From Rhodoluna lacicola (lineage in GTDB: Bacteria > Actinomycetota > Actinomycetes > Actinomycetales > Microbacteriaceae): a stretch of DNA of 64,000 nucleotides. The position numbers were made by a program, and so were the translations under genes. Positions 1 through 64,000 of the stretch are shown piece after piece (the first letter of the stretch is position 1; every line of letters begins with the position of its first letter). The DNA lies in contig NZ_CP007490.1 of the NCBI RefSeq assembly GCF_000699505.1, forward strand, positions 124,001 through 188,000, given 5' to 3'. The notes below the pieces were generated by a model. It worked only from the letters and a program-made list of their open reading frames with translations, was not told the DNA's origin and ran no database searches.

Positions 1-2
1 GC

Positions 3-410
3 GGTGTTACTAAAAGCTACATAAATCCGCGGGGACTCAATGAATTGCAGTCGAAATTAGCAGAGATTGATTCAAGGAAATATGTACTTACAGGTTCGTT
101 AGCCGCAGAAAAGTATTATGCATACGCCGACCCGTTTACCGCAATGATCTACACAACAAATATTGATGAGCTGGCATTGGAGCTCGGTTTCCTGGAGACG
201 AATAAAGGCGCGAACGTGATTCTATCTTCACCTAATACTCCAGTAGTTTTTGATCGTACCTCGATCTATAAGGGTATGAATATTGCGGCACCTTCACAAA
301 TAGCCGTGGATCTCCTCGGGGGACCTGGAAGAAATCCCGAAGAAGGAAAGACGTTATTAGATTGGATGGAGGCTAACGAAAATGTTTGGCGAATCAAACC
401 TGATAATTGA
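3..410 (+). CDS. AbiEi-like antitoxin/transcriptional regulator, C-terminal part (5' end outside window)
   Basis: The frame is open from base 3, so the gene starts upstream of the window and only about 135 C-terminal residues are visible. They read as the C-terminal part of an AbiEi-type type IV antitoxin (a 'Y-LTGSLAA' strand, then alternating strands and helices). The N-terminal winged helix expected in this family would lie outside the window. The stop overlaps the start of the next gene, a nucleotidyltransferase-fold protein, by 29 bases, the usual antitoxin-first order of AbiE systems. The family call rests on weak visible similarity plus the partner; a generic regulator is the alternative. 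Confidence 0.5.
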   Translation, partial: GVTKSYINPRGLNELQSKLAEIDSRKYVLTGSLAAEKYYAYADPFTAMIYTTNIDELALELGFLETNKGANVILSSPNTPVVFDRTSIYKGMNIAAPSQIAVDLLGGPGRNPEEGKTLLDWMEANENVWRIKPDN

Positions 411-1242
411 AGCGCGTGAAGCACTCATTGATGCAGTTGAAGCCTTAGGTACGCAAGCCAAGTCTCTGATTCTGGTAGGGGCACAGGCTATTTATCTTCA
501 CACTGATCAATTAGAACTTGTCGTTGCCCCCGCAACTAAAGACAGTGACTTCGCCATAGATTCGCGAAGCCTGGACGACGATCCCGTTCTCGAGGAAAAA
601 CTTTCAGCCGCAGGGTTTATGAGGGACCCAATTTCAAGAAACCCAGGAGCGTGGATAAATGTTAAAGGAATCCCTGTTGACTTCATGGTCCCTGCCAAAT
701 TAGTTTCGACAAAAAGTAGACGGTCTGCAAATCTAAACCCTCACGCGGATTATGTAGCAAGGAAAACCGAGGGTCTTGAGGCTGCCCTACTAGATAACGA
801 TGTTCGTGAAATCAAATCATTCAGTCCATTATCAAGCAGGAGCTGCAGGGTGGCAGTAGCTGGACCTGCTGCTTTGCTAGTAGCAAAACTGATAAAAGTC
901 GGAGAACGGATAGATCAATCAAGAATTAGTTCAGACAAAGACTCATACGACATCTTTAGGATCTTCGAGGTAGTTGATATTGCCAACCTTGTTTCAAAGT
1001 TTGTTGAATTTTCAGAAAACGAGTTAACAGAAGTTGTTGTTGGAAAAGCTTTAGAAGTTCTTGCTTTGCATTTTGCATCTTCACAGGAAGCATATGGACC
1101 AGCGTCTGCTGGTCGTGTGGAGTATGGAATTGGCAATCCAGACGAGATATCAGCAAGATTGTGGGCGTATTCCGTACAGTTTTTACAAATCCTAGAAAAA
1201 AATAGTTCAGCAACATCTGGTGTGACACGGGATTCAAAATAG
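382..1242 (+). CDS. AbiEii-like nucleotidyltransferase-fold protein (probable toxin partner)
   Basis: A 286-residue protein with the signature of a minimal nucleotidyltransferase. It has LVGAQAIYLHT near residues 31-41 (equivalent to the GGxA/S turn), an acidic pair D54-x-D56 in KDSDFAID, and a third candidate metal ligand D100 in GIPVDFMVP. In AbiE-type type IV toxin-antitoxin systems such a protein is the toxin, thought to modify tRNA or act through nucleotide transfer. ATG 382 overlaps the upstream antitoxin-like gene by 29 bases, implying translational coupling. The gene sits in an AT-rich accessory strip and ends before a strong hairpin at 1338-1367. The toxin role is inferred from fold and order. 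Confidence 0.6.
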   Translation: MFGESNLIIEAREALIDAVEALGTQAKSLILVGAQAIYLHTDQLELVVAPATKDSDFAIDSRSLDDDPVLEEKLSAAGFMRDPISRNPGAWINVKGIPVDFMVPAKLVSTKSRRSANLNPHADYVARKTEGLEAALLDNDVREIKSFSPLSSRSCRVAVAGPAALLVAKLIKVGERIDQSRISSDKDSYDIFRIFEVVDIANLVSKFVEFSENELTEVVVGKALEVLALHFASSQEAYGPASAGRVEYGIGNPDEISARLWAYSVQFLQILEKNSSATSGVTRDSK

Positions 1243-1337
1243 ATTTAGCTTCAAAATCTGAAGCTAAATATGAAAGAAAGATGGTGAAATTTTGGAAAAG
1301 TTCCAAATAACACTTCTAAGCAACTCGAAATATAAAC

Positions 1338-1367
1338 CGAAGGGCCTTCTCAGGAGAAGGCCCTTCG
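1338..1367. terminator. strong stem-loop after the AbiE-like pair
   Basis: A perfect 14-bp inverted repeat (1338-1351 with 1354-1367) rich in AAGGGCC/GGCCCTT with a very short loop. No clean T-run follows on the plus strand; on the minus strand a moderately T-rich tail (GTTTATATTT) follows. It separates the plus-strand toxin pair from the minus-strand nuclease gene and probably ends transcription from one or both sides. Confidence 0.6.
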
Positions 1368-1404
1368 TGGACATATATATTGCAGAAAAATGGGCTAAGT
1401 AAAA

Positions 1405-1443
1405 AATAAGTCCAGCAGGTCAGCCGTTCGAGCGGCTGGCCTG
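1405..1443 (-). terminator. intrinsic terminator for the minus-strand transcript
   Basis: Stem 1416-1426 pairs with 1433-1443 (11 bp including one G-U pair) around the loop TTCGAG. On the minus strand it is followed within a few bases by TTATTTTTTAC. It lies downstream of the minus-strand nuclease gene and of the purL remnant, so it would end readthrough from purS-purQ-purL and the nuclease gene. Confidence 0.6.
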
Positions 1444-1490
1444 TATTCACTTTAAGGCATGAGTAGCCTACGTTTTGACATATTTGACAG

Positions 1491-1583
1491 TTAGCCAAAA
1501 GCTCAGGTCAAGTAGCTTCGTGAACACCACGCAGATCATTTAGTTACCAGGCTGCAACATCCCGAATCTCGAGCTCGTCAGAA
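1491..1583 (-). pseudogene. decayed duplicate of the purL 3' end
   Basis: About 90 bases match the last about 29 codons of the intact purL (3359-3448) at roughly 85 percent identity, in the same orientation and including the stop region. Read on the minus strand it gives DELEIRDVAAW, then an in-frame TAA where purL has a Gln codon, LNDLRGVHEAT, then a TGA. A one-base deletion in the run of Ts shifts the PELFG end. It is therefore non-coding. Its position on the far side of the nuclease gene makes the pair a direct repeat flanking that gene, consistent with insertion at the purL 3' end. Confidence 0.75.
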
Positions 1584-1594
1584 TGCTAAGTGCT

Positions 1595-3328
1595 CTAATA
1601 AAGCCTTGAAGATGCAATTGGGGTACAAGGAAATTCGGTAAGGGACTCAAACACCATATCCAACTTGTCCGTAAATGTGTTAACGAAGGCACCTGGTTTA
1701 AAGGATTCTCGACTTTGTTGCCACTTGAGCCAAATATCCAACTCCTCCATAGCCTCCAATTGCCTACCTACAGGGTTAGTGGTTCTGAATCCTACATAGG
1801 CAATAAAATCATTTACCGAGATATCCACTACAGAAATAATTAGTAGATCGTGCAAACTCAGAAACCATACATCAGAATCAATATCGACGTGGTTTTCTAA
1901 GTATCTACGATATGTGGTGCCGATTGTCCCTAGGTTGTCTAGTGAAACCACGATTTTGAGACTCTGCGAGTCCGGGGCCCAGTCAATTTTGCCGTACGGT
2001 GTTTCTCTAATTTCATTTGACCTAAGGAAATTCGCAAATTTTGATGCCTGGCGTGATCCGCCTTGCAATGTTTCCCGCAGTGCTCTTTTCATTAGGTGTA
2101 ACTTACCTAAGTTTGTTGTCCTCTCGATATCGCCAGCTTTGACTTCGACAATAAGGTATCGAGCGTTGTCTTCGAACAAAAGGTCTACTTCACCATTTGA
2201 TTCTTTCGAGGTGAATTTAAAATTAGATAGCAAGGGGCTTTTTTTAAAAATGCGTGAAATAGCTTCACTCGCAATTCTCTCAGTAATTTCACCACGTGCT
2301 CGGCTATAGGATTCGAACTGTTCCTCATCAGACTCGAGTAGAAGATCTTCAAATGAATCCCTAAAAGTATCTTGGCCAAGTCTGCTTGGTGTAAGTTCAA
2401 GGTACTCATCTTCGATCCTTAGTAGCTTCCCGAAAAGCGGCGGTGAAATATTTTTTAGATATTGATGGACGGCAACTGATGGAATTAAAGTTTGAAAGTC
2501 AACTGAGAAGTGCTCAAGAATTAGATTCACAATCGAACTCGGAATTAGAGTCTTATCGGCGATACGTCCTGGGCTTATCCTCAGTGGATTAATGAGTAGT
2601 TCCTTAGGCTTTAATTCTTCCCGAAACTGAACATTCCGATCAGAAAAGCTTTTAACAAGATCCTCTAATCGCTGGAAATCCTCTATTCGAAGTTCAACGA
2701 TTGCGTCACGGACAATTTTAAAATCATGGTAAGAAAAGTTCATAGTTTCAAAGAAAATATTCGCAACCTTTGGATTCGAGAATATTTGCTCGTACAAATA
2801 TTCTTCGATAACGATGTACTGCTTCCCTCTAATGCCTAAGGTCTCCGACTCAATTCGCCCTTTGACTTTGTGCGCATCAAATTCGGCGGGGACACCTTTG
2901 TTTCTCTCTAGAGTCAGAATGTTGCCTAGAGTCAATATGCTTGAGGCGAGACCCATTGCTTTATCTATAGCGGATCTGATGTCAATTTCAGAGGGTGGTT
3001 TGATATTCTCAGATCCCCTCGAGAGTGCCACCAAACCTATAATTTCGAGTATGGCTCCTGACGAGGATGAGATGCTCTCAGGCAATTTTATTTTTTGTGC
3101 AAAGGTCTGCCGGCAAAGCAGAATTACATATTCCGCTGGAATTCCATCGAGGACTTGTCTGATCTCTGACGCATAAAATGAAATTTTTTCAAGAATTCCC
3201 GAATAACTCAGCCCCATCACCTCGTCTAGAGTTCTACGCATAAATGAAAGGGAGGCATTCTCAGCTTCCTTGGAGGCATAAGTCATGCGTTGCGCAGCCT
3301 GATTTAATAGCGATTCAAATTCATTCAT
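1595..3328 (-). CDS. stand-alone PD-(D/E)XK nuclease-like protein of unknown role
   Basis: A 577-residue protein not recognised over its full length. Near residues 378-400 it has GEVDLLFED followed by YLIVEVKAGD, with D382, E395 and K397 in the spacing of a PD-(D/E)XK nuclease core and E350 in a preceding helix as a possible further acidic residue. The first about 340 residues look helical and carry no motif I know. No signal peptide or membrane segment is evident. The gene stands alone on the minus strand 30 bases after the purL stop, flanked by the real and decayed purL tails, and is AT-richer than the purine genes. A defence or restriction role is plausible but unproven. Confidence 0.55.
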   Translation of the reverse strand: MNEFESLLNQAAQRMTYASKEAENASLSFMRRTLDEVMGLSYSGILEKISFYASEIRQVLDGIPAEYVILLCRQTFAQKIKLPESISSSSGAILEIIGLVALSRGSENIKPPSEIDIRSAIDKAMGLASSILTLGNILTLERNKGVPAEFDAHKVKGRIESETLGIRGKQYIVIEEYLYEQIFSNPKVANIFFETMNFSYHDFKIVRDAIVELRIEDFQRLEDLVKSFSDRNVQFREELKPKELLINPLRISPGRIADKTLIPSSIVNLILEHFSVDFQTLIPSVAVHQYLKNISPPLFGKLLRIEDEYLELTPSRLGQDTFRDSFEDLLLESDEEQFESYSRARGEITERIASEAISRIFKKSPLLSNFKFTSKESNGEVDLLFEDNARYLIVEVKAGDIERTTNLGKLHLMKRALRETLQGGSRQASKFANFLRSNEIRETPYGKIDWAPDSQSLKIVVSLDNLGTIGTTYRRYLENHVDIDSDVWFLSLHDLLIISVVDISVNDFIAYVGFRTTNPVGRQLEAMEELDIWLKWQQSRESFKPGAFVNTFTDKLDMVFESLTEFPCTPIASSRLY

Positions 3329-3358
3329 CGCATCCTCAAACTGCGTAAAAAGTGAGTG

Positions 3359-5671
3359 CTAGCCAAAAAGCTCAGGCAAAGTAGCCTCGTGAGCACCACG
3401 CAGATCATTTAGCTGCCAGGTAGCAACATCCTGAATCTCTAGCTCGCCAGAGTTATCGGTGACACCAATGCGCAACACCGGAATACCGCGCGCCTCGCAT
3501 AGGCCAACAAACTTCACGTCATCTTCACGACCAACCGATACCAACACGCGACCAGTTGACTCTGAGAACAGAGCACAGGTGCGGTCAACGCCATCGCGCT
3601 CTTGAATCTCGCCAAGCCAGATGCGGGCACCCATGCCAAAGCGAAGCACGCTCTCAACTACTGCCTGAGCCAAACCGGCCTCAGACAGGTCGTGAGCCGA
3701 AGCCAAAAGGCCCTGCTCGCTGGCTGCATTTAGGGCCTCGGCCAACTGCTTCTCAAAAGCTAGATCAACCACTGGCGGGCGGCCACCCAGGTGTCCGTGA
3801 ACAACCTCTGACCAAACCGAACCATCGAGTTCGTCTTTGGTGGTGCCAAGAAGGTAGATGTTGTGGCCTTCGTCTTGCCAGCCTGAAGGAATGCGGCGAG
3901 CAACGTCGTCAATCACACCAAGCACACCAACCACTGGGGTTGGGTGAATAGCTACGTCACCGGTTTGGTTGTAGAAAGAAACGTTTCCACCGGTAACTGG
4001 AATACCAAGTTCCAAACAACCATCGGCAAGACCGGCAGTTGCCTGCTTGAACTGCCACATGACCTCTGGGTTTTCTGGTGAACCAAAGTTCAAGCAGTTG
4101 GTAACTGCAACCGGAGTTGCACCTGATACTGCAACGTTGCGATAAGCCTCGGCAAGTGCAAGACGTGCGCCCTGGTATGGGTCTAGGTAGCAGTAGCGAC
4201 CATTGGCATCTGTTGCCAGTGAAATTCCAAGACCAGATTCTTCACTGACGCGAATCATGCCCGAGTCATCTGGCTGTGCCAGTGCGGTGTTTCCGCCAAC
4301 GTATCGGTCGTATTGGTCTGTTATGTAGTTCTTGCTGGCCTGGTTAGGTGAAGAAACAATCTGCACCAACTGCGCAGCCAACTCGCTGGCGTTGTCGTTC
4401 TGACGATAAAGACCGCGAGCGTGAACGCTGTCGTTGTTTAGTGCGTCTTGGTATGAAGGGAACGCAACTGGGCGCTCGTAAACCGGGCCGTCGTGTGCAA
4501 CGGTGCGCGGTGGAACGTTCACGATTTCTTCGTGACCCCAGTTGATGTAAAGACGATCCTCGGCGATTACTTCACCAATGACTGAGAACTCGACTTCCCA
4601 CTTGTCAACGATGGCCTTGAACTTCTTGAAGTCCTTCTTTGGCACGATGCCCATCATGCGCTCTTGCGACTCTGACATCAGAATTTCTTCTGGAGTCAAA
4701 GATTCATCGCGCTTTAGAACATCTTGCAACTGCACACGCATACCGGCGCCACCGTTTGATGCAAGCTCTGATGTTGCACAAGAAATACCGGCACCACCAA
4801 GGTCTTGAATACCGGCAACAACCTGCGCTGCATAAAGTTCAAGACAGCACTCGATCAAAACCTTCTCGGCAAATGGGTCACCAACCTGAACGGCTGGGCG
4901 CTTTGCTGGGCCGGTGCTGTCGAAAGTTTCAGATGCCAACACCGATACGCCACCGATGCCGTCGGCACCAGTGCGCGCACCAAAAAGAATTACTAGGTCG
5001 CCAGGGTTTGATGCCTTGGCAAGCTTTAGATCTTCGTGACGAAGTGCGCCAACGCTTAGTGCGTTGACCAGTGGGTTGCCCTGGTAGACCTTGTCGAAAA
5101 CGGTCTCGCCACCAATGTTTGGCAGACCTAGACAGTTGCCGTAGAAAGAGATTCCGTCGACGACGCCGTGTACTACACGAGCGGTATCGGGGTTAGATGG
5201 TTCACCAAAACGAAGTTGGTCCATCACTGCGATAGGGCGGGCGCCCATGGTGAGGATGTCGCGAACGATACCGCCAACACCGGTTGCTGCACCCTGGAAA
5301 GGCTCAATGTATGAAGGGTGGTTGTGTGACTCAACCTTGAAGGTCACGGCCCAGCCCTCGCCGATGTCTACAACACCAGCGTTCTCGCCCATACCAACCA
5401 TTAGGTTCTTGTTCATTTCTGGAGTTACCTTTTCGCCAAACTGACGAAGGTAAATCTTTGATGACTTGTATGAGCAGTGCTCTGACCACATAACCGAGTA
5501 CATGGCAAGCTCTGAAGAAGATGGGCGGCGGCCGAGGATATCGCGAATGCGTGCGTACTCGTCGTCTTTCAGGCCAAGTGCAGCGTATGGCTGAACTTTG
5601 TCTGGAGTGTTTGCGGCTTCGGCGGTGGTGTCAACGCCCGATGCGATTTTCTTTTTACCAAACAGGCCCAT
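3359..5671 (-). CDS. purL: phosphoribosylformylglycinamidine synthase, PurL subunit
   Basis: A 770-residue small-type PurL, which converts FGAR to FGAM with ATP and with ammonia delivered by PurQ, the fourth step of purine synthesis. The N-terminal [12 protein letters not shown] and [13 protein letters not shown] segments and the repeated AIRS-synthase-like halves ([10 protein letters not shown], later [10 protein letters not shown]) are characteristic. Length fits the form that works with separate PurS and PurQ. Its ATG overlaps the purQ stop by one base (TAATG), so the two are translationally coupled in purS-purQ-purL. The last about 29 codons exist a second time as a decayed copy at 1491-1583, so the 3' end of this gene looks like an insertion point for foreign DNA. 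Confidence 0.97.
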
Positions 5672-6366
5672 TATGCGTTTACCAAACTGTTGATTACTGA
5701 TGTGAAGAATTTAAGACCGTCAACTCCTGAGCGCATTGCGATCTTGGTGTCTGGACCAAAGCCAGGCTCAACCGCGTGTTCAGGGTGAGGCATTAGACCA
5801 ACAACGTTGCCACGCTCGTTGCGAAGACCGGCGATGTCGTTCATTGAACCATTCGGGTTTACCTCTTTATAGCGGAAGGTAATTAGTCCTTCGCCTTCTA
5901 GGCGCTTCAGAGTTTCATCGGTTGCGATGTAACCACCCTCACCGTTCTTAAGTGGAATGGTGATTTCTTCGTTCAGGCTGAATTGATTAGTCCACGCGGT
6001 GGTGTTTGACTCAACGATAAGTTTTTGATCGCGGCAAATGAAGTGCTGGTGTTCGTTGCGAATTAGTCCGCCAGGTAGCAGGTGTGATTCCACAAGAACC
6101 TGGAAGCCGTTGCAAATACCAAGAACTGGAAGGCCGCCCTTTGCTGCCTTGATGATTGATTCCATAACCGGAGCCTGTGCTGCGATTGCGCCACAGCGAA
6201 GGTAGTCGCCGTATGAGAATCCACCAGGAAGCACAACTGCATCAACCTTGTGCAGGTTGGTGTCTGCGTGCCAAAGGCTTACGGCCTCGCCGCCAGCTAG
6301 GCGAACAGCGCGTGCTGCATCGCGGTCATCAAGGGTGCCAGGAAAGGTGACTACACCAATCTTCAT
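5671..6366 (-). CDS. purQ: phosphoribosylformylglycinamidine synthase, glutaminase subunit PurQ
   Basis: A 231-residue class I glutamine amidotransferase that releases ammonia for PurL. The nucleophile is Cys85 in the elbow GICNGFQ, and the His-Glu pair is in the C-terminal PHPEHA. The N-terminal [15 protein letters not shown] is typical of actinobacterial PurQ. It lies 12 bases after purS and overlaps purL by one base, so all three subunits come from one transcript, matching the known 1:1:2-type PurL/PurQ/PurS complex. Confidence 0.97.
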
Positions 6367-6378
6367 GTTCGGCGCCCC

Positions 6379-6627
6379 TTAGTTTTCTGAAGAGATCTTG
6401 ACGACGTCTTCGATGACACCGTTTGACAGGAAGCCTTCACCGATTTCGCGGGCCTCTTCGAGGTCTTTATCGGTGATTGGACGATCAAAGTGAAGCTCAA
6501 TGCGCTTGCCAATGCGGACGGCGGTGATGTCTTTGTGGCCCTTGCGGTGCAGGGCGTTGTTTACAGACTTGCCGGCTGGGTCAAGAAGGACCTCTTTTGG
6601 CATAACTTCGACGATGATCTTTGGCAT
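6379..6627 (-). CDS. purS: phosphoribosylformylglycinamidine synthase subunit PurS
   Basis: An 82-residue PurS protein (MPKIIVEVMPKEVLLDPAGK at the start; later VRIGKRIELHF). In the small-type FGAM synthase it bridges PurL and PurQ and helps channel ammonia. It is the first gene of the minus-strand purSQL operon; the promoter should lie in the 6628-6765 gap, where I see no clear box. Confidence 0.95.
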   Translation of the reverse strand: MPKIIVEVMPKEVLLDPAGKSVNNALHRKGHKDITAVRIGKRIELHFDRPITDKDLEEAREIGEGFLSNGVIEDVVKISSEN

Positions 6628-6769
6628 GTTTGCTCCGATTGTTGGGAGTTTGCGGGGGCGGCTTTAAGGGCCGTTTTTGGTGATTTTTGGTGTCGACGTC
6701 GTTGCCGGACACCTTTATTTTACTGGGGTCTAGGCCGGTGCTCTGGACGGTAGACAGATGTCGGTGTGA

Positions 6770-6790
6770 TGTACATACTTAAGTACATGA
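6770..6790. promoter_or_regulatory. palindromic operator candidate at the toxin-antitoxin start
   Basis: ATGTACAT and GTACAT half-elements surround a perfect 10-bp palindrome TACTTAAGTA at 6776-6785, directly before and overlapping the ATG at 6787. Phd/YefM antitoxins repress their own operon by binding such palindromes. The position supports 6787 as the start and suggests a leaderless or very short-leader message, since no Shine-Dalgarno is visible. Confidence 0.5.
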
Positions 6791-7086
6791 AGTATTTTTC
6801 TGTGGCCGAAGCCAGGGCCAAACTGGCTGCGATTCTGGATTCTGCTGTTAAATCACGCGAACGCACAGTTATCACCAGAAATGGTGAACCTGCCGCCGTG
6901 ATCATGTCTTTGGACGACTATGAGTCCATGAATGAAACCTTAGACATACTGGCCGATCCCGAGCTAGCAATAGATTTGCTGACGTACCTGCAAAACCCAG
7001 ACGCCGAAGAGACCTTCACCTTGGAGCAAGTTCAAGCCGAAATAGAAGCACGTCGAAACGGCGAGGGTAATCGTGAAGCAGTATGA
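6787..7086 (+). CDS. Phd/YefM-type antitoxin
   Basis: A 99-residue protein starting MKYFSVAEARAKLAAIL, with ERTVITRNGEPAAVIMSLDDYESM, the compact DNA-binding fold of Phd/YefM antitoxins; the acidic C-terminal half would wrap the toxin. Upstream in-frame GTG 6766 and ATG 6769 are possible starts, but family N-termini begin near 6787. The toxin gene starts inside its 3' end (14-base overlap). Autoregulation through the palindrome at 6770-6790 is likely. Confidence 0.85.
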   Translation: MKYFSVAEARAKLAAILDSAVKSRERTVITRNGEPAAVIMSLDDYESMNETLDILADPELAIDLLTYLQNPDAEETFTLEQVQAEIEARRNGEGNREAV

Positions 7087-7360
7087 GCTAAGGCTTCGCG
7101 GTAAGGCTAAATTGGCCCTCGCCGAAAAGGTGCCGGCTAAATTAGTGGACGTCATTACCTATTTCATCTACGGGCCCCTTTTAGAAAACCCCCGTCGTGT
7201 TGGCAAGGCACTAGATTCGCCATTTTTAGGTTGTTACGCCGCAAGGCGTGGTGATTACCGGGTGATTTACCTAATTGATGACGAAAAATCCAGGATTACC
7301 GTGCTTGATGTCTCTCATAGATCCCACGTCTACGCCGTAAAGCTCGCAGATCGAGATTAG
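7073..7360 (+). CDS. RelE/ParE-superfamily toxin
   Basis: A 95-residue protein: short N-terminal helices, NPRRVGKAL, then RRGDYRVIYLIDDEKSRITVLDVSHRSHVY, the sheet and C-terminal His/Tyr of RelE-type ribosome-dependent mRNA interferases. The start is GTG 7073, inside the antitoxin gene, with GAGGG as ribosome site. Gene order antitoxin-toxin and tight overlap support a type II system. Whether it cuts mRNA (RelE) or poisons gyrase (ParE) cannot be told from sequence, though the basic and His residues favour RelE. Confidence 0.85.
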   Translation: MKQYELRLRGKAKLALAEKVPAKLVDVITYFIYGPLLENPRRVGKALDSPFLGCYAARRGDYRVIYLIDDEKSRITVLDVSHRSHVYAVKLADRD

Positions 7361-7408
7361 ACCGGTCTAAATAGGGTGCTGACCTCGCTATTTTTAGGGG
7401 TATTTCTG

Positions 7409-7441
7409 AACATTTGATACCTTTAAGGGATCAAAAATGTT
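7409..7441. promoter_or_regulatory. inverted repeat upstream of the unknown gene
   Basis: AACATTTGATACC (7409-7421) pairs with GGGATCAAAAATGTT (7427-7441) around TTTAA; the core TTGAT..ATCAA is symmetric at 7414-7434. It sits just before the next reading frame with no T-run after it, so an operator or leader hairpin is likelier than a terminator. Confidence 0.4.
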
Positions 7442-7465
7442 GGTTTGGACGAATCATTCCAGTTC

Positions 7466-7930
7466 ATGAAGGCCAATTTGGGGGTATTTTCAGTGAACCT
7501 TTTCGGCAATCAGCCGCGAATGGATCAAGACAGCGTTGATCGCTACTTGGCCCAGGGCATTGACGACCCGCGCGCTGTGCTGAGAACCCAATCTGGCGAG
7601 TTTCACCTTAGGGTTCATGGTCAAACCAAATACGCGGTAATCCGCGAGAACCTGTTCAACACCGCCCAGCGCTCTGGCGCAAAGTTTTGGCAGGGCAAGG
7701 TTTTTCTTGAGACCAGACTGGTCACTGAATGGGGCAACACCACCAAGACCATTTTCGTGATTCTTTTCAACGATGTGCCGATCGGTGAAATTAGTGAGTT
7801 TGATTTGAAGGCCAAGGACCTTTTGGAATTCAAACTCGATGCGCGCTACTACGGGCGAGCGGTAATTCAAGACGATTTGATCGGCAATATTGTCCATATT
7901 TTTGTGGACCCGGTAAATAGACTTTCCTAG
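7466..7930 (+). CDS. protein of unknown function
   Basis: About 154 residues, not recognised. No signal peptide, membrane segment or metal motif is visible. The sequence alternates strands and helices (TRLVTEWGNTTKTIFVILF, IGEISEFDLKAKDLLEF, a C-terminal GNIVHIFVDPVNRL), suggesting a small beta-rich soluble protein. The start is uncertain: TTG 7445, ATG 7466 and GTG 7493 (which has a G-run 10 bases before it) all fit. It stands alone between the toxin pair and a bidirectional terminator, preceded by the inverted repeat at 7409-7441. Confidence 0.55.
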   Translation: MKANLGVFSVNLFGNQPRMDQDSVDRYLAQGIDDPRAVLRTQSGEFHLRVHGQTKYAVIRENLFNTAQRSGAKFWQGKVFLETRLVTEWGNTTKTIFVILFNDVPIGEISEFDLKAKDLLEFKLDARYYGRAVIQDDLIGNIVHIFVDPVNRLS

Positions 7931-7951
7931 AAAACCCACTCCTGAAATGTG

Positions 7952-7984
7952 AATAAGGTCCCGGTGGAAAAACGGGACCTTATT
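7952..7984. terminator. bidirectional intrinsic terminator
   Basis: A perfect 12-bp stem AATAAGGTCCCG (7952-7963) with CGGGACCTTATT (7973-7984) and a 9-base loop. A/T-rich flanks on both sides let it serve the plus-strand unknown gene and the converging minus-strand GNAT-AAA gene. Confidence 0.85.
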
Positions 7985-8002
7985 TGCTTAAGTTGCAGTT
8001 CG

Positions 8003-9286
8003 TTAGAGTCGGCCGATGCTTTGAATATCTTGTTCGAACTCGGCGATTACCTCGTCGCTTACGGTGCGGCGAGTGTTGCTGATAGCCCAAAGGTAATGCT
8101 CTGTAGCTGTGGTGGAATTTTCTTTGGTTGCCACCTGGGTTTCGTAAATTGCTTGCTCAAGTGCTCGCTGCGATGCTTTGCGTGCGGCGTACTCGATGTC
8201 GGCGGGTGAAAAACCCTCACTGCGCTTTACCAGTTCTGCAACATCAATACTTTCAAGTGCCAGTGCTGGAATGTAGCGTGACCAAATTGAGTGACGTGCC
8301 TCGGCATCTGGCAAACCGATAGGAATAACGTAATCAAAACGTCCGTGGCGAAGGAAAGCATCGTCAAGTGCGCGAATGTAATTAGTAGCCACAATAAGTA
8401 GGTGCCCTGGCTTTTCGCGGAAGGTTGGAATTAACTTCAGCAGTTCGTTGGTGACGCCCTGGGTTGGTGACGGTGGGTCACCTTTTCGCTTTGAGGCAAT
8501 TTCTTCAACCTCGTCAATGAAAACCACAACGTTCTCTAGATCATCAATCGAGTTAAAGATTTCGCGAAGCCCGCCGGCTAATCCGTTCTGATCTCCCGCG
8601 AGTCTTGAGGGAAAGACTTCAACAAATGGCCAGTTGAGTCTTGATGCCACCGCTTTAGCGAATGTGGTTTTACCGGTTCCAGGCGGACCAAACAAAACAA
8701 TCGCCTTTGGCGGTTCGACTCCGAATGTCTCGGCCAGTGCGGCATCTGAAAGTGGTAGCACCAGTCGGCGCTCCAACAATTCTTTTTCATTTTTCATGCC
8801 GGCGATTTTGCCCCAGAGGTTTCTTGGCATCAGTGCACCGCCAAGATTTTTGAGCACCTCGCGCTCCTGCTCACTCACCGATACCGGGCGTTCAAAATAG
8901 TTCAGGTGCTTCAGAGCTTGGAAGCCAGCTTTTTCTAGGACGCCACTCTTGCCGTCATCGGCAACCAGCATGGACATCTTGGTAATGCCGGCCTTAGACA
9001 TCTCAATTTCAAGTTCACCCAATAGGCGTCCGCCCAAACCTTGCCCCTGATGTGATTGGGCAACGGTTAGCAAGACAACCCAGCCCTGTTCGTGTGCAGC
9101 GCGGCCCACGGCGGTGCCAATAACTAGATCGCCATCGCAGGCAACAATTGCAAAGTCTTTGGTGCACGACGCAAGTACTTCAGCCAGTGAGTAAACCGGT
9201 TCAAAACCTGCGTTTCGCGCTTCGTCCCAGAGGGCGAGCAGGGCATCGGTGTCTACTGGCTGGAAATTGCGGAATCTGATGCTCAT
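8003..9286 (-). CDS. fusion of a GNAT acetyltransferase and a FtsH/p97-like AAA+ ATPase
   Basis: A 427-residue two-domain protein. Residues 1 to about 135 are a GNAT domain with the acetyl-CoA loop QGQGLGGRLL at 80-89. Residues about 155-427 are an AAA+ module: Walker A GPPGTGKT 200-207, Walker B VVFIDEVEE 254-262, sensor-1 Asn in VATNY at 299-303, and arginines in FLRHGRFD. The C-terminal small domain (GFSPADIEYAARKASQRAL) resembles FtsH, proteasomal and Vps4 ATPases. No protease or membrane part is attached. A plausible role is ATP-driven remodelling of proteins that the GNAT part acetylates or recognises, but the substrate is unknown. The gene is monocistronic. Confidence 0.85.
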   Translation of the reverse strand: MSIRFRNFQPVDTDALLALWDEARNAGFEPVYSLAEVLASCTKDFAIVACDGDLVIGTAVGRAAHEQGWVVLLTVAQSHQGQGLGGRLLGELEIEMSKAGITKMSMLVADDGKSGVLEKAGFQALKHLNYFERPVSVSEQEREVLKNLGGALMPRNLWGKIAGMKNEKELLERRLVLPLSDAALAETFGVEPPKAIVLFGPPGTGKTTFAKAVASRLNWPFVEVFPSRLAGDQNGLAGGLREIFNSIDDLENVVVFIDEVEEIASKRKGDPPSPTQGVTNELLKLIPTFREKPGHLLIVATNYIRALDDAFLRHGRFDYVIPIGLPDAEARHSIWSRYIPALALESIDVAELVKRSEGFSPADIEYAARKASQRALEQAIYETQVATKENSTTATEHYLWAISNTRRTVSDEVIAEFEQDIQSIGRL

Positions 9287-9318
9287 GGACCACTCCTTCG
9301 TGGGTATGGCTATAACAA

Positions 9319-10953
9319 CTAGTGTGCCAGTGATTCCATTCCTGCTGCCCAGGTGAGGTAGCCGCCGTCAAGGTTGCGCACCTTGGCGCCATTGGCCTTG
9401 AGGATCTGCGTTGCTATGTGGCCGCGCTGGCCAACCTGGCAGTAAACCACCACGTCTTCTACTTGGATTTCGCTTAGCCGATCGCGAAGTTCTTCAACTG
9501 GAATGTTGACCGTGCCCGGGATGTTTGCGAAGCCATGTTCGCCAGCCGAACGCACATCAACAACCTGAGCCCCATTGGCGCGGGCGGCCTCTAACTGGTG
9601 CCACTGCACGGTTGGGGTGGTGCCGTTGAAAACGTTGTTGCCAACGTAGCCGGCGATGTTTATGGCGTCTTTAGCTGAACCAAATTGTGGTGCGTAGGCC
9701 AGCTCAAGATCCATTAGGTCGTCAATGGTTAACCCGCCATGCATTGCTGTGGCAATTACATCAATACGTTTATCAACACCATCCTCACCGTTTGCCTGAG
9801 CACCCAGAATCTTGCCGGTTAGCGGATCAAAAAGTACCTTCATGGATAGGCGCTTTGAACCCGGGTAGTAACCCGCGTGATTGTTTGGGTGGATGTGAAT
9901 TATTTCGTGAGCGATGCCGGCTTTCTTTGCGGCTCTTTCACTTAGGCCAGTGATTCCAACCGCGTGACCGAATGCTCCAAGAATTACAGTGCCCGTTGCG
10001 TTGTGAGCGCGAACTTCACGACCGGCGATTACGTCTGCGATTAGGCGGCCGTGACGATTAGCCAAGTTTGCCAGCGGAACAAGAGTTTGCTCGCCGGTTA
10101 GTTGACCGTGCTTTTCAACAGCATCACCGGCTGCAAAAATATTGGGGTCGCTGGTGCGCTGTTGGTCATCAACCCAGAGCCCACCGGTGCTTCCTATTTT
10201 TAGCCCGGCAGCTTTGGCAAGTGAGTTGTCAGGATCAACACCCGCCGCGGTGAAGACTAACCCGGCATCAATCTTGCGACCATCTTTTAGAACAACCTGG
10301 TCTTTGGTGATGTGATCTGCTTCTGCGTTCAAAATAATTTTTACGCCGTGCTTTTCAAGTTTTGCCTGCAGTGGCTGAACCATCTCTGGATCAAACTGAC
10401 CAAGAATGCTGTTGCTGCGTTGAATGATTGTCACTGGGATATCTATGTGGCGAATGTTTTCAGCAAGTTCAATGCCGATGAATCCGGCACCAAGAATCGC
10501 CACAGTTTTGTTCTCAGCGTCTTGTAGCGCTTGCTTAACTGAATCAGCGTCAGTTACGTTTCGCAACCAAAGGGCGCGTTCGATGCCAGGCACATCAAGT
10601 TTGCGCGGGCGAGCGCCGGTTGCAATCACTAACTTGTCGTATGTGTCATTGGTGATTTTGCCGGTTGCTAGGTTCTTTACCTCAACGGTCTTTGCTTCGC
10701 GATTGATTGCGGTGACCATGTGCTGAACCTTGGCCTTGATGCGGAATCTGTTCCACAGAGCATCAGGCGTTTGCAGTAGAAGATTGTCGCGGCGTGAAAT
10801 GACATCGCTCACAAAGTAGGGAAGGCCGCAGTTGGCGTAGCTGACGTGTTCGCTCATTTCGTAGACGGTAATTTCAGCTTGCTCATCTAGGCGGCGAAGT
10901 CGGGCAGCAGCTGACATTCCAGAGGCAACGCCTCCAATAATTACAACCTTCAT
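9319..10953 (-). CDS. CoA-disulfide reductase-like flavoprotein with C-terminal rhodanese domain
   Basis: 544 residues. Residues 1 to about 440 form an FAD/NAD(P)H disulfide reductase of the CoADR group (GGVASGMSAAARLRR, active-site Cys42 in SYANCGLPYF, NAD loop ILGAGFIGIELAE, FAD loop FAAGDAVE). Residues about 455-544 are a rhodanese domain with catalytic Cys505 in VVYCQVGQRG. Such CoADR-rhodanese proteins reduce CoA-persulfide or polysulfide. The gene lies two bases after a CstR-like repressor and is divergent from a rhodanese lipoprotein, which supports a sulfane-sulfur role. NADH-oxidase activity is the alternative. Confidence 0.88.
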   Translation of the reverse strand: MKVVIIGGVASGMSAAARLRRLDEQAEITVYEMSEHVSYANCGLPYFVSDVISRRDNLLLQTPDALWNRFRIKAKVQHMVTAINREAKTVEVKNLATGKITNDTYDKLVIATGARPRKLDVPGIERALWLRNVTDADSVKQALQDAENKTVAILGAGFIGIELAENIRHIDIPVTIIQRSNSILGQFDPEMVQPLQAKLEKHGVKIILNAEADHITKDQVVLKDGRKIDAGLVFTAAGVDPDNSLAKAAGLKIGSTGGLWVDDQQRTSDPNIFAAGDAVEKHGQLTGEQTLVPLANLANRHGRLIADVIAGREVRAHNATGTVILGAFGHAVGITGLSERAAKKAGIAHEIIHIHPNNHAGYYPGSKRLSMKVLFDPLTGKILGAQANGEDGVDKRIDVIATAMHGGLTIDDLMDLELAYAPQFGSAKDAINIAGYVGNNVFNGTTPTVQWHQLEAARANGAQVVDVRSAGEHGFANIPGTVNIPVEELRDRLSEIQVEDVVVYCQVGQRGHIATQILKANGAKVRNLDGGYLTWAAGMESLAH

Positions 10954-10955
10954 AA

Positions 10956-11213
10956 TTAGGCCAGAGACATGAACGCTTTTTCAAGCGCCTCACGGTTCTT
11001 GACTCCCTTGGCATCTGAGCCACAGTGCTGCATGCCAGTAGAGATGATGGTGAAGCCGGCGCGGGTTAGCGCTGTGTTGGCAGCCGCCAATTGGGTCAGC
11101 AGCTCTGTGCAGTCGCGACCCTCGTCAAGCATCTTTACGATTCCAGCGATTTGACCCTGAACTCGGACCAAACGATTTCTTGCGGCTTTTAACTCTTCTG
11201 GTTGAATTTTCAT
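10956..11213 (-). CDS. cstR: CsoR-family repressor, CstR-like persulfide sensor
   Basis: An 85-residue all-helical DUF156 protein (LKAARNRLVRVQGQIAGIVKM). The two conserved cysteines are present, Cys35 in GRDCTELL and Cys64 in MQHCG, 29 residues apart. The residue at the CsoR copper-ligand His position (60) is Gly. This Cys-x28-Cys pattern without the His is that of CstR, which senses persulfides, rather than copper-binding CsoR; His63 next to Cys64 is a caveat. It forms an operon with the CoADR-rhodanese gene and faces the rhodanese lipoprotein gene across a perfect palindrome at 11222-11241. Confidence 0.82.
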   Translation of the reverse strand: MKIQPEELKAARNRLVRVQGQIAGIVKMLDEGRDCTELLTQLAAANTALTRAGFTIISTGMQHCGSDAKGVKNREALEKAFMSLA

Positions 11214-11221
11214 AATTTTAA

Positions 11222-11241
11222 GTATACCCTAGGGGGTATAC
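11222..11241. promoter_or_regulatory. CsoR/CstR-type operator palindrome
   Basis: A perfect inverted repeat GTATACCC-TAGG-GGGTATAC in the 43-base gap between the divergent repressor and lipoprotein genes. The C-tract/G-tract arms match the GC-rich operators of CsoR-family repressors. One site can control both transcripts. Confidence 0.8.
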
Positions 11242-11256
11242 GAAAGGAAGACGAAA

Positions 11257-11628
11257 ATGTCTAAACTCTTCAAGTTTCTAGCAGCATCACTAATTGCGGT
11301 TTTTGCTGTTGGTTCACTTAGCGCCTGTTCAACATCGGCACCGGTTGACATGAGCACCGTTGCAGAAGTTATTGACGTTCGCACCCCAGAGGAAACCGCG
11401 GCTGGTTACCTAGAGGGCGCTCTGCTGTTTGACATCAATGGCGGAAATTTTGCCGAGCAAATCAGCACTCTTGATAAGTCAGCCAACTATTTCATTTACT
11501 GCCGTTCGGGTAATCGCGCCGGTGGCGCTATCGACCAGATGAAGGCCGCCGGTTTCACGGGTGTGCTCACAAATGGTGGTTCATTGGCTGAAGCGGCTAG
11601 TGCCACCGGTCTAGCGATAGTTCAGTAG
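11257..11628 (+). CDS. rhodanese-like lipoprotein
   Basis: 123 residues. A signal peptide ends in the lipobox LSAC with Cys24, so the protein is anchored outside the membrane. A single rhodanese domain follows: EVIDVRTPEE, then the active-site loop YCRSGNRAG with catalytic Cys82. It would transfer sulfane sulfur at the cell surface. It starts 15 bases after the CstR-type operator (ribosome site AAAGGAAG) and is followed closely by two small Cys-rich genes, probably in the same transcript. Confidence 0.85.
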   Translation: MSKLFKFLAASLIAVFAVGSLSACSTSAPVDMSTVAEVIDVRTPEETAAGYLEGALLFDINGGNFAEQISTLDKSANYFIYCRSGNRAGGAIDQMKAAGFTGVLTNGGSLAEAASATGLAIVQ

Positions 11629-11639
11629 GGGCGGCAAGC

Positions 11640-11807
11640 ATGTGCTCAAAAGTCACCTGCCGCAAGTGTGGTAAAGCAACCTGGTCCGGCTGTGGCCAGC
11701 ACGTAAACGAAGTGATGCGCGGCATTCCAAAATCACAACAGTGTGCCGGCCACGCTAATGATCCAAAAGAACCTGGATTTTTCGCACGTCTATTTGGCAA
11801 GAAGTAA
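11640..11807 (+). CDS. small Cys-rich zinc-ribbon-like protein (55 aa)
   Basis: A 55-residue protein beginning MCSKVTCRKCGKATWSGCGQHV. Cysteines at 2, 7, 10, 18 and 35 and His at 21 and 38 suggest a small zinc-binding knuckle. The TW-SGCG-H core recurs in the next gene. The C-terminus ends in the basic GFFARLFGKK, which could be an amphipathic membrane-contact tail. ATG 11640 lies 11 bases after the rhodanese lipoprotein stop, with GGGGCGG before it. Function unknown; context suggests a sulfur or metal role. Confidence 0.75.
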   Translation: MCSKVTCRKCGKATWSGCGQHVNEVMRGIPKSQQCAGHANDPKEPGFFARLFGKK

Positions 11808-11822
11808 GAAAGGAAAACAACC

Positions 11823-11942
11823 ATGTGTTCACCAGCTTTATGCGAGAACTGCAACAAAGTAACTTGGACAGGCTGTGGCGGTCACATTGAGGAGGCGCTA
11901 GACGGCGTTCCTCAAGATCAGCTTTGCACCTGCAATAACTAA
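11823..11942 (+). CDS. small Cys-rich zinc-ribbon-like protein, paralogue (39 aa)
   Basis: A 39-residue protein, MCSPALCENCNKVTWTGCGGHI at the start and LCTCNN at the end. It shares the CxxC, TW-GCG-H and C-terminal Cys pattern with the preceding 55-residue gene but lacks its basic tail. A good ribosome site (AAAGGAAAA) precedes ATG 11823, and a terminator follows at 11962. Six cysteines in 39 residues make structural zinc or sulfur chemistry likely. The tandem pair looks like a duplication. Confidence 0.75.
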   Translation: MCSPALCENCNKVTWTGCGGHIEEALDGVPQDQLCTCNN

Positions 11943-11961
11943 ACAGCTTTCTCAACTTAGG

Positions 11962-11991
11962 GGCCTCGAGTTATCGGGGCCTCTTTTGTTT
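11962..11991 (+). terminator. terminator of the rhodanese/mini-protein transcript
   Basis: Short stem GGCCTC (11962-11967) with GGGGCC (11976-11981), followed by TCTTTTGTTT. It lies 20 bases after the second small gene. Confidence 0.6.
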
Positions 11992-12016
11992 GGAAAATAT
12001 TTCTCCAATTTGAAAC

Positions 12017-12030
12017 TGGAAACGCTTACA
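12017..12030. promoter_or_regulatory. LacI/catabolite-type operator candidate before the PEPCK-GAPDH gene
   Basis: TGGAAACGCTTACA has the near-palindromic AAACGCTT core of LacI-family operators and fits the catabolite-response-element pattern at nearly every position. A TTGAAA hexamer ends one base before it, so a bound repressor could block a promoter. It is about 70 bases before the TTG start. Regulation by carbon status would suit gluconeogenic enzymes. The factor is not in the window. Confidence 0.4.
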
Positions 12031-12099
12031 TACTTTTGCGTTTGTTAGCCTGTAAAAGTACCCACAAAATGAAGTCTTTCAACGGCGAAAGAAGGAAAA

Positions 12100-15000
12100 T
12101 TGGGAAATCACCCACTTAAGAGCACCCTCCCGCAAGAAATCGGCCTGGAGAAGTGGGTGAATCAAGTAGCAGAGCTAACCCAGCCAGACCAAATTGTTTG
12201 GTGTGACGGCTCAGCTGCTGAGTATCAAGCTCTTTCACAAAAACTCGTTGATCGCGGTACCTTTATCCCGCTGAATCCAGCCAAGCGCCCGGAATCATTT
12301 TTGGCACGCACTGACCCGGCAGACGTTGCCCGAGTTGAAGAGCGCACCTTTATCTGTTCCGCTCAGCAGATTGATGCCGGCCCTACAAATAACTGGATGG
12401 CGCCGGATGAGATGAAAGACCTGTTGCTGCCTTTGTTTGCGGGCGCGATGCGTGGTCGAACGATGTACGTAATTCCTTTCTCGATGGGCCCAGTGAATTC
12501 GCCGCTGGCCCGTTTTGGTGTTCAGATCACCGATAGCGAGTACGTGGTTGTAAACATGCACCTGATGACCCGGGTTGATGTAGCGGTCTTTGAGCAAATT
12601 AGATCTGGTGCTAACTGGGTTGCCACCATGCACTCTGTTGGTGCGCCTAACGACAACAGTGTTTGGCCAAGTAACCCGGAAAAATACATTTCACACTTCC
12701 CTGACACTCTAGAAGTTTGGTCATTTGGATCCGGCTACGGCGGCAACGCCTTGCTGGGTAAGAAGTGCATGTCTTTGCGAATTGGTTCTGTGCTTGCTCG
12801 CCGCGAAGGTTGGTTGGCCGAGCACATGTTGATCATGCGGATGATTAGCCCGGAGGGTAAGAAGTTTCACTTCAGTGCGGCTTTTCCATCGGCTTGTGGA
12901 AAAACCAACCTGGCAATGTTGCAGCCAAGTATTCCCGGTTGGAAAGTTGAAACCCTTGGTGATGACATTGCTTGGATTGCCCAGGCGCCATCGGGGAAGC
13001 TTCGTGCAATTAATCCTGAGAACGGGTTCTTTGGCGTGGCCCCGGGAACCAGTGTTAAGACAAACCCGGTTGCTATGGAGCTGGTTGCTAAGCAAACCAT
13101 TTTCACTAACGTGGCACTTACAGCTGACGGCGATGTTTGGTGGGAGGGAATGTCTAAAGAGGTGCCAGATGGTTTGACCAATTGGCGCGGTGAGCCACAC
13201 GATAAAAATTCAGGCAAGCCTGCCGCTCACCCGAATGGCCGCTTCACATCTCCTGCGCGAAACTGCCCAACCATTTCAAGTGATTGGGACGACCCAGAGG
13301 GCGTTGAGCTAGATGCCATTATTTTTGGTGGTCGTCGTGCAAAAGATGTGCCTTTGGTGACTGAGGCATCTTCTTGGCAGCACGGTGTTTTTCTTGGTGC
13401 AACTATGGCCAGTGAGCAAACCGCTGCTGCCGAGGGCCCAGTTGGTGAAGTGCGTCGTGACCCATTTGCGATGCTGCCTTTCACCGGCTACAACATGGCT
13501 GATTACTGGAGGCACTGGCTGAGCTTTGCCGAGCGCGAGGGTGTGCAGCTGCCAAAGATCTTCCGAGTTAACTGGTTCTTGAAAAACGATGAGGGTCAAT
13601 TTGTTTGGCCCGGTTTCAGCGAGAACGCTCGTGTGCTGCGCTGGATAGCCGAACGCTTGGATGGCAAAGTTGAGGCCAACGAAACGGCCATCGGTAATTT
13701 GCCAAACCTAGCCGATCTTGGTGTTGACGAGTTAGGCCTAGACGATGCCAGCAAGCAGCAACTGTTGGCCTGGAACAAAGATGCCGTGGTGAAGGATCTG
13801 GAATCTATTCAGCGCTACCTTGGTGCCTTTGGTGAACGCACCCCAGCCGAGCTAAAGATTGAAGCGGAATCACGTTTGGCGTCGCTTAGCCCAATGTGGG
13901 AGCAATCACTAACCGCGGCCGAGGCAATGGTGCCACTGATTGGCCGCCTGTACCGCAGCAATGGAGTGTTGTTGTCTGTGCACGGTCGAACGCTGATTAA
14001 TCGCACACCGATTCAGTTGATCAAGGCCATGAAGTACGCCCGCCACATTGATGGTGAGCCGCTGGATATTCACCACGCACTGTCACTGATTAAGTTGCTT
14101 GACCGTATGGGGTTGGGCCCTGCATCAATTGACGTTGCCAGGATGCTGGCTAAGCAAAAGAGCTCAGGCCAGCAGTTGAACGAATTCGTTCGTGAAGAGT
14201 TGCGTGAGTTAGCCCAGATGGTTTCAATCATCACCGAGTCTGAGCGCGATGTTGTGCTCTACGGTTTTGGACGCATTGGCCGCCTGGTTGCAAGAATTTT
14301 GATTGCGCAAGACGGTGACCGCCGCGGTTTGAAGTTGCGTGCGATTGTTGTTCGCAAGGGTGCCGAAGATGACTTGACCAAGCGTGCAGGATTGCTTCGT
14401 CGTGATTCAGTGCACGGCATGTTTGAAGGAACCATCTCTATAAACGAGGAGCGCAATTCAATTATTGCCAATGGAAATGAAATACGAGTTATCTACTCGA
14501 ATGATCCGGCAACAGTGGATTACGAAAGCTATGGCATCAACGATGCCCTGCTGATTGATAACACCGGTATCTGGCGTGACGAGGCCGGCCTGAGCCAGCA
14601 CCTAAAGAGCAAGGGAATCTCAAAGGTTCTGCTTACCGCTCCGGGTCAAGGCAACTTGCCAAACGTGGTTTACGGTGTGAATCACAGCGAGATTACAGCC
14701 AATTCCAAAATCATCACGGCAGCTTCCTGCACCACAAACGCTATTGTTCCGGTGCTGAAAGTTTTGAACGATGCCTTTGGTGTAAACCATGGCCACGTTG
14801 AAACCGTGCACTCGTTCACCAACGATCAAAACCTGATTGACAACTACCACAAGGGTGATCGCCGAGGCCGCTCAGCGGTGTTGAACATGGTAATAACAGA
14901 AACCGGTGCGGCAAAGGCGGTTGCCAAAGCGCTTCCGGTTTTGGCCGGAAAGCTAACCGGTAATGCCATTCGCGTGCCAACCCCGGATGTGTCAATGGCC

Positions 15001-15300
15001 ATTCTGAATCTGGACTTTGCACGTGATGTTTCGCGCGAGGAGCTAAACAAAGTCTTGATGAAGGCTGCGCAGAGTCCAGAAACCCGCAACCAGGTTGATT
15101 ATGTTGAATCGCCAGAGGTTGTCTCTACGGACTTTGTTGGATCAAACCGTGCCGGAATCGTTGATGGTTTGGCAACGGTTGGTGAGGGAAATCACGGAGT
15201 TGTATACGTTTGGTACGACAACGAAAACGGTTACTCACACCAGGTTGCTCGCATCGCTGAGAAGATGATGCTGCAAGAGAGGCCGTCGTACCCCAGATAG
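12100..15300 (+). CDS. pckG-gapB: fused GTP-dependent PEP carboxykinase and GapB-type glyceraldehyde-3-phosphate dehydrogenase
   Basis: One frame of 1066 residues. Residues 1 to about 595 are a complete GTP-PEPCK (oxaloacetate + GTP to PEP + CO2): TMYVIPFSMGP, HSVGAP, the P-loop FPSACGKTNLAML with reactive Cys266 and Lys268, and FRVNWFLKNDEG. Residues about 599-1066 are a complete long GAPDH like corynebacterial GapB: the N-terminal AMVPLIGRLYRSNGV extension, NAD loop YGFGRIGR at 721-728, catalytic SCTTNA with Cys877, and WYDNENGYSHQ. No stop, frameshift or ribosome site lies between them; Met599 is the only nearby internal ATG. The start is TTG 12100 behind GAAGGA. Both halves act in gluconeogenesis. 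Fusion is seen directly; any channelling or joint regulation is inference. Confidence 0.93.
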   Translation: MGNHPLKSTLPQEIGLEKWVNQVAELTQPDQIVWCDGSAAEYQALSQKLVDRGTFIPLNPAKRPESFLARTDPADVARVEERTFICSAQQIDAGPTNNWMAPDEMKDLLLPLFAGAMRGRTMYVIPFSMGPVNSPLARFGVQITDSEYVVVNMHLMTRVDVAVFEQIRSGANWVATMHSVGAPNDNSVWPSNPEKYISHFPDTLEVWSFGSGYGGNALLGKKCMSLRIGSVLARREGWLAEHMLIMRMISPEGKKFHFSAAFPSACGKTNLAMLQPSIPGWKVETLGDDIAWIAQAPSGKLRAINPENGFFGVAPGTSVKTNPVAMELVAKQTIFTNVALTADGDVWWEGMSKEVPDGLTNWRGEPHDKNSGKPAAHPNGRFTSPARNCPTISSDWDDPEGVELDAIIFGGRRAKDVPLVTEASSWQHGVFLGATMASEQTAAAEGPVGEVRRDPFAMLPFTGYNMADYWRHWLSFAEREGVQLPKIFRVNWFLKNDEGQFVWPGFSENARVLRWIAERLDGKVEANETAIGNLPNLADLGVDELGLDDASKQQLLAWNKDAVVKDLESIQRYLGAFGERTPAELKIEAESRLASLSPMWEQSLTAAEAMVPLIGRLYRSNGVLLSVHGRTLINRTPIQLIKAMKYARHIDGEPLDIHHALSLIKLLDRMGLGPASIDVARMLAKQKSSGQQLNEFVREELRELAQMVSIITESERDVVLYGFGRIGRLVARILIAQDGDRRGLKLRAIVVRKGAEDDLTKRAGLLRRDSVHGMFEGTISINEERNSIIANGNEIRVIYSNDPATVDYESYGINDALLIDNTGIWRDEAGLSQHLKSKGISKVLLTAPGQGNLPNVVYGVNHSEITANSKIITAASCTTNAIVPVLKVLNDAFGVNHGHVETVHSFTNDQNLIDNYHKGDRRGRSAVLNMVITETGAAKAVAKALPVLAGKLTGNAIRVPTPDVSMAILNLDFARDVSREELNKVLMKAAQSPETRNQVDYVESPEVVSTDFVGSNRAGIVDGLATVGEGNHGVVYVWYDNENGYSHQVARIAEKMMLQERPSYPR

Positions 15301-15313
15301 TTTCTGGTTTCGC

Positions 15314-16174
15314 TTAGGAAATCTCAGAAGTTAGTCGCTCAACCAGTTCGGCATATTTGTCGGCTGTTTGGGCGACTATTTCTTTGGGTAGCTCAGGCGG
15401 AGTGCCTTGCTGATTCCAATTTTCGGCAAGCCAATTGCGAACGATTTGTTTGTCGAAAGAATCTTTTCTTTCACCACGATCCCAGGCCGCTTTGCTCCAG
15501 AACCTTGATGAGTCCGGGGTTAGCACTTCGTCACCCAAGGTAATCTCACCAGTTGCCGGGTCAATGCCAAATTCAAACTTGGTGTCGGCAAGAATCAGTC
15601 CGGCCTGTTCGGCAAGTTCAGATGCTCGGTTGAATACCTTGATGCTTAGGTTGCGAAGCGCGGTTGCGTTGTCTTCACCAATCAGTTTGATTACCCGCTC
15701 AAACGTAATGTTTTCGTCGTGCTCACCCATCGGTGCTTTGTAGGCGGGGGTGAAAATGGGTTCAGGAAGCTTCCCGCCAAAGTGCAAACCCTTAGGAAGT
15801 TTGATGCCACAGACTGTGCCATTGGCTTCGTATTCTTTCCAGCCGCTGCCGCTAATGTAACCGCGCACAACGCACTCGATTGGAAACATCTCAAGTTTTT
15901 TTGCGATGGTGCCACGACCTGCAACTTCTGCAGGAACTGCAATTTCATTACTGGTGTGATTTGGAACATCAAGACGATCGAACCACCAGTTGGTCAGGGT
16001 GGTTAGGTACTTGCCCTTGTTTGGGATTGCCGGTTCAAGTACGTGGTCAAAAGCGCTCACGCGATCTGAGGCAACAACCAAGATTAGGTGGGCAAGTTTT
16101 GGATCTTCTGATTCGTAAAGGTCGCGAACTTTGCCGCTATATGTGTGGGTCCAACCGCGAATTTCGATAGCCAC
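15314..16174 (-). CDS. purC: phosphoribosylaminoimidazole-succinocarboxamide synthase
   Basis: 286 residues, SAICAR synthetase, which joins aspartate to CAIR with ATP. YSGKVRDLYE near the start, LVVASDRVSAFD and ECVVRGYISGSGWKEY are diagnostic. The start is GTG 16174, overlapping the purD stop by one base (TAGTG), so purD-purC is a coupled minus-strand pair. It converges on the PEPCK-GAPDH gene with only 13 bases between stops and no clear terminator. Confidence 0.96.
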   Translation of the reverse strand: MAIEIRGWTHTYSGKVRDLYESEDPKLAHLILVVASDRVSAFDHVLEPAIPNKGKYLTTLTNWWFDRLDVPNHTSNEIAVPAEVAGRGTIAKKLEMFPIECVVRGYISGSGWKEYEANGTVCGIKLPKGLHFGGKLPEPIFTPAYKAPMGEHDENITFERVIKLIGEDNATALRNLSIKVFNRASELAEQAGLILADTKFEFGIDPATGEITLGDEVLTPDSSRFWSKAAWDRGERKDSFDKQIVRNWLAENWNQQGTPPELPKEIVAQTADKYAELVERLTSEIS

Positions 16175-17439
16175 TAGTTGCTAACTTTCGCCGCGATGTC
16201 TTTGCGATAGTGCGAACCCTGCAACTGAATCTTTTCAATTCCTGCGTATGCCTGGGCACGAGCGCCAGCAAAATCTTTTCCGGTTGCAACCACCGATAGC
16301 ACTCGGCCGCCAGTGGCCATCAATACTTCTTCGCCATCCTTGTTTCCTGCAAACTGCGTAGCTGCATGACAGATTTCGATTCCGGTAGCTTCCGCTTCAC
16401 CAAGTCCATAGAGCGGGCGGTTAGGTGCCGAGGTATCGGGGTAACCCTCTGATGCCAGCACCACGGTGATTGCAACGTCCTTGCTGAACTCTGGATCGCT
16501 CACACCTTCAAGGTGCCCGGTGGCTGCCTTGTAGAGCAAGTTACTCAGCGATGAGTTCAAGCGGCGAAGAACAACCTGGGTTTCCGGGTCACCGAATCGG
16601 GCGTTGAATTCAATCACGCGAATGCCGCGCTTGGTAATGATGAGCCCGCAGTAAAGCAGTCCAACAAAGGGTGCGCCAAGACGAGCCATTTCTTGAATTG
16701 TTGGCAGCGCAACTTTTTCTTCTACCTCTTCAACAAATCCTGCTGGCAACCAAGGCAGTGGTGAGTAGGCACCCATGCCTCCTGTGTTAGGACCTTCATC
16801 GTTGTCGTATGCGCGTTTGAAATCTTGCGCGGGGGTCAGCGGAACAACAGAGGTTCCATCAGATAAGAAGAACAATGAAACTTCTTGGCCATCAAGGAAT
16901 TCCTCAACCAGGATTCCCATGGCAATAAATTTTTTGGCGTGATCAACGGCAGCATCGCGATCTGAGGTGACGATTACACCTTTACCGGCGGCCAGGCCAT
17001 CTGCCTTAATTACGTATGGAGCACCAAAGTCATCCATCGCGCTGATTACTTCTTCAAGGGTGGTGCATTCACGAGCCATGCCGGTTGGCACACCTGCGGC
17101 TGCCATTACCTCTTTGGCAAAAGATTTTGAACCTTCAAGTTGCGCGGCCTCTTGAGATGGGCCGAACACTGCGATTCCCTCAGAGCGCAGAGCGTCTGAA
17201 ACACCGGCAATCAACGGAGCCTCTGGGCCAATGATGGCAAGCTCGGTGCCGTGTTCAAGGGCAAACTTCACCACATCAAGTGGCAGGTTTGGGTTAAGGT
17301 TTGGCTCGCAGCGCACATCAAGAGCGATTCCCGCATTGCCCGGGGCCACGATGATGTCACTTGCCGGGGTGCCGGTGCGCACTAGAGCTTTTACAATTGC
17401 GTGCTCTCTGGCACCCTGACCCAAAACAAGTATCTTCAC
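16174..17439 (-). CDS. purD: phosphoribosylamine-glycine ligase (GAR synthetase)
   Basis: 421 residues of the ATP-grasp family, forming GAR from phosphoribosylamine and glycine. MKILVLGQGAREHA at the start, the ATP-grasp loop KADGLAAGKGVIV, and NARFGDPETQ near residue 280 are standard. It is the first gene of the purD-purC pair. Length is normal. Confidence 0.97.
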   Translation of the reverse strand: MKILVLGQGAREHAIVKALVRTGTPASDIIVAPGNAGIALDVRCEPNLNPNLPLDVVKFALEHGTELAIIGPEAPLIAGVSDALRSEGIAVFGPSQEAAQLEGSKSFAKEVMAAAGVPTGMARECTTLEEVISAMDDFGAPYVIKADGLAAGKGVIVTSDRDAAVDHAKKFIAMGILVEEFLDGQEVSLFFLSDGTSVVPLTPAQDFKRAYDNDEGPNTGGMGAYSPLPWLPAGFVEEVEEKVALPTIQEMARLGAPFVGLLYCGLIITKRGIRVIEFNARFGDPETQVVLRRLNSSLSNLLYKAATGHLEGVSDPEFSKDVAITVVLASEGYPDTSAPNRPLYGLGEAEATGIEICHAATQFAGNKDGEEVLMATGGRVLSVVATGKDFAGARAQAYAGIEKIQLQGSHYRKDIAAKVSN

Positions 17440-17493
17440 ACGCTCAATGTTACTGGCAGGTAATTCTCAGGTTCATTTCTTAGCATCGCCGGT

Positions 17494-18087
17494 ATGAGCG
17501 CATCTAAATCCAAACTTGGTTTCGTAGGTTTAGCACTTGTTGGTTCACTGACCCTATCGGGGTGCAGTATTCCGCTGCCGGACATTGGTCTTGCCGATAT
17601 TCAGTCCGGAGTAGAGGACATTCAAAATCTTGCCAGCGGGGCCACCGAATTTTCGGCCAATGATTTGATGTATGCCCAGATGATGATCCCTCATCACGAG
17701 CAGGCGGTGGCCATGGCTGAGCTAGCCACCACAAGAACCTCTAACCCTGAGGTTTTGGCAATCGCCAAGAAGATCAAATCTGCTCAGGCCCCGGAAATTG
17801 CCGTGATGGCAGCTTGGCTGGGTGGTAAGGCTGCCGAGCTGCACTCCGGGCATGACATGCCTATGAATGGAATGATCTCAGGCGCTCAATTTGAGGAACT
17901 CAAGAACTCTGTTGATGACACGTTCGACAGCCTGTTTGTGAAGTATATGATTGCCCACCACGAGGGGGCAATTGAAATGACTCAGGGCATTTTGGAGTCA
18001 GAGAACATCATCGTGAAGAAGTTTGGTGAAAAGGTGGTCAAAGACCAGACCGCAGAAATTGCCGAACTAAAGAAGATTCAGGGCTAG
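17494..18087 (+). CDS. DUF305 lipoprotein
   Basis: 197 residues. The signal peptide ends LTLSGC (lipobox Cys24). Two His-rich helices [16 protein letters not shown] and [14 protein letters not shown] are the repeated core of DUF305, a four-helix ferritin-like fold with possible metal binding. Extracellular DUF305 proteins are often encoded near copper or silver resistance genes, but none is adjacent. It is divergent from purD with a 54-base gap. Confidence 0.88.
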
Positions 18088-18116
18088 TCGAGCATTTGCC
18101 ATGGCACACTGGGGTC

Positions 18117-18479
18117 ATGGCCAGACGCAGAATCAAACAACCCGATGGTGCCGCGGCGATTGCTGCCGTAAGGGCATCGGGGTTGGATTCGGCCGATGAG
18201 GAAACCCTGGCCACTGCCAGCCGATACCTATTAGAAGAATTGGCCGAGCGTGCTCCCGGAAACAGCGTGGAAGTGCGCGTGCCTCCTTATGGGGCAACCC
18301 AGTGCATCGAGGGTCCGCGGCACACCCGCGGCACCCCGCCCAACACCGTTGAAATGAACCCCGATACCTGGTTCGCGCTGGCAACCGGTGAGCTGAGCTG
18401 GTCGCAGGCGCTCGCCGAAGCCAAGGTTCTGGCCTCAGGAACCCGGGCCGACCTGTCGGAAGTTTTGCCTCTTTTTTAG
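18117..18479 (+). CDS. sterol-carrier-family (SCP2-like) protein next to purF
   Basis: 120 residues from ATG 18117 ([11 protein letters not shown]), favoured over an upstream ATG at 18096 that adds an unlikely leader. The core [27 protein letters not shown] and [13 protein letters not shown] matches the small actinobacterial sterol-carrier-like family usually encoded just before purF. Its biochemical role is not established. It is followed closely by a small membrane-protein gene. Confidence 0.75.
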
Positions 18480-18493
18480 TGTTGGATTGTGAC

Positions 18494-18787
18494 ATGGCTC
18501 AAACACCAGAGAAAAAGACAATCATCAAGACCCAGCAGGTCAAGATTCGCCGCTCACCTAAGTACTTGCCGTTCCTGATTACCGGGGCGGTTATCGGTGT
18601 GATTGTTGCGGTTATTTTGGGACTTACTATTCCGGCTGAGTCTCGCACTGCGGAGCCAATTGTGACCTACCTGATTGGCTATTTGGGCGCGATTGGAGCG
18701 GCCCTGGGAATTGTGACCGCGGTGGTTGTGGACCGCATTGGGGTGGCCCGGGCCAAGACCCTTGAGGCCACTAAACTAGAGGGGTAA
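18494..18787 (+). CDS. small two-helix membrane protein
   Basis: 97 residues from ATG 18494. A basic cytosolic N-terminus (KKTIIKTQQVKIRRSPKY) precedes two hydrophobic helices, about residues 27-46 and 56-80. The next gene is purF, 33 bases on. Similar short membrane proteins occur at this place in other actinobacteria, but no function is known to me. Confidence 0.65.
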   Translation: MAQTPEKKTIIKTQQVKIRRSPKYLPFLITGAVIGVIVAVILGLTIPAESRTAEPIVTYLIGYLGAIGAALGIVTAVVVDRIGVARAKTLEATKLEG

Positions 18788-18820
18788 ACACCGCTCCCAC
18801 CACAACCCAAAGGATTCACC

Positions 18821-20329
18821 TTGCTTCGTGGCGATGGAAAACTGAATCTCGATATTGCAGTCAGCGATAGCGACAAAGCACCGCAAGATCAATGTGGCGT
18901 ATTCGGCGTCTGGGCCCCGGGTGAAGAAGTTGCCAAGCTAACTTTCTTTGGTCTTTACTCTCTGCAGCACCGCGGGCAAGAATCCGCCGGTATCGCCACC
19001 TCTGATGGCAAAAAGATTTTGGTCTACAAAGATATGGGATTGGTCTCGCAGGTTTTTTCTGAGTCTGCGTTGGAATCACTAGTTGGTCACATTGCAGTTG
19101 GCCACAACCGATACTCGACAACCGGCGCATCGCACTGGCGAAATGCGCAACCAACTCTTGGTCGCACCTCGGCCGGAACAATTGCGTTGGCACACAACGG
19201 AAACCTAACCAACACCGCAGATTTGTTGGACATGTTGAAGGAACGCTATCCGGATCAGGGAACCAACGAGATCACCGGTGGAAACACAACTGACACCGCG
19301 GTGCTAACCGCATTGATGGCCGGCGATCTTGATCACACACTTGAAGCAACCGCTCTTGAACTTCTTCCGAAGGTTAAGGGCGCTTTTTGTTTGGTGTTCA
19401 TGGATGAGCACACACTTTATGCAGCGCGTGACCCGCAGGGTGTTCGCCCGTTGGTGCTTGGTCGTCTTGAGCGCGGCTGGGTGGTTGCATCTGAAACCGC
19501 AGCGCTAGATATTGTTGGTGCAAGTTTTGTGCGCGAGGTTGAACCTGGCGAGCTAATTGCAATTGACGAAAACGGTTTGCGATCTACTCGTTTTGCTGAG
19601 GTCAAGCGCGCCGGTTGCGTTTTTGAATACGTTTACCTGGCACGACCTGACACCTCAATCAACGGTAAGAACGTTTACGACGCTCGCGTTGAGATGGGTC
19701 GCACACTTGCTCGCGAATACCCGGTTGAGGCTGACCTAGTTATTCCAACTCCTGAGTCTGGAACCCCGGCAGCCATTGGTTACTCGCAGGAATCTGGAAT
19801 TCCTTTTGGTCACGGGCTAGTCAAGAACGCCTACGTTGGCCGAACCTTTATTCAGCCATCACAAACCATTCGCCAGCGTGGTATTCGCTTAAAGTTGAAT
19901 CCGCTGAAAGAAGTTATTCAGGGCAAGCGCATCATCGTGATTGACGACTCAATCGTGCGCGGCAACACTCAGCGCGCACTGGTGCAAATGTTGCGCGAGG
20001 CCGGAGCCGCCGAGATTCACGTGCGCATTTCTTCGCCGCCAATCACCTGGCCTTGCTTCTACGGAATTGACTTTGCGACTCGCGCCGAATTGATTGCAAC
20101 CGGTATTGGTGTCGATGACGTGCGTCAGTCCATCGGTGCTGATTCTCTTGGTTACTTGACCAAAGACGGCATGGTTGCGGCAACCGGTCAGCAAGAGCGC
20201 GAACTTTGCACCGCGTGTTTCACCGGCAAGTACCCAATTGAGTTGCCGATGGCGGATCGTCTTGGCAAGAACTTGCTTGAAAAAGGCGTGGCCAGTATTC
20301 CAGGAGAGAGCGTTCACCTACATGACTAA
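18821..20329 (+). CDS. purF: amidophosphoribosyltransferase
   Basis: 502 residues, the committed step of purine synthesis (PRPP + Gln to phosphoribosylamine). The start is TTG 18821 behind AAAGGA. A 23-residue propeptide precedes the N-terminal nucleophile Cys24 in QCGVFGVWAPG, so self-processing is expected. The PRPP loop IIVIDDSIVRGNT is intact, as are the Cys residues of the C-terminal ELCTACFTGKYP that in Bacillus-type PurF bind an iron-sulfur cluster. The stop lies inside the purM start region (8-base overlap). Confidence 0.96.
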   Translation: MLRGDGKLNLDIAVSDSDKAPQDQCGVFGVWAPGEEVAKLTFFGLYSLQHRGQESAGIATSDGKKILVYKDMGLVSQVFSESALESLVGHIAVGHNRYSTTGASHWRNAQPTLGRTSAGTIALAHNGNLTNTADLLDMLKERYPDQGTNEITGGNTTDTAVLTALMAGDLDHTLEATALELLPKVKGAFCLVFMDEHTLYAARDPQGVRPLVLGRLERGWVVASETAALDIVGASFVREVEPGELIAIDENGLRSTRFAEVKRAGCVFEYVYLARPDTSINGKNVYDARVEMGRTLAREYPVEADLVIPTPESGTPAAIGYSQESGIPFGHGLVKNAYVGRTFIQPSQTIRQRGIRLKLNPLKEVIQGKRIIVIDDSIVRGNTQRALVQMLREAGAAEIHVRISSPPITWPCFYGIDFATRAELIATGIGVDDVRQSIGADSLGYLTKDGMVAATGQQERELCTACFTGKYPIELPMADRLGKNLLEKGVASIPGESVHLHD

Positions 20330-21419
20330 TGCCTATGCAGCATCTGGCGTAGACACAGAAGCCGGCGACCTAGCCGTAGAACTTATGAAGCGCGCGGTTG
20401 GCGCAACTCACAACGACCTAGTGATGGGTGGCCTTGGTGGCTTCGCCGGCATGATGGACGTTTCGTTTCTGAAAAAGTATGACCGCCCGCTGTTGGCAAC
20501 CAGCACCGATGGTGTTGGCACCAAGGTTGCAATCGCTCAGGCAATCGACAAGCACGACACCATTGGCCAAGATCTAGTTGGCATGGTGGTTGATGACATC
20601 GTTGTGGTTGGCGCGAAGAGTTTGTTCATGACCGATTACATTGCCTGCGGAAAAGTTGTGCCAGAGCGCATTGCAGATATCGTTCGCGGAATTGCCGAAG
20701 CATGTAGCGCGGTTGGTGTTGCACTGGTTGGTGGCGAGACCGCCGAGCACCCGGGACTACTTGGTGTTGACGATTACGACGTTGCCGGAGCCGCAGTTGG
20801 TGTGGTTGACGCAGCTAAGTTGCTTGGACCACAGAACGTTCGCGTTGGTGACGTTGTGCTTGGCATGGAGTCTTCTGGTTTGCACTCAAATGGTTACTCG
20901 CTGGTTCGCAAGATCGTGAGCGACAGCGGACTGGATTACAAGAAGAATGTTTTGGAATTTGGCGACCGCTCGCTTGGCGAGGTTTTGCTTGAGCCAACCA
21001 AGCTTTACACCGGTGTTTTGAATTCACTTTTGGAATCTGATCTCGGCAGTGCGGTGCACGCGATGAGTCACATCACCGGCGGAGGAATCGCGGCCAACAT
21101 TGCGCGCGTATTGCCGCAGGGTGTTGCGGTTGATATTCACCGATCCACCTGGACCCCGCACGAGGTTTTCCAAGTGTTAGCCGGCTGGGGCAAGTTCTCA
21201 CTAGAGAGCGTTGAGTCAACTTGGAACCTTGGCCTAGGCCAGGCAGTTGTGGTTGATGCGGCCAAGGCCGATGAAGTTGCCGCCGCACTTACCAAGCTTG
21301 GTGTGCACACCTGGACTCTTGGAGAAATTGAAGCAGCCCCGGCAGACTTGTCTACTTACGTGCAGGGTGCCAAGGGTGTTGACGGCGGAGCCGTTCGCCT
21401 AGTCGGAGAATACAAGTAA
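20322..21419 (+). CDS. purM: phosphoribosylformylglycinamidine cyclo-ligase
   Basis: 365 residues from ATG 20322 (MTNAYAASGVDTEAGD), behind CAGGAGAG and overlapping purF by 8 bases. AIR synthetase closes the imidazole ring of FGAM with ATP. GLGGFAGMMDVS, STDGVGTKVAIAQA and ITGGGIAANIARVLP are family markers. A longer frame to 20175 exists but would run deep into purF. Confidence 0.96.
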   Translation: MTNAYAASGVDTEAGDLAVELMKRAVGATHNDLVMGGLGGFAGMMDVSFLKKYDRPLLATSTDGVGTKVAIAQAIDKHDTIGQDLVGMVVDDIVVVGAKSLFMTDYIACGKVVPERIADIVRGIAEACSAVGVALVGGETAEHPGLLGVDDYDVAGAAVGVVDAAKLLGPQNVRVGDVVLGMESSGLHSNGYSLVRKIVSDSGLDYKKNVLEFGDRSLGEVLLEPTKLYTGVLNSLLESDLGSAVHAMSHITGGGIAANIARVLPQGVAVDIHRSTWTPHEVFQVLAGWGKFSLESVESTWNLGLGQAVVVDAAKADEVAAALTKLGVHTWTLGEIEAAPADLSTYVQGAKGVDGGAVRLVGEYK

Positions 21420-21442
21420 CTAGTACAGGCTTCTTACGCTGG

Positions 21443-22471
21443 TTAATCGGTGTAGAAGTTAACTTGGCCGCGCACCCAAACAGTCACCTTCATGCCCAGC
21501 TCTGGTGCAAAGGGTCCATTGGCTCTGGCCTGAATCACAAGCGTAGGCAACTTAACCTCAACCAGCGCATCGTGACCAAAGTACTGGCGGCCAATCACCT
21601 CGCCATCACCATTTGGATTTGGCTGCAGGTAGAAATTCTCTGGCCTGATTGCAACTCGGCCGGTAGCGCCATTGACCACTTTGTTAAGTGGGGTTAGCAG
21701 ACCAAGGTCCGTCACGATTTTTTCGTTCTCAATCACACCGTTGATAATCACCGAATCACCCAAGAAGGTGGCCATTTCAATATCTGTTGGTGACTGATAG
21801 ATCTCGCTTGGGTTTCCAATCTGGGCAAACTCACCATCGCGCAAAATCGCCACGCGGCTTGCCATTGAAAGCGCCTCTTCTTGATCGTGGGTCACCATGA
21901 TGGCGGTGATGCCAGCCTTGGCAATAACTTTGCGCACGTCTTCGCGAAGGCGCACGCGGAGTTCGGCATCAAGTGAGGAAAAAGGCTCGTCAAGCAGAAT
22001 CAAATCTGGTTTGGGTGCTAGCGCACGGGCAAGAGCCACGCGGTGGCGCTGACCGCCCGATAGTTCGTGTGGCATCCGCTCTTCAAATCCCACCAGGTCA
22101 ACCAGTCGCAAGAGTTCTGTTACTCGGGCTGATCGCTCGGTGGCGCTGAGCTTGGTCAAACCAAATTCAATATTTTTAGATACCGATAGGTGAGGGAATA
22201 GAGCTGCATCCTGCGGCACAAAACCAACCCGTCGTTCCTCGGCAAGCACGTTGATGCCCTTGCCAAAGACCACGCGGTTATTGATGTGAATTTCGCCAGA
22301 GTCGGGTGAGTCAAAGCCAGAGATTAATCTGAGCAGCGTGGTCTTACCCGAACCGCTGCTGCCGAGAACCGCCAGAAATTCTTTTTCGTGCACATCTAGG
22401 TTCAGATTAGAAAGTACAGGCTGACCGGCGAAGGTCTTATTAACCGATTGAAGCGAAAGCACAACAGGCAC
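21443..22471 (-). CDS. fbpC: Fe(III)-type ABC transporter ATP-binding protein
   Basis: 342 residues: Walker A LGSSGSGKTTLLR, ABC signature LSGGQRHRVALARAL, Walker B LILLDEPFSSLD, switch His in MVTHDQEEA. A C-terminal TOBE/OB extension (ATGRVAIRPENFYL, GRQYFGHDALVEV) is typical of FbpC and related carbohydrate-type importers. It overlaps the permease gene by one base and completes a binding protein-permease-ATPase operon. Confidence 0.88.
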   Translation of the reverse strand: MPVVLSLQSVNKTFAGQPVLSNLNLDVHEKEFLAVLGSSGSGKTTLLRLISGFDSPDSGEIHINNRVVFGKGINVLAEERRVGFVPQDAALFPHLSVSKNIEFGLTKLSATERSARVTELLRLVDLVGFEERMPHELSGGQRHRVALARALAPKPDLILLDEPFSSLDAELRVRLREDVRKVIAKAGITAIMVTHDQEEALSMASRVAILRDGEFAQIGNPSEIYQSPTDIEMATFLGDSVIINGVIENEKIVTDLGLLTPLNKVVNGATGRVAIRPENFYLQPNPNGDGEVIGRQYFGHDALVEVKLPTLVIQARANGPFAPELGMKVTVWVRGQVNFYTD

Positions 22472-23982
22472 TATTCACGCTCCATTCTTTGGTTAATTTC
22501 AAAGCGCACGCTCTGGCGAACTTGTCGATTCAATAGCCACGCAGGAATTCCGGCTACAACTACCAAAAGTAATGCATACGGAGCAGCGGCGGCATAGGCC
22601 GATACAGAGGTCTCATTCCAGAGGCGGGTGGCCAGTGTTTCAACACCGGTCTCTCTAAGCAGCAACGTTGCCGGTAGTTCCTTCAAGACTGCAAGCGATA
22701 CCAGGGCGGCTCCGGCCAAGATCCCTGGGCCAGCTATTGGAATCAGCACTCTTCTTATTGTGTCTAGACGAGAGGCGCCAAGGCTTGCTGCAACTTCATC
22801 TAGCGAGCGTGGCACCTGACTGATTGGAGTTTGCATGGCCGCGATGGCGTTGGGTAAGAACAGAATCAGATAGGCAATCAAAACCAAAACACTGGTCTGG
22901 TAAATCTGCGGAAGTAGGCGATTGCTTAGGAACACTAGTGACAGCGCAACCACGATTCCCGGCACCGCGTGAGTTACCCAAATGGTGCGATCAAAAATCA
23001 AAGAGAGCCTTGAGCGAAATCTAACGGTGAGCAAGGAAATTGCCACACCAAAAATAATTGCAATCACACCACCGGCAAAGGCATAGCTCAGTGAATTTGC
23101 CAGTGCTCGTGAAATCTCGTCGATGTCAACTTGTGATAGACCGATTTGAGTTGCTCTAAAAAGACTGAATGCCGGAAGCAACAGACTCATGCCGGTCCAG
23201 AGGGCAACGAATGCAAAAGCTAACGGCTGAAGTTTGCCAAGTTGAATGAGTGAGGTTCGGCGAGTACGGCCATCGGTTGGTAAATTTTTGCCGCGCAGGG
23301 TTGGTTCCACAATTAGCAGGGCAATCGTTAGCACCACAAGAATGACCGCAAGGCTGGCGGCCCCCGAGCGATCAAAGCTGGATCGGTAGGCACTGTAGAT
23401 GGCACGGGTGAAGGTGTCAAAGCTCAGAATGGAAACCGCACCAAAATCGCTAAGTGCATAGAGGGCAGAAAGCATTGCGCCAGAAACCGCCGCGGGTCTA
23501 ACCGCAGGCCAGGTTACCCGGCGAAAGACGTTCCACTTTCCGGCACCAAGTGAGCGAGCAACTTCTTCTGTTGCGGCGTCTGTGCGCACCAGAGTTGCCG
23601 AAACCGCCAGGTAAACATATGGCGCGGTGCCGATGGTGAGCACCAACCAAGAAGCGGCGAATCCCTTGAAGCCAGGGAAAAGGGCTGTGAAGGTATACGC
23701 AGTCACATAACTTGGCATGGCCAGCGGCAGCGCGGCCAGAATTGCAAAAAGCGAGCGGCCCCTGATGGTGGTGCGCACACTTAGCCAGGCCTGCAGGCTG
23801 CCGATAATTACCGCCGACACGGAAACGCAAACGGCTAACAGCAATGAGTTGCCAAGTAGTTCAAAACTTCTTGGTCGCAAAACGTTGGCAAGGAACTTGT
23901 CAAAACCAAAATCAGACAGCCGCACCAATAGATAGGTAACCGGAGCCAGTGAAATCAAAACGGCAACAACCGCCAGCACCAC
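22471..23982 (-). CDS. fbpB: Fe(III)-type ABC transporter permease (double-length)
   Basis: About 503 residues with some 12 hydrophobic segments and two EAA loops (EEVARSLGAGKWNVFRRV and DEVAASLGASRLDTIRRV), the fused-permease layout of FbpB/ThiP-type importers. The annotated GTG gives a hydrophobic N-terminus. The frame stays open upstream and reads KNSLRQRPPALL just before it, a normal cytosolic leader, so translation may begin at a rarer codon near 24021. Confidence 0.87.
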   Translation of the reverse strand: MVLAVVAVLISLAPVTYLLVRLSDFGFDKFLANVLRPRSFELLGNSLLLAVCVSVSAVIIGSLQAWLSVRTTIRGRSLFAILAALPLAMPSYVTAYTFTALFPGFKGFAASWLVLTIGTAPYVYLAVSATLVRTDAATEEVARSLGAGKWNVFRRVTWPAVRPAAVSGAMLSALYALSDFGAVSILSFDTFTRAIYSAYRSSFDRSGAASLAVILVVLTIALLIVEPTLRGKNLPTDGRTRRTSLIQLGKLQPLAFAFVALWTGMSLLLPAFSLFRATQIGLSQVDIDEISRALANSLSYAFAGGVIAIIFGVAISLLTVRFRSRLSLIFDRTIWVTHAVPGIVVALSLVFLSNRLLPQIYQTSVLVLIAYLILFLPNAIAAMQTPISQVPRSLDEVAASLGASRLDTIRRVLIPIAGPGILAGAALVSLAVLKELPATLLLRETGVETLATRLWNETSVSAYAAAAPYALLLVVVAGIPAWLLNRQVRQSVRFEINQRMERE

Positions 23983-24031
23983 TAAGAGTGCCGGTGGTCG
24001 TTGCCGAAGTGAATTTTTCAGAATTAACTTT

Positions 24032-25063
24032 CTAGTCGGTCAGTCCGGCGTCGCGAATTAATTCAAGTGTCTTGGCTAGCGGAGCCAATGCACTCAGGTC
24101 AATCTTTGCGGCCGGAAGATCTTTCAAAGCTGGCAAATTGTCCTGGGCTGGAATACCAGTCAGTGAATACTCGGCGGTCTTTTCAACGAAGTAGGTTTGA
24201 GCGGTTTCGCTAAGTAGCCATTTTGCAAAAGTCTGAGCCTCTGGCTTATCACTCAAAACCCCAATGCCCGCCACGTTGATTAGGTTTCCGGCGTCGCCCG
24301 CTTGGAACCAAGCCATCTTTGAGGTCATCTTGTCTTCGCCAACTTCGGCAGCGCGCTCGTACCAGTAGTAGTGGTTGATTAGGCCCGCTTGAATTTGCCC
24401 GGTTTCAACGGCCTCAAGAATCTGACCATTCTTTTCAAAAAGCACGGCGTTGGTCTTCATGGCTTTCAACCAAGCGGCGGTGGCGTCGTCACCCTTGAGC
24501 ACACGCATTGCGGTCACCGCAGACTGGAACGAAGCGTTGGTAGGTGCAATGCCAATCTTTCCTTTCCAGCGCGGGTCGGCAAGATCAAAAATGGACTTTG
24601 GTAAATCAGCCGCACTGACCTGCTTTGGATCATATGAAAAAACTCGACTACGGCCAGAGACACCTACCCAGGTGTTATCTGCTGAGCGATACTTGGCATC
24701 AACTAAATTGCTGATGTCTGGGTTGATGGTCTTGAAGGCCCCAGCCTCAGCTACTGCGCCAAGGGCGCCGGCATCCTGTGAGAAAAATACGTCAGCCTGG
24801 ACGTTGTTGCCCTCTTCAAGAATTTGTGCCGCCAACGATGCGGAATCTGAGTAGCGCACTTCAACGCCTATTCCAGTTTCCTTCGTGAAATCTTTGAGTA
24901 GATCTGCAATTAGATCTTCTGAGCGACCCGAGTAAACCGTTATGGTTGCTTCTCCGGTGGTGGGGGTGGTTTCTTTTGCGCAACCGGTAAGGGTGGCTGC
25001 TGCGAGTGTTGCCGCTAGGGCAAGGGCGCCAATTTTTAGGGCGCGCTTAGATGCGATATTCAA
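24032..25063 (-). CDS. fbpA: Fe(III)-type ABC transporter substrate-binding lipoprotein
   Basis: 343 residues: lipobox LTGC (Cys28), then ITVYSGRSEDLIADLL as in FbpA ferric-binding proteins. Tyrosines in NHYYWYERA are the expected Fe(III) ligands of this family. First gene of the minus-strand fbpABC operon. Substrate could in principle be another oxyanion-metal complex, but the Tyr pair favours ferric iron. Confidence 0.85.
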   Translation of the reverse strand: MNIASKRALKIGALALAATLAAATLTGCAKETTPTTGEATITVYSGRSEDLIADLLKDFTKETGIGVEVRYSDSASLAAQILEEGNNVQADVFFSQDAGALGAVAEAGAFKTINPDISNLVDAKYRSADNTWVGVSGRSRVFSYDPKQVSAADLPKSIFDLADPRWKGKIGIAPTNASFQSAVTAMRVLKGDDATAAWLKAMKTNAVLFEKNGQILEAVETGQIQAGLINHYYWYERAAEVGEDKMTSKMAWFQAGDAGNLINVAGIGVLSDKPEAQTFAKWLLSETAQTYFVEKTAEYSLTGIPAQDNLPALKDLPAAKIDLSALAPLAKTLELIRDAGLTD

Positions 25064-25113
25064 TTTATTCCTTCAGTTTCGTACTGGATGGTAATTCCAG
25101 CCGTCTGTTGTAT

Positions 25114-25129
25114 TGACCCGATTGAGTCA
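25114..25129. promoter_or_regulatory. inverted repeat upstream of fbpA
   Basis: TGAC-N8-GTCA, a 16-base symmetric site about 50 bases before the fbpA start, near another short repeat CTGGA-N7-TCCAG (25084-25100). It does not resemble the DtxR/IdeR iron box. Weak evidence for an operator. Confidence 0.25.
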
Positions 25130-25166
25130 CTTCAAAAATAAGCCAAATACTCCGATAGAACAAGGG

Positions 25167-25916
25167 TTAATTAGCTTGAGCGACGTGATTTGAGTCGAAG
25201 TGACGATCAATTCCCAACATGCGCTTGAGGCCCAGCTTGGTTACCAGCCACATTGCCTCTAAAACTATAAATTTGCTCATTTTTGAGACACCATGTTCAC
25301 GTTCAACGAAGGTGATTGGTACTTCTTTGATGCTTGCACCGATGCGTTCGCATTTGCGAGTCATTTCAACTTGAAAGGAATATCCGTGAGCGGCTAAATC
25401 TTCTAGGTGCAGTCGCTCAATTAATTGCGCCTGATAGACCCGGAATCCTGCCGTCATATCTTTAATCTTTGAGCCCAACATTAATTTGGCATAGGCGTTG
25501 CCCCCGCGCGAAAGAGCCAGGCGATAAGCCGGCCAGTTCTGCACGCTGCCACCAAAAACCCAGCGAGAACCGATCACCAGTTCGTGCGCATTTGCCTCGG
25601 CGATTAATTTTGGTAGATCCTCAGCTCGATGACTGCCATCGGCATCCATCTCAACCAGGTAATCAAATTTTTGTTTTAGGCCCCAATCAAATCCCGCCTT
25701 GTATGCGTTGGCTAATCCGGTCTTGGCAGTTCGGTGCAGCACGCTGATTTGATTATTGGCAGCAGAAAGTTGGTCGGCAACTGCGCCGGTGCCATCGGGG
25801 CTGGCATCATCAACGATCAACAGGCTCACCCCAGGGTTGTGCTTGAAGAGCTCGGTCACCGAGTGCTCAAGGTTCATTGCCTCGTTGTAGGTCGGCATGA
25901 TTACCAGTGTCTTCAC
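25167..25916 (-). CDS. ppm1: polyprenol monophosphomannose synthase (GT2)
   Basis: 249 residues of glycosyltransferase family 2: VIMPTYNEAMNLEHSV at the start, IVDDASPDGT, and the metal-binding DAD in VEMDADGSH. The C-terminal KEVPITFVEREHGVSKMS matches dolichol/polyprenol-phosphate mannose synthases. It transfers mannose from GDP-mannose to polyprenyl phosphate for lipoglycans or protein mannosylation. The N-acyltransferase domain fused in mycobacterial Ppm1 is absent, as in most other actinobacteria. Confidence 0.88.
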   Translation of the reverse strand: MKTLVIMPTYNEAMNLEHSVTELFKHNPGVSLLIVDDASPDGTGAVADQLSAANNQISVLHRTAKTGLANAYKAGFDWGLKQKFDYLVEMDADGSHRAEDLPKLIAEANAHELVIGSRWVFGGSVQNWPAYRLALSRGGNAYAKLMLGSKIKDMTAGFRVYQAQLIERLHLEDLAAHGYSFQVEMTRKCERIGASIKEVPITFVEREHGVSKMSKFIVLEAMWLVTKLGLKRMLGIDRHFDSNHVAQAN

Positions 25917-26000
25917 ATTTTGAGTCTACTTTTTAGGATTTGTGCTGCACAGCGCAGCCCCATTTGGGTGGGCTCGTGGGGTGCTGTAAATTGGTCAGTA

Positions 26001-27365
26001 ATGTCTAAACACCTAAAAGTCGCCATAATTGGCGCCGGTCCGGCCGGTATCTACGCGGGAAATATCCTGAAAAATCAGCACCCCGATGTTGAAATCGACC
26101 TATTTGATTCGCTACCTGCGCCCTACGGTTTGATTCGCTACGGAGTTGCTCCGGATCACCCACGAATCAAGGGAATCGTCAACTCGCTGCACGAAATGTT
26201 GGCCGAGGGCACGATTCGTTTTTACGGCAACGTGACTTTTGGTACCGATTTACACCTAAAAGATATTCGCGAGCACTATCACGCGGTGATTTTTGCGACC
26301 GGTGCAATTAAAGATGCTCAGCTAAACATTCCGGGAATTGAACTTGACGGTTCATACGGTGCAGCGGATTTTGTTTCTTGGTACGACGGCCACCCAGACT
26401 ACCCACGCACCTGGCCGCTGGTGGCTAAAGAAGTTGCCGTGCTCGGCAACGGAAACGTGGCCCTAGATGTTGCGCGCGTGCTTGCCAAACTGCCAGATGA
26501 CATGCTGAGCACAGATATCCCTGCCAACGTTTATGAGGGACTCAAGAATTCACCGGTCACCGATGTGCACGTCTTTGGACGTCGCGGACCAGCAAGCATT
26601 AAATTCACACCGATTGAATTGCGCGAACTTGGTGAAGTTAAAGATGTTGACATTGTGGTTTACGAAGAAGACTTTGCCGCGCTGCCTGGCAAAGACTCCT
26701 GGTTTGATGAAGATGCCGAGGGCGTTACCAATCAGCACAAGGTGATGGCGCGAATCATGAATGAGTGGCGTGAGCGTGAACTAACCGGCGCACCGAGACG
26801 ACTACACCTGCACTTCTGGCACAAGCCGGTTGAAGTTCTTGGCACCGATGGAAAAGTTTTTGGCATGAAGTTTGAGCGCACAGCAGATGCTGGCGCAGGC
26901 GCAATTTCACACACCGGTGAATTCCGTGAATACGCGGTGCAGGCTGTTTACCGTGCGATTGGTTACTTTGGTTCGGAGTTGCCAGGAATTCCGTTTGATG
27001 AAAAGTACGGTGTGATTCGCAACGATGGTGGTCGCGTAGTTGATGAGCACGGCAAGCGCATTACCGGAATGTACGCAACCGGTTGGATTAAGCGCGGACC
27101 CGTTGGTCTGATTGGTCACACCAAATCGGATGCCATGGAAACAATTGCAAACTTGGTTTCGGATATTGAAACCCTGGTTGACCCAACTGAGGAAAGCGTT
27201 CTAACCAAACTCATTGAACGCGGTGTTGAATACACCGATTGGTCTGGCTGGTTAAAGTTGAACGAACACGAACTCTCTCTCGGCGCAGCCGACACCTCAC
27301 ATGTTGATCGCGAGCGCGTGAAAGTTGTTGACCGCGATGAGCAAGTCAAAATCAGCCGCAGCTAA
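26001..27365 (+). CDS. fprA: ferredoxin-NADP+ reductase of the adrenodoxin-reductase type
   Basis: 454 residues from ATG 26001 (MSKHLKVAIIGAGPAGIYAG). The FAD loop, DLFDSLPAPYGLIRYGVAPDHP, NADPH loop LGNGNVALDVAR and C-terminal GWIKRGPVGLIGHTKSDA are hallmarks of FprA. It passes electrons between NADPH and ferredoxins. It is divergent from ppm1 and monocistronic, converging on the GNAT gene. Confidence 0.93.
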   Translation: MSKHLKVAIIGAGPAGIYAGNILKNQHPDVEIDLFDSLPAPYGLIRYGVAPDHPRIKGIVNSLHEMLAEGTIRFYGNVTFGTDLHLKDIREHYHAVIFATGAIKDAQLNIPGIELDGSYGAADFVSWYDGHPDYPRTWPLVAKEVAVLGNGNVALDVARVLAKLPDDMLSTDIPANVYEGLKNSPVTDVHVFGRRGPASIKFTPIELRELGEVKDVDIVVYEEDFAALPGKDSWFDEDAEGVTNQHKVMARIMNEWRERELTGAPRRLHLHFWHKPVEVLGTDGKVFGMKFERTADAGAGAISHTGEFREYAVQAVYRAIGYFGSELPGIPFDEKYGVIRNDGGRVVDEHGKRITGMYATGWIKRGPVGLIGHTKSDAMETIANLVSDIETLVDPTEESVLTKLIERGVEYTDWSGWLKLNEHELSLGAADTSHVDRERVKVVDRDEQVKISRS

Positions 27366-27380
27366 CTCAGCTTTCCTGGC

Positions 27381-27818
27381 TTAAATATTTTTCTCGTAAA
27401 TCACAAATTCTGACTTGGTTGCCAAAGCGTCATAAAGTCTCTGCGCAGTGGTGTTGTCTCGATGAGTTTGCCAATAGAGTTTTTTCGCTCCACGCTCTTT
27501 GCCAAAGTTTGCGGTGGCTTCAATCAACGCCCGGCCAAATCCCTGGCCACGCACACTTGGGTCAACGAACAGATCCTCTAGGTACAGGTCTTGATTTTGG
27601 CTCCAGGTTGAATGAGTGAAAGATGCGTGGGCGATTCCAACAATTTGTTCGTCAACCTCAAGCACCAAACCGTAAATTTCGTAATCGGGATTGGTCAAAC
27701 GGTCAAAAGTTATTTGGGTTTGTTCTTCGGATAGTTGGTGCTGGTAGAAAACCAGGTACTGGTCCCAGAGTGGGCGCCACTGCGGGTAGTCGGTTTTACT
27801 TAACGCGCGAGTCTTCAT
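27381..27818 (-). CDS. GNAT family N-acetyltransferase
   Basis: 145 residues from ATG 27818 (MKTRALSKTDYPQWRPLW); ATG 27830 is also possible. Longer starts would add a low-complexity leader that is the DUF3073 gene read in another frame. The acetyl-CoA loop is VRGQGFGRALIEA, with DLYLEDLFVDPSVR before it and WQTHRDNTTAQRLYD after, as in small spermidine/amino-acid acetyltransferases. Its start lies 23 bases inside the upstream DUF3073 gene. Substrate unknown. Confidence 0.8.
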   Translation of the reverse strand: MKTRALSKTDYPQWRPLWDQYLVFYQHQLSEEQTQITFDRLTNPDYEIYGLVLEVDEQIVGIAHASFTHSTWSQNQDLYLEDLFVDPSVRGQGFGRALIEATANFGKERGAKKLYWQTHRDNTTAQRLYDALATKSEFVIYEKNI

Positions 27819-28023
27819 CAGACTCTTCATCCTCGTCTTGAGTTTCCTCGTCAGCGTCGCTGTCTTCTGGGTAGAGGTCTGCCCACTTGTCGACATACTG
27901 GTCATCGGTGTCTGACGGGTGTCCGATTTCCTTTTCAAGCGCAGTTAGGTCAGTGCTTGGGCTGAAGTACTTCAGCTCGCGAGCCACCTTGGTGTGCTTG
28001 GCTTTTTGACGGCCACGACCCAT
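27796..28023 (-). CDS. DUF3073 protein
   Basis: 75 residues from ATG 28023: MGRGRQKAKHTKVARELKY, STDLTALEKEIG, then a very acidic tail of Asp/Glu/Ser. This is the conserved actinobacterial DUF3073 protein usually encoded next to purM; here it is more than 6 kb away and coupled to a GNAT gene. Function unknown. A basic head with an acidic tail could suit nucleic-acid or ribosome contact (speculative). Confidence 0.85.
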   Translation of the reverse strand: MGRGRQKAKHTKVARELKYFSPSTDLTALEKEIGHPSDTDDQYVDKWADLYPEDSDADEETQDEDEESDEDSRVK

Positions 28024-28098
28024 GTCGAGCCCCCTAACGAATGATTGAGCGCGCAAAACACGCTGGAAACATAAGAAATCTAACGCCTATTTTAGCAG

Positions 28099-28449
28099 TC
28101 AGGTTGCCAGAGCTTGCCCAAGCAGCACAGCTGTGGATGAAAGCACCAGGTTGGTCAAAATGTTCAAAAGCCCCTGGGCCAGCCGACCGCGACGCATAAA
28201 TTCAACCGTTTGAGCCGCAAAGCTACTGAAGGTTGACAGACCCCCGGCTAGGCCAGTGATCAAGATGATGGCCCAAAAAAAGTTTTGGCTGCTGGCCATT
28301 ACGCCCACCAAAAAAGAGGCGGCCACGTTGCCGGCAAGGATTCCCCAGGGCAATTTACCCTGCCACTTGCCCATATAGAGGCGAAGCACCGATCCAATGC
28401 CGCCGGCAATCGCCACTGCAAAAATCAACAGCACAAATTCCAGGCTCAT
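28099..28449 (-). CDS. crcB: fluoride channel CrcB/Fluc subunit 1
   Basis: 116 residues with four hydrophobic helices: GGIGSVLRLYMGKW, GILAGNVAASFLVG and GGLSTFSSFAAQTVEF, the GN and STFSSF motifs of Fluc channels. Actinobacteria often carry two Fluc genes whose products pair as a heterodimer. It overlaps the second crcB by four bases. Confidence 0.93.
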   Translation of the reverse strand: MSLEFVLLIFAVAIAGGIGSVLRLYMGKWQGKLPWGILAGNVAASFLVGVMASSQNFFWAIILITGLAGGLSTFSSFAAQTVEFMRRGRLAQGLLNILTNLVLSSTAVLLGQALAT

Positions 28450-28826
28450 TTGGTGTCACCTTCCAAACGATTTTTGGAACGTGAAATCACAAAGGCAAAC
28501 CAATAGGCGCCAAGTCCAAGACCGGTGATGAGCAATGTTCCAACAATTGCAACCCAGCCGATGCCCTGAGTGTAGAGAACAATCAGTGCCGCAAAACTAC
28601 TCATGGTGGTGAAGCCGCCGGCAAAGCCAACTTTCCAGAGCGCGTTCAGGGTATCGGTGTCGTATTTTTTATTGCCATTGAGCCAACCGATAAGAGCTGC
28701 ACCAGCCAGGTTTACAAAAACGATCGAAGGCAAATCACCAAAGGTAAAAAACAAAACGAAACGGATCAACGTGCCAAGCGCCCCACCTAAAAAGGTAAGG
28801 CGAATGGTCGTGCTGTTGATTTGCAT
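28446..28826 (-). CDS. crcB: fluoride channel CrcB/Fluc subunit 2
   Basis: 126 residues: GGALGTLIRFVLFF, FVNLAGAALIGWLNG and GGFTTMSSFAALIVLY. The TTMSSF motif replaces the STFSSF of its partner, as in dual-gene Fluc systems. It starts two bases after the stop of the DHA2 exporter gene, so the three form one transcript. No fluoride riboswitch is visible in the tiny upstream gaps. Confidence 0.92.
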   Translation of the reverse strand: MQINSTTIRLTFLGGALGTLIRFVLFFTFGDLPSIVFVNLAGAALIGWLNGNKKYDTDTLNALWKVGFAGGFTTMSSFAALIVLYTQGIGWVAIVGTLLITGLGLGAYWFAFVISRSKNRLEGDTK

Positions 28827-28828
28827 GG

Positions 28829-30517
28829 TTACTCGGCGTCAGCCTTAGTTTCTGGCTTTGCCTTTGCACGAGTCTTGCGGACTCCGGCAACTTCTTTTGA
28901 CTTTGTGCCCAGGTTGTAGGTTGAGGCAAGACCAAGCAGCAAGAAGAAAGCTGCGGCCCAACCGGTTGCCTTCATGCCATCGGTGAATCCATCGGCTGCG
29001 GCTACGGTTACCTGGTTTGCAACATCCTGAGGCATGCCCTGTGAAGTTAGGAACTGTGGAATTGCAATGATCGCGGCACCGGCAGAGTCGGCAACTGGTC
29101 CGGCAATCTGCTCGGCAATTATTTGACGAGTTGGTTCGTCAACGACTGACAATCCTGGCAGGTCAACAATGCGAGTCTCGATTGAGGCCTGGGTAGAGGT
29201 GAAAAGTACGGTACCCAAAACTGCAATGCCGAGTGCCGAACCAATCTGACGAACGGTTGACTGCGAACCTGAAGCCTGGCCGGTTTTTTCCAGTGGCACA
29301 TCAACCATGATCACGCCGGTTAGCTGCGCGGTGGCCAATCCAATTCCAATTCCGTAAATTGCTAGGAATGGCGCGATGCCTTGCCAGCCACCAGATGTTG
29401 ACGCAATAAACGCGATTCCGGCAACGGCAATCAGTTCTAGAAATACACCGATGCGAACGGCATTAGTTGCAGAAAGTTTTCCGCTTAGTGCACCGCCAAC
29501 TGCAGAGGCTAGGAATGCTCCACCGGCAAGCCACAGCAAGACGAGCCCAGATGAAATTGCGCTGAGTCCCTGAACGTTCTGCAACCAAAGTGGAATCGCG
29601 AAGAGCAAACCAAACTCACCCATTGAGATGATTCCCGCGGCAATCGAACCGTTTCTAAAAGAAGCGATGCCGAACAGGCCGAGGTCAAGAATTACATTTT
29701 TCTGAGCCTTCTCGCGTGAGCGTTCCCAAAGAACAAACAGCACGGTTGAAATTACGAAGATGGCTAGCGATACCGGAATCACAGAGATGCCGGTGGTTGG
29801 CCACTTGAAGTCACCAATCGCAAACTGGTTTGCCGGGTTCACGTTCCACCAGCCGTAGGCACGACCCTCAATCAGACCAAAAACCAGGGTAGAGAACATG
29901 ATTACCGAGATGCCGGCACCAACCCAGTCAATTCGACCCTCGCGCTGCGCTTGCTTTGATTCGGTAGCAAAAATCAAAAGACCGATGATGATGATTAGCC
30001 CAAGCGGAGCGTTGATGTTAAAAGCCCAGCGCCAATCAAAATCGGTGGCAAGCCAACCGCCAAGCACCGGACCAACCGCAACCATTCCACCGATGGTTGA
30101 ACCCCAAACCGCAAATGCGATTCCACGTTCTTTGCCTTGGAAGGTTGCGTTTACCAGTGACAGCGTGGTTGGTAGCACCATCGCGCCACCAACACCTTGA
30201 GCGATGCGAGCCAAAATCATTGTTGAGGCATCGGTAGAGAAACCAGCCCAAATTGAAGCCAGGGTAAAAATGAAAATACCGATAATCAAAAGCTTGCGGC
30301 GACCAATGCGGTCACCGATTGTTCCCCAGACCAAAAGCAGTGATGCAAAGACCAGCACGTAGCTTTCCTGCACCCACTGGACCTCTGTTGAACTTAGTTT
30401 CAGATCGGCGATGATTGACGGAAAAATTGTGTTGACGATGGTTCCGTCAATGATGACGAGTGAAATCGCCATGGAAATAAAGACAAGACCGATCCAACGG
30501 TTTGGGGTTTTAGACAT
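28829..30517 (-). CDS. DHA2-family (14-TM) major facilitator exporter
   Basis: 562 residues. IDGTIVNTIFPSI (motif D1-like), GTIGDRIGRRKLLI (motif A) and GGAMVLPTTLSLVN (motif C of antiporters) mark an EmrB/QacA-type drug-proton antiporter. A basic tail of Lys, Ala and Glu ends the protein. It is the first gene of the transcript with the two fluoride channels. Substrate unknown. Confidence 0.9.
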   Translation of the reverse strand: MSKTPNRWIGLVFISMAISLVIIDGTIVNTIFPSIIADLKLSSTEVQWVQESYVLVFASLLLVWGTIGDRIGRRKLLIIGIFIFTLASIWAGFSTDASTMILARIAQGVGGAMVLPTTLSLVNATFQGKERGIAFAVWGSTIGGMVAVGPVLGGWLATDFDWRWAFNINAPLGLIIIIGLLIFATESKQAQREGRIDWVGAGISVIMFSTLVFGLIEGRAYGWWNVNPANQFAIGDFKWPTTGISVIPVSLAIFVISTVLFVLWERSREKAQKNVILDLGLFGIASFRNGSIAAGIISMGEFGLLFAIPLWLQNVQGLSAISSGLVLLWLAGGAFLASAVGGALSGKLSATNAVRIGVFLELIAVAGIAFIASTSGGWQGIAPFLAIYGIGIGLATAQLTGVIMVDVPLEKTGQASGSQSTVRQIGSALGIAVLGTVLFTSTQASIETRIVDLPGLSVVDEPTRQIIAEQIAGPVADSAGAAIIAIPQFLTSQGMPQDVANQVTVAAADGFTDGMKATGWAAAFFLLLGLASTYNLGTKSKEVAGVRKTRAKAKPETKADAE

Positions 30518-30549
30518 AGCCTCAGACTACCGGCTGAGTTGAGCCTTTC

Positions 30550-31446
30550 TTAGGCCAAAGCAAGCAAAAGGCTGGCACTTAGAGTCAGCGCAATGCCAAT
30601 CTTCTGAGTGGTGGCCACGTGTTCTTTCAGCACCAGGCGAGCCAAAAGGATTGTGCCCAGCGGGTATAGCGCGGTAAGCACACCAACAACCGTGAGCGCA
30701 CCGGTGCGTGAGGCCAGCGTGAAGAAAATATTTGCACCGGCATCTAAGGCGCCGGCCGCCATGATGGTCAAGAAAATCTTTGAGGTGATTGGCCCGTGTT
30801 CTGCTCGACCAAAACTTCCTGCCTTAATTTTGCGATTACGCAACACAGTAATTAGCACCACTGACCCAAGCAAAATTGCCGCAGTGGTGCGCATCACGAT
30901 TATGGGTGCGATTCCAGAGTCGTGCGGAGACCTAGCCAGGCTGGTCACCGCGATTCCGATTCCGGTACCGGCGATGATTGCCAAAAGAATTGCTCGTGGC
31001 TTTGGCATTTGCACAATCTCACCGTTTTTTGATGTTGGTGGCACGAAACCCACCAGCACCACGGCAATCAGTGCAATCGCAATTGCCACCCAGCCGATTG
31101 CCGAAAAACTTTCGCCTAGCAGACTAACCCCGATGATTGCCGGAACGATTGCCGACACCAGCGCACCCAGTGGCGAGATGATTGAGATTGGCCCAAGTGC
31201 CAGCGAGGCGTAAAGCGCTAAGAGTGCAACAACTGAGCTAAGCCCGCCCATTAGCCCCCAGAAGAAAGCCTGCTCAGAGAAATCACCGCCCATAAATGGC
31301 AACAGCAAAACCAAAACCATGAGGCCAGACATTGAGGCCAGAGCGGTAACCGTGACCACTCGAATTTGGCGTGAGGCAATCGCCGCAAAAAAGTCAGCGG
31401 CACCGTAGGTCACGGCAGTGAGTAATCCCAGGATCGCGGTGATCAT
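30550..31446 (-). CDS. EamA/DMT-family transporter
   Basis: 298 residues, about ten hydrophobic helices in two EamA repeats (AADFFAAIASRQIR; SIISPLGALVSAIVPAIIGV; TALYPLGTILLARLVLKE). Probably an inner-membrane metabolite exporter. It is 11 bases after the alcohol dehydrogenase gene and may be co-transcribed with it. Confidence 0.85.
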   Translation of the reverse strand: MITAILGLLTAVTYGAADFFAAIASRQIRVVTVTALASMSGLMVLVLLLPFMGGDFSEQAFFWGLMGGLSSVVALLALYASLALGPISIISPLGALVSAIVPAIIGVSLLGESFSAIGWVAIAIALIAVVLVGFVPPTSKNGEIVQMPKPRAILLAIIAGTGIGIAVTSLARSPHDSGIAPIIVMRTTAAILLGSVVLITVLRNRKIKAGSFGRAEHGPITSKIFLTIMAAGALDAGANIFFTLASRTGALTVVGVLTALYPLGTILLARLVLKEHVATTQKIGIALTLSASLLLALA

Positions 31447-31457
31447 TTTGGTTTTGA

Positions 31458-32507
31458 CTAGATGGTGCTTGCGTCAATCACAAAGCGGTAGCGCACATCG
31501 GCGGCCACTACACGATTCCAAGCGGCATCGATAGTCGCTGGGTCAGTTGCGTCGAGCATTTCAACTGAGGCGCCGATTTTGTGTTTCGCGGCAAAATCCA
31601 ACATCTCTTGAACTTCAATCTGGCCCCCAACCTGTGAACCACTGATTGAACGGCGGTTTCCGGTAACGCTAAATACGTTGAAGCTTTGGCTATCAACTGG
31701 CAGACCAACAAACACGAGTGCGCCATCAAGCTTGATCATGCCCAGCAGTGAATCAACAGGAATGTCTGCGCTGGTGGTGTTCAAAATGAAATCAAATTTA
31801 TTCTTTAGGTCAACAAAAGTTTGCTGGTCTGAGGTTGAGCGATAGTCAACCGCACCAAAAGAAAGCGCATCTTCTTTTTTACTGAGCGAGTGACCAAGCA
31901 CGGTTACCTCGGCGCCAAGTGCAACGGCAAACTTAACTGCAAGGTGACCAAGACCACCCATGCCAAGAATCGCAACCTTTTTACCCGGTCCAGCTTTCCA
32001 GTGCTTCAATGGCGAGTAAACGGTAATACCTGCGCAAAGCAGTGGCGCGCATTCGGCAAGGTTTACGCCATCGGCAATGTGCAGCACGAAGTGTTCATCG
32101 GTGACAATTTCTTTTGAATAGCCGCCGTACTCAACGTCACCGTTGTATGCGTATCCGTTGTAGGAACCAACCGGACCCTTCTCGCAGTAGCTCTCAAGAT
32201 TTGATTTGCAGGCATCGCATTCGCGACACGAATCAACAAAAACTCCCACGCCAACGGTTTGACCAATTTTGAACTTGGTTACCTGGTCACCTACTTCAAT
32301 AACCTCACCGATAATTTCGTGGCCCGGCACCATTGGGAAAATATCGTTGCCCCATTCGCTGCGTGCTTGGTGGACATCGGAGTGGCAAATGCCGGAATAG
32401 CTAATTGCAATTCGAACATCTTTGGCGCGCACCGCACGGCGCTCAATGGTGCCCTTAGTAATAGGTGCATTGGCCTGGTTAATTAGAAGCGCATTAGTTG
32501 TGGTCAT
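31458..32507 (-). CDS. zinc-dependent NAD(P) alcohol dehydrogenase (YahK/CAD-type)
   Basis: 349 residues of the medium-chain dehydrogenase family. Catalytic zinc ligands are in GICHSDVH and GHEIIGEV; structural zinc cysteines are in CRECDACKSNLESYC. The cofactor loop is AILGMGGLGHLAVKFA. DRYDF-type features of cinnamyl-alcohol-dehydrogenase-like NADPH aldehyde reductases fit; the physiological aldehyde is unknown. Confidence 0.88.
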   Translation of the reverse strand: MTTTNALLINQANAPITKGTIERRAVRAKDVRIAISYSGICHSDVHQARSEWGNDIFPMVPGHEIIGEVIEVGDQVTKFKIGQTVGVGVFVDSCRECDACKSNLESYCEKGPVGSYNGYAYNGDVEYGGYSKEIVTDEHFVLHIADGVNLAECAPLLCAGITVYSPLKHWKAGPGKKVAILGMGGLGHLAVKFAVALGAEVTVLGHSLSKKEDALSFGAVDYRSTSDQQTFVDLKNKFDFILNTTSADIPVDSLLGMIKLDGALVFVGLPVDSQSFNVFSVTGNRRSISGSQVGGQIEVQEMLDFAAKHKIGASVEMLDATDPATIDAAWNRVVAADVRYRFVIDASTI

Positions 32508-32564
32508 GGGTTCAGCCTAAGCCGAGGCGAGTTCAAATAAGTACCCGGTTAGGCGAACCCGGAT

Positions 32565-32591
32565 AAAGCAAAACCCTCTCCGAAGAGAGGG
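32565..32591 (-). terminator. terminator of the tRNA cluster
   Basis: On the minus strand CCCTCTC-TTCG-GAGAGGG is followed by TTTTGCTTT: a 7-bp GC-rich stem with a tetraloop, just after tRNA-Phe. Confidence 0.88.
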
Positions 32592-32599
32592 CTTACTTG

Positions 32600-32672
32600 T
32601 GGCTCCGACCGGCATCGATCCGGTGACCTAACGATTTTCAGTCGTTCGCTCTACCAACTGAGCTACAGAGCC
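32600..32672 (-). tRNA. tRNA-Phe (GAA)
   Basis: 73 bases on the minus strand: acceptor GGCTCTG with CGGAGCC (one G-U-type pair), D arm AGCTCAGTTGGTAGAGC, anticodon loop CTGAAAA with GAA, T arm ending GGATCGATGCC. CCA is not encoded. Confidence 0.95.
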
Positions 32673-32700
32673 TCGAGCAGTTACCTGCCCGATTTACTAA

Positions 32701-32722
32701 AAGCCCCTCTAATGAAGGGCTT
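32701..32722 (-). terminator. hairpin between tRNA-Asp and tRNA-Phe
   Basis: AAGCCC (32701-32706) pairs with GGGCTT (32717-32722). On the minus strand it ends in GGGGCTTTTAG. It may be a partial terminator or a processing signal between the two tRNAs. Confidence 0.5.
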
Positions 32723-32730
32723 TAGTAAAG

Positions 32731-32804
32731 CGATCCTGACGGGACTTGAACCCGCGACCTCCGCCGTGACAGGGCGGCGCTCTAACCAACTGAGCTACAG
32801 GATC
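32731..32804 (-). tRNA. tRNA-Asp (GTC)
   Basis: 74 bases on the minus strand: acceptor GATCCTG with CAGGATC, D arm AGCTCAGTTGGTTAGAGC, anticodon stem-loop GCCCTGTCACGGC with GTC, T arm CGGGTTCAAGTCCCG. Discriminator G; no encoded CCA. Confidence 0.96.
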
Positions 32805-32828
32805 TAGTTGCTACTAGCCATCTATTGG

Positions 32829-32901
32829 TGACCCCAACGGGATTCGAACCCGTGCTACTGCCGTGAAAGGGCAGCGTCCTAGGCCACTAAACGATGGGGC
32901 C
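32829..32901 (-). tRNA. tRNA-Glu (TTC)
   Basis: 73 bases on the minus strand: acceptor GGCCCCA with TGGGGTC, D arm TTTAGTGGCCTAG, anticodon stem-loop TGCCCTTTCACGGCA with TTC, T arm CGGGTTCGAATCCCG. First of the three tRNAs in transcription order. Confidence 0.96.
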
Positions 32902-33026
32902 TACAAAGAGATACTTCATAGCACCAAGAGCCAAGAATACTGGGTGAGATGGCCGATGGCAACCCGAGAATCATTCACAGGTAGCCTTCAGCCTCTTATA
33001 AAGGGGCGCGTGTTAGTTTCGAAACT

Positions 33027-34232
33027 ATGACAATCCGTGTTTCTCGCGCCCTGATCGCTGCATTTGCGGTCTCTGGGCTGATTTTCACCGGTTTGACCGT
33101 GGCCCCTTCTTTTGCGGTGCCCAGCTATCCGTCGGCTGCCGAGGTAGCTGCCGCCAAAAATAATGTGACCAAAAAGAAGGCGATGATTGCGCGGCTTGAA
33201 AAAATCATTGCCGACCTTGCCGCCGAAGCCGCCGACCTGGGTCGCACCGCTCAGATAAAAGGTGAGACATTTAACCAGGCCCAAGAAAAAGTAGACATTA
33301 TTTCTGCCAGGGTAAACAGTTTGCAGTCGCAGGCTGACGCCGCAAATGCCGCAGCCGATGAAGCGCAGGCACAGCTTGGCAAGATTGCCGCGCAGATGCA
33401 AAAAGATGGTGCCACCGGCGGAACCGCCATGACTCTGTTTTTGAATTCCGGTGAAGCAGACAACTTGCTTTACCAACTTGGCGCACAAGAAAAAGTTGCC
33501 CAGCAGTCAGATGTGATTTACCGCCGCTCGATTGAGAAGCAACAGTATGCGCAATCGGTGACCGATGAACTTAATGTTGCCAAAAAAGAATTAGCAGCAA
33601 CCGCCGCAATTGCCAAGGCCGCTTTCGTTGAAGCGCAAAACGCAGCGAACGCGGTGCAGGCAAAAGTAGATGAAAACAATCGTCTAAACAAAACTTTCTA
33701 CGGCCAACTTGCTAGCTTGCGAAACACCGCTGCCGATCTTGAGCGTCAACGTGCGGAGGGTCTTGCTGCCGAAGCGCGACAGAACGCTGGCAAGACAATG
33801 CCAACCGCGCCAGAACTTTATGATGTTGGTCCGGCAAATGCTGCAAAGGTTGATGGCGCATTCGCATTTGCCAAGCAACAACTTGGTGAGCGTTACGTAC
33901 TTGGCGGAATGGGGCCAGATGTTTGGGACTGTTCCGGAATCACCAAGGCATCGTATGCAGCAGTAGGTGTTTACATTGGTACGCACTCGGCAACCAATCA
34001 GTTCCGCACCATGGCTTATGCCAAGAAGCTGATTCCGTTGCAGCAAGCGGTGAGCGGTGACCTGATGTGGTACACCGAGTCCAGTTCTTTTGACGGCGAT
34101 AAATATCACGTAGTGCTCTACATGGGTGGTGGCATGATGCTTGAGTCGCCGAACCCAGCGCGAACCGTGCGAATTGTTCCGCTTCGCTACGGTGAACTTT
34201 TCCCATACGCTGGGCGACCAACCGCAAACTAA
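33027..34232 (+). CDS. secreted NlpC/P60 peptidoglycan endopeptidase with coiled-coil stalk
   Basis: 401 residues. A signal peptide ends near SFAVPSYP (about residue 30). Residues about 35-250 are an Ala/Lys/Glu/Gln-rich coiled coil, as in RipA-type hydrolases, probably autoinhibitory or for septal targeting. The C-terminal about 130 residues are NlpC/P60: Cys in WDCSGITKASY, His in KYHVVLYMGGGMM. It cuts stem-peptide bonds in the wall, probably at division. It stands alone between the tRNAs and a strong terminator. Confidence 0.9.
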   Translation: MTIRVSRALIAAFAVSGLIFTGLTVAPSFAVPSYPSAAEVAAAKNNVTKKKAMIARLEKIIADLAAEAADLGRTAQIKGETFNQAQEKVDIISARVNSLQSQADAANAAADEAQAQLGKIAAQMQKDGATGGTAMTLFLNSGEADNLLYQLGAQEKVAQQSDVIYRRSIEKQQYAQSVTDELNVAKKELAATAAIAKAAFVEAQNAANAVQAKVDENNRLNKTFYGQLASLRNTAADLERQRAEGLAAEARQNAGKTMPTAPELYDVGPANAAKVDGAFAFAKQQLGERYVLGGMGPDVWDCSGITKASYAAVGVYIGTHSATNQFRTMAYAKKLIPLQQAVSGDLMWYTESSSFDGDKYHVVLYMGGGMMLESPNPARTVRIVPLRYGELFPYAGRPTAN

Positions 34233-34264
34233 TTTAGGCAGCAAAAAGTACTCACACAAAGACT

Positions 34265-34292
34265 GAAGGGTCCCCACTGGGGACCCTTCTTT
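34265..34292 (+). terminator. intrinsic terminator after the NlpC/P60 gene
   Basis: GAAGGGTCCCC (34265-34275) pairs perfectly with GGGGACCCTTC (34279-34289), loop ACT, followed by TTTC. Confidence 0.9.
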
Positions 34293-34336
34293 CAAAAAAC
34301 TTAATCGACACCAGTGGCGGCTTCGATTAGAGCGTC

Positions 34337-34822
34337 CTAGTGGCCGCTCTCGAATCTCGCGTACGCCTCTTTGATTAGACGCTCAGCAACATCTTTACCC
34401 TGCCACTCGCCAACCTTTACCCACTTGCCCGGCTCTAGATCTTTGTAGTGCGAGAAGAAGTGATGCAGTTCTTTCTTTAGCTGCTCAGGAACGTCGTTGA
34501 TGTCCTGGATGTGTGCGTAGCGAGGGTCCTTGGTCTGCACGCAGATAACCTTTTCGTCGATGCCCCCATCGTCTTCCATGGGAAGCACGCCAACCGGGCG
34601 AACATCAACAACCACACCGGGGAACACCGGGAACTCAAGAATTACCAGCGCGTCTAGTGGGTCGCCATCGCCACCCAGGGTCTTATCGAAGAAACCGTAG
34701 TCAATTGGATAAACAAAAGGAGTGAATAGAACGCGGTCGAGGTGCACGCGACCGGTCTCGTGATCAACTTCGTACTTATTGCGTGATCCGCGAGGAATTT
34801 CAATTACTGCTTCGTAACCCAT
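34337..34822 (-). CDS. ppa: inorganic pyrophosphatase
   Basis: 161 residues from ATG 34822 (MGYEAVIEIPRGSRNKYEVD); an upstream frame to 34861 is not needed. Family I soluble pyrophosphatase: the metal-binding Asp cluster is in GDGDPLDALVI and VKVGEWQG follows. Hydrolyses PPi and so drives biosynthesis. Divergent from tilS. Confidence 0.96.
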   Translation of the reverse strand: MGYEAVIEIPRGSRNKYEVDHETGRVHLDRVLFTPFVYPIDYGFFDKTLGGDGDPLDALVILEFPVFPGVVVDVRPVGVLPMEDDGGIDEKVICVQTKDPRYAHIQDINDVPEQLKKELHHFFSHYKDLEPGKWVKVGEWQGKDVAERLIKEAYARFESGH

Positions 34823-34891
34823 GGGTCTCCTAAATAGGCTTATGGCAAGAGGTGCTTGCACAACTTCTAAAAGATTACCGAAAGAACACCG

Positions 34892-35932
34892 ATGCCCGAA
34901 TCGCGACCAAGACTTACCCCGGCAATTGCCGATGTGCGTCGAACCGTGCGCGAATGTTTAGAGCAAGCCGGAATTCAAGCCGATGACCTGGTGCTGGTGG
35001 CCTGCTCGGGCGGTGCCGATTCGTTGGCACTGGCCGCGGCCGCGGCATTTGAAGGCCCAAGATTTTCGGGAAGAGCCGGCGAAAGCAATGGCGTGCGAGT
35101 TGGCGCGGTGGTCATCGATCACGGCATGCAACCGGGTTCCGCCGAAATTGCCGCAGAGACCGCACACAAGTTATCGGTGTTGGGTTTGTACCCGGTTGAA
35201 ATTCGCACGGTGACTGTGGGCACCGATGGCGGACCCGAGGCAGCTGCCCGAACCGCAAGATACGCGGCCATCGATAAAGTCGCCGAAGAGACTGGCGCGA
35301 ACGCGGTGTTGCTTGGCCACACCTTGAACGATCAGGCCGAAACAGTGCTGCTGGGTTTGGCTCGTGGCTCAGGTGGCCGAAGCCTGAATGGCATGGCGGC
35401 GGTTTCTGGCAACTACCTGCGCCCGCTGCTTGGAATCACTCGGCAAACCACAGAAGCCTTTTGCACCGATAGTGGCCTGGAGCCATGGCACGATCCGATG
35501 AATAAGGATCAGGCCTACACCCGGGTGCGGGTGCGCGAAAATCTGATGCCAGCACTAGAGGCCGAGCTTGGCCCGGGCATTGCCGAAGCGTTGGCCCGAA
35601 CCGCCGAAACCCTGCGCGAAGACGAAGAGGTGCTAGCCGAGCTGGCTCTAGACGCTTATAAGAGGGTTGCCCAAGAGCGGGCCACGAGAATCGATATCGG
35701 TGTTGCAGAATTTAGGGCGCTGCCACTGGCCATTCGTCACCGCGTGATCGCGCTCGCCGCATTGGTTTTGCAAGCGCCGATGCTGGCCCGGGTGCATATT
35801 TTGGCTGTGGATGCCCTTGTGGATGACTGGCACGGACAGAAACCGCTGACTCTGCCAGGCATTAGAGTTGAACGCACGGGTGAAACCATTGCCCTACACA
35901 CCACAAAAACTCTCAAAACAGGAGCCTGCTAA
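34892..35932 (+). CDS. tilS: tRNA(Ile)-lysidine synthase
   Basis: 346 residues. The PP-loop is VACSGGADSLALAAA and the second motif is LGHTLNDQAETVLLGLARGSG. It modifies C34 of tRNA-Ile(CAU) to lysidine, needed for AUA decoding. The C-terminal domain is short, as in actinobacteria. The stop abuts the hpt start, the first pair of a long plus-strand run up to lysS. Confidence 0.94.
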   Translation: MPESRPRLTPAIADVRRTVRECLEQAGIQADDLVLVACSGGADSLALAAAAAFEGPRFSGRAGESNGVRVGAVVIDHGMQPGSAEIAAETAHKLSVLGLYPVEIRTVTVGTDGGPEAAARTARYAAIDKVAEETGANAVLLGHTLNDQAETVLLGLARGSGGRSLNGMAAVSGNYLRPLLGITRQTTEAFCTDSGLEPWHDPMNKDQAYTRVRVRENLMPALEAELGPGIAEALARTAETLREDEEVLAELALDAYKRVAQERATRIDIGVAEFRALPLAIRHRVIALAALVLQAPMLARVHILAVDALVDDWHGQKPLTLPGIRVERTGETIALHTTKTLKTGAC

Positions 35933-36484
35933 GTGGACCTTTCGAAGGTAAGCGACCAAATTACAAAGGTGCTCGTCACCGAGGAACAAATCAACGAAAA
36001 GGTTGCTGAACTAGCGGCAGAGCTAGATAAGAAGTACGCCGATAAAGATGTTCTGCTGGTTGGTGTGTTAAAGGGTGCGGTCATGTTTATGGCTGACCTA
36101 TCGCGCGCGATGCAGATTCCGGTGCAAATGGACTGGATGGCCGTATCTTCCTATGGTTCAGGAACCGTTTCTTCAGGTGTAGTGCGCATTCTTAAGGATT
36201 TAGACGCCGATGTGCTTGGACGTCACGTTGTAATCGTTGAAGACATCATTGATTCAGGCCTGACCCTCAGCTGGTTGGTTGGCAATCTTGAGGCCCGCGG
36301 TGCCGCCAGCGTTGAGGTTGTGGCATTGCTTCGTAAACCTGCTGCGGCAAAGGTGGAAGTAAATGTGGGTCTTGTTGGTTTTGATATTCCGAATGAGTTT
36401 GTAGTTGGCTATGGACTCGACTATGCCGAGAGATACCGCACGCTAAAGGGCGTTGCAGTTCTTTCGCCAGCTGTTTATTCATAA
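35933..36484 (+). CDS. hpt: hypoxanthine phosphoribosyltransferase
   Basis: 183 residues from GTG 35933. The PRPP-binding loop is VVIVEDIIDSGLTLSWL; the LKGAVMFMADLSRAM and NEFVVGYGLDYAERYR segments are typical. Salvages hypoxanthine/guanine, complementing the de novo purine genes at 3-21 kb. tilS-hpt-ftsH order is conserved in many bacteria. Confidence 0.95.
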   Translation: MDLSKVSDQITKVLVTEEQINEKVAELAAELDKKYADKDVLLVGVLKGAVMFMADLSRAMQIPVQMDWMAVSSYGSGTVSSGVVRILKDLDADVLGRHVVIVEDIIDSGLTLSWLVGNLEARGAASVEVVALLRKPAAAKVEVNVGLVGFDIPNEFVVGYGLDYAERYRTLKGVAVLSPAVYS

Positions 36485-36510
36485 GAAAGGTATGAGGCAC
36501 CGCCTCGATT

Positions 36511-38559
36511 ATGAACTTCAAAAAAATTCTTGCTGGTCCATTTGTTTGGATCTTCGTTGCCGTCATGGTGTTGCTAATTGGCTCAAACATGGTCAATGGC
36601 AACAGCATCAAGACCGTGGATACCGCCTACGGACTCAAGCTGATTCAGCTTGGCCAGGCTAAAGAGGTCACCGTGCTAGGCACCGATCAGCGCGTTGACG
36701 TGGTGCTTGATTCACCGGACCCAAAGTATGGCGACCACATTCAGTTCTATTACGTGGCACCGCGCGGCGTTCAGGTTGCTGAGATCATTGCCCAGTCTGA
36801 AATCACCGATGGCTACAACGATGACGTGCAGACCACCCCGTGGTACCTGGCGCTGCTTGGCACACTTTTGCCGTTCGTCATCATCGGTGCAATTTTCTGG
36901 TTCCTGATGTCAGGTTTGCAGGGTGGCAACAGCAGGGTTATGAACTTTGGAAAGTCAAAGGCAAAACTGGTCACCAAGGAAACTTCAAACGTGACCTTTG
37001 CCGATGTTGCCGGTAGCGACGAAGCGCTCGAAGAGCTAACTGAAATCAAAGAATTTTTGAAGGAACCAGAGAAGTTCCAAAAGGTGGGAGCCAAGATTCC
37101 ACGCGGTGTGCTGTTGTATGGTCCGCCGGGAACCGGTAAGACACTTTTGGCCAAGGCGGTTGCCGGTGAGGCCGGGGTACCGTTCTTTGCAATCTCAGGT
37201 TCTGACTTTGTTGAAATGTTTGTTGGTGTTGGTGCATCTCGCGTGCGCGATTTGTTTGAGCAGGCCAAGCAATCAGCGCCGGCAATTATTTTCGTCGACG
37301 AAATTGATGCGGTTGGTCGTCACCGCGGTGCCGGAATTGGTGGCGGAAACGACGAACGCGAGCAGACCCTGAACCAGTTGCTGGTTGAGATGGATGGTTT
37401 TGATTCCAAGACCAACGTGATCTTGATCGCTGCAACAAACCGACCTGACATTCTTGACCCGGCATTGCTGCGCCCAGGTCGTTTTGATCGCCAGATTGGT
37501 GTTGGCGCACCGGACCTTCTTGGTCGCGAGCAAATCTTGAAGGTGCACGCAAAGAACAAGCCAATCTCTGACGAGGTAGACATGGCCAGCGTTGCACGAC
37601 GCACACCTGGCTTCACCGGTGCCGACTTGGCAAATGTTTTGAACGAGGCAGCGTTGTTGACCGCGCGTCAAAACGAAAAAGAAATTTCTGCCGCAACCCT
37701 TGACGAGGCGATTGACCGCGTTATCGGTGGACCGCAGAAGAAGTCGCGACTCATGCAAGACCGCGAGCGTCTGAACACCGCGTACCACGAGGCAGGTCAC
37801 GCACTGGTTGCCGCATCTTTGAACAACAGTGACCCGGTTTCAAAGGTGACAATTTTGCCGCGCGGTCGTGCGCTTGGTTACACCATGGTTTTGCCACTTG
37901 AGGATCGCTACAGCGTTTCACGCAACCAGTTGCTTGACCAGATTGCTTACGCAATGGGTGGCCGCGTTGCCGAAGAAATTGTTTTTCACGACCCAACCAC
38001 CGGTGCGTCAAACGACTTTGAGAAGGCCACCAACATCGCTCGCGACATGGTGATCAAGTACGGCTTCTCGGCCAAGCTTGGCGCCACTTCGTTCGGCAAC
38101 AGCGGCGAGGTTTTCATTGGTCGAGACATGGCTCAGGCTCGCGAATACTCTGAGGCAACAGCCCAGCAGATTGACGCCGAGGTTCGCCTGATTCTTGATG
38201 CTGCTCACGACGAGGCCTACAAGGCACTGATGACCAACCGCAAGGTGCTTGATGCCATGGCCAAGGAGCTAATGGAGCGCGAGACTCTGCAGGCCGAGGA
38301 CATCGCCAAGATTTTCAAGCCAGTCAAGAAGCTACCTAAGCGCCCACAGTGGTTGAGCAAGAAGTCGCGCCCAGTTTCAAAGCAGGGTCCGATCGCAATT
38401 CCAGACAAGGGTTCCAATGCGGCGCGCGCTCGCGTAGCCAAGGCTGAGGCTGCCGCCAAGGCAAAGTCAGTGGCCAAAAAGCCAGCGGCTAAAAAAGCTT
38501 CGGTAAAGAAGGTCGCTGCCAAGACGCCGGTCGCAAAGAAACCCGTTAACAAGAAGTGA
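36511..38559 (+). CDS. ftsH: ATP-dependent zinc metalloprotease FtsH
   Basis: 682 residues. Two membrane helices (about 8-25 and 112-134) bracket a small external domain. AAA+: Walker A GPPGTGKT 204-211, Walker [34 protein letters not shown]. Protease site H426-E-x-x-H430. The last about 55 residues are an unusual Lys/Ala/Val/Pro tail (repeats like [20 protein letters not shown]), resembling histone H1-type tails. It overlaps folE by four bases. Confidence 0.96.
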
Positions 38560-39110
38560 TTGATGCCGAACGCGTAAAAAAGGCGGTTGTTGAATTAATT
38601 TCGGCAATCGGTGAAGACCCAACCCGTTCGGAACTGTTAGCCACTCCAGAAAAAGTTGCTGTTGCCTACGGTGAATTCTTCAAAGGCGTTGGCGTAGATG
38701 AAAAAGAAGTTCTTGCAGAAACATTTGCTGCGGAGCACAACGAGGTTGTAATTCTCAAAGACATCGATTTTGTATCGATGTGTGAGCACCACCTATTGCC
38801 GTTTACCGGTGTCGCCCACGTGGCCTACCTGCCGTCGGATCGCGTGATTGGTTTGGGTAGATTACCCAAGCTGGTTGAGCTAGTTGCGGCTCGCCCGCAA
38901 TTGCAAGAAAACCTAACCGCGCAAATCGCCGATGCACTTGAGCAGGGTCTGGGTACCAAGGGTGTGGTGGTAGTAATTGAAGCTCGCCACCACTGCGTAA
39001 TTTCTCGTGGCGCAAGACAACCAGAGGCTAACACCATCACAATGGCTGCCCGCGGTTGCTACTCAGAGCCCGCATCGCGTGCCGAGGTAATGGCACTTAT
39101 TTCTAAGTAA
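38556..39110 (+). CDS. folE: GTP cyclohydrolase I
   Basis: 184 residues from GTG 38556. Zinc ligands are in SMCEHHLLPF and RHHCVISRGARQ. First step of folate synthesis (GTP to dihydroneopterin triphosphate). The GTGA overlap with ftsH couples translation. Slightly short at the N-terminus, within the family range. Confidence 0.96.
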   Translation: MIDAERVKKAVVELISAIGEDPTRSELLATPEKVAVAYGEFFKGVGVDEKEVLAETFAAEHNEVVILKDIDFVSMCEHHLLPFTGVAHVAYLPSDRVIGLGRLPKLVELVAARPQLQENLTAQIADALEQGLGTKGVVVVIEARHHCVISRGARQPEANTITMAARGCYSEPASRAEVMALISK

Positions 39111-39112
39111 AT

Positions 39113-39979
39113 ATGCAGACCAATAATCCGGCACCAAAAATTATGGGGGTGCTAAATGTCACCCCAGATTCATTTAGCGATGGCGGCCAATTTGATTCGC
39201 TTGCTGCCGCGCTTGATCACGCACGCGTGCTGATTATCGGTGGAGCAAATATCATTGATGTTGGTGGTGAATCAACCAGACCTGGTGCGCAGCGAATCAG
39301 CACCGATGAAGAACTCGCCAGAGTGATTCCGGTGATTGAGGCCTTGAGTGCCGAGTTGCTAAACACCGGTCGCAACGACGTGCAAATTTCTATTGACACC
39401 ATGAACGCATCAACTGCTTTGGCCGCGCTGGCCGCCGGTGCAAAAATCATCAACGATGTTTCTGGCGGTTTGGCCGACGAAAAAATGTTCTCGGTGGCCG
39501 CTGCTACCGGTGCAACGCTTGTGATTTCGCACTGGCGTGGTTTCAGCACTGAGATGGATCAACTAAATCAGTATCAAGATGTTGCCCGCGAAGTTGCCAT
39601 TGAACTAAAAAACCGAATCGATGTGGCTCTGGCTACCGGGGTCAGCAAGGGAAAAATTGTGATTGACCCGGGTCTTGGTTTTGCCAAAGACATGGATCAG
39701 AACTGGAAGCTGGTGGCCAGGCTAGATGAGCTGGAAAAGCTTGGCTATCCAATTCTGGTTGGAGCCTCACGCAAGCGATTCATCGCCGGTGCGCTGGATG
39801 CCGACCTAGAGGTATCAGATTCCGGAGCAGGAACCATCTCAAATAATCGTCGCGATCTGGCAACCGCCGTGCTGACCGCACTGCTGATGCAGCGCAAAAT
39901 GTGGGGAGTGCGGGTGCACAATGTGGTGGCCACCTCAGACGCAATTGCCATCGTTCAGGCACTGCGCGACTCCAATTAG
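39113..39979 (+). CDS. folP: dihydropteroate synthase
   Basis: 288 residues: IMGVLNVTPDSFSDGG at the start, DVGGESTRPGA, INDVSGG, and PILVGASRKRFI. Joins pABA to the pterin; target of sulfonamides. Two bases after folE. All expected substrate loops are intact. Confidence 0.96.
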   Translation: MQTNNPAPKIMGVLNVTPDSFSDGGQFDSLAAALDHARVLIIGGANIIDVGGESTRPGAQRISTDEELARVIPVIEALSAELLNTGRNDVQISIDTMNASTALAALAAGAKIINDVSGGLADEKMFSVAAATGATLVISHWRGFSTEMDQLNQYQDVAREVAIELKNRIDVALATGVSKGKIVIDPGLGFAKDMDQNWKLVARLDELEKLGYPILVGASRKRFIAGALDADLEVSDSGAGTISNNRRDLATAVLTALLMQRKMWGVRVHNVVATSDAIAIVQALRDSN

Positions 39980-39988
39980 GCTTTAGCC

Positions 39989-40396
39989 ATGGCCAAAACC
40001 CTAAAGATAAAGCTCACCGGGCTTAGGGTTTTCGCGCACCACGGGGTTTTTGATTTTGAACGCCAAAACGGCCAAGACTTTTACATCGATGCAACCGTTT
40101 GGGTGGCTGCCAAGGGCCTGGATTTCAGCGATGACCTCAGCCGCACGGTGCACTATGGCGATCTGGCCAAGGCGCTGGTCGACAACGTCAAGACCCAGCC
40201 GGTTGACCTGTTGGAAACCCTGGCTCAGCGACTTTTGGATTTAGTGCTCAACTGGGGCGGCCCGGCCGGTCCGGTTGCCAAGGCAAAAATTACCGTGCAC
40301 AAACCCAACGCTCCCATCGTTTACGAATTCAACGACGTCTCAGTCACAGTGAAGGGCAAGCGCGAGGATTCATTTAAATCTGGAGACGAAAACTAA
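39989..40396 (+). CDS. folB: dihydroneopterin aldolase
   Basis: 135 residues: KIKLTGLRVFAHHGVFDFERQNGQDFYID, where the HHGVFDFE core and Glu/Lys residues form the active site. Converts dihydroneopterin to 6-hydroxymethyl-dihydropterin. Overlaps folK by one base (TAATG). Confidence 0.94.
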   Translation: MAKTLKIKLTGLRVFAHHGVFDFERQNGQDFYIDATVWVAAKGLDFSDDLSRTVHYGDLAKALVDNVKTQPVDLLETLAQRLLDLVLNWGGPAGPVAKAKITVHKPNAPIVYEFNDVSVTVKGKREDSFKSGDEN

Positions 40397-40893
40397 TGGC
40401 CGAACCGGTTCGTGCAATTTTGGCGATTGGTGGCAACCTCGGCAAGCGCCGCAAGACAATCCGCTCGGCACTCAAGGCACTAGCGGTCACACCCGGAATC
40501 AAAAAGGTGATTTGCTCACCGCTGGTTGAATCGTCGGCAGTCACGGCTGATGGCGTTGATGAATCTAAGCCAAATTATTTAAACGGTGTGGTGCAAATTC
40601 AAACCACGCTAAAGCCTAAAGAATTGCTCGAAGAAATTCGCCGCATAGAAACAGAGCACGGTCGCGTGCGATTGGAGCGTTGGGGTTCACGCACCCTAGA
40701 CATTGACATCATTACCTACGGTGACGTGCTCAAGGCTGGAAAGGAATTGACCATTCCTCATCCGCGGGCATTTGAACGGGCATTTGTGTTGGTGCCCTGG
40801 GCCATGTTGGAACCCGATGCCGTTCTGCCGGGCCACGGTTATGTGAAAGAACTGGCTGCACCGATGCAGAGCGAAGTCTGGCTAGCAAAATGA
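40396..40893 (+). CDS. folK: 2-amino-4-hydroxy-6-hydroxymethyldihydropteridine pyrophosphokinase
   Basis: 165 residues: AILAIGGNLGKRRKTIRSAL, RWGSRTLDIDIITYG with the metal Asp pair, and IPHPRAFERAFVLVPWAML. Activates the pterin for FolP. The fol genes follow the order folE-P-B-K. Confidence 0.95.
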   Translation: MAEPVRAILAIGGNLGKRRKTIRSALKALAVTPGIKKVICSPLVESSAVTADGVDESKPNYLNGVVQIQTTLKPKELLEEIRRIETEHGRVRLERWGSRTLDIDIITYGDVLKAGKELTIPHPRAFERAFVLVPWAMLEPDAVLPGHGYVKELAAPMQSEVWLAK

Positions 40894-40918
40894 GCTATCA
40901 AAAGTTAGCGCTAGAAAA

Positions 40919-41416
40919 ATGAAGCCAACAAAAATTATGACTCTGATTGGTTGGGCGGTCTCAGCTACCACCGCCGGTTACCTGCTACCAAAACTTTTAG
41001 TGAATTCCGGCGGAGCCATCCCCATCTCGCCGTGGAACATCATCATCACGCTGCCACTAATTGGAATCGTATTGATCGTGGTTGCGATACCAATGTTTAA
41101 ATATCGCAAGGCTCTGATTTCGCGAGCTAAGGATGCGGCCAAACCAAGACCCATGCCAATGAATCCGTTTTTTGCCGTGCGCTTGGTTTTGCTTGCCAAG
41201 GCGATTTCAATTTCTGGAGCAATCTTTAGCGGTTGGCACTTGGGTGTGGTCTGGTTGCAACTCACATCTCCGGTGGTTCCGTCATCCACCTTGCAAAACG
41301 TGTTGGGCCTGATTGGCGCGCTGCTCATGACGATTTGCGCAATCATCGTGGAAAGAATTTGCCGCATTCCCGATGACGGCACCGCCACTGCAAATTTGGA
41401 GTTACAGGTTGACTAG
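40919..41416 (+). CDS. DUF3180 membrane protein
   Basis: 165 residues with four predicted hydrophobic helices (about 8-27, 39-58, 84-108 and 122-145) and the cytosolic loop KYRKALISRAKDAAKPRP. The DUF3180 family is found downstream of folK in actinobacteria. Function unknown. Confidence 0.82.
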   Translation: MKPTKIMTLIGWAVSATTAGYLLPKLLVNSGGAIPISPWNIIITLPLIGIVLIVVAIPMFKYRKALISRAKDAAKPRPMPMNPFFAVRLVLLAKAISISGAIFSGWHLGVVWLQLTSPVVPSSTLQNVLGLIGALLMTICAIIVERICRIPDDGTATANLELQVD

Positions 41417-42116
41417 CGGCCGACTCAGCGTAGGCGTAGTTGGAGCGGGCCCGGTGGGTGCGGTGCTTGGCCAAGCTCTTGCTGCTGCAGGGCATCAAAT
41501 CGTTGGCATCGCCACCACCGATGCGGCAAACATTGAGCGCGCTGAAGCACTGCTGCCGCAGGTGGCAGTTATTCCCGTACCGCAGATTATTCAGCAGTCT
41601 GATTTAGTTTTGCTGGCCATTCCCGCGGAAGAAATTGAAAAGACGGTCGCAGGCATTGCCGAGGCCGGTTTGTTTAGAGCTGGCCAATTGTTGGCGCATA
41701 CCGCGGGTGAGTTTGGTTTTGGAATTTTAGAGCCCGCCGTCAGCAAGGGTGTGATTCCACTCGCGATTCACCCAGCCATGACTTTCACCGGCACCTCTGT
41801 TGATTTATCGCGAATTCGTGAGAGCTTTTTTGCAGTAGCCGCACCCAATGTTGCGTTGCCGATCGCCCAAGCGCTGGTGATTGAGATGGGTGCTGAGCCC
41901 ATTGTGATTTCCGAACAAGACAGAAAAACCTACTTTGAGGCAATCAGCGTTGCGAACAATTTCTCAAAGCTCATCGTTAATCAATCAATTGGCTTACTAG
42001 AGTCAGTGGGAGTAGAAAACGCGCGATCGGTTTTGGCACCGGTGATTCGAAGCGCGGTAGAAGAAGCCTTAGCCGAAGGTCACGTTCCAATCGACCCAGA
42101 GGAATTGCTGAACTAA
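41409..42116 (+). CDS. Rossmann-fold DUF2520 protein upstream of panC
   Basis: 235 residues from TTG 41409 (TTGACTAGCGG), chosen because GGAG lies seven bases before it and the product starts MTSGRLSVGVVGAGPVGAVLG. An upstream ATG at 41373 would overlap DUF3180 by 44 bases. An N-terminal dinucleotide fold and a helical C-terminal DUF2520 domain (LAIHPAMTFTG) resemble ProC/ketopantoate-reductase relatives. The panC overlap (TAATG) has led to proposals of a pantothenate role, which is plausible here but not shown. Confidence 0.82.
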   Translation: MTSGRLSVGVVGAGPVGAVLGQALAAAGHQIVGIATTDAANIERAEALLPQVAVIPVPQIIQQSDLVLLAIPAEEIEKTVAGIAEAGLFRAGQLLAHTAGEFGFGILEPAVSKGVIPLAIHPAMTFTGTSVDLSRIRESFFAVAAPNVALPIAQALVIEMGAEPIVISEQDRKTYFEAISVANNFSKLIVNQSIGLLESVGVENARSVLAPVIRSAVEEALAEGHVPIDPEELLN

Positions 42117-42964
42117 TGCAAAGAGTGTCCGGCATCAACGAACTCACCGCCGCGGTTGAAGCCGCTAAAAAAGATGGCCTAGAAGTTGCATTTGTGCCAA
42201 CCATGGGAGCACTGCACGAGGGGCACCTCTCTCTAATTAAAGAAGCACGCAGGCACGCAGCTTTTGTGGTGGTTTCAATTTTTGTGAACCCATTGCAGTT
42301 TGGCGCCGGTGAAGATTTTGAAAAGTATCCGCGGGCAATTGAAGAAGACGCCGAGAAGCTTGATGGCATCGGGGTATCGGTGTTGTTCACCCCAACCGTG
42401 AATGACCTGTACCGCGGAAATTTGAATGTCAGCGAAAGCGCCGGGCACATCGGCGAACTTTACGAGGGGTCCGCCCGGCCAGATCACTTTGACGGAATGC
42501 TCACCGTGGTGGCAAGACTCTTTGAGGCGGTGAAGCCAAATTACGCGGTGTTTGGCGCCAAGGATGCGCAACAGGTTTACCTGGTCAAGCAGTTGGCCGC
42601 ACAAAAATTTACCGGCATCGAAATAATCGTTGCGCCAACAATTCGCGAATCAAACGGTCTTGCGCTTTCAAGCAGAAATCGATATTTGAGCCCAGCCGAT
42701 CACAAGGTGGCCGAACACATTTCGGCCGCGCTGCGAAGTGCACAGCAGGCTGCGAGCACACCGGGTGGCTCGCCACAGTCGGTGCTCCAGGCAGCTACTA
42801 CAGAGATGACTAAGGCACCTGAGGCTAAACTTGATTACATCGCCCTTGTCGACGCCGACACCTTTGAGGCCGTCAACGACGGATTCACCGGCCGGGCAAT
42901 TTTGCTCATCGCAGCCGTGGTGGGCGAGACCCGATTGATCGACAACACCGAAATCACGTTTTAG
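42116..42964 (+). CDS. panC: pantothenate synthetase
   Basis: 282 residues: [17 protein letters not shown] at the start, SIFVNPLQF, the ATP loop [12 protein letters not shown] and SSRNRYLSP. Condenses pantoate and beta-alanine with ATP. Directly followed by lysS; no panD (aspartate decarboxylase) or coaX lies between, unlike many relatives. Confidence 0.95.
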
Positions 42965-42974
42965 GAGCACCCGC

Positions 42975-44495
42975 ATGAGCCAGGACACAAACGCCACTGG
43001 CAGTGTCAACCCAGACATTGAGCAAGATTCAGAACAGGATCTGCCAGAGCAAATCGCGGTTCGCCTTGCCAAGCGAGAGCGCCTCAACGAGATGGGCGAT
43101 GCTTACCCGGTTAGCCTGCCAATCACCCACACCATCGACGGAGTTCGTGCCGCCTACCCAGATCTAGACACCGATGTTGCCACCGGTGACAAGGTGGCAC
43201 TGGCTGGTCGAATTGTTTTTCAGCGCAACACCGGAAAGCTTTGCTTTGCAACCCTGCAGGCCGGTTCTGGCCAGCGCATCCAGGCCATGCTGTCTCTCGA
43301 CAAGGTGGGCGAAGCCCGCCTGGAACAGTGGAAAGAACTGGTTGACCTTGGCGACCACGTTTTCGTTGCCGGCGAAGTAATTACTTCAAAGCGCGGCGAG
43401 CTTTCGATTCTTGCCGACGAGTGGCTAATGGCTGCTAAGACCATTCGACCACTCCCTAACCTGCACAACGAACTAGGCGAGGAATACCGCGTTCGCCACC
43501 GCTACATTGACCTAATCGTGCGCGATCGTGCTCGCGAGGTAGTGCAGATTCGCTCAAAGGTTATGCAGTCACTGCGCCGCACCTTTGAACAAGAGGCATT
43601 CCTTGAGGTTGAGACCCCAATGCTGCAGACCCTGCACGGCGGTGCATCGGCTCGCCCATTCAAGACCCACTCAAACGCCTTTGATACAGAGCTATTCCTG
43701 CGTATTGCACCCGAGCTGTTCTTGAAACGAGCGGTGGTTGGTGGCATTGACCGAGTGTTTGAAATCAACCGCAACTTCCGCAACGAGGGTGCCGACCGCA
43801 CCCACTCACCGGAGTTCGCCATGCTTGAGGCCTACCAGGCGTACGGCGACTACAACTCAATTGCCGATCTAACTCAGAAGCTAATTCAGAACGCGGCGAT
43901 GGATGTTTTTGGAACTCATCAGGTGGTTCTGGAAGACGGCGAAATCAACGACCTAGGCGGCGAGTGGCCACGCATCTCAATGTATGAGTCATTGAGCGAA
44001 GCTTGCGGTCAGACCATCACACCAGAAACACCGATATCCGAGCTCAAGAAACTGGCAGCATCGGTGGAAATTGAGATTGAACACCCGCTAGCTGGTAAGT
44101 ACGTTGAAGAACTATGGGAGCACTTTGTGAAGGGCAATCTAGTAAAGCCAACCTTCGTAATTGACTTCCCGGTTGATACCTCACCGCTAACCCGCGATCA
44201 CCGCTCCAAGAGTGGCGTGGTGGAAAAGTGGGACCTCTACATTCGCGGCTATGAACAAGCCACTGGCTACTCGGAGCTGGTTGACCCGGTTATTCAGCGC
44301 GAGCGTTTTGTTGAGCAGGTGACTTTGGCCGCGGCCGGAGACCCAGAGGCAATGAAGCTTGATGAGGACTTTTTGAAGGCACTGGAGTTCGGCATGCCAC
44401 CATCGGGTGGAATGGGAATGGGTATCGACCGCCTGCTAATGAGCCTTACCGGCCTTGGCATTCGCGAGACCATCATGTTCCCGCTGGTCAAATAG
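42975..44495 (+). CDS. lysS: lysyl-tRNA synthetase, class II
   Basis: 506 residues behind AGGAGCACCC. An N-terminal OB-fold ([15 protein letters not shown]), motif 1 with EVETPMLQ, motif 2 [18 protein letters not shown], and motif 3 [13 protein letters not shown]. Charges tRNA-Lys. A short leader (residues 1-25) is rich in Asp/Glu. Last large gene of the tilS-lysS run. Confidence 0.96.
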
Positions 44496-44531
44496 CAAGT
44501 AATTCTCAGCATCGAAAGTTAAGGTCAAGTC

Positions 44532-44765
44532 ATGGATCTACAAATTCTTTGGGACGCCCTGCTCTCAATAATCCCACCAGCCCTGGTTGGAGTGCTGTTT
44601 TACGTGATTATGCGCGGGATTTTTCGTGCCGATGCCACCGAACGCAAGGTTTACTCGGAGATTGAGGCCGAGATGAGAGCCGCCCGGGATGCCGAAGTTG
44701 TGGCCAAGGCACCAAAATCAGGCCCAAAATCGGCCCAAAAAGTGACCAAAACGACTAAAAAATAG
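44532..44765 (+). CDS. small single-span membrane protein
   Basis: 77 residues: one hydrophobic helix about 5-27 (ILWDALLSIIPPALVGVLFYVIM), then a charged helix and a Lys-rich tail ending KVTKTTKK. It follows lysS by 36 bases. Small proteins of this shape occur after lysS in Microbacteriaceae; function unknown. Confidence 0.7.
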   Translation: MDLQILWDALLSIIPPALVGVLFYVIMRGIFRADATERKVYSEIEAEMRAARDAEVVAKAPKSGPKSAQKVTKTTKK

Positions 44766-44792
44766 TCTTTGGTGCGACACGCCGATACGCAT

Positions 44793-44821
44793 TGCGATAA
44801 CTACATCTAGTGGCATAAACT
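44793..44821 (+). promoter_or_regulatory. nrdHIEF promoter with NrdR-box-like repressor site
   Basis: TTGCGA (44793-44798) and TAAACT (44816-44821) are spaced 17 bases like -35/-10 elements. Between them ACTACATCTAGTGG (44800-44813) fits the NrdR-box pattern (AC-A-T-T-GT symmetry) except at two positions. NrdR would then repress ribonucleotide reductase when dATP is high. A second box, usual for NrdR, is not clear. Confidence 0.45.
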
Positions 44822-44951
44822 CAAGGAACAACTAAATAAGCCATTTTTCGGGGGAAATCAGTGAAATTCTGTGCCATTCCGCCACCTCTTGCCTCAAATA
44901 GACGCGGAGATCCTGATTACTGGCCTAAAAGTACGTTTTGAGGAGATTTTT

Positions 44952-45179
44952 ATGAGCATCACCGTTTACACGTTGCCATCATGCGTTCAGTGCGACAGCA
45001 CCAAGAAGCTGTTGGATCGCAACGAACTTGAGTACGCAGTTATCGACATGAGCCAGGACGAAGCAGCATTGGAGCTAGTTAAGTCACTTGGTTATGCGGC
45101 TGCACCGGTTGTTATCGCAGGAGACAGCCACTGGTCGGGTTTCCGTCCAGACAAGATCTCTGAAATCGCAGCAGCCTAA
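44952..45179 (+). CDS. nrdH: glutaredoxin-like NrdH redoxin
   Basis: 75 residues from ATG 44952 (MSITVYTLPSCVQCDSTKKLL), behind AGGAGA; a longer frame to 44871 lacks a ribosome site. The redox pair is Cys-x-x-Cys in CVQC. C-terminal WSGFRPDKI is the NrdH signature for thioredoxin-reductase use. It supplies electrons to NrdE. Confidence 0.95.
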   Translation: MSITVYTLPSCVQCDSTKKLLDRNELEYAVIDMSQDEAALELVKSLGYAAAPVVIAGDSHWSGFRPDKISEIAAA

Positions 45180-45244
45180 GCGGCCCGCTCGATTCAAGCT
45201 GATCAGATTCAAAATAGCTAAGACTCAAACCGACTAGATATCTT

Positions 45245-45646
45245 GTGTTCGACATCGTTTACTTCTCAAACGTGTCAGAGAACACAAAAAGATTTGTCGA
45301 CAAGTTAGGGATTCGGAACTTTCGAATCCCTCTCTACGCGACAGACGAACACCTTCAAGTTTCGGCTCCATATGTTTTGATCTCTCCGACCTACGGTTTG
45401 GGAGACGACGAGACAAGTGTTCCGAAGCAGGTAATTCGTTTTTTGAACGACCCCGTCAACAGAAGTTTTTTGAAGGCAGTTATCGGTGCCGGAAACACAA
45501 ACTTTGGTGACAAGTACTGCAGAGCTGCTGAAGTGATCGCAAGAAAAACTTCAGTTCCGCTGATTTACAAAATTGAATTATTGGGTACGCCGAATGACGT
45601 AGCCACCGTAAAAGAAAAGATGGAACTCCTTTGGAAACTACAGTGA
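45245..45646 (+). CDS. nrdI: flavodoxin-like NrdI
   Basis: 133 residues from GTG 45245: [18 protein letters not shown] (FMN phosphate loop), LISPTYG, and [12 protein letters not shown]. NrdI activates the dimanganese cofactor of NrdF with an oxidant. The stop overlaps the nrdE ATG (TGATG). The 65-base gap after nrdH shows no terminator. Confidence 0.95.
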
Positions 45647-47772
45647 TGCCAAAGCCTCGCGGCAACTACAGCTACCACGAGCTAAACGCGATGCTTAACC
45701 TTTACGATGCCAACGGAAAGATCCAGTTCGATAAAGATAAGGAAGCTGCCCGCGAGTACTTCCTAGAGCACGTAAACATGAGCACCGTGTTCTTCCACTC
45801 GCTACGTGAGCGCCTTGACTACCTGGTCGAGCACGAATACTACGAGCCAGGGTTCCTACAGACTTATTCATTTGAGTTCATCGAAGAGCTCACCAAGCTT
45901 GCTTACTCATACAAGTTCCGCTTCCAGTCATTCTTAGGCGCATACAAGTTCTACACCTCATACGCGCTTAAGACTTTTGATGGCGCACGCTACCTAGAGC
46001 GTTTCGAAGACCGCGTGGTAATGGTTGCGCTAACCCTTGCTGAAGGTAATGAAGAAACCGCACGCATGTTGGTAGATGAAATGATCACCGGTCGTTTCCA
46101 GCCGGCAACACCAACTTTCCTTAACTGCGGCAAGGCGCAGCGCGGCGAGTTCGTATCTTGCTTCTTGCTACGCACCGAAGACAACATGGAGTCAATCGCT
46201 CGCGCGATTAACTCATCACTGCAGCTTTCAAAGCGCGGTGGCGGTGTTGCGCTATCACTAACCAACATTCGCGAATCTGGCGCTCCGATCAAGAAGATAG
46301 AGGGACAGTCATCGGGTGTTATTCCAGTTATGAAGATGCTCGAGGATGCATTCTCTTACGCCAACCAGCTAGGTGCGCGTCAGGGTGCGGGTGCGGTTTA
46401 CCTAAACGTTCACCACCCAGACATCATGAAGTTCCTGGACACCAAGCGTGAGAATGCCGATGAGAAGATTCGCATCAAGACCCTGAGCCTTGGTGTTGTT
46501 GTTCCAGACGTGACCCTTGAGTTGGCTAAGAATAACGACGATATGTACCTGTTCTCTCCTTACGATGTTGAGAAGGTCTACGGCGTTCCGTTCAGCGACA
46601 TCTCAGTTACTGAGAAGTACCAAGAGATGGTTGACGATGCACGCATCAAGAAGACCAAGATCAAGGCGCGTCAGCTTTTCGAGACAATTGCCGAACTACA
46701 GTTTGAGTCTGGATACCCATACATCGTTTACGAAGACACCGTAAACCGTGAGAACCCAATTGAGGGTCGCATCAACATGTCGAACCTTTGCTCTGAGATT
46801 CTTCAGGTGAACACCCCAACTACCTACAACGCAGACCTGAGCTACGACAAGGTGGGCAAGGATATCTCTTGCAACCTTGGCTCACTCAACATTGCGATGG
46901 CCATGGACTCACCTGACTTTGGTCGCACCATTGAGGCTGCCATTCGTGCGCTAACCGCGGTTTCTGACTTGAGCGACATTGATTCAGTAACTTCAATCAA
47001 GTACGGTAACGAGCAGTCACACGCAATTGGCCTTGGCCAGATGAACCTGCACGGTTACCTGGCACGCGAGCGCGTTCACTACGGCTCAGAAGAGGGCATC
47101 GACTTCACCAACATCTACTTCTACACCGTTTTGTTCCACGCACTGAAGGCATCTAACAAGATAGCAATCGAGCGCGGCAAGACCTTTGGTGGATTTGAGA
47201 AGTCAAAGTACGCCACCGGTGAGTTCTTTGAGAAGTATGTTTCAAAGGAATGGAAGCCAGCGACTCCAAAGGTTGCCGAGCTATTCGCCAAGGCTGGAAT
47301 TGCAATTCCAGACCAGACCGACTGGACTCAGTTGAAGAACAGCGTGATGACTCACGGTATCTACAACCAAAACCTTCAGGCGGTGCCACCGACCGGATCG
47401 ATTTCTTACATCAACAACTCAACCAGCTCGATTCACCCGGTTGCGTCAAAGATTGAAATTCGTAAGGAAGGAAAGTTGGGTCGCGTTTACTACCCAGCCC
47501 CGTTCTTGACCAACGACAACCTTGAGTACTACGAGGATGCCTACGAGATTGGCCCAGAAAAGATAATCGCGACCTACGCCGCTGCCACCCAGCACGTAGA
47601 TCAGGGTCTATCGCTGACACTGTTCTTCAAAGACACCGCAACCACTCGCGATGTTAACAAGGCGCAGATTCAGGCTTGGCGCGCAGGAATCAAGACCATT
47701 TACTACGTACGTATTCGTCAGATGGCGCTGGAAGGCACCGAAGTTGGCGAGTGCGTAAGTTGCATGCTGTAG
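45646..47772 (+). CDS. nrdE: class Ib ribonucleoside-diphosphate reductase alpha subunit
   Basis: 708 residues from ATG 45646, overlapping the nrdI stop; GTG 45643 or TTG 45631 would add one or five residues. Catalytic cysteines are in ATPTFLNCG and SNLCSEIL, and the C-terminal redox pair is in GECVSCML. No N-terminal ATP-cone, as expected for class Ib. Reduces NDPs to dNDPs. Confidence 0.96.
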
Positions 47773-47804
47773 AAATTTTTCAGCATAAAAACCGCTTAAG
47801 ATAA

Positions 47805-50013
<2,209 letters not shown>

Positions 50014-50116
50014 CCAACCGGCGCTGATTTACCCCATAGCGAACAGGCCACAAAAGGGTGGCAAGGCAACCTAGCATTTTTACATACGGTTCAATTGGGC
50101 TGGCAAAGGAGTAAAA

Positions 50117-52600
50117 ATGTTCGAGAAATTCACCGATAAGGCTCGTCGCGTTGTGGTGTTGGCTCAAGAAGAAGCCAAGCTGCTGAATCACAACTACATC
50201 GGTACCGAACACATTCTTTTGGGTTTGATTCACGAGGGCGAGGGAGTGGCCGCAAAGGCACTTGAGTCGCTGGGCATCAATCTTGATTCCGTGCGCGAGC
50301 AGGTTCAGGAAATCATCGGCCAGGGTCAGCAGGCACCAACCGGACACATTCCTTTTACTCCGCGTGCAAAAAAAGTTTTGGAACTTTCACTTCGTGAAGC
50401 TCTACAGCTTGGTCACTCATACATCGGCACCGAACACCTATTGCTTGGTTTGATTCGCGAGGGTGAAGGCGTTGCGGCTCAGGTGCTTACCAAATTGGGC
50501 GCCGACACCAACCGCGTGCGTCAGCAAGTAATTCAATTGCTTTCTGGTTTCCAGGGTAAAGAAGCGGTTGCCGTTGGTGGCGACACATCAGAAAAGCAAA
50601 AGGGCTCACAAATTCTTGACCAGTTTGGTCGCAACCTAACTCAAGCCGCCGCAGACGGAAAACTTGACCCGGTGATTGGTCGCGAACGTGAGATTGAGCG
50701 CGTGATGCAAATTCTTTCTCGTCGCGGAAAGAACAACCCAATCCTGATTGGTGAACCGGGTGTTGGTAAGACCGCTGTTGTTGAAGGTTTAGCTCAGGCA
50801 ATCATCAATGGCAACGTTCCTGAAACTTTGAAGGGCAAGCAGCTCTACACCCTAGACATGGGTTCTTTGATTGCGGGCTCACGTTACCGCGGTGACTTTG
50901 AAGAGCGCCTAAAGAAAGTGACCAAAGAGATTCGCACTCGCGGCGACATCATCACTTTCATCGATGAAATTCACACCCTGGTCGGAGCCGGTGCTGCCGA
51001 GGGCGCGATTGACGCCGCCTCAATCTTGAAGCCACTACTGGCCCGTGGTGAGCTGCAGACCATCGGTGCTACAACTCTTGATGAATACCGCAAGCACTTT
51101 GAAAAAGACGCCGCGCTTACCCGCCGCTTTCAGCAGGTAATGGTTAACGAGCCGTCACTGCCACAGGCAATCAATATCTTGAAGGGTCTGCGCGACCGCT
51201 ACGAGGTGCACCACAAGGTGTCAATCACCGACAGCGCGCTAGTTGCCGCGGCTCAGCTTTCTGACCGCTACATCACCGATCGCTTCTTGCCAGACAAGGC
51301 GATTGACCTGATCGACGAGGCCGGTGCCCGTTTGCGTCTTTCGATTTTGTCGTCACCTCCGGAGCTTCGCGAGATCGAAGAGAAGATTGTTGCCATCAGG
51401 GTTGAAAAAGAAAAGGCAATCGAGGACCAGGACTTTGAGTTGGCCGCATCAAAGCGTGACCAAGAAAAGCAGCTGAACATTGAGCGCGTAAAGATGGAGA
51501 AGCAGTACCGTGCTGGCTCAGTTGCCGCGCAGGGAATTGTTGACGAGGGTCTAATTGCCGAGGTGCTTGCTCAGGCCACCGGCATTCCAGTATTCAAGTT
51601 GACTGAGGAAGAAAGCGCCAAGCTGATCTTCATGGAAGACGAGTTGCACAAGCGTGTGATTGGCCAAGAAGACGCCATCAGCGCGATCTCCAAGTCAATC
51701 CGTCGTCAGCGTGCTGGCTTGAAGGACCCAAACCGCCCATCGGGTTCATTCATCTTTGCCGGACCTACCGGTGTTGGTAAGACAGAGCTGGCCAAGGCGC
51801 TGGCAGAGTTCCTCTTCGACGACGAAGGTGCGTTGATCTCACTAGACATGTCTGAATACGGCGAGAAGCACACCGTGTCTCGTTTGTTTGGTGCGCCTCC
51901 GGGCTTCGTTGGATTCGAAGAGGGTGGCCAGCTAACAGAGAAGGTTCGCCGCAAGCCATTCAGCGTTGTGCTGTTCGACGAGATTGAAAAGGCTCACCCA
52001 GATATCTTCAACTCACTGTTGCAGATTCTTGAAGAGGGTCGTTTGACTGATGGTCAGGGTCGCGTTGTTGACTTTAAGAACACCATCATCATCATGACCA
52101 CCAACCTTGGTACTCGTGATATTTCTCGCGGTGCGATGGGCTTCAACCTTGAGGGCGACAACGCCAACGACTACGAGCGCATGAAGGGCAAAGTCAATGA
52201 GGAGCTTAAGAAGAGCTTCCGTCCGGAGTTCCTAAACCGCGTTGACGAGACCATCGTGTTCCCTCAGCTCATCAAGAGCGAGTTAGTTCAGATTGTTGAT
52301 CTGTTCATCAAGCGCCTTGCTGTTCGTCTAGAGGACCGTGACATGACAATCTCGGTAACTCAGGCCGCTAAGGACCGTTTGATTGAGATTGGCTTTGACC
52401 CAACGCTGGGTGCTCGACCATTGCGTCGTGCAGTGCAGCGTGAAATCGAGGACAAGCTCAGCGAGAAAATCATGCACGGAGAACTCAAGAATGCGTCACA
52501 CATTGACGTTGATTTTGTAAACGGTGAATTCACCTTTAGTTCTCGTTTGCACTCAGCGCCGGTAGTTGTAGGCGGACCGATTGGTGAACTAGAAGCATAG
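50117..52600 (+). CDS. clpC: ATP-dependent Clp protease ATP-binding subunit ClpC
   Basis: 827 residues behind AAAGGAG. Two Clp-N repeats ([38 protein letters not shown]), first AAA+ module with GEPGVGKT, a UVR-like coiled coil ([20 protein letters not shown]), second AAA+ with GPTGVGKT. The [11 protein letters not shown] region precedes the ClpP-binding loop. Unfolds proteins for ClpP. Monocistronic or joined with the next gene (44-base gap). Confidence 0.96.
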
Positions 52601-52644
52601 TTTAGGCGTCATCTGTTTTTGGGTGGCATAACTATGCTTAAAGG

Positions 52645-53151
52645 ATGACCAGCAAGATCAACGTAAGGCCTGCCCGCACCGCAGACGTAAAGGCAATTCA
52701 GGCCATGCGTCAGGAGCTTGAGGGCTCAAAGGTGCTACTTGGTCACGAACTGGTCAGTCTTTATGAAGCGGTGCCAGAGTTCTTGGTGGCAGTTGACGAA
52801 TCTGGCCAGGTCATTGGTGCCGGCGCGCTGCACGTCATGTGGGAAGATCTAGCCGAAGTTCGCTCAATGGTGGTTCGTGAAAACCTAAGGGGAACCGGAG
52901 TGGGTCACGCGGTGCTCGAGGCTCTGCTGGCCAAGGCTGAATCGGTGGGCATCAAGCGGGTATTTTGCCTGACCTTTGAAACCGAATTCTTTGGCAAGCA
53001 CGGCTTCAAGGAAATTTCTGATGTTCCGGTTGATGAGGTCACCTTTGAACAGATGGTGCGTTCCCACGACGACGGTGTTGCAGAGTTCTTGGATCTAGCC
53101 CGGGTTAAGCAGAACACTTTGGGCAACACCCGAATGCTCAAGACCCTTTAA
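52645..53151 (+). CDS. argA: amino-acid N-acetyltransferase (short NAGS-type)
   Basis: 168 residues, a GNAT domain: RSMVVRENLRGTGVGHAVLEALL holds the acetyl-CoA loop, and the C-terminal SHDDGVAEFLDLARVKQNTLGNTRML matches the short mycobacterial N-acetylglutamate synthase. First step of arginine synthesis. The kinase-like domain of long ArgA is absent, normal in actinobacteria. Confidence 0.88.
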   Translation: MTSKINVRPARTADVKAIQAMRQELEGSKVLLGHELVSLYEAVPEFLVAVDESGQVIGAGALHVMWEDLAEVRSMVVRENLRGTGVGHAVLEALLAKAESVGIKRVFCLTFETEFFGKHGFKEISDVPVDEVTFEQMVRSHDDGVAEFLDLARVKQNTLGNTRMLKTL

Positions 53152-53206
53152 TTTCAAAGCCAGCAGCCTAAAGGCATTTATAAGGTTCGCTGGATACTCT
53201 ATTTTT

Positions 53207-53842
53207 ATGAGTAATTCGCGTCACGACCCAAGAAACCGCCAGCGTCCGGTTGCTCGCAGCAAGTCTGTTTACCTGCGTCGCCGGATTATCGCTCTGGTTG
53301 TGTTGGCAGCCCTGGTGGCTTTGGTGGGGGGTCTGGTGGCGGCAGCCGTTAGCTTTGTGCAGGGAATCTTTGGTGGCGGTAGCGCAGCCCCCGGTGGGTC
53401 AAATGCCAATGGCACTGTTGCGGCGTGTGCCGCCGAGAGCATTTTGCTTGAGCCAATTGTTGGTGATGCAAACGCCAATCCGCAGGCCAGTTTTGACACC
53501 GGGATAAATCCGTTCTTTGGTTATCGGATTACCAATGTGGGGGCTAAAGACTGCACCTTTGACGTAGGTGGCAAGGGCACCTTCTTTACTGTTACCAGCG
53601 GTAGCGAAACCATTTGGACTTCAGAAAATTGCGATCGGACGGCTTTGACCTCTGCGGTACTCACTTTGAAACCTAACGAACCCATTAAGAGCCCAATGAG
53701 TGATTGGTACCGAGTCAAATCTTCATCAACGGGCTGTGGAGCAGAGCAGGCACCGGTTACTGCTGGCGGAGCTTCGTATCACCTCAGCGTTGAAGTTGGC
53801 GGAGCGGTTTCTAAGGAAACCTCACAGTTCATCCTGAATTGA
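53207..53842 (+). CDS. membrane-anchored extracellular protein of unknown function
   Basis: 211 residues: a basic cytosolic head (residues 1-28), one helix about 29-54, a Gly/Ser linker, then a Cys-containing extracellular domain (about 75-211) of beta strands with four cysteines that could form two disulfides. The FFGYRITNVGAKDCTFDVGG stretch looks immunoglobulin-like, as in some cell-surface proteins of Microbacteriaceae. Convergent with the AraC gene. Confidence 0.65.
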   Translation: MSNSRHDPRNRQRPVARSKSVYLRRRIIALVVLAALVALVGGLVAAAVSFVQGIFGGGSAAPGGSNANGTVAACAAESILLEPIVGDANANPQASFDTGINPFFGYRITNVGAKDCTFDVGGKGTFFTVTSGSETIWTSENCDRTALTSAVLTLKPNEPIKSPMSDWYRVKSSSTGCGAEQAPVTAGGASYHLSVEVGGAVSKETSQFILN

Positions 53843-53848
53843 GCAGAA

Positions 53849-54817
53849 TCACTCGCCAACAAGACCAAGACTTAAAATTCTTTTTTCTGGTCTCTTCTGA
53901 TCATCAAGTAATCGATAGGAAGATGGAGTCATATCCATTTCGGCAAGAAACTGACGATTGAAATTTGCCAGATTGGTGTAGCCACTGGCGGCACAAATGC
54001 TTGAAATTGTTTCGTTAGTGTCTTCTAGCATTCGGCAGGCGTGGGCAATGCGCATCTTTCGCACCATTTCACTAAAGGTAAGACCGCTGGCTTTTTTGAA
54101 GTACTTTGAGAAAGTTGGTTCCGACATGTGGGCACGCTTTGCTGCCTCTGACATGCGAATGTTTTTAGTTAGGTTGTCAAAAATATATTTCACGCCGGAC
54201 TCCACTGCTGAAATGCCTTCATCGCTTGCGTTAGGTGTAAACCACTGCTTGGCAATGGTTTGTTTTTCTTTCTTCGGTGCTTCAGCAAAGAGCACTAAGA
54301 GTGCAAGCAAGTGCAATATCCTTCGAGTACCAGAGCTTGAATTCACTGCTTCAATTTCTTTTGCGGCGCGCTTAGCAGTTTCACCGGAGTAGATAATTCC
54401 CTGACTTGATTCCTTTAGCAGAGGTTTTAAGTCACGCAACTCAGGCATTGTTTCCATTAGGCCGTTTATAAATTCTGGTAAGAACTGAATCACTGCATCG
54501 CGATTCTTTATTACTTGACCTGGTTGCAAATTACTCATCCAGTCGTGTGGCAAGCCTGAACCAATAAATGCCACGTGGCCAGCCTCAAAGGTTCCGATCA
54601 CATCACCGATTAGGTAACTTCCGGTTCCCTCACGAATTAGGTGAATCTCGTATTCCGGGTGGTATTGCCAGCGCGCGATCTCGGCTGGAAAGTCGTGTGA
54701 GAAGCTGCGGAATGAGTGGAATGGGTTTGGTGGAATTACCTCAAGAGCAGCCGGTTTACCCAACAGGTTTTGCGCGATTTTTTCGGGCTGTAGCGTTTTT
54801 GGGGGTAACGGATTCAT
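53849..54817 (-). CDS. AraC-family regulator of the polyol locus
   Basis: 322 residues. An N-terminal cupin (EIHLIREGTGSYLIGDVIGTFEAGHVAFIGSGLPHDW) senses the ligand. The C-terminal two helix-turn-helix units, about residues 215-305, read MSEAAKRAHMSEPTFSKYFKKASG and ISSICAASGYTNLANFNRQF. It faces the polyol transporter operon across a 309-base gap with several AT-rich repeats, so it probably activates it and itself. Confidence 0.88.
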   Translation of the reverse strand: MNPLPPKTLQPEKIAQNLLGKPAALEVIPPNPFHSFRSFSHDFPAEIARWQYHPEYEIHLIREGTGSYLIGDVIGTFEAGHVAFIGSGLPHDWMSNLQPGQVIKNRDAVIQFLPEFINGLMETMPELRDLKPLLKESSQGIIYSGETAKRAAKEIEAVNSSSGTRRILHLLALLVLFAEAPKKEKQTIAKQWFTPNASDEGISAVESGVKYIFDNLTKNIRMSEAAKRAHMSEPTFSKYFKKASGLTFSEMVRKMRIAHACRMLEDTNETISSICAASGYTNLANFNRQFLAEMDMTPSSYRLLDDQKRPEKRILSLGLVGE

Positions 54818-54922
54818 AACACTAATTTTCCTAAACTCGGTTTTTAGGGCATTTGCGTGAGTACAAAAAGCGCACTCTTAAATACACACTTTGCCTCTAT
54901 TTTGCGGGTCTTGCGAGTATCT

Positions 54923-54982
54923 GATACTTTTTTGCCGATACTATTTTTCCAAATTGGTATTTTTTTGCTTGGCAAAATAGTA
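54923..54982. promoter_or_regulatory. repeat cluster in the AraC/polyol intergenic region
   Basis: The 309-base gap 54818-55126 holds no gene. It contains tandem 14-base copies GATACTTTTTTGCC and GATACTATTTTTCC (54923-54950, 12 of 14 identical), a TTGGTATTTTTTT stretch, and AAAATAGTA (54974-54982) as inverted match to TACTATTTT (54939-54947). Such spaced half-sites suit AraC-type binding. No clear -10/-35 pair is visible. Confidence 0.5.
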
Positions 54983-55126
54983 CCAGTATTTGATGTCATT
55001 TGAACCATGAAGTTACTTCTTTGTTATCAAGCCATATGTAACTTCTAAATACAGATCAGCGCATTGGCGCTATCTTCCCGGTGAAAATCCGGAAAAACAT
55101 GTAGCAACGAAAACAAGGGAGTATCA

Positions 55127-56458
55127 ATGCTTTTGAAGAAGCGCGCAATGACCCTTGGTGCAATGCTGGGTATCTCAGCTCTAGCACTAAGCGGATGTGT
55201 ATCAGATGCAGGCGCAGGGGAAGACGTAACTCTTACCTTGGCAACTGTTAACAACGGAAACATGGTTGACATGGAGTCGCTAAAGGGCGAGTTCGAGGCA
55301 GCCAACCCAGGTATCAAGGTTAACTTCCAGGTTATGGAAGAAGGCGACCTTCGTAGCGCAGTAACCGCTGACGTGGCTAACGCAGCTGGACAGTATGACA
55401 TCGTGACTATCGGTGCTTACGAAGTTCCACAGTGGGGCGCTAACGGTTGGCTAACTGACCTAACTGCTGATCTAGCCGACGATACATACGACGTAGAGGA
55501 CATCTTGCCTCCAGTTCGTTCAGCTCTATCAGTTGACGGCAAGCAGTACGCTGTTCCTTTCTACGGTGAGTCATCAATCCTTATGTACAACAAGGAAATT
55601 CTTGATGCTGCCGGTCAGAAGATTTCAAACAACCCAACCTGGCAAGAAGTTGCAAAGGTTGCAAAGGCTGTAAAGACCAAGGACACCGCAGGTATCTGTC
55701 TACGCGGCAAGCCTGGTTGGGGTGACTTGTTCGCTCCTCTAACTACCGTGGTTCAGACTTTCGGTGGTAGCTGGTACGACATGAACTGGGATGCACAGGT
55801 TAACTCACCAGCATTCGTAGAGGCAGTTACTTTCTACAAGAACTTGCTTGACGAGGCTGGCCAGCCAAACCCAGTTGACTACAGCTTCAACGAGTGCATG
55901 AACGCACTTAAGGAAGGAAAAGTTGCAATGTGGTACGACGCATCTGTAGCTGCTTCATTCCTAGAAGCTGATGACTCACCTGTAAAGGGCAAGCTTGCAT
56001 ACGCACACGCTCCGGTTGTAAAGACCAAGGAGTCAGGTTGGCTATGGAGCTGGAACCTAGCTGTTCCAGCTAACACCCAGCACAAGGATGCAGCTATCAA
56101 GTTCATCAAGTGGGCAACCTCAAAGGAATACCACAACCTAGTTGGAACAAAGCTTGGTTGGTCAAAGGTTCCACCTGGCGCACGTATCTCAACCTACGAG
56201 ATTCCTGAGTACAAGGAAGCAGCAAAGGCTTACGCCCCAATTACCCTAGAGGTAATGAACGCTGTGAACCCAGTACAGCCTGGTGTAAACCCTCAGCCTT
56301 GGGTTGGTATCCAGTACGTAGCAATCCCTGAGTTCCAGGAAGTTGGAAACCAGGTTGCTCAGCTAGTAGCTGATGCGATTGCTGGACGCACCACCGTCAA
56401 GGAAGCACTTGATGCCGGTCAGAAGATCGCTCAAGTAGCTGGTGACGCACACAAGTAA
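55127..56458 (+). CDS. polyol ABC transporter substrate-binding lipoprotein
   Basis: 443 residues. Lipobox LSGC (Cys24), then VTLTLATVNNGNMVDMESLKGEFEAANPGIKVNF. This matches family 1 sugar-binding proteins of the sorbitol/mannitol type (SmoE-like), including WSWNLAVPANTQHKDAAIKFIKWA. Codon use looks strongly biased, as for a highly expressed gene. A stem-loop before the permease gene may keep its level high relative to the membrane parts. Confidence 0.88.
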   Translation: MLLKKRAMTLGAMLGISALALSGCVSDAGAGEDVTLTLATVNNGNMVDMESLKGEFEAANPGIKVNFQVMEEGDLRSAVTADVANAAGQYDIVTIGAYEVPQWGANGWLTDLTADLADDTYDVEDILPPVRSALSVDGKQYAVPFYGESSILMYNKEILDAAGQKISNNPTWQEVAKVAKAVKTKDTAGICLRGKPGWGDLFAPLTTVVQTFGGSWYDMNWDAQVNSPAFVEAVTFYKNLLDEAGQPNPVDYSFNECMNALKEGKVAMWYDASVAASFLEADDSPVKGKLAYAHAPVVKTKESGWLWSWNLAVPANTQHKDAAIKFIKWATSKEYHNLVGTKLGWSKVPPGARISTYEIPEYKEAAKAYAPITLEVMNAVNPVQPGVNPQPWVGIQYVAIPEFQEVGNQVAQLVADAIAGRTTVKEALDAGQKIAQVAGDAHK

Positions 56459-56476
56459 AAAGCAGTAAAAAAGTAG

Positions 56477-56513
56477 TTCCCGGGGCCGGCCGATTTCCGG
56501 TTGGTCCCGGGAA
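56477..56513 (+). terminator. stem-loop between binding-protein and permease genes
   Basis: TTCCCGGG (56477-56484) pairs with CCCGGGAA (56506-56513), with an inner CCGG/CCGG stem and AGT/ACT outer pairs, then ATTTCTAG. Likely a partial terminator or mRNA-stabilising hairpin giving excess binding protein. Confidence 0.65.
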
Positions 56514-56570
56514 ACTATTTCTAGTAGTAAACAAAAACGCACTAAAAATTTTGACAAGGAAGTTCTCACG

Positions 56571-57491
56571 ATGGCCTCAAAAACAACCGCTGCAGTTCCG
56601 GTTGTGAAGCAAAAGACTTATCTGAAAAAGGTCCGCCTTTCTCGTGCACTTATTCTTCCAGCTCTGATTTTCAGCATTGTGCTGACTCAGATTCCTTTCC
56701 TTGTCACCATATATTTCTCCACCCTTGAGTGGAACCTACTTAAGCCGACTGAAGTCAAGTTCGCGTGGTTTGAAAACTATCTAGCGGTTTTTGAAAAGGG
56801 TGACCTGCTGCCAGCAACAATTTCAACAGTGGGCATCACATCACTATCGGTGATTTTTTCTGTGGTCCTTGGCTTGGTGCTTGCCATCTTGCTCGACAGA
56901 AAATTCCGAGGCCAGGCACTAGCTCGCACTCTGCTAATCACTCCGTTTCTGCTGATGCCGGCGGCTGCGTCACTGATTTGGAAGTACTCAATGTTCGACA
57001 GCAACGTGGGCATTCTTAGCTGGGTCACCGAGGTTTTGGGTGGCACACCAATTCAGTGGACCACCGATCTACCGTTCGCAGTGGTTGTAATCATGCTGAC
57101 CTGGCAGTACACGCCATTCATGATGCTGATTCTGTTGGCGGGTTTGCAGAGCCAGAGCCGTGAGGTGCTTGAAGCTGCATCGGTTGACGGCGCCGGAGCC
57201 TGGCGAACCTTTCAATGGATTACCCTGCCGCACCTTCGTCAGTATGTAGAAATTGCTGTGCTGCTTGGCACGATCATGCTGCTGCAGGTGTTTGACCCGA
57301 TTGCGATTATCACCAAGGGCACCGGAGGCACCAAGACCCTTTCTTACCTCTTGTATGAAAGAGCATTCGTTGGTCTGAACGTGGGTGAGGCCGCTGCCTA
57401 TGGTGTGGTCACCGTGTTGTTGACCATCGTGGTTGCGACTGTCGCGCTGCGCAATTTGTTCAAGGTGTTTATGGATGGAGGTAACCGCTAA
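56571..57491 (+). CDS. polyol ABC transporter permease 1
   Basis: 306 residues, six membrane helices; the EAA loop is VLEAASVDGAGAWRTFQWITLPHLRQ. Matches MalF-like permeases of mannitol/sorbitol importers (SmoF). GTAACCGCTAATG overlap joins it to the next permease. Confidence 0.9.
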   Translation: MASKTTAAVPVVKQKTYLKKVRLSRALILPALIFSIVLTQIPFLVTIYFSTLEWNLLKPTEVKFAWFENYLAVFEKGDLLPATISTVGITSLSVIFSVVLGLVLAILLDRKFRGQALARTLLITPFLLMPAAASLIWKYSMFDSNVGILSWVTEVLGGTPIQWTTDLPFAVVVIMLTWQYTPFMMLILLAGLQSQSREVLEAASVDGAGAWRTFQWITLPHLRQYVEIAVLLGTIMLLQVFDPIAIITKGTGGTKTLSYLLYERAFVGLNVGEAAAYGVVTVLLTIVVATVALRNLFKVFMDGGNR

Positions 57492-58303
57492 TGCGTAATC
57501 TAAAAGGCAATCTAATTACAGCGGGAACCTGGGTAATTGTGCTGCTGTTCTTCTTCCCGGTTTTCTGGATGTTCATCAACGCATTCAAGAGTGAGCAGGA
57601 TGCATCAGCGATTCCGCCAACCATTTTCTTTGAACCGGATCTTGGTGGTTTCCAACGGCTTATGGACCGCGGCATGATTGACTACCTAACCAACTCGGTG
57701 ACCTCAAGCGTGGTGTCTACCGTAATCGTGCTTTTGCTGGCCATTCCTGCGGCCTACGCGCTTTCAATTCGTCCAATCAAGAGTGTGCAGGATGCACTAT
57801 TCTTCTTCATCTCAACTAGGTTCATGCCCGCCGCAGCTTCACTGCTGCCGCTGTACATGATCTTCAAGAGTTTGGGAATGCTAGACAACATCAACGCTTT
57901 GTCACTGGTTTACGCAGCCATGAACTTGCCAATTGCAGTTTGGATGATGCGCTCATTCTTCAACGAGGTACCAATTGACATCGTTGAGGCGGCTCAGATT
58001 GATGGAGCCAACTTCCGCACCGAGCTGATTCGAATTGTTTTGCCAATCGTCCTGCCCGGTATTGCAGCGGTGGCGCTAATTTGTTTCATCTTCTCTTGGA
58101 ACGAGTACTTCTTGGCTACTCTGCTGACCACGTCAGACGCCAAAACAGCACCTCCGTTCCTTGCATCTTTTGTTGACGGTCGAGGCTTGTTCCTAGGTGT
58201 GCTCTCAGCTGCAGCCATGGTTGCCGCTCTTCCGGTTTTGATTGCCGGTTGGGTTGCTCAGAAGCAATTGGTTCGTGGTCTAGCGATGGGTGCAGTGAAG
58301 TAA
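57491..58303 (+). CDS. polyol ABC transporter permease 2
   Basis: 270 residues, six helices; the EAA loop is DIVEAAQIDGANFRTELIRIVLPIVLPG. MalG-like (SmoG). No ATP-binding subunit follows; the ATPase, perhaps a shared MsiK-type protein, must be elsewhere. Confidence 0.9.
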   Translation: MRNLKGNLITAGTWVIVLLFFFPVFWMFINAFKSEQDASAIPPTIFFEPDLGGFQRLMDRGMIDYLTNSVTSSVVSTVIVLLLAIPAAYALSIRPIKSVQDALFFFISTRFMPAAASLLPLYMIFKSLGMLDNINALSLVYAAMNLPIAVWMMRSFFNEVPIDIVEAAQIDGANFRTELIRIVLPIVLPGIAAVALICFIFSWNEYFLATLLTTSDAKTAPPFLASFVDGRGLFLGVLSAAAMVAALPVLIAGWVAQKQLVRGLAMGAVK

Positions 58304-58305
58304 CA

Positions 58306-59778
58306 ATGGCACAGCTTTCTATGGCGACTCTTAAGGATGTTTCCCCAGGTGTGGCGACACCTAATTACGACCGCACCCAATTGAAGACCGGCATTGTGCA
58401 CTTTGGTGTGGGTGGTTTTCACCGCGCACATATGGCCATGACCATCGACCGCTTGCTAAACGCGGGCCTCGCGAAAGAGTGGGCAATCTGCGGAGTGGGC
58501 TTGCTGGAGCACGATCGCAAAATGCGCGACGTGTTTGCCGAACAGGATTGTCTTTACACCTTGGTTCTAAAGCACCCCGATGGTCGCCGCGAAACATCGG
58601 TGATTGGCAGCATTGTTGATTACATTTTTGCTCCCGATGACCCACAGGTACTGCTTGAAAAGCTGGCTAGCCCAGATACCAAGATTGTCTCGCTAACCAT
58701 CACCGAGGGTGGCTACAACTTTGATCGGGTAACCGGCGAGTTTATGGCGGAGACCCCGGCCGTTGCTGCCGACCTGCAGGCTAACGCTGTGCCGTCAACC
58801 GCATTTGGTTACATCATTGAGGGACTTCGACTTCGCAGAGAACGCGGCATTGCTCCGTTTACCGTTCAATCCTGTGACAACATCCAGGCCAACGGTGAGG
58901 TGGCCAAGAAAATGTTTACGGCTTTTGCCAAGCTCAAGGATGCCGAACTAGGCGCTTGGGTTGAGACCAACGTGCATTTCCCCAACTCAATGGTTGACCG
59001 AATCACCCCGGTGACATCTGCAGAAGACATCGCCGAGGTACCAACCCTGACTGGTCTTGAAGACAAGTGGCCGGTTGTTGCGGAACCTTTCTTTCAGTGG
59101 GTAATCGATGACGAATTCAGTCTTGGTCGTCCGCCCCTCGAAGAGGCAGACGTGCAGATGGTTAAAGACGTTATGCCCTACGAGTTGATGAAGCTGCGTC
59201 TGTTGAACGCAAGCCATCAAGGCCTAACCTATTTCGGTTACCTAAGTGGATACCGATACGCCCACGAGGCAACTACAGATCCGGCGATTGCGAAGTTCTT
59301 GTTGAACTACATGGAGCACGAGGCAACGCCAACCCTGTTGCCGGTGCCGGGAGTGGACCTAAACGGGTATCGCCACATGCTCATTGAGCGCTTCTCTAAC
59401 CCAGAAGTAAAAGACACTTTGGCCCGCCTATGCGCGGAGTCTTCCGACCGTATTCCTAAGTGGTTGGTTCCGGTCATCCATGAGCGCTTAGCTCAAGGGG
59501 GAGACGTCACCCTATCGGCTGCAATTGTGGCGAGCTGGGCTCGCTATGCAGAAGCAATCGACGAACAGGGTGAGCCAATAAACGTAGTTGATCCTCTTAA
59601 GGATGAGTTGATTGCCATCGCAAAGACTCAACGCGAACACCCATTGGCTTTTATTGAAAATAGACAGCTGTTTGGCAACCTCGTTGATAACGAAAAATTC
59701 ACCAAGCCTTACTTGGCAGCGCTGAACTCGCTGTTTGAAGTCGGTGCGCACAAAACAGTTGAAGCATTAGTCAAGTAG
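58306..59778 (+). CDS. long-chain mannitol-type polyol dehydrogenase
   Basis: 490 residues from ATG 58306, two bases after the permease stop. IVHFGVGGFHRAHMAMTIDRLL is the NAD loop of the polyol-specific long-chain dehydrogenases, with FPNSMVDRITPV and the active-site Lys in MPYELMKLRLLNASHQ. Oxidises D-mannitol to fructose, or a related alditol such as D-arabinitol. The context is import plus oxidation. Confidence 0.92.
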   Translation: MAQLSMATLKDVSPGVATPNYDRTQLKTGIVHFGVGGFHRAHMAMTIDRLLNAGLAKEWAICGVGLLEHDRKMRDVFAEQDCLYTLVLKHPDGRRETSVIGSIVDYIFAPDDPQVLLEKLASPDTKIVSLTITEGGYNFDRVTGEFMAETPAVAADLQANAVPSTAFGYIIEGLRLRRERGIAPFTVQSCDNIQANGEVAKKMFTAFAKLKDAELGAWVETNVHFPNSMVDRITPVTSAEDIAEVPTLTGLEDKWPVVAEPFFQWVIDDEFSLGRPPLEEADVQMVKDVMPYELMKLRLLNASHQGLTYFGYLSGYRYAHEATTDPAIAKFLLNYMEHEATPTLLPVPGVDLNGYRHMLIERFSNPEVKDTLARLCAESSDRIPKWLVPVIHERLAQGGDVTLSAAIVASWARYAEAIDEQGEPINVVDPLKDELIAIAKTQREHPLAFIENRQLFGNLVDNEKFTKPYLAALNSLFEVGAHKTVEALVK

Positions 59779-59800
59779 AAATAAAGCAGAGAGAACTTGA

Positions 59801-60817
59801 ATGAGTAACACAATGAGGGCGTCTTACCTGCTCAAGCAAGGTGAAGTGGCAGTCAAGGAAATTTCGATTCCAGAACTAGCCGCTGATGAGGTCTTAGTAA
59901 AGGTTGCAGCCGTAGGAGTCTGCGGCAGCGACGTTCACTATTACCAGCACGGAAAGATTGGTCCTTACATTGTTGAGCAGCCACTAATTCTGGGCCACGA
60001 ACTTTCGGGAACCATCACCGCTGTTGGCTCTGCGGTTGATGCAAGCCGAGTTGGCCAACGTGTGGCGGTGGAGCCACAGCGCCCCTGCCGAGATTGTGAG
60101 CAGTGCAACGCCGGTCGATACAACCTTTGCCCAAACATCGAGTTCTATGCCACTCCGCCGATTGACGGCGCCTTTGCCGAGTTTGTGAAGATTCAGTCAG
60201 ATTTCGCTTTTGAAATTCCAGACCATGTTTCTTTCGAAGCCGCCGCGCTCGTTGAACCGCTATCGGTGTGTATTTGGGCAGCGCGCAGAGCAGAGATCAC
60301 AACTGGTAGCCGAGTTCTGATTGCAGGTGCCGGCCCAATCGGTGTGATCATGGCGCAGGTAGCCAGCGCGTTTGGTGCCAGTGAGGTAATAATCACCGAC
60401 ATCGCCGAGGATCGTCGCGACTTTGCCCTAAAACACGGCGCAACAAGGGCCATGGACCCAAGGACTGAAAACGTTGAGGGTCTTGCGGTAAATGCTTTCG
60501 TTGATGCCTCTGGGGTTGCCCAAGCCGTGTATTCCGGAATCAAGGCGGTTGGACCAGCCGGTCACGTGCTGCTGGTTGGTCTTGGTACCGAGGACATGAA
60601 TCTTCCGGTTTCGCACATCCAAAATAACGAGATCTGGGTCACCGGGGTTTTCAGATACGCAAATACCTGGCCAACTGGAATCGAGCTGGTTGCATCAGGA
60701 AAAGTGAACCTAGATGTCTTGGTCACTCACAAATTTGGTTTAGACGATGTTGAGTCGGCATTGAACGCGGGCAAGCAGCCAGGTTCAATGAAAGTTATCG
60801 TCAACCCTGGTTCGTAG
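59801..60817 (+). CDS. zinc-dependent sorbitol/xylitol-type dehydrogenase
   Basis: 338 residues of the medium-chain family: catalytic zinc in GVCGSDVHYYQHG and GHELSG, structural zinc in CRDCEQCNAGRYNLC, NAD loop IAGAGPIGVIMAQVA. Closest in look to L-iditol/sorbitol and xylitol 2-dehydrogenases. It ends the polyol operon (22-base gap to the mannitol-type gene). A matching ketose kinase is not in the window. Confidence 0.88.
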   Translation: MSNTMRASYLLKQGEVAVKEISIPELAADEVLVKVAAVGVCGSDVHYYQHGKIGPYIVEQPLILGHELSGTITAVGSAVDASRVGQRVAVEPQRPCRDCEQCNAGRYNLCPNIEFYATPPIDGAFAEFVKIQSDFAFEIPDHVSFEAAALVEPLSVCIWAARRAEITTGSRVLIAGAGPIGVIMAQVASAFGASEVIITDIAEDRRDFALKHGATRAMDPRTENVEGLAVNAFVDASGVAQAVYSGIKAVGPAGHVLLVGLGTEDMNLPVSHIQNNEIWVTGVFRYANTWPTGIELVASGKVNLDVLVTHKFGLDDVESALNAGKQPGSMKVIVNPGS

Positions 60818-60830
60818 TTTTACCAGTTGA

Positions 60831-62165
60831 CTACCAGTTAAGGCCTAAGGCAAGCGCGGCCTTCAAATCACCAACGGCGGAATCAACACTGCGCACAAAA
60901 CCCAAACGGTTTGCCTCGCTGGCCCGCACCTTGCCATTGGAAACTTTTCGGATTTCACCGGCCAAAGAAATCTCACCAAAGGCAACCAGGTTGTGGGCAA
61001 TTGGTTTGTCTTGAACCGCCGATGCAATTGCTAAAGCGATAGCAAGATCAGATGCGGGTTCGGTAAGTTTTACGCCACCCACTGTGGACACGTAAACATC
61101 CATGTCGCTCAAGCGCAATCCGGCACGACGCTCAAGCACCGCAAGCAACATTGCAACCCGGGCCGAATCAACGCCGTTGGTAACTCGGCGCGGTTGCGGA
61201 GTAGATGACTTAACCACCAGAGCCTGAACTTCAGCAATCAGCGGACGCTTGCCTTCAACGGTTACGGTAACACAAGTGCCGCTAACCGGAGCATCGCCTC
61301 GAGAAAGAAACATTCCTGATGGGTCTGGCACTTCGTTAATGCCCTCGCCGGTCATCTCAAAGCAGCCGACTTCATCGGTAGGTCCAAAACGGTTTTTCAT
61401 GCTGCGCACGAAACGAAGTGAGGTTTGACGATCGCCTTCGAAGTGGCACACCACATCAACTAGGTGCTCAAGCGCGCGAGGACCTGCGATGTTGCCATCT
61501 TTGGTGACGTGACCAACCAAAATAACTGGCAGGGCGCGTTCTTTGGCAATGCGAATCAAATTTGCCGCAACCTCGCGAATCTGCGATGGCATTCCGGCGG
61601 CGCCATCAATTTCTGCGGCGGCAATGGTTTGCACCGAGTCAACCACGAGCAATTCTGGTGAGACGGCATCAATCTGCCCCAGCACGGTGGACAGGTCTGT
61701 CTCTGAGGCAATAAATAGGTTGTCGCTCATGGCGCCAGTGCGCTCGGCACGCAGGCGAATCTGGCCAACGGATTCCTCACCAGAGACATATAAAACGGTC
61801 TTGCCCGACTTGGCGGTGTTGGCGGCTACCTCAAGCAGCAGGGTGCTCTTGCCAACGCCGGGTTCGCCAGACAGCAGCACAACCGCGCCCGGTACCAACC
61901 CGCCGCCAAGCACCCGGTCAAATTCGCCGACCTGGGTAGACCAAGCAGCTACTCGCTCAGTCGAAACATGGGTGATTGGCTTTGCAGCAGATGAGCCCAC
62001 AATGGCAACGGGCTTGATTTGGCGCACGGTGCCTAATCCGCGGCCGCCACCGGCCTTGCCCTCTTGCATGGTGTCCCAGGCTTGGCACTCGCCGCAGCGA
62101 CCCACCCACTTGGGGGTGGTCCAACCGCAATCGGTGCAGGTAAAAGAGGATTTTGCAACAGCCAT
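60831..62165 (-). CDS. radA: DNA repair protein RadA
   Basis: 444 residues. N-terminal zinc finger CTDCGWTTPKWVGRCGEC, Walker A SGEPGVGKSTLL, the RadA motif KNRFGPTDEVG, and a C-terminal Lon-type domain (GGVKLTEPASDLAIALAIAS). Branch migration in recombination. Monocistronic; convergent with the polyol operon. Confidence 0.95.
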   Translation of the reverse strand: MAVAKSSFTCTDCGWTTPKWVGRCGECQAWDTMQEGKAGGGRGLGTVRQIKPVAIVGSSAAKPITHVSTERVAAWSTQVGEFDRVLGGGLVPGAVVLLSGEPGVGKSTLLLEVAANTAKSGKTVLYVSGEESVGQIRLRAERTGAMSDNLFIASETDLSTVLGQIDAVSPELLVVDSVQTIAAAEIDGAAGMPSQIREVAANLIRIAKERALPVILVGHVTKDGNIAGPRALEHLVDVVCHFEGDRQTSLRFVRSMKNRFGPTDEVGCFEMTGEGINEVPDPSGMFLSRGDAPVSGTCVTVTVEGKRPLIAEVQALVVKSSTPQPRRVTNGVDSARVAMLLAVLERRAGLRLSDMDVYVSTVGGVKLTEPASDLAIALAIASAVQDKPIAHNLVAFGEISLAGEIRKVSNGKVRASEANRLGFVRSVDSAVGDLKAALALGLNW

Positions 62166-62244
62166 AGGACAAAACTACCAAGTGCTAGGGACACCGATAG
62201 TTCTCTCAACAGGCGAGGCAAGGTGCCTAACCTAAACTGAACAG

Positions 62245-63075
62245 GTGAACATCAAGCGCATCGCAATCATCGGCACCGGATCAATGGGTGGCGCAATTTT
62301 GAGCGGCCTGTTGAAGTCAGGTTTCAACCCGGACAACGTATCGGTGAGCACTAAATCCACCGATAGTGCCGAGCGGCTAACCGATGAAGTTGGCGTGCTG
62401 TCCTTCGCGATGGAAAACGGTGACGACGCAAACCAGATGGCGGTGGCCGGAGCGAACGTGGTTTTGATCTGCGTGAAGCCTGCATACGTAACAGAGGTAT
62501 TGGCCGACATCGCCGATTCGCTTGATGACAATGCCCTGGTTATTTCTGTTGCCGCCGGAGTCACCACCTCAGCCATGGAAAAAGTTTTACCTGAAGATGT
62601 AGGTGTGGTGCGCGCGATGCCAAACACGCCATCAATAGTTGGCCGCGGCCTAACCGGAATTTCTGCCGGATCACGCGCTACCGATTGGGCAGTTGAAACA
62701 GCGGTGCAACTTTTTGAAACCGTTGGTAAAACGCTGGTGCTCGATGAATCAAAAATTGATGCCCTCAGCACAATTTCTGGTTCTGGACCCGCTTATGTTT
62801 TTTATTTGATTGAACAGCTAACCAGCGCCGCAAAACATCAGGGCTTCAATGATGAAGAAGCTGCGCTGCTAGTGAATGAAACTTTCCTTGGCGCAGCCGA
62901 ACTGCTGGTTTCTTCAAAGAAAACACCTGAGGCGTTGCGTAAGCAGGTGACTTCACCAAACGGGACCACAGAACGCGCAATCGCACGCATGACGGAAACT
63001 GATTTGCAAAAGATGTTTATTGAAGCCACCGATGCCGCTCTCGCGCGTGCTAAAGAATTGGCTGCCGGAAAGTAA
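62245..63075 (+). CDS. proC: pyrroline-5-carboxylate reductase
   Basis: 276 residues from GTG 62245: IAIIGTGSMGGAILSGLL at the start, VRAMPNTPSIVGRGLTGIS, and SGSGPAYVFYLIEQL. Last step of proline synthesis. Divergent from radA; its stop abuts that of the converging TetR gene. Confidence 0.95.
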   Translation: MNIKRIAIIGTGSMGGAILSGLLKSGFNPDNVSVSTKSTDSAERLTDEVGVLSFAMENGDDANQMAVAGANVVLICVKPAYVTEVLADIADSLDDNALVISVAAGVTTSAMEKVLPEDVGVVRAMPNTPSIVGRGLTGISAGSRATDWAVETAVQLFETVGKTLVLDESKIDALSTISGSGPAYVFYLIEQLTSAAKHQGFNDEEAALLVNETFLGAAELLVSSKKTPEALRKQVTSPNGTTERAIARMTETDLQKMFIEATDAALARAKELAAGK

Positions 63076-63753
63076 TTAGTTTTGGTTTGCCAATCGATTC
63101 CAGATTGGTAGCTCGTCTGTTCCAACAAACAAACCGCTAAATGCAGTCAGCATTGATGCGTTCCACTGTTCGTCTTGCACCGGGGTGGAATCAAACTCTG
63201 CAATCACACGACCGTGCAACATTCCCAGAGTCATCACCGCTGCTGCACGTGGCTCAAGGTGCTTCTTCAGGATGCCCCGCTCCTTAAGTAGAGTCATTAC
63301 CTCGGTCAGGCTGGTGATTAATTCCGATTGCACCGCGATGATTGCGTCGCGAAGTAGTGGGCGACCGGTTGTGCTGCCAATTGTGTTTGCGCGAGCACGG
63401 GCCGGAAACTGTTCAAAGTGATGATTCAAGAACGCGAGCATCTCGTCATAGTGCTCGGCCATCTCTTTGGCACTGGTCATTCGTGACATGAAGCGTTTGA
63501 CCCTATCGATGTCACTTTGGATTGCAGTGCGAAATGTGTGCACGTAGGCGGCGCGAATCAAACCGTCGCGGTCGCCAAAGTGGTGATAAATGGAACCGAT
63601 GGAAACCTTGGTCTGGGCGGAAATCTCTTGGACTCTAACCGCTGCTTCACCGCCGATCCTCATGGCGTCGCTGGCGGCGATTAGCACCGCATCAACGGTC
63701 TCGTGGGCACGAGCCTGCTTAGGCTGGGGTGCTGGTTTCTGCGAGTTTGGCAT
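63076..63753 (-). CDS. TetR-family transcriptional regulator
   Basis: 225 residues: helix-turn-helix VRVQEISAQTKVSIGSIYHHFGDRDGLIRAAY (about residues 41-72) after a basic leader. The ligand domain is not recognised. Two identical palindromes lie just upstream at 63769-63801, so it probably represses itself. Target genes beyond that are unknown; arsC is upstream on the same strand. Confidence 0.88.
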   Translation of the reverse strand: MPNSQKPAPQPKQARAHETVDAVLIAASDAMRIGGEAAVRVQEISAQTKVSIGSIYHHFGDRDGLIRAAYVHTFRTAIQSDIDRVKRFMSRMTSAKEMAEHYDEMLAFLNHHFEQFPARARANTIGSTTGRPLLRDAIIAVQSELITSLTEVMTLLKERGILKKHLEPRAAAVMTLGMLHGRVIAEFDSTPVQDEQWNASMLTAFSGLFVGTDELPIWNRLANQN

Positions 63754-63768
63754 GGTGCCCTTCGGTAG

Positions 63769-63801
63769 TTTCTAGAAAGTTTGACACTTTCTTTCTAGAA
63801 A
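63769..63801. promoter_or_regulatory. twin TTTCTAGAAA palindromes before the TetR gene
   Basis: The 10-bp palindrome TTTCTAGAAA occurs at 63769-63778 and again at 63792-63801, 23 bases apart, 16 bases before the TetR start. This is the layout of a TetR autoregulatory operator bound by two dimers. Confidence 0.6.
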
Positions 63802-63830
63802 TAACCGGAGGAGCGTCCTAAATAATCCCG

Positions 63831-64000
63831 CTATTTAGCGTCAATTTCAGCGATGAGCGCCTCTACCTTGGCGCGAACAGCGTCACGAATTGGGCGAACC
63901 GCATCCACACCCTGACCGGCCGGGTCATCAAGTGGCCAGTCCAAGTAGGTCTTACCTGGGAAGAAAGGGCAGGTGTCGCCGCAACCCATGGTGATGACGT
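63831..64000 (-). CDS. arsC: arsenate reductase ArsC, LMW-phosphatase type (C-terminal part)
   Basis: The minus strand reads, from the window end, TMGCGDTCPFFPGKTYLDW and then DDPAGQGVDAVRPIRDAV to a TAG at 63831. This is the C-terminal 55 or so residues of the low-molecular-weight-phosphatase-type arsenate reductase, with the resolving Cys pair region GCGDTCP. The N-terminus with the CxxN/SxCRS loop is outside the window. Confidence 0.88.
   Translation of the reverse strand, partial: VITMGCGDTCPFFPGKTYLDWPLDDPAGQGVDAVRPIRDAVRAKVEALIAEIDAK

Follow-up and report, generated by a model that had tools for sequence, protein, structure and literature searches.

The window, a 64,000-nucleotide stretch of the Rhodoluna lacicola genome (a single contig of 1,430,433 bases), holds one long reading frame in which a GTP-dependent PEP carboxykinase (PEPCK) continues without interruption into a long-form, GapB-type GAPDH. 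The gene and the features around it are as follows:

11959..11984, + strand: terminator-like hairpin in the gap that separates the gene from its upstream neighbour (11 pairs, 7 of them G-C, in a consensus scan)
12023..12052, + strand: upstream stretch, probable promoter region (alignment; common to the stand-alone gapB of genome G067 and in part to the fusion of genome G062)
12076..12091, + strand: leader motif CTTTCAAYGRYGAAAG, an inverted repeat directly 5' of the start codon (0 mismatches; once in the window)
12092..12096, + strand: AAGGA, probable Shine-Dalgarno site upstream of the TTG start (sequence inspection)
12100..15300, + strand: fused pckG-gapB gene, TTG start, 1066 amino acids plus stop, free of internal stops (frame read directly)
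12151..12801, + strand: PEPCK N-terminal domain, aa 18-234 (PF17297, E 1e-92)
12811..13869, + strand: PEPCK GTP P-loop domain, aa 238-590 (PF00821, E 7e-158)
13873..13896, + strand: junction RLASLSPM, aa 592-599, aligned with the C-termini of stand-alone PEPCKs and the N-termini of GapB proteins; no separate linker domain
13897..14247, + strand: N-terminal extension of long-form GapB, aa 600-716 (PRK08289 match starting at aa 598)
14248..15297, + strand: GAPDH core with C877 and H904 (PF00044 and PF02800; motif positions; alignment with the genome's own GapA)

Terminator-like matches are no commoner in this region than in shuffled sequence (5 found, shuffle mean 5.5), and a consensus scan of 12023..12052, which its alignment marks as the probable promoter region, gave no sigma-70-like site.

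As judged from profile matches and alignments, both halves are complete and their catalytic motifs are intact. Pfam places two PEPCK domains and two GAPDH domains in the 1066-residue protein. Residues 13-596 match the NCBIfam model for PEPCK(GTP), PRK04210/NF003253 (E 8e-269; 893 bits against a curated cut-off of 504; model positions 20-607 of 612), and residues 598-1065 match that for long GAPDH, PRK08289/NF006139, with its N-terminal extension covered (E 2e-220; 732 bits against a curated cut-off of 431; model positions 11-478 of 480). The PEPCK motifs FPSACGKTN at 262 and GDDIAW at 287, together with H242, are all intact and invariant across an alignment of 29 rows, as are residues C266, K268, T269, D288 and D289 of the P-loop domain, and the GapB half has C877, the Cys of an SCTTN motif, and H904. 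We take the P-loop Cys and the metal and nucleotide residues of PEPCK to play their usual catalytic, metal and nucleotide roles, and C877 and H904 to be the catalytic pair of the GAPDH. The closest solved structures are PDB 4wiu for PEPCK, matching aa 13-590, and PDB 8jb1 (488 residues) for GapB, whose match runs over aa 3-460 of the 469 residues on the GapB side and takes in the extension. The genome has PEPCK in one copy and a separate GapA of 336 aa, and relatives of the fused gene occur in named Microbacteriaceae. A first-pass annotation had described a single 1066-codon frame with a complete PEPCK (Cys266) and a complete long GAPDH (Cys877); frame, NCBIfam matches and motifs all agree, and the above-threshold match to NF006139 bears out its assignment of the second half to the long GapB type.

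The same annotation held that no ribosome site, spacer or frameshift lies at the junction. The last two points stand: RLASLS (aa 592-597, nt 13873-13890) leads through RLASLSPM directly into GapB in the alignment, and the frame is uninterrupted both here and in the two further fused genes described below, those of genomes G009 and G062. The first point stands in part. Near the junction, the three fused genes have in common no in-frame start that follows a Shine-Dalgarno-like 4-mer, but a GTG 35 codons beyond the Arg of RLASLS, preceded by GGAG 11 bases upstream, is common to the R. lacicola and G062 genes and not to that of G009. This candidate internal start sits inside the GapB extension. 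We count it against the explanation that we prefer below, as we do the fast evolution of the 18 codons around the junction (pN/pS 0.21-0.54 in the fused pairs). A consensus scan reported no promoter- or terminator-like site at the junction.

Recurrence of the fusion within the genus

A search of 67 genomes of the genus found the fusion in three, a long GapB in five, and a PEPCK match in 18, four of which are incomplete (G009, G071, G035 and G017; the PEPCK of G071, 79% identical, is cut by a contig edge). Besides the window's own genome (G000), the fusion is present in G062, a one-contig genome in which the whole protein matches (aa 3-1066, 82% identical), and in G009, a metagenome-assembled genome of 76% completeness in which contig CANGJO010000064.1 carries aa 224-1066 up to its edge (90% identical). 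Relative to G000, the PEPCK halves are identical at 349 of 371 residues in G009 and 498 of 594 in G062, and the GAPDH cores at 309 of 350 and 278 of 349. Across the three large parts, synonymous sites are near saturation in all three fused pairs (pS 0.63-0.74), and dN/dS lies between 0.02 and 0.05 in PEPCK and between 0.05 and 0.08 in the GAPDH core, values which indicate that the two halves are jointly under strong purifying selection in the three genomes. Because at least two further species of the genus have this join, we conclude that the gene fusion is real and has long been maintained, and is no sequencing error.

A survey of 174 loci, with flanks mostly of about 1.5 to 5 kb, found PEPCK in 147, GAPDH in 35 and both in 8, all of the last representing the three fused genomes. 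That an assembly or sequencing error fused two adjacent genes is extremely improbable, since, assembled sequence though our evidence base is, the same uninterrupted junction recurs in two further assemblies at 82% and 90% identity, and the co-occurrence of PEPCK and GAPDH solely at loci of the fused genomes leaves no separate neighbouring pair for an error to join.

No further fusion appeared among the matches listed in a family sample (398 genomes, including G000 and G062), nor in an order sample or a phylum sample (396 genomes each, with G000 the only fused genome in either). These samples overlap and two candidates were scored per genome; in the order and phylum samples the threshold was E 1e-290 or better. 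Reverse-order or strongly diverged fusions could escape such a search. Among the best 80 of 571 relatives in a whole-collection scan, from which entries for the window's genome or its close neighbours may be missing, both enzymes occur only in locus L032, which is the G009 contig. The first-pass annotation would have counted separate pckG and gapB genes in all close relatives against its reading and had suggested looking for proteins with both domains elsewhere; G062 and G009 turned out to be fused, and such proteins were found in three of the 67 genus genomes with none added by the larger samples.

The three fusions occupy three different genomic sites. That of G000 has a small ORF on one side and purC on the other; that of G009 is on the opposite side of the same four-ORF block, about 2.5 kb off; and that of G062 adjoins aldehyde-dehydrogenase-like genes (names assigned by eye). 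Members of the genus differ in the purL/purQ-purC interval. Since only three of 67 genomes carry the fusion, most congeners manage without it, and those unfused genomes found to have a long GapB have it as a stand-alone gene.

The full-length match and catalytic motifs are what the fusion has in common with GTP-dependent PEPCKs (PRK04210/NF003253, PDB 4wiu), but at the other PEPCK loci of the 174-locus survey GAPDH lies neither beside nor within the gene, whereas here the PEPCK C-terminus continues into GapB. Similarly, the second half matches long GapB (PRK08289/NF006139, PDB 8jb1) over its full length, extension included, but long GapB stands alone elsewhere and has lost its own start in the fusion. 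The pairing had been thought undescribed, and our literature searches, made mostly outside subscription papers, likewise found no description of a PEPCK-GAPDH fusion. They also found nothing on PEPCK in Rhodoluna, the Rhodoluna papers including PMC9753733: the words carboxykinase and glyceraldehyde have no occurrence in PMC4156110, PMC11577799 and PMC12422013, and the available text of PMC8591293 contains neither word, nor fusion, and does not name the fused gene. As a gene, PEPCK-GAPDH appears to be a well supported new pairing among bifunctional metabolic fusions. The nearest precedent that we found is the TPI-GAPDH fusion of protists (stramenopiles and others), which, in the available text of PMC3527533, likewise has a complete GAPDH as the C-terminal half of a fusion in central carbon metabolism. 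Its partners are consecutive and carry predicted mitochondrial signals, whereas the R. lacicola protein is bacterial, has PEPCK as partner and joins enzymes separated by three reactions.

Gluconeogenesis and the two enzymes

We think it likely that this is a genuine fusion, read from sequence as one polypeptide of ~117 kDa that combines two enzymes of gluconeogenesis and ties PEP formation to GapB. The PEPCK half would convert oxaloacetate and GTP to PEP, and the GapB half would most likely convert 1,3-bisphosphoglycerate to glyceraldehyde-3-phosphate, with NADPH as the probable reductant by analogy with the GapB of Corynebacterium glutamicum; it is from that enzyme and from family membership that both direction and cofactor are most likely as given. 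The protein may assemble as a GAPDH-type tetramer with a PEPCK on each subunit, that is, with four PEPCKs. The benefit would be that a single promoter and leader yield the enzymes of the entry and reductive steps 1:1, in a cell that has a separate GapA and lacks a PPDK_N-family match. Because enolase, mutase and PGK act between the PEPCK and GAPDH reactions, direct channelling is unexpected and hardly the advantage of the fusion; with three enzymes lying between, the gain would be 1:1 co-production or cross-regulation.

A gluconeogenic role for both halves had been proposed at first pass, and the genus comparison agrees with it. All five of the 67 genomes with a long GapB also have a PEP-forming enzyme, which is PEPCK in four and PEP synthase in the fifth, G067; this co-occurrence, which argues for GapB acting in gluconeogenesis, is the best evidence here for that role. 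We take C. glutamicum GapB to be of the long form, and PEPCK is reversible and could run towards oxaloacetate. A glycolytic NADPH module, with an anaplerotic PEPCK (PEP to oxaloacetate) and a GapB that oxidises glyceraldehyde-3-phosphate, would draw on this reversibility and on the NADP dependence of C. glutamicum GapB as described in the available text of PMC6448238, but that GapB is reported, in the available text of PMC3536970, to be non-functional in the glycolytic direction, and the long GapB of G067 goes with a PEP synthase, which forms no oxaloacetate, in a genome with no PEPCK match. We consider such a module improbable. The transcripts raised by light are said, in the available text of PMC8591293, to include gluconeogenesis-related genes.

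Two candidate markers were set aside. After the second Rossmann strand GapB reads RKGAEDD and GapA reads ND; the alignment puts RKGAE in a gap with the Asp still paired, and does not bear out a replacement of Asp by Arg at the GapB cofactor site. FBPase-type (GlpX) genes, found in seven of eight genomes searched, do not track the presence of PEPCK; since congeners without it have them too, they are no specific sign of gluconeogenesis.

A stand-alone gapB at the purC site and its leader

In genome G067 the site of the G000 fusion is occupied by a stand-alone gapB, between a homologue of the ORF at 11257-11628 and purC, and the region upstream of this gapB resembles that of the G000 fusion. In G067, 93% complete, nothing matched PEPCK at an E value of 1e-20 or below; its PEP synthase offers another route to PEP. 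PPDK_N matches occur in seven of the 67 genus genomes and are strong in G067 (6e-122 and 6e-113; 6e-22 to 4e-25 in the other six). Of the two G067 matches, one scores as a complete PEP synthase (NF005057, 1240 bits against a cut-off of 598) and the second covers the N-terminal part only; the protein of G065, one of the weak carriers, scored below every cut-off shown when 697 residues of its 831-residue frame were compared. No PPDK_N-family match was found in G000, G062 or G009 (the last 76% complete).

The leader motif CTTTCAAYGRYGAAAG is present in 8 of 191 loci, which represent five genes: the fusions of G000 and G062 (the fusions with a known start), pckG of G070 and of G071, and gapB of G067. 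In all five it lies 6-12 bases upstream of the start codon. Across 11 genomes there are five exact sites, all at these genes, and five one-mismatch sites, all elsewhere; the reversed control gave two matches at one mismatch or fewer. The motif is absent at pckG of G028 and G030. As it marks pckG genes and fusions, the leader of the G067 gapB looks like a pckG leader. RNA folding gave a short stem in all five leaders. One of them is markedly more stable than its shuffles (z -2.6) and the other four range from -1.05 to +1.17, and these values do not favour an RNA switch over a site bound by a protein or simple conservation.

In a GapB tree of 25 rows, G067 groups with G000 and G009 and leaves G062 outside, with bootstrap/SH-aLRT values of 91/52 on all columns and 95/70 on the GAPDH core, and the three fused genes come together in 8% of 200 bootstrap trees. 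The PurL tree, from which G009 is absent, likewise joins G067 to G000 and G028, as (G000,G028),G067, with G062 farther out. A quick PEPCK tree (73 of 138 rows, namely all rows from outside the whole-collection scan and 14 from it) groups the three fused PEPCKs (SH-aLRT 98), adjoining those of G070 and G071. Comparison of the G067 GapB N-terminus with the junction gave p values of 0.03, 0.04 and 0.50. From the weakly supported nesting of G067 in the GapB tree, the PurL tree and the pckG-like leader of its gapB, we favour a single origin of the fusion, after which G067 lost its PEPCK half. A stand-alone GAPDH within the TPI-GAPDH clade is also interpreted as secondary loss, according to the available text of PMC3527533.

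The reverse order, in which G067 is ancestral, gapB sat alone at the purC site and PEPCK arrived upstream later, is in our judgement less likely than not. It is consistent with an AU test that does not reject a clade of the fused genes without G067 (p 0.30 both times it was run), and with the GapA tree, in which G067 pairs with G062 (80/92, not starred) and not with G000. Such an order accords poorly, however, with both GapB trees and their bootstrap sample, with the PurL topology, and with the presence at the G067 gapB of a motif, CTTTCAAYGRYGAAAG, that belongs to pckG genes.

Possible effects of the join beyond shared expression

Fusions in central metabolism often link neighbouring steps. 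With three reactions between its enzymes, the PEPCK-GAPDH fusion bears on why enzymes fuse at all, be it for stoichiometry, co-regulation or allostery. The join may be functionally neutral, its halves folding and working independently and its sole effect being shared expression; this is compatible with the first part of our preferred explanation, a two-enzyme gluconeogenic polypeptide, and we put it only a little short of an even prospect. The bifunctional switch and the fixed ratio of the two steps suggested at first pass, like altered kinetics, would be candidate effects of a join that is not neutral. The narrow distribution (three of 67 genus genomes), the three different loci, the possible undoing of the fusion in G067, the fast-changing junction codons and the three intervening enzymes are all in keeping with neutrality. 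Against it, the fusion has been maintained across near-saturated synonymous divergence, and the GapB extension differs by 0.18-0.21 in fused pairs as opposed to 0.24-0.61 in those stand-alone pairs, 44 of 210, whose core distances are comparable (0.1-0.25). R. lacicola is cultivated and naturally transformable and gene replacement in it is possible, according to the available text of PMC11577799, and its relatives are natural variants with the fusion, with PEPCK only, or with GapB and PEP synthase; the question is open to direct experiment.

An alternative to neutrality, which we consider unlikely, is that PEPCK docks on the GapB extension and that the tetramer provides an allosteric 'bookend' coupling of the two non-consecutive steps. 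The hint of such an interface is that the extension diverges less in fused GapB, and faster in G067, which has no PEPCK match. Over the 210 stand-alone pairs the extension diverges faster than the core: its distance averages 0.425 (least 0.237, 18 pairs) at core distances of 0.1-0.2 and 0.532 (least 0.431, 26 pairs) at 0.2-0.25. The fused pairs, which at three mutually dependent comparisons are too few for an interface claim, have extension distances of 0.207, 0.181 and 0.181 at core distances of 0.117, 0.203 and 0.197, respectively, and G067 compared with the fused genes gives 0.375-0.455 at 0.231-0.263. The extension/core dN ratio is 2.0, 0.77 and 0.94 in the fused pairs, the first value, that of G000 and G009, falling inside the stand-alone range, and it is 2.0-2.9 for G067 against the fused genes and 1.6-3.8 in eight stand-alone pairs.

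An inverted repeat in the leaders of pckG, gapB and fusion genes

The inverted repeat CTTTCAAYGRYGAAAG is common to the leaders of the pckG–gapB fusion, pckG and gapB genes, with copies located as follows (L-numbers denote loci collected from relatives).

12076-12091, leader inverted repeat CTTTCAAYGRYGAAAG of the window fusion gene (sequence match)
L143:5955; L145:11110 (-); L146:7527; L147:9860, further copies of CTTTCAAYGRYGAAAG

This repeat is a candidate operator or translational element, possibly of a very small gluconeogenic regulon. Elsewhere in the genus, the PEPCK genes of six loci (L004, L005, L006, L007, L008 and L115) carry an upstream inverted repeat unlike CTTTCAAYGRYGAAAG; this slightly varied GGACAAAGGGGTCC-type repeat spans the probable Shine-Dalgarno site.

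The purQ–purC interval

The purQ–purC interval (6366-15314) differs between genomes: it is short in G016, G059, G080 and G081 and is filled with differing genes in G028, G067 and the window's own genome (G000). Besides the fusion, the interval in the window holds the following genes, the first of which is a second joined architecture.

8003-9286 (-), GNAT acetyltransferase then AAA ATPase domain, single 427-aa frame
9319-11213 (-), disulphide oxidoreductase with C-terminal rhodanese domain, adjoining a metal-sensitive transcriptional repressor

Fragments of the purL 3' end are repeated at 1496-1597 and, directly left of the window, at G000:C1:122919-123161; these repeats look as if purL served genomic islands as an insertion site.

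A protein with a partial PEP synthase match

The relative with a stand-alone gapB (G067) encodes a protein whose match to PEP synthase is confined to the N-terminal part.

L213:1411-2661 (-), 416-aa protein with a partial PEP synthase match

This protein may be one piece of a split enzyme of the PEP-synthase type. Its neighbours are a P450-like frame, judged by eye, and one further frame.
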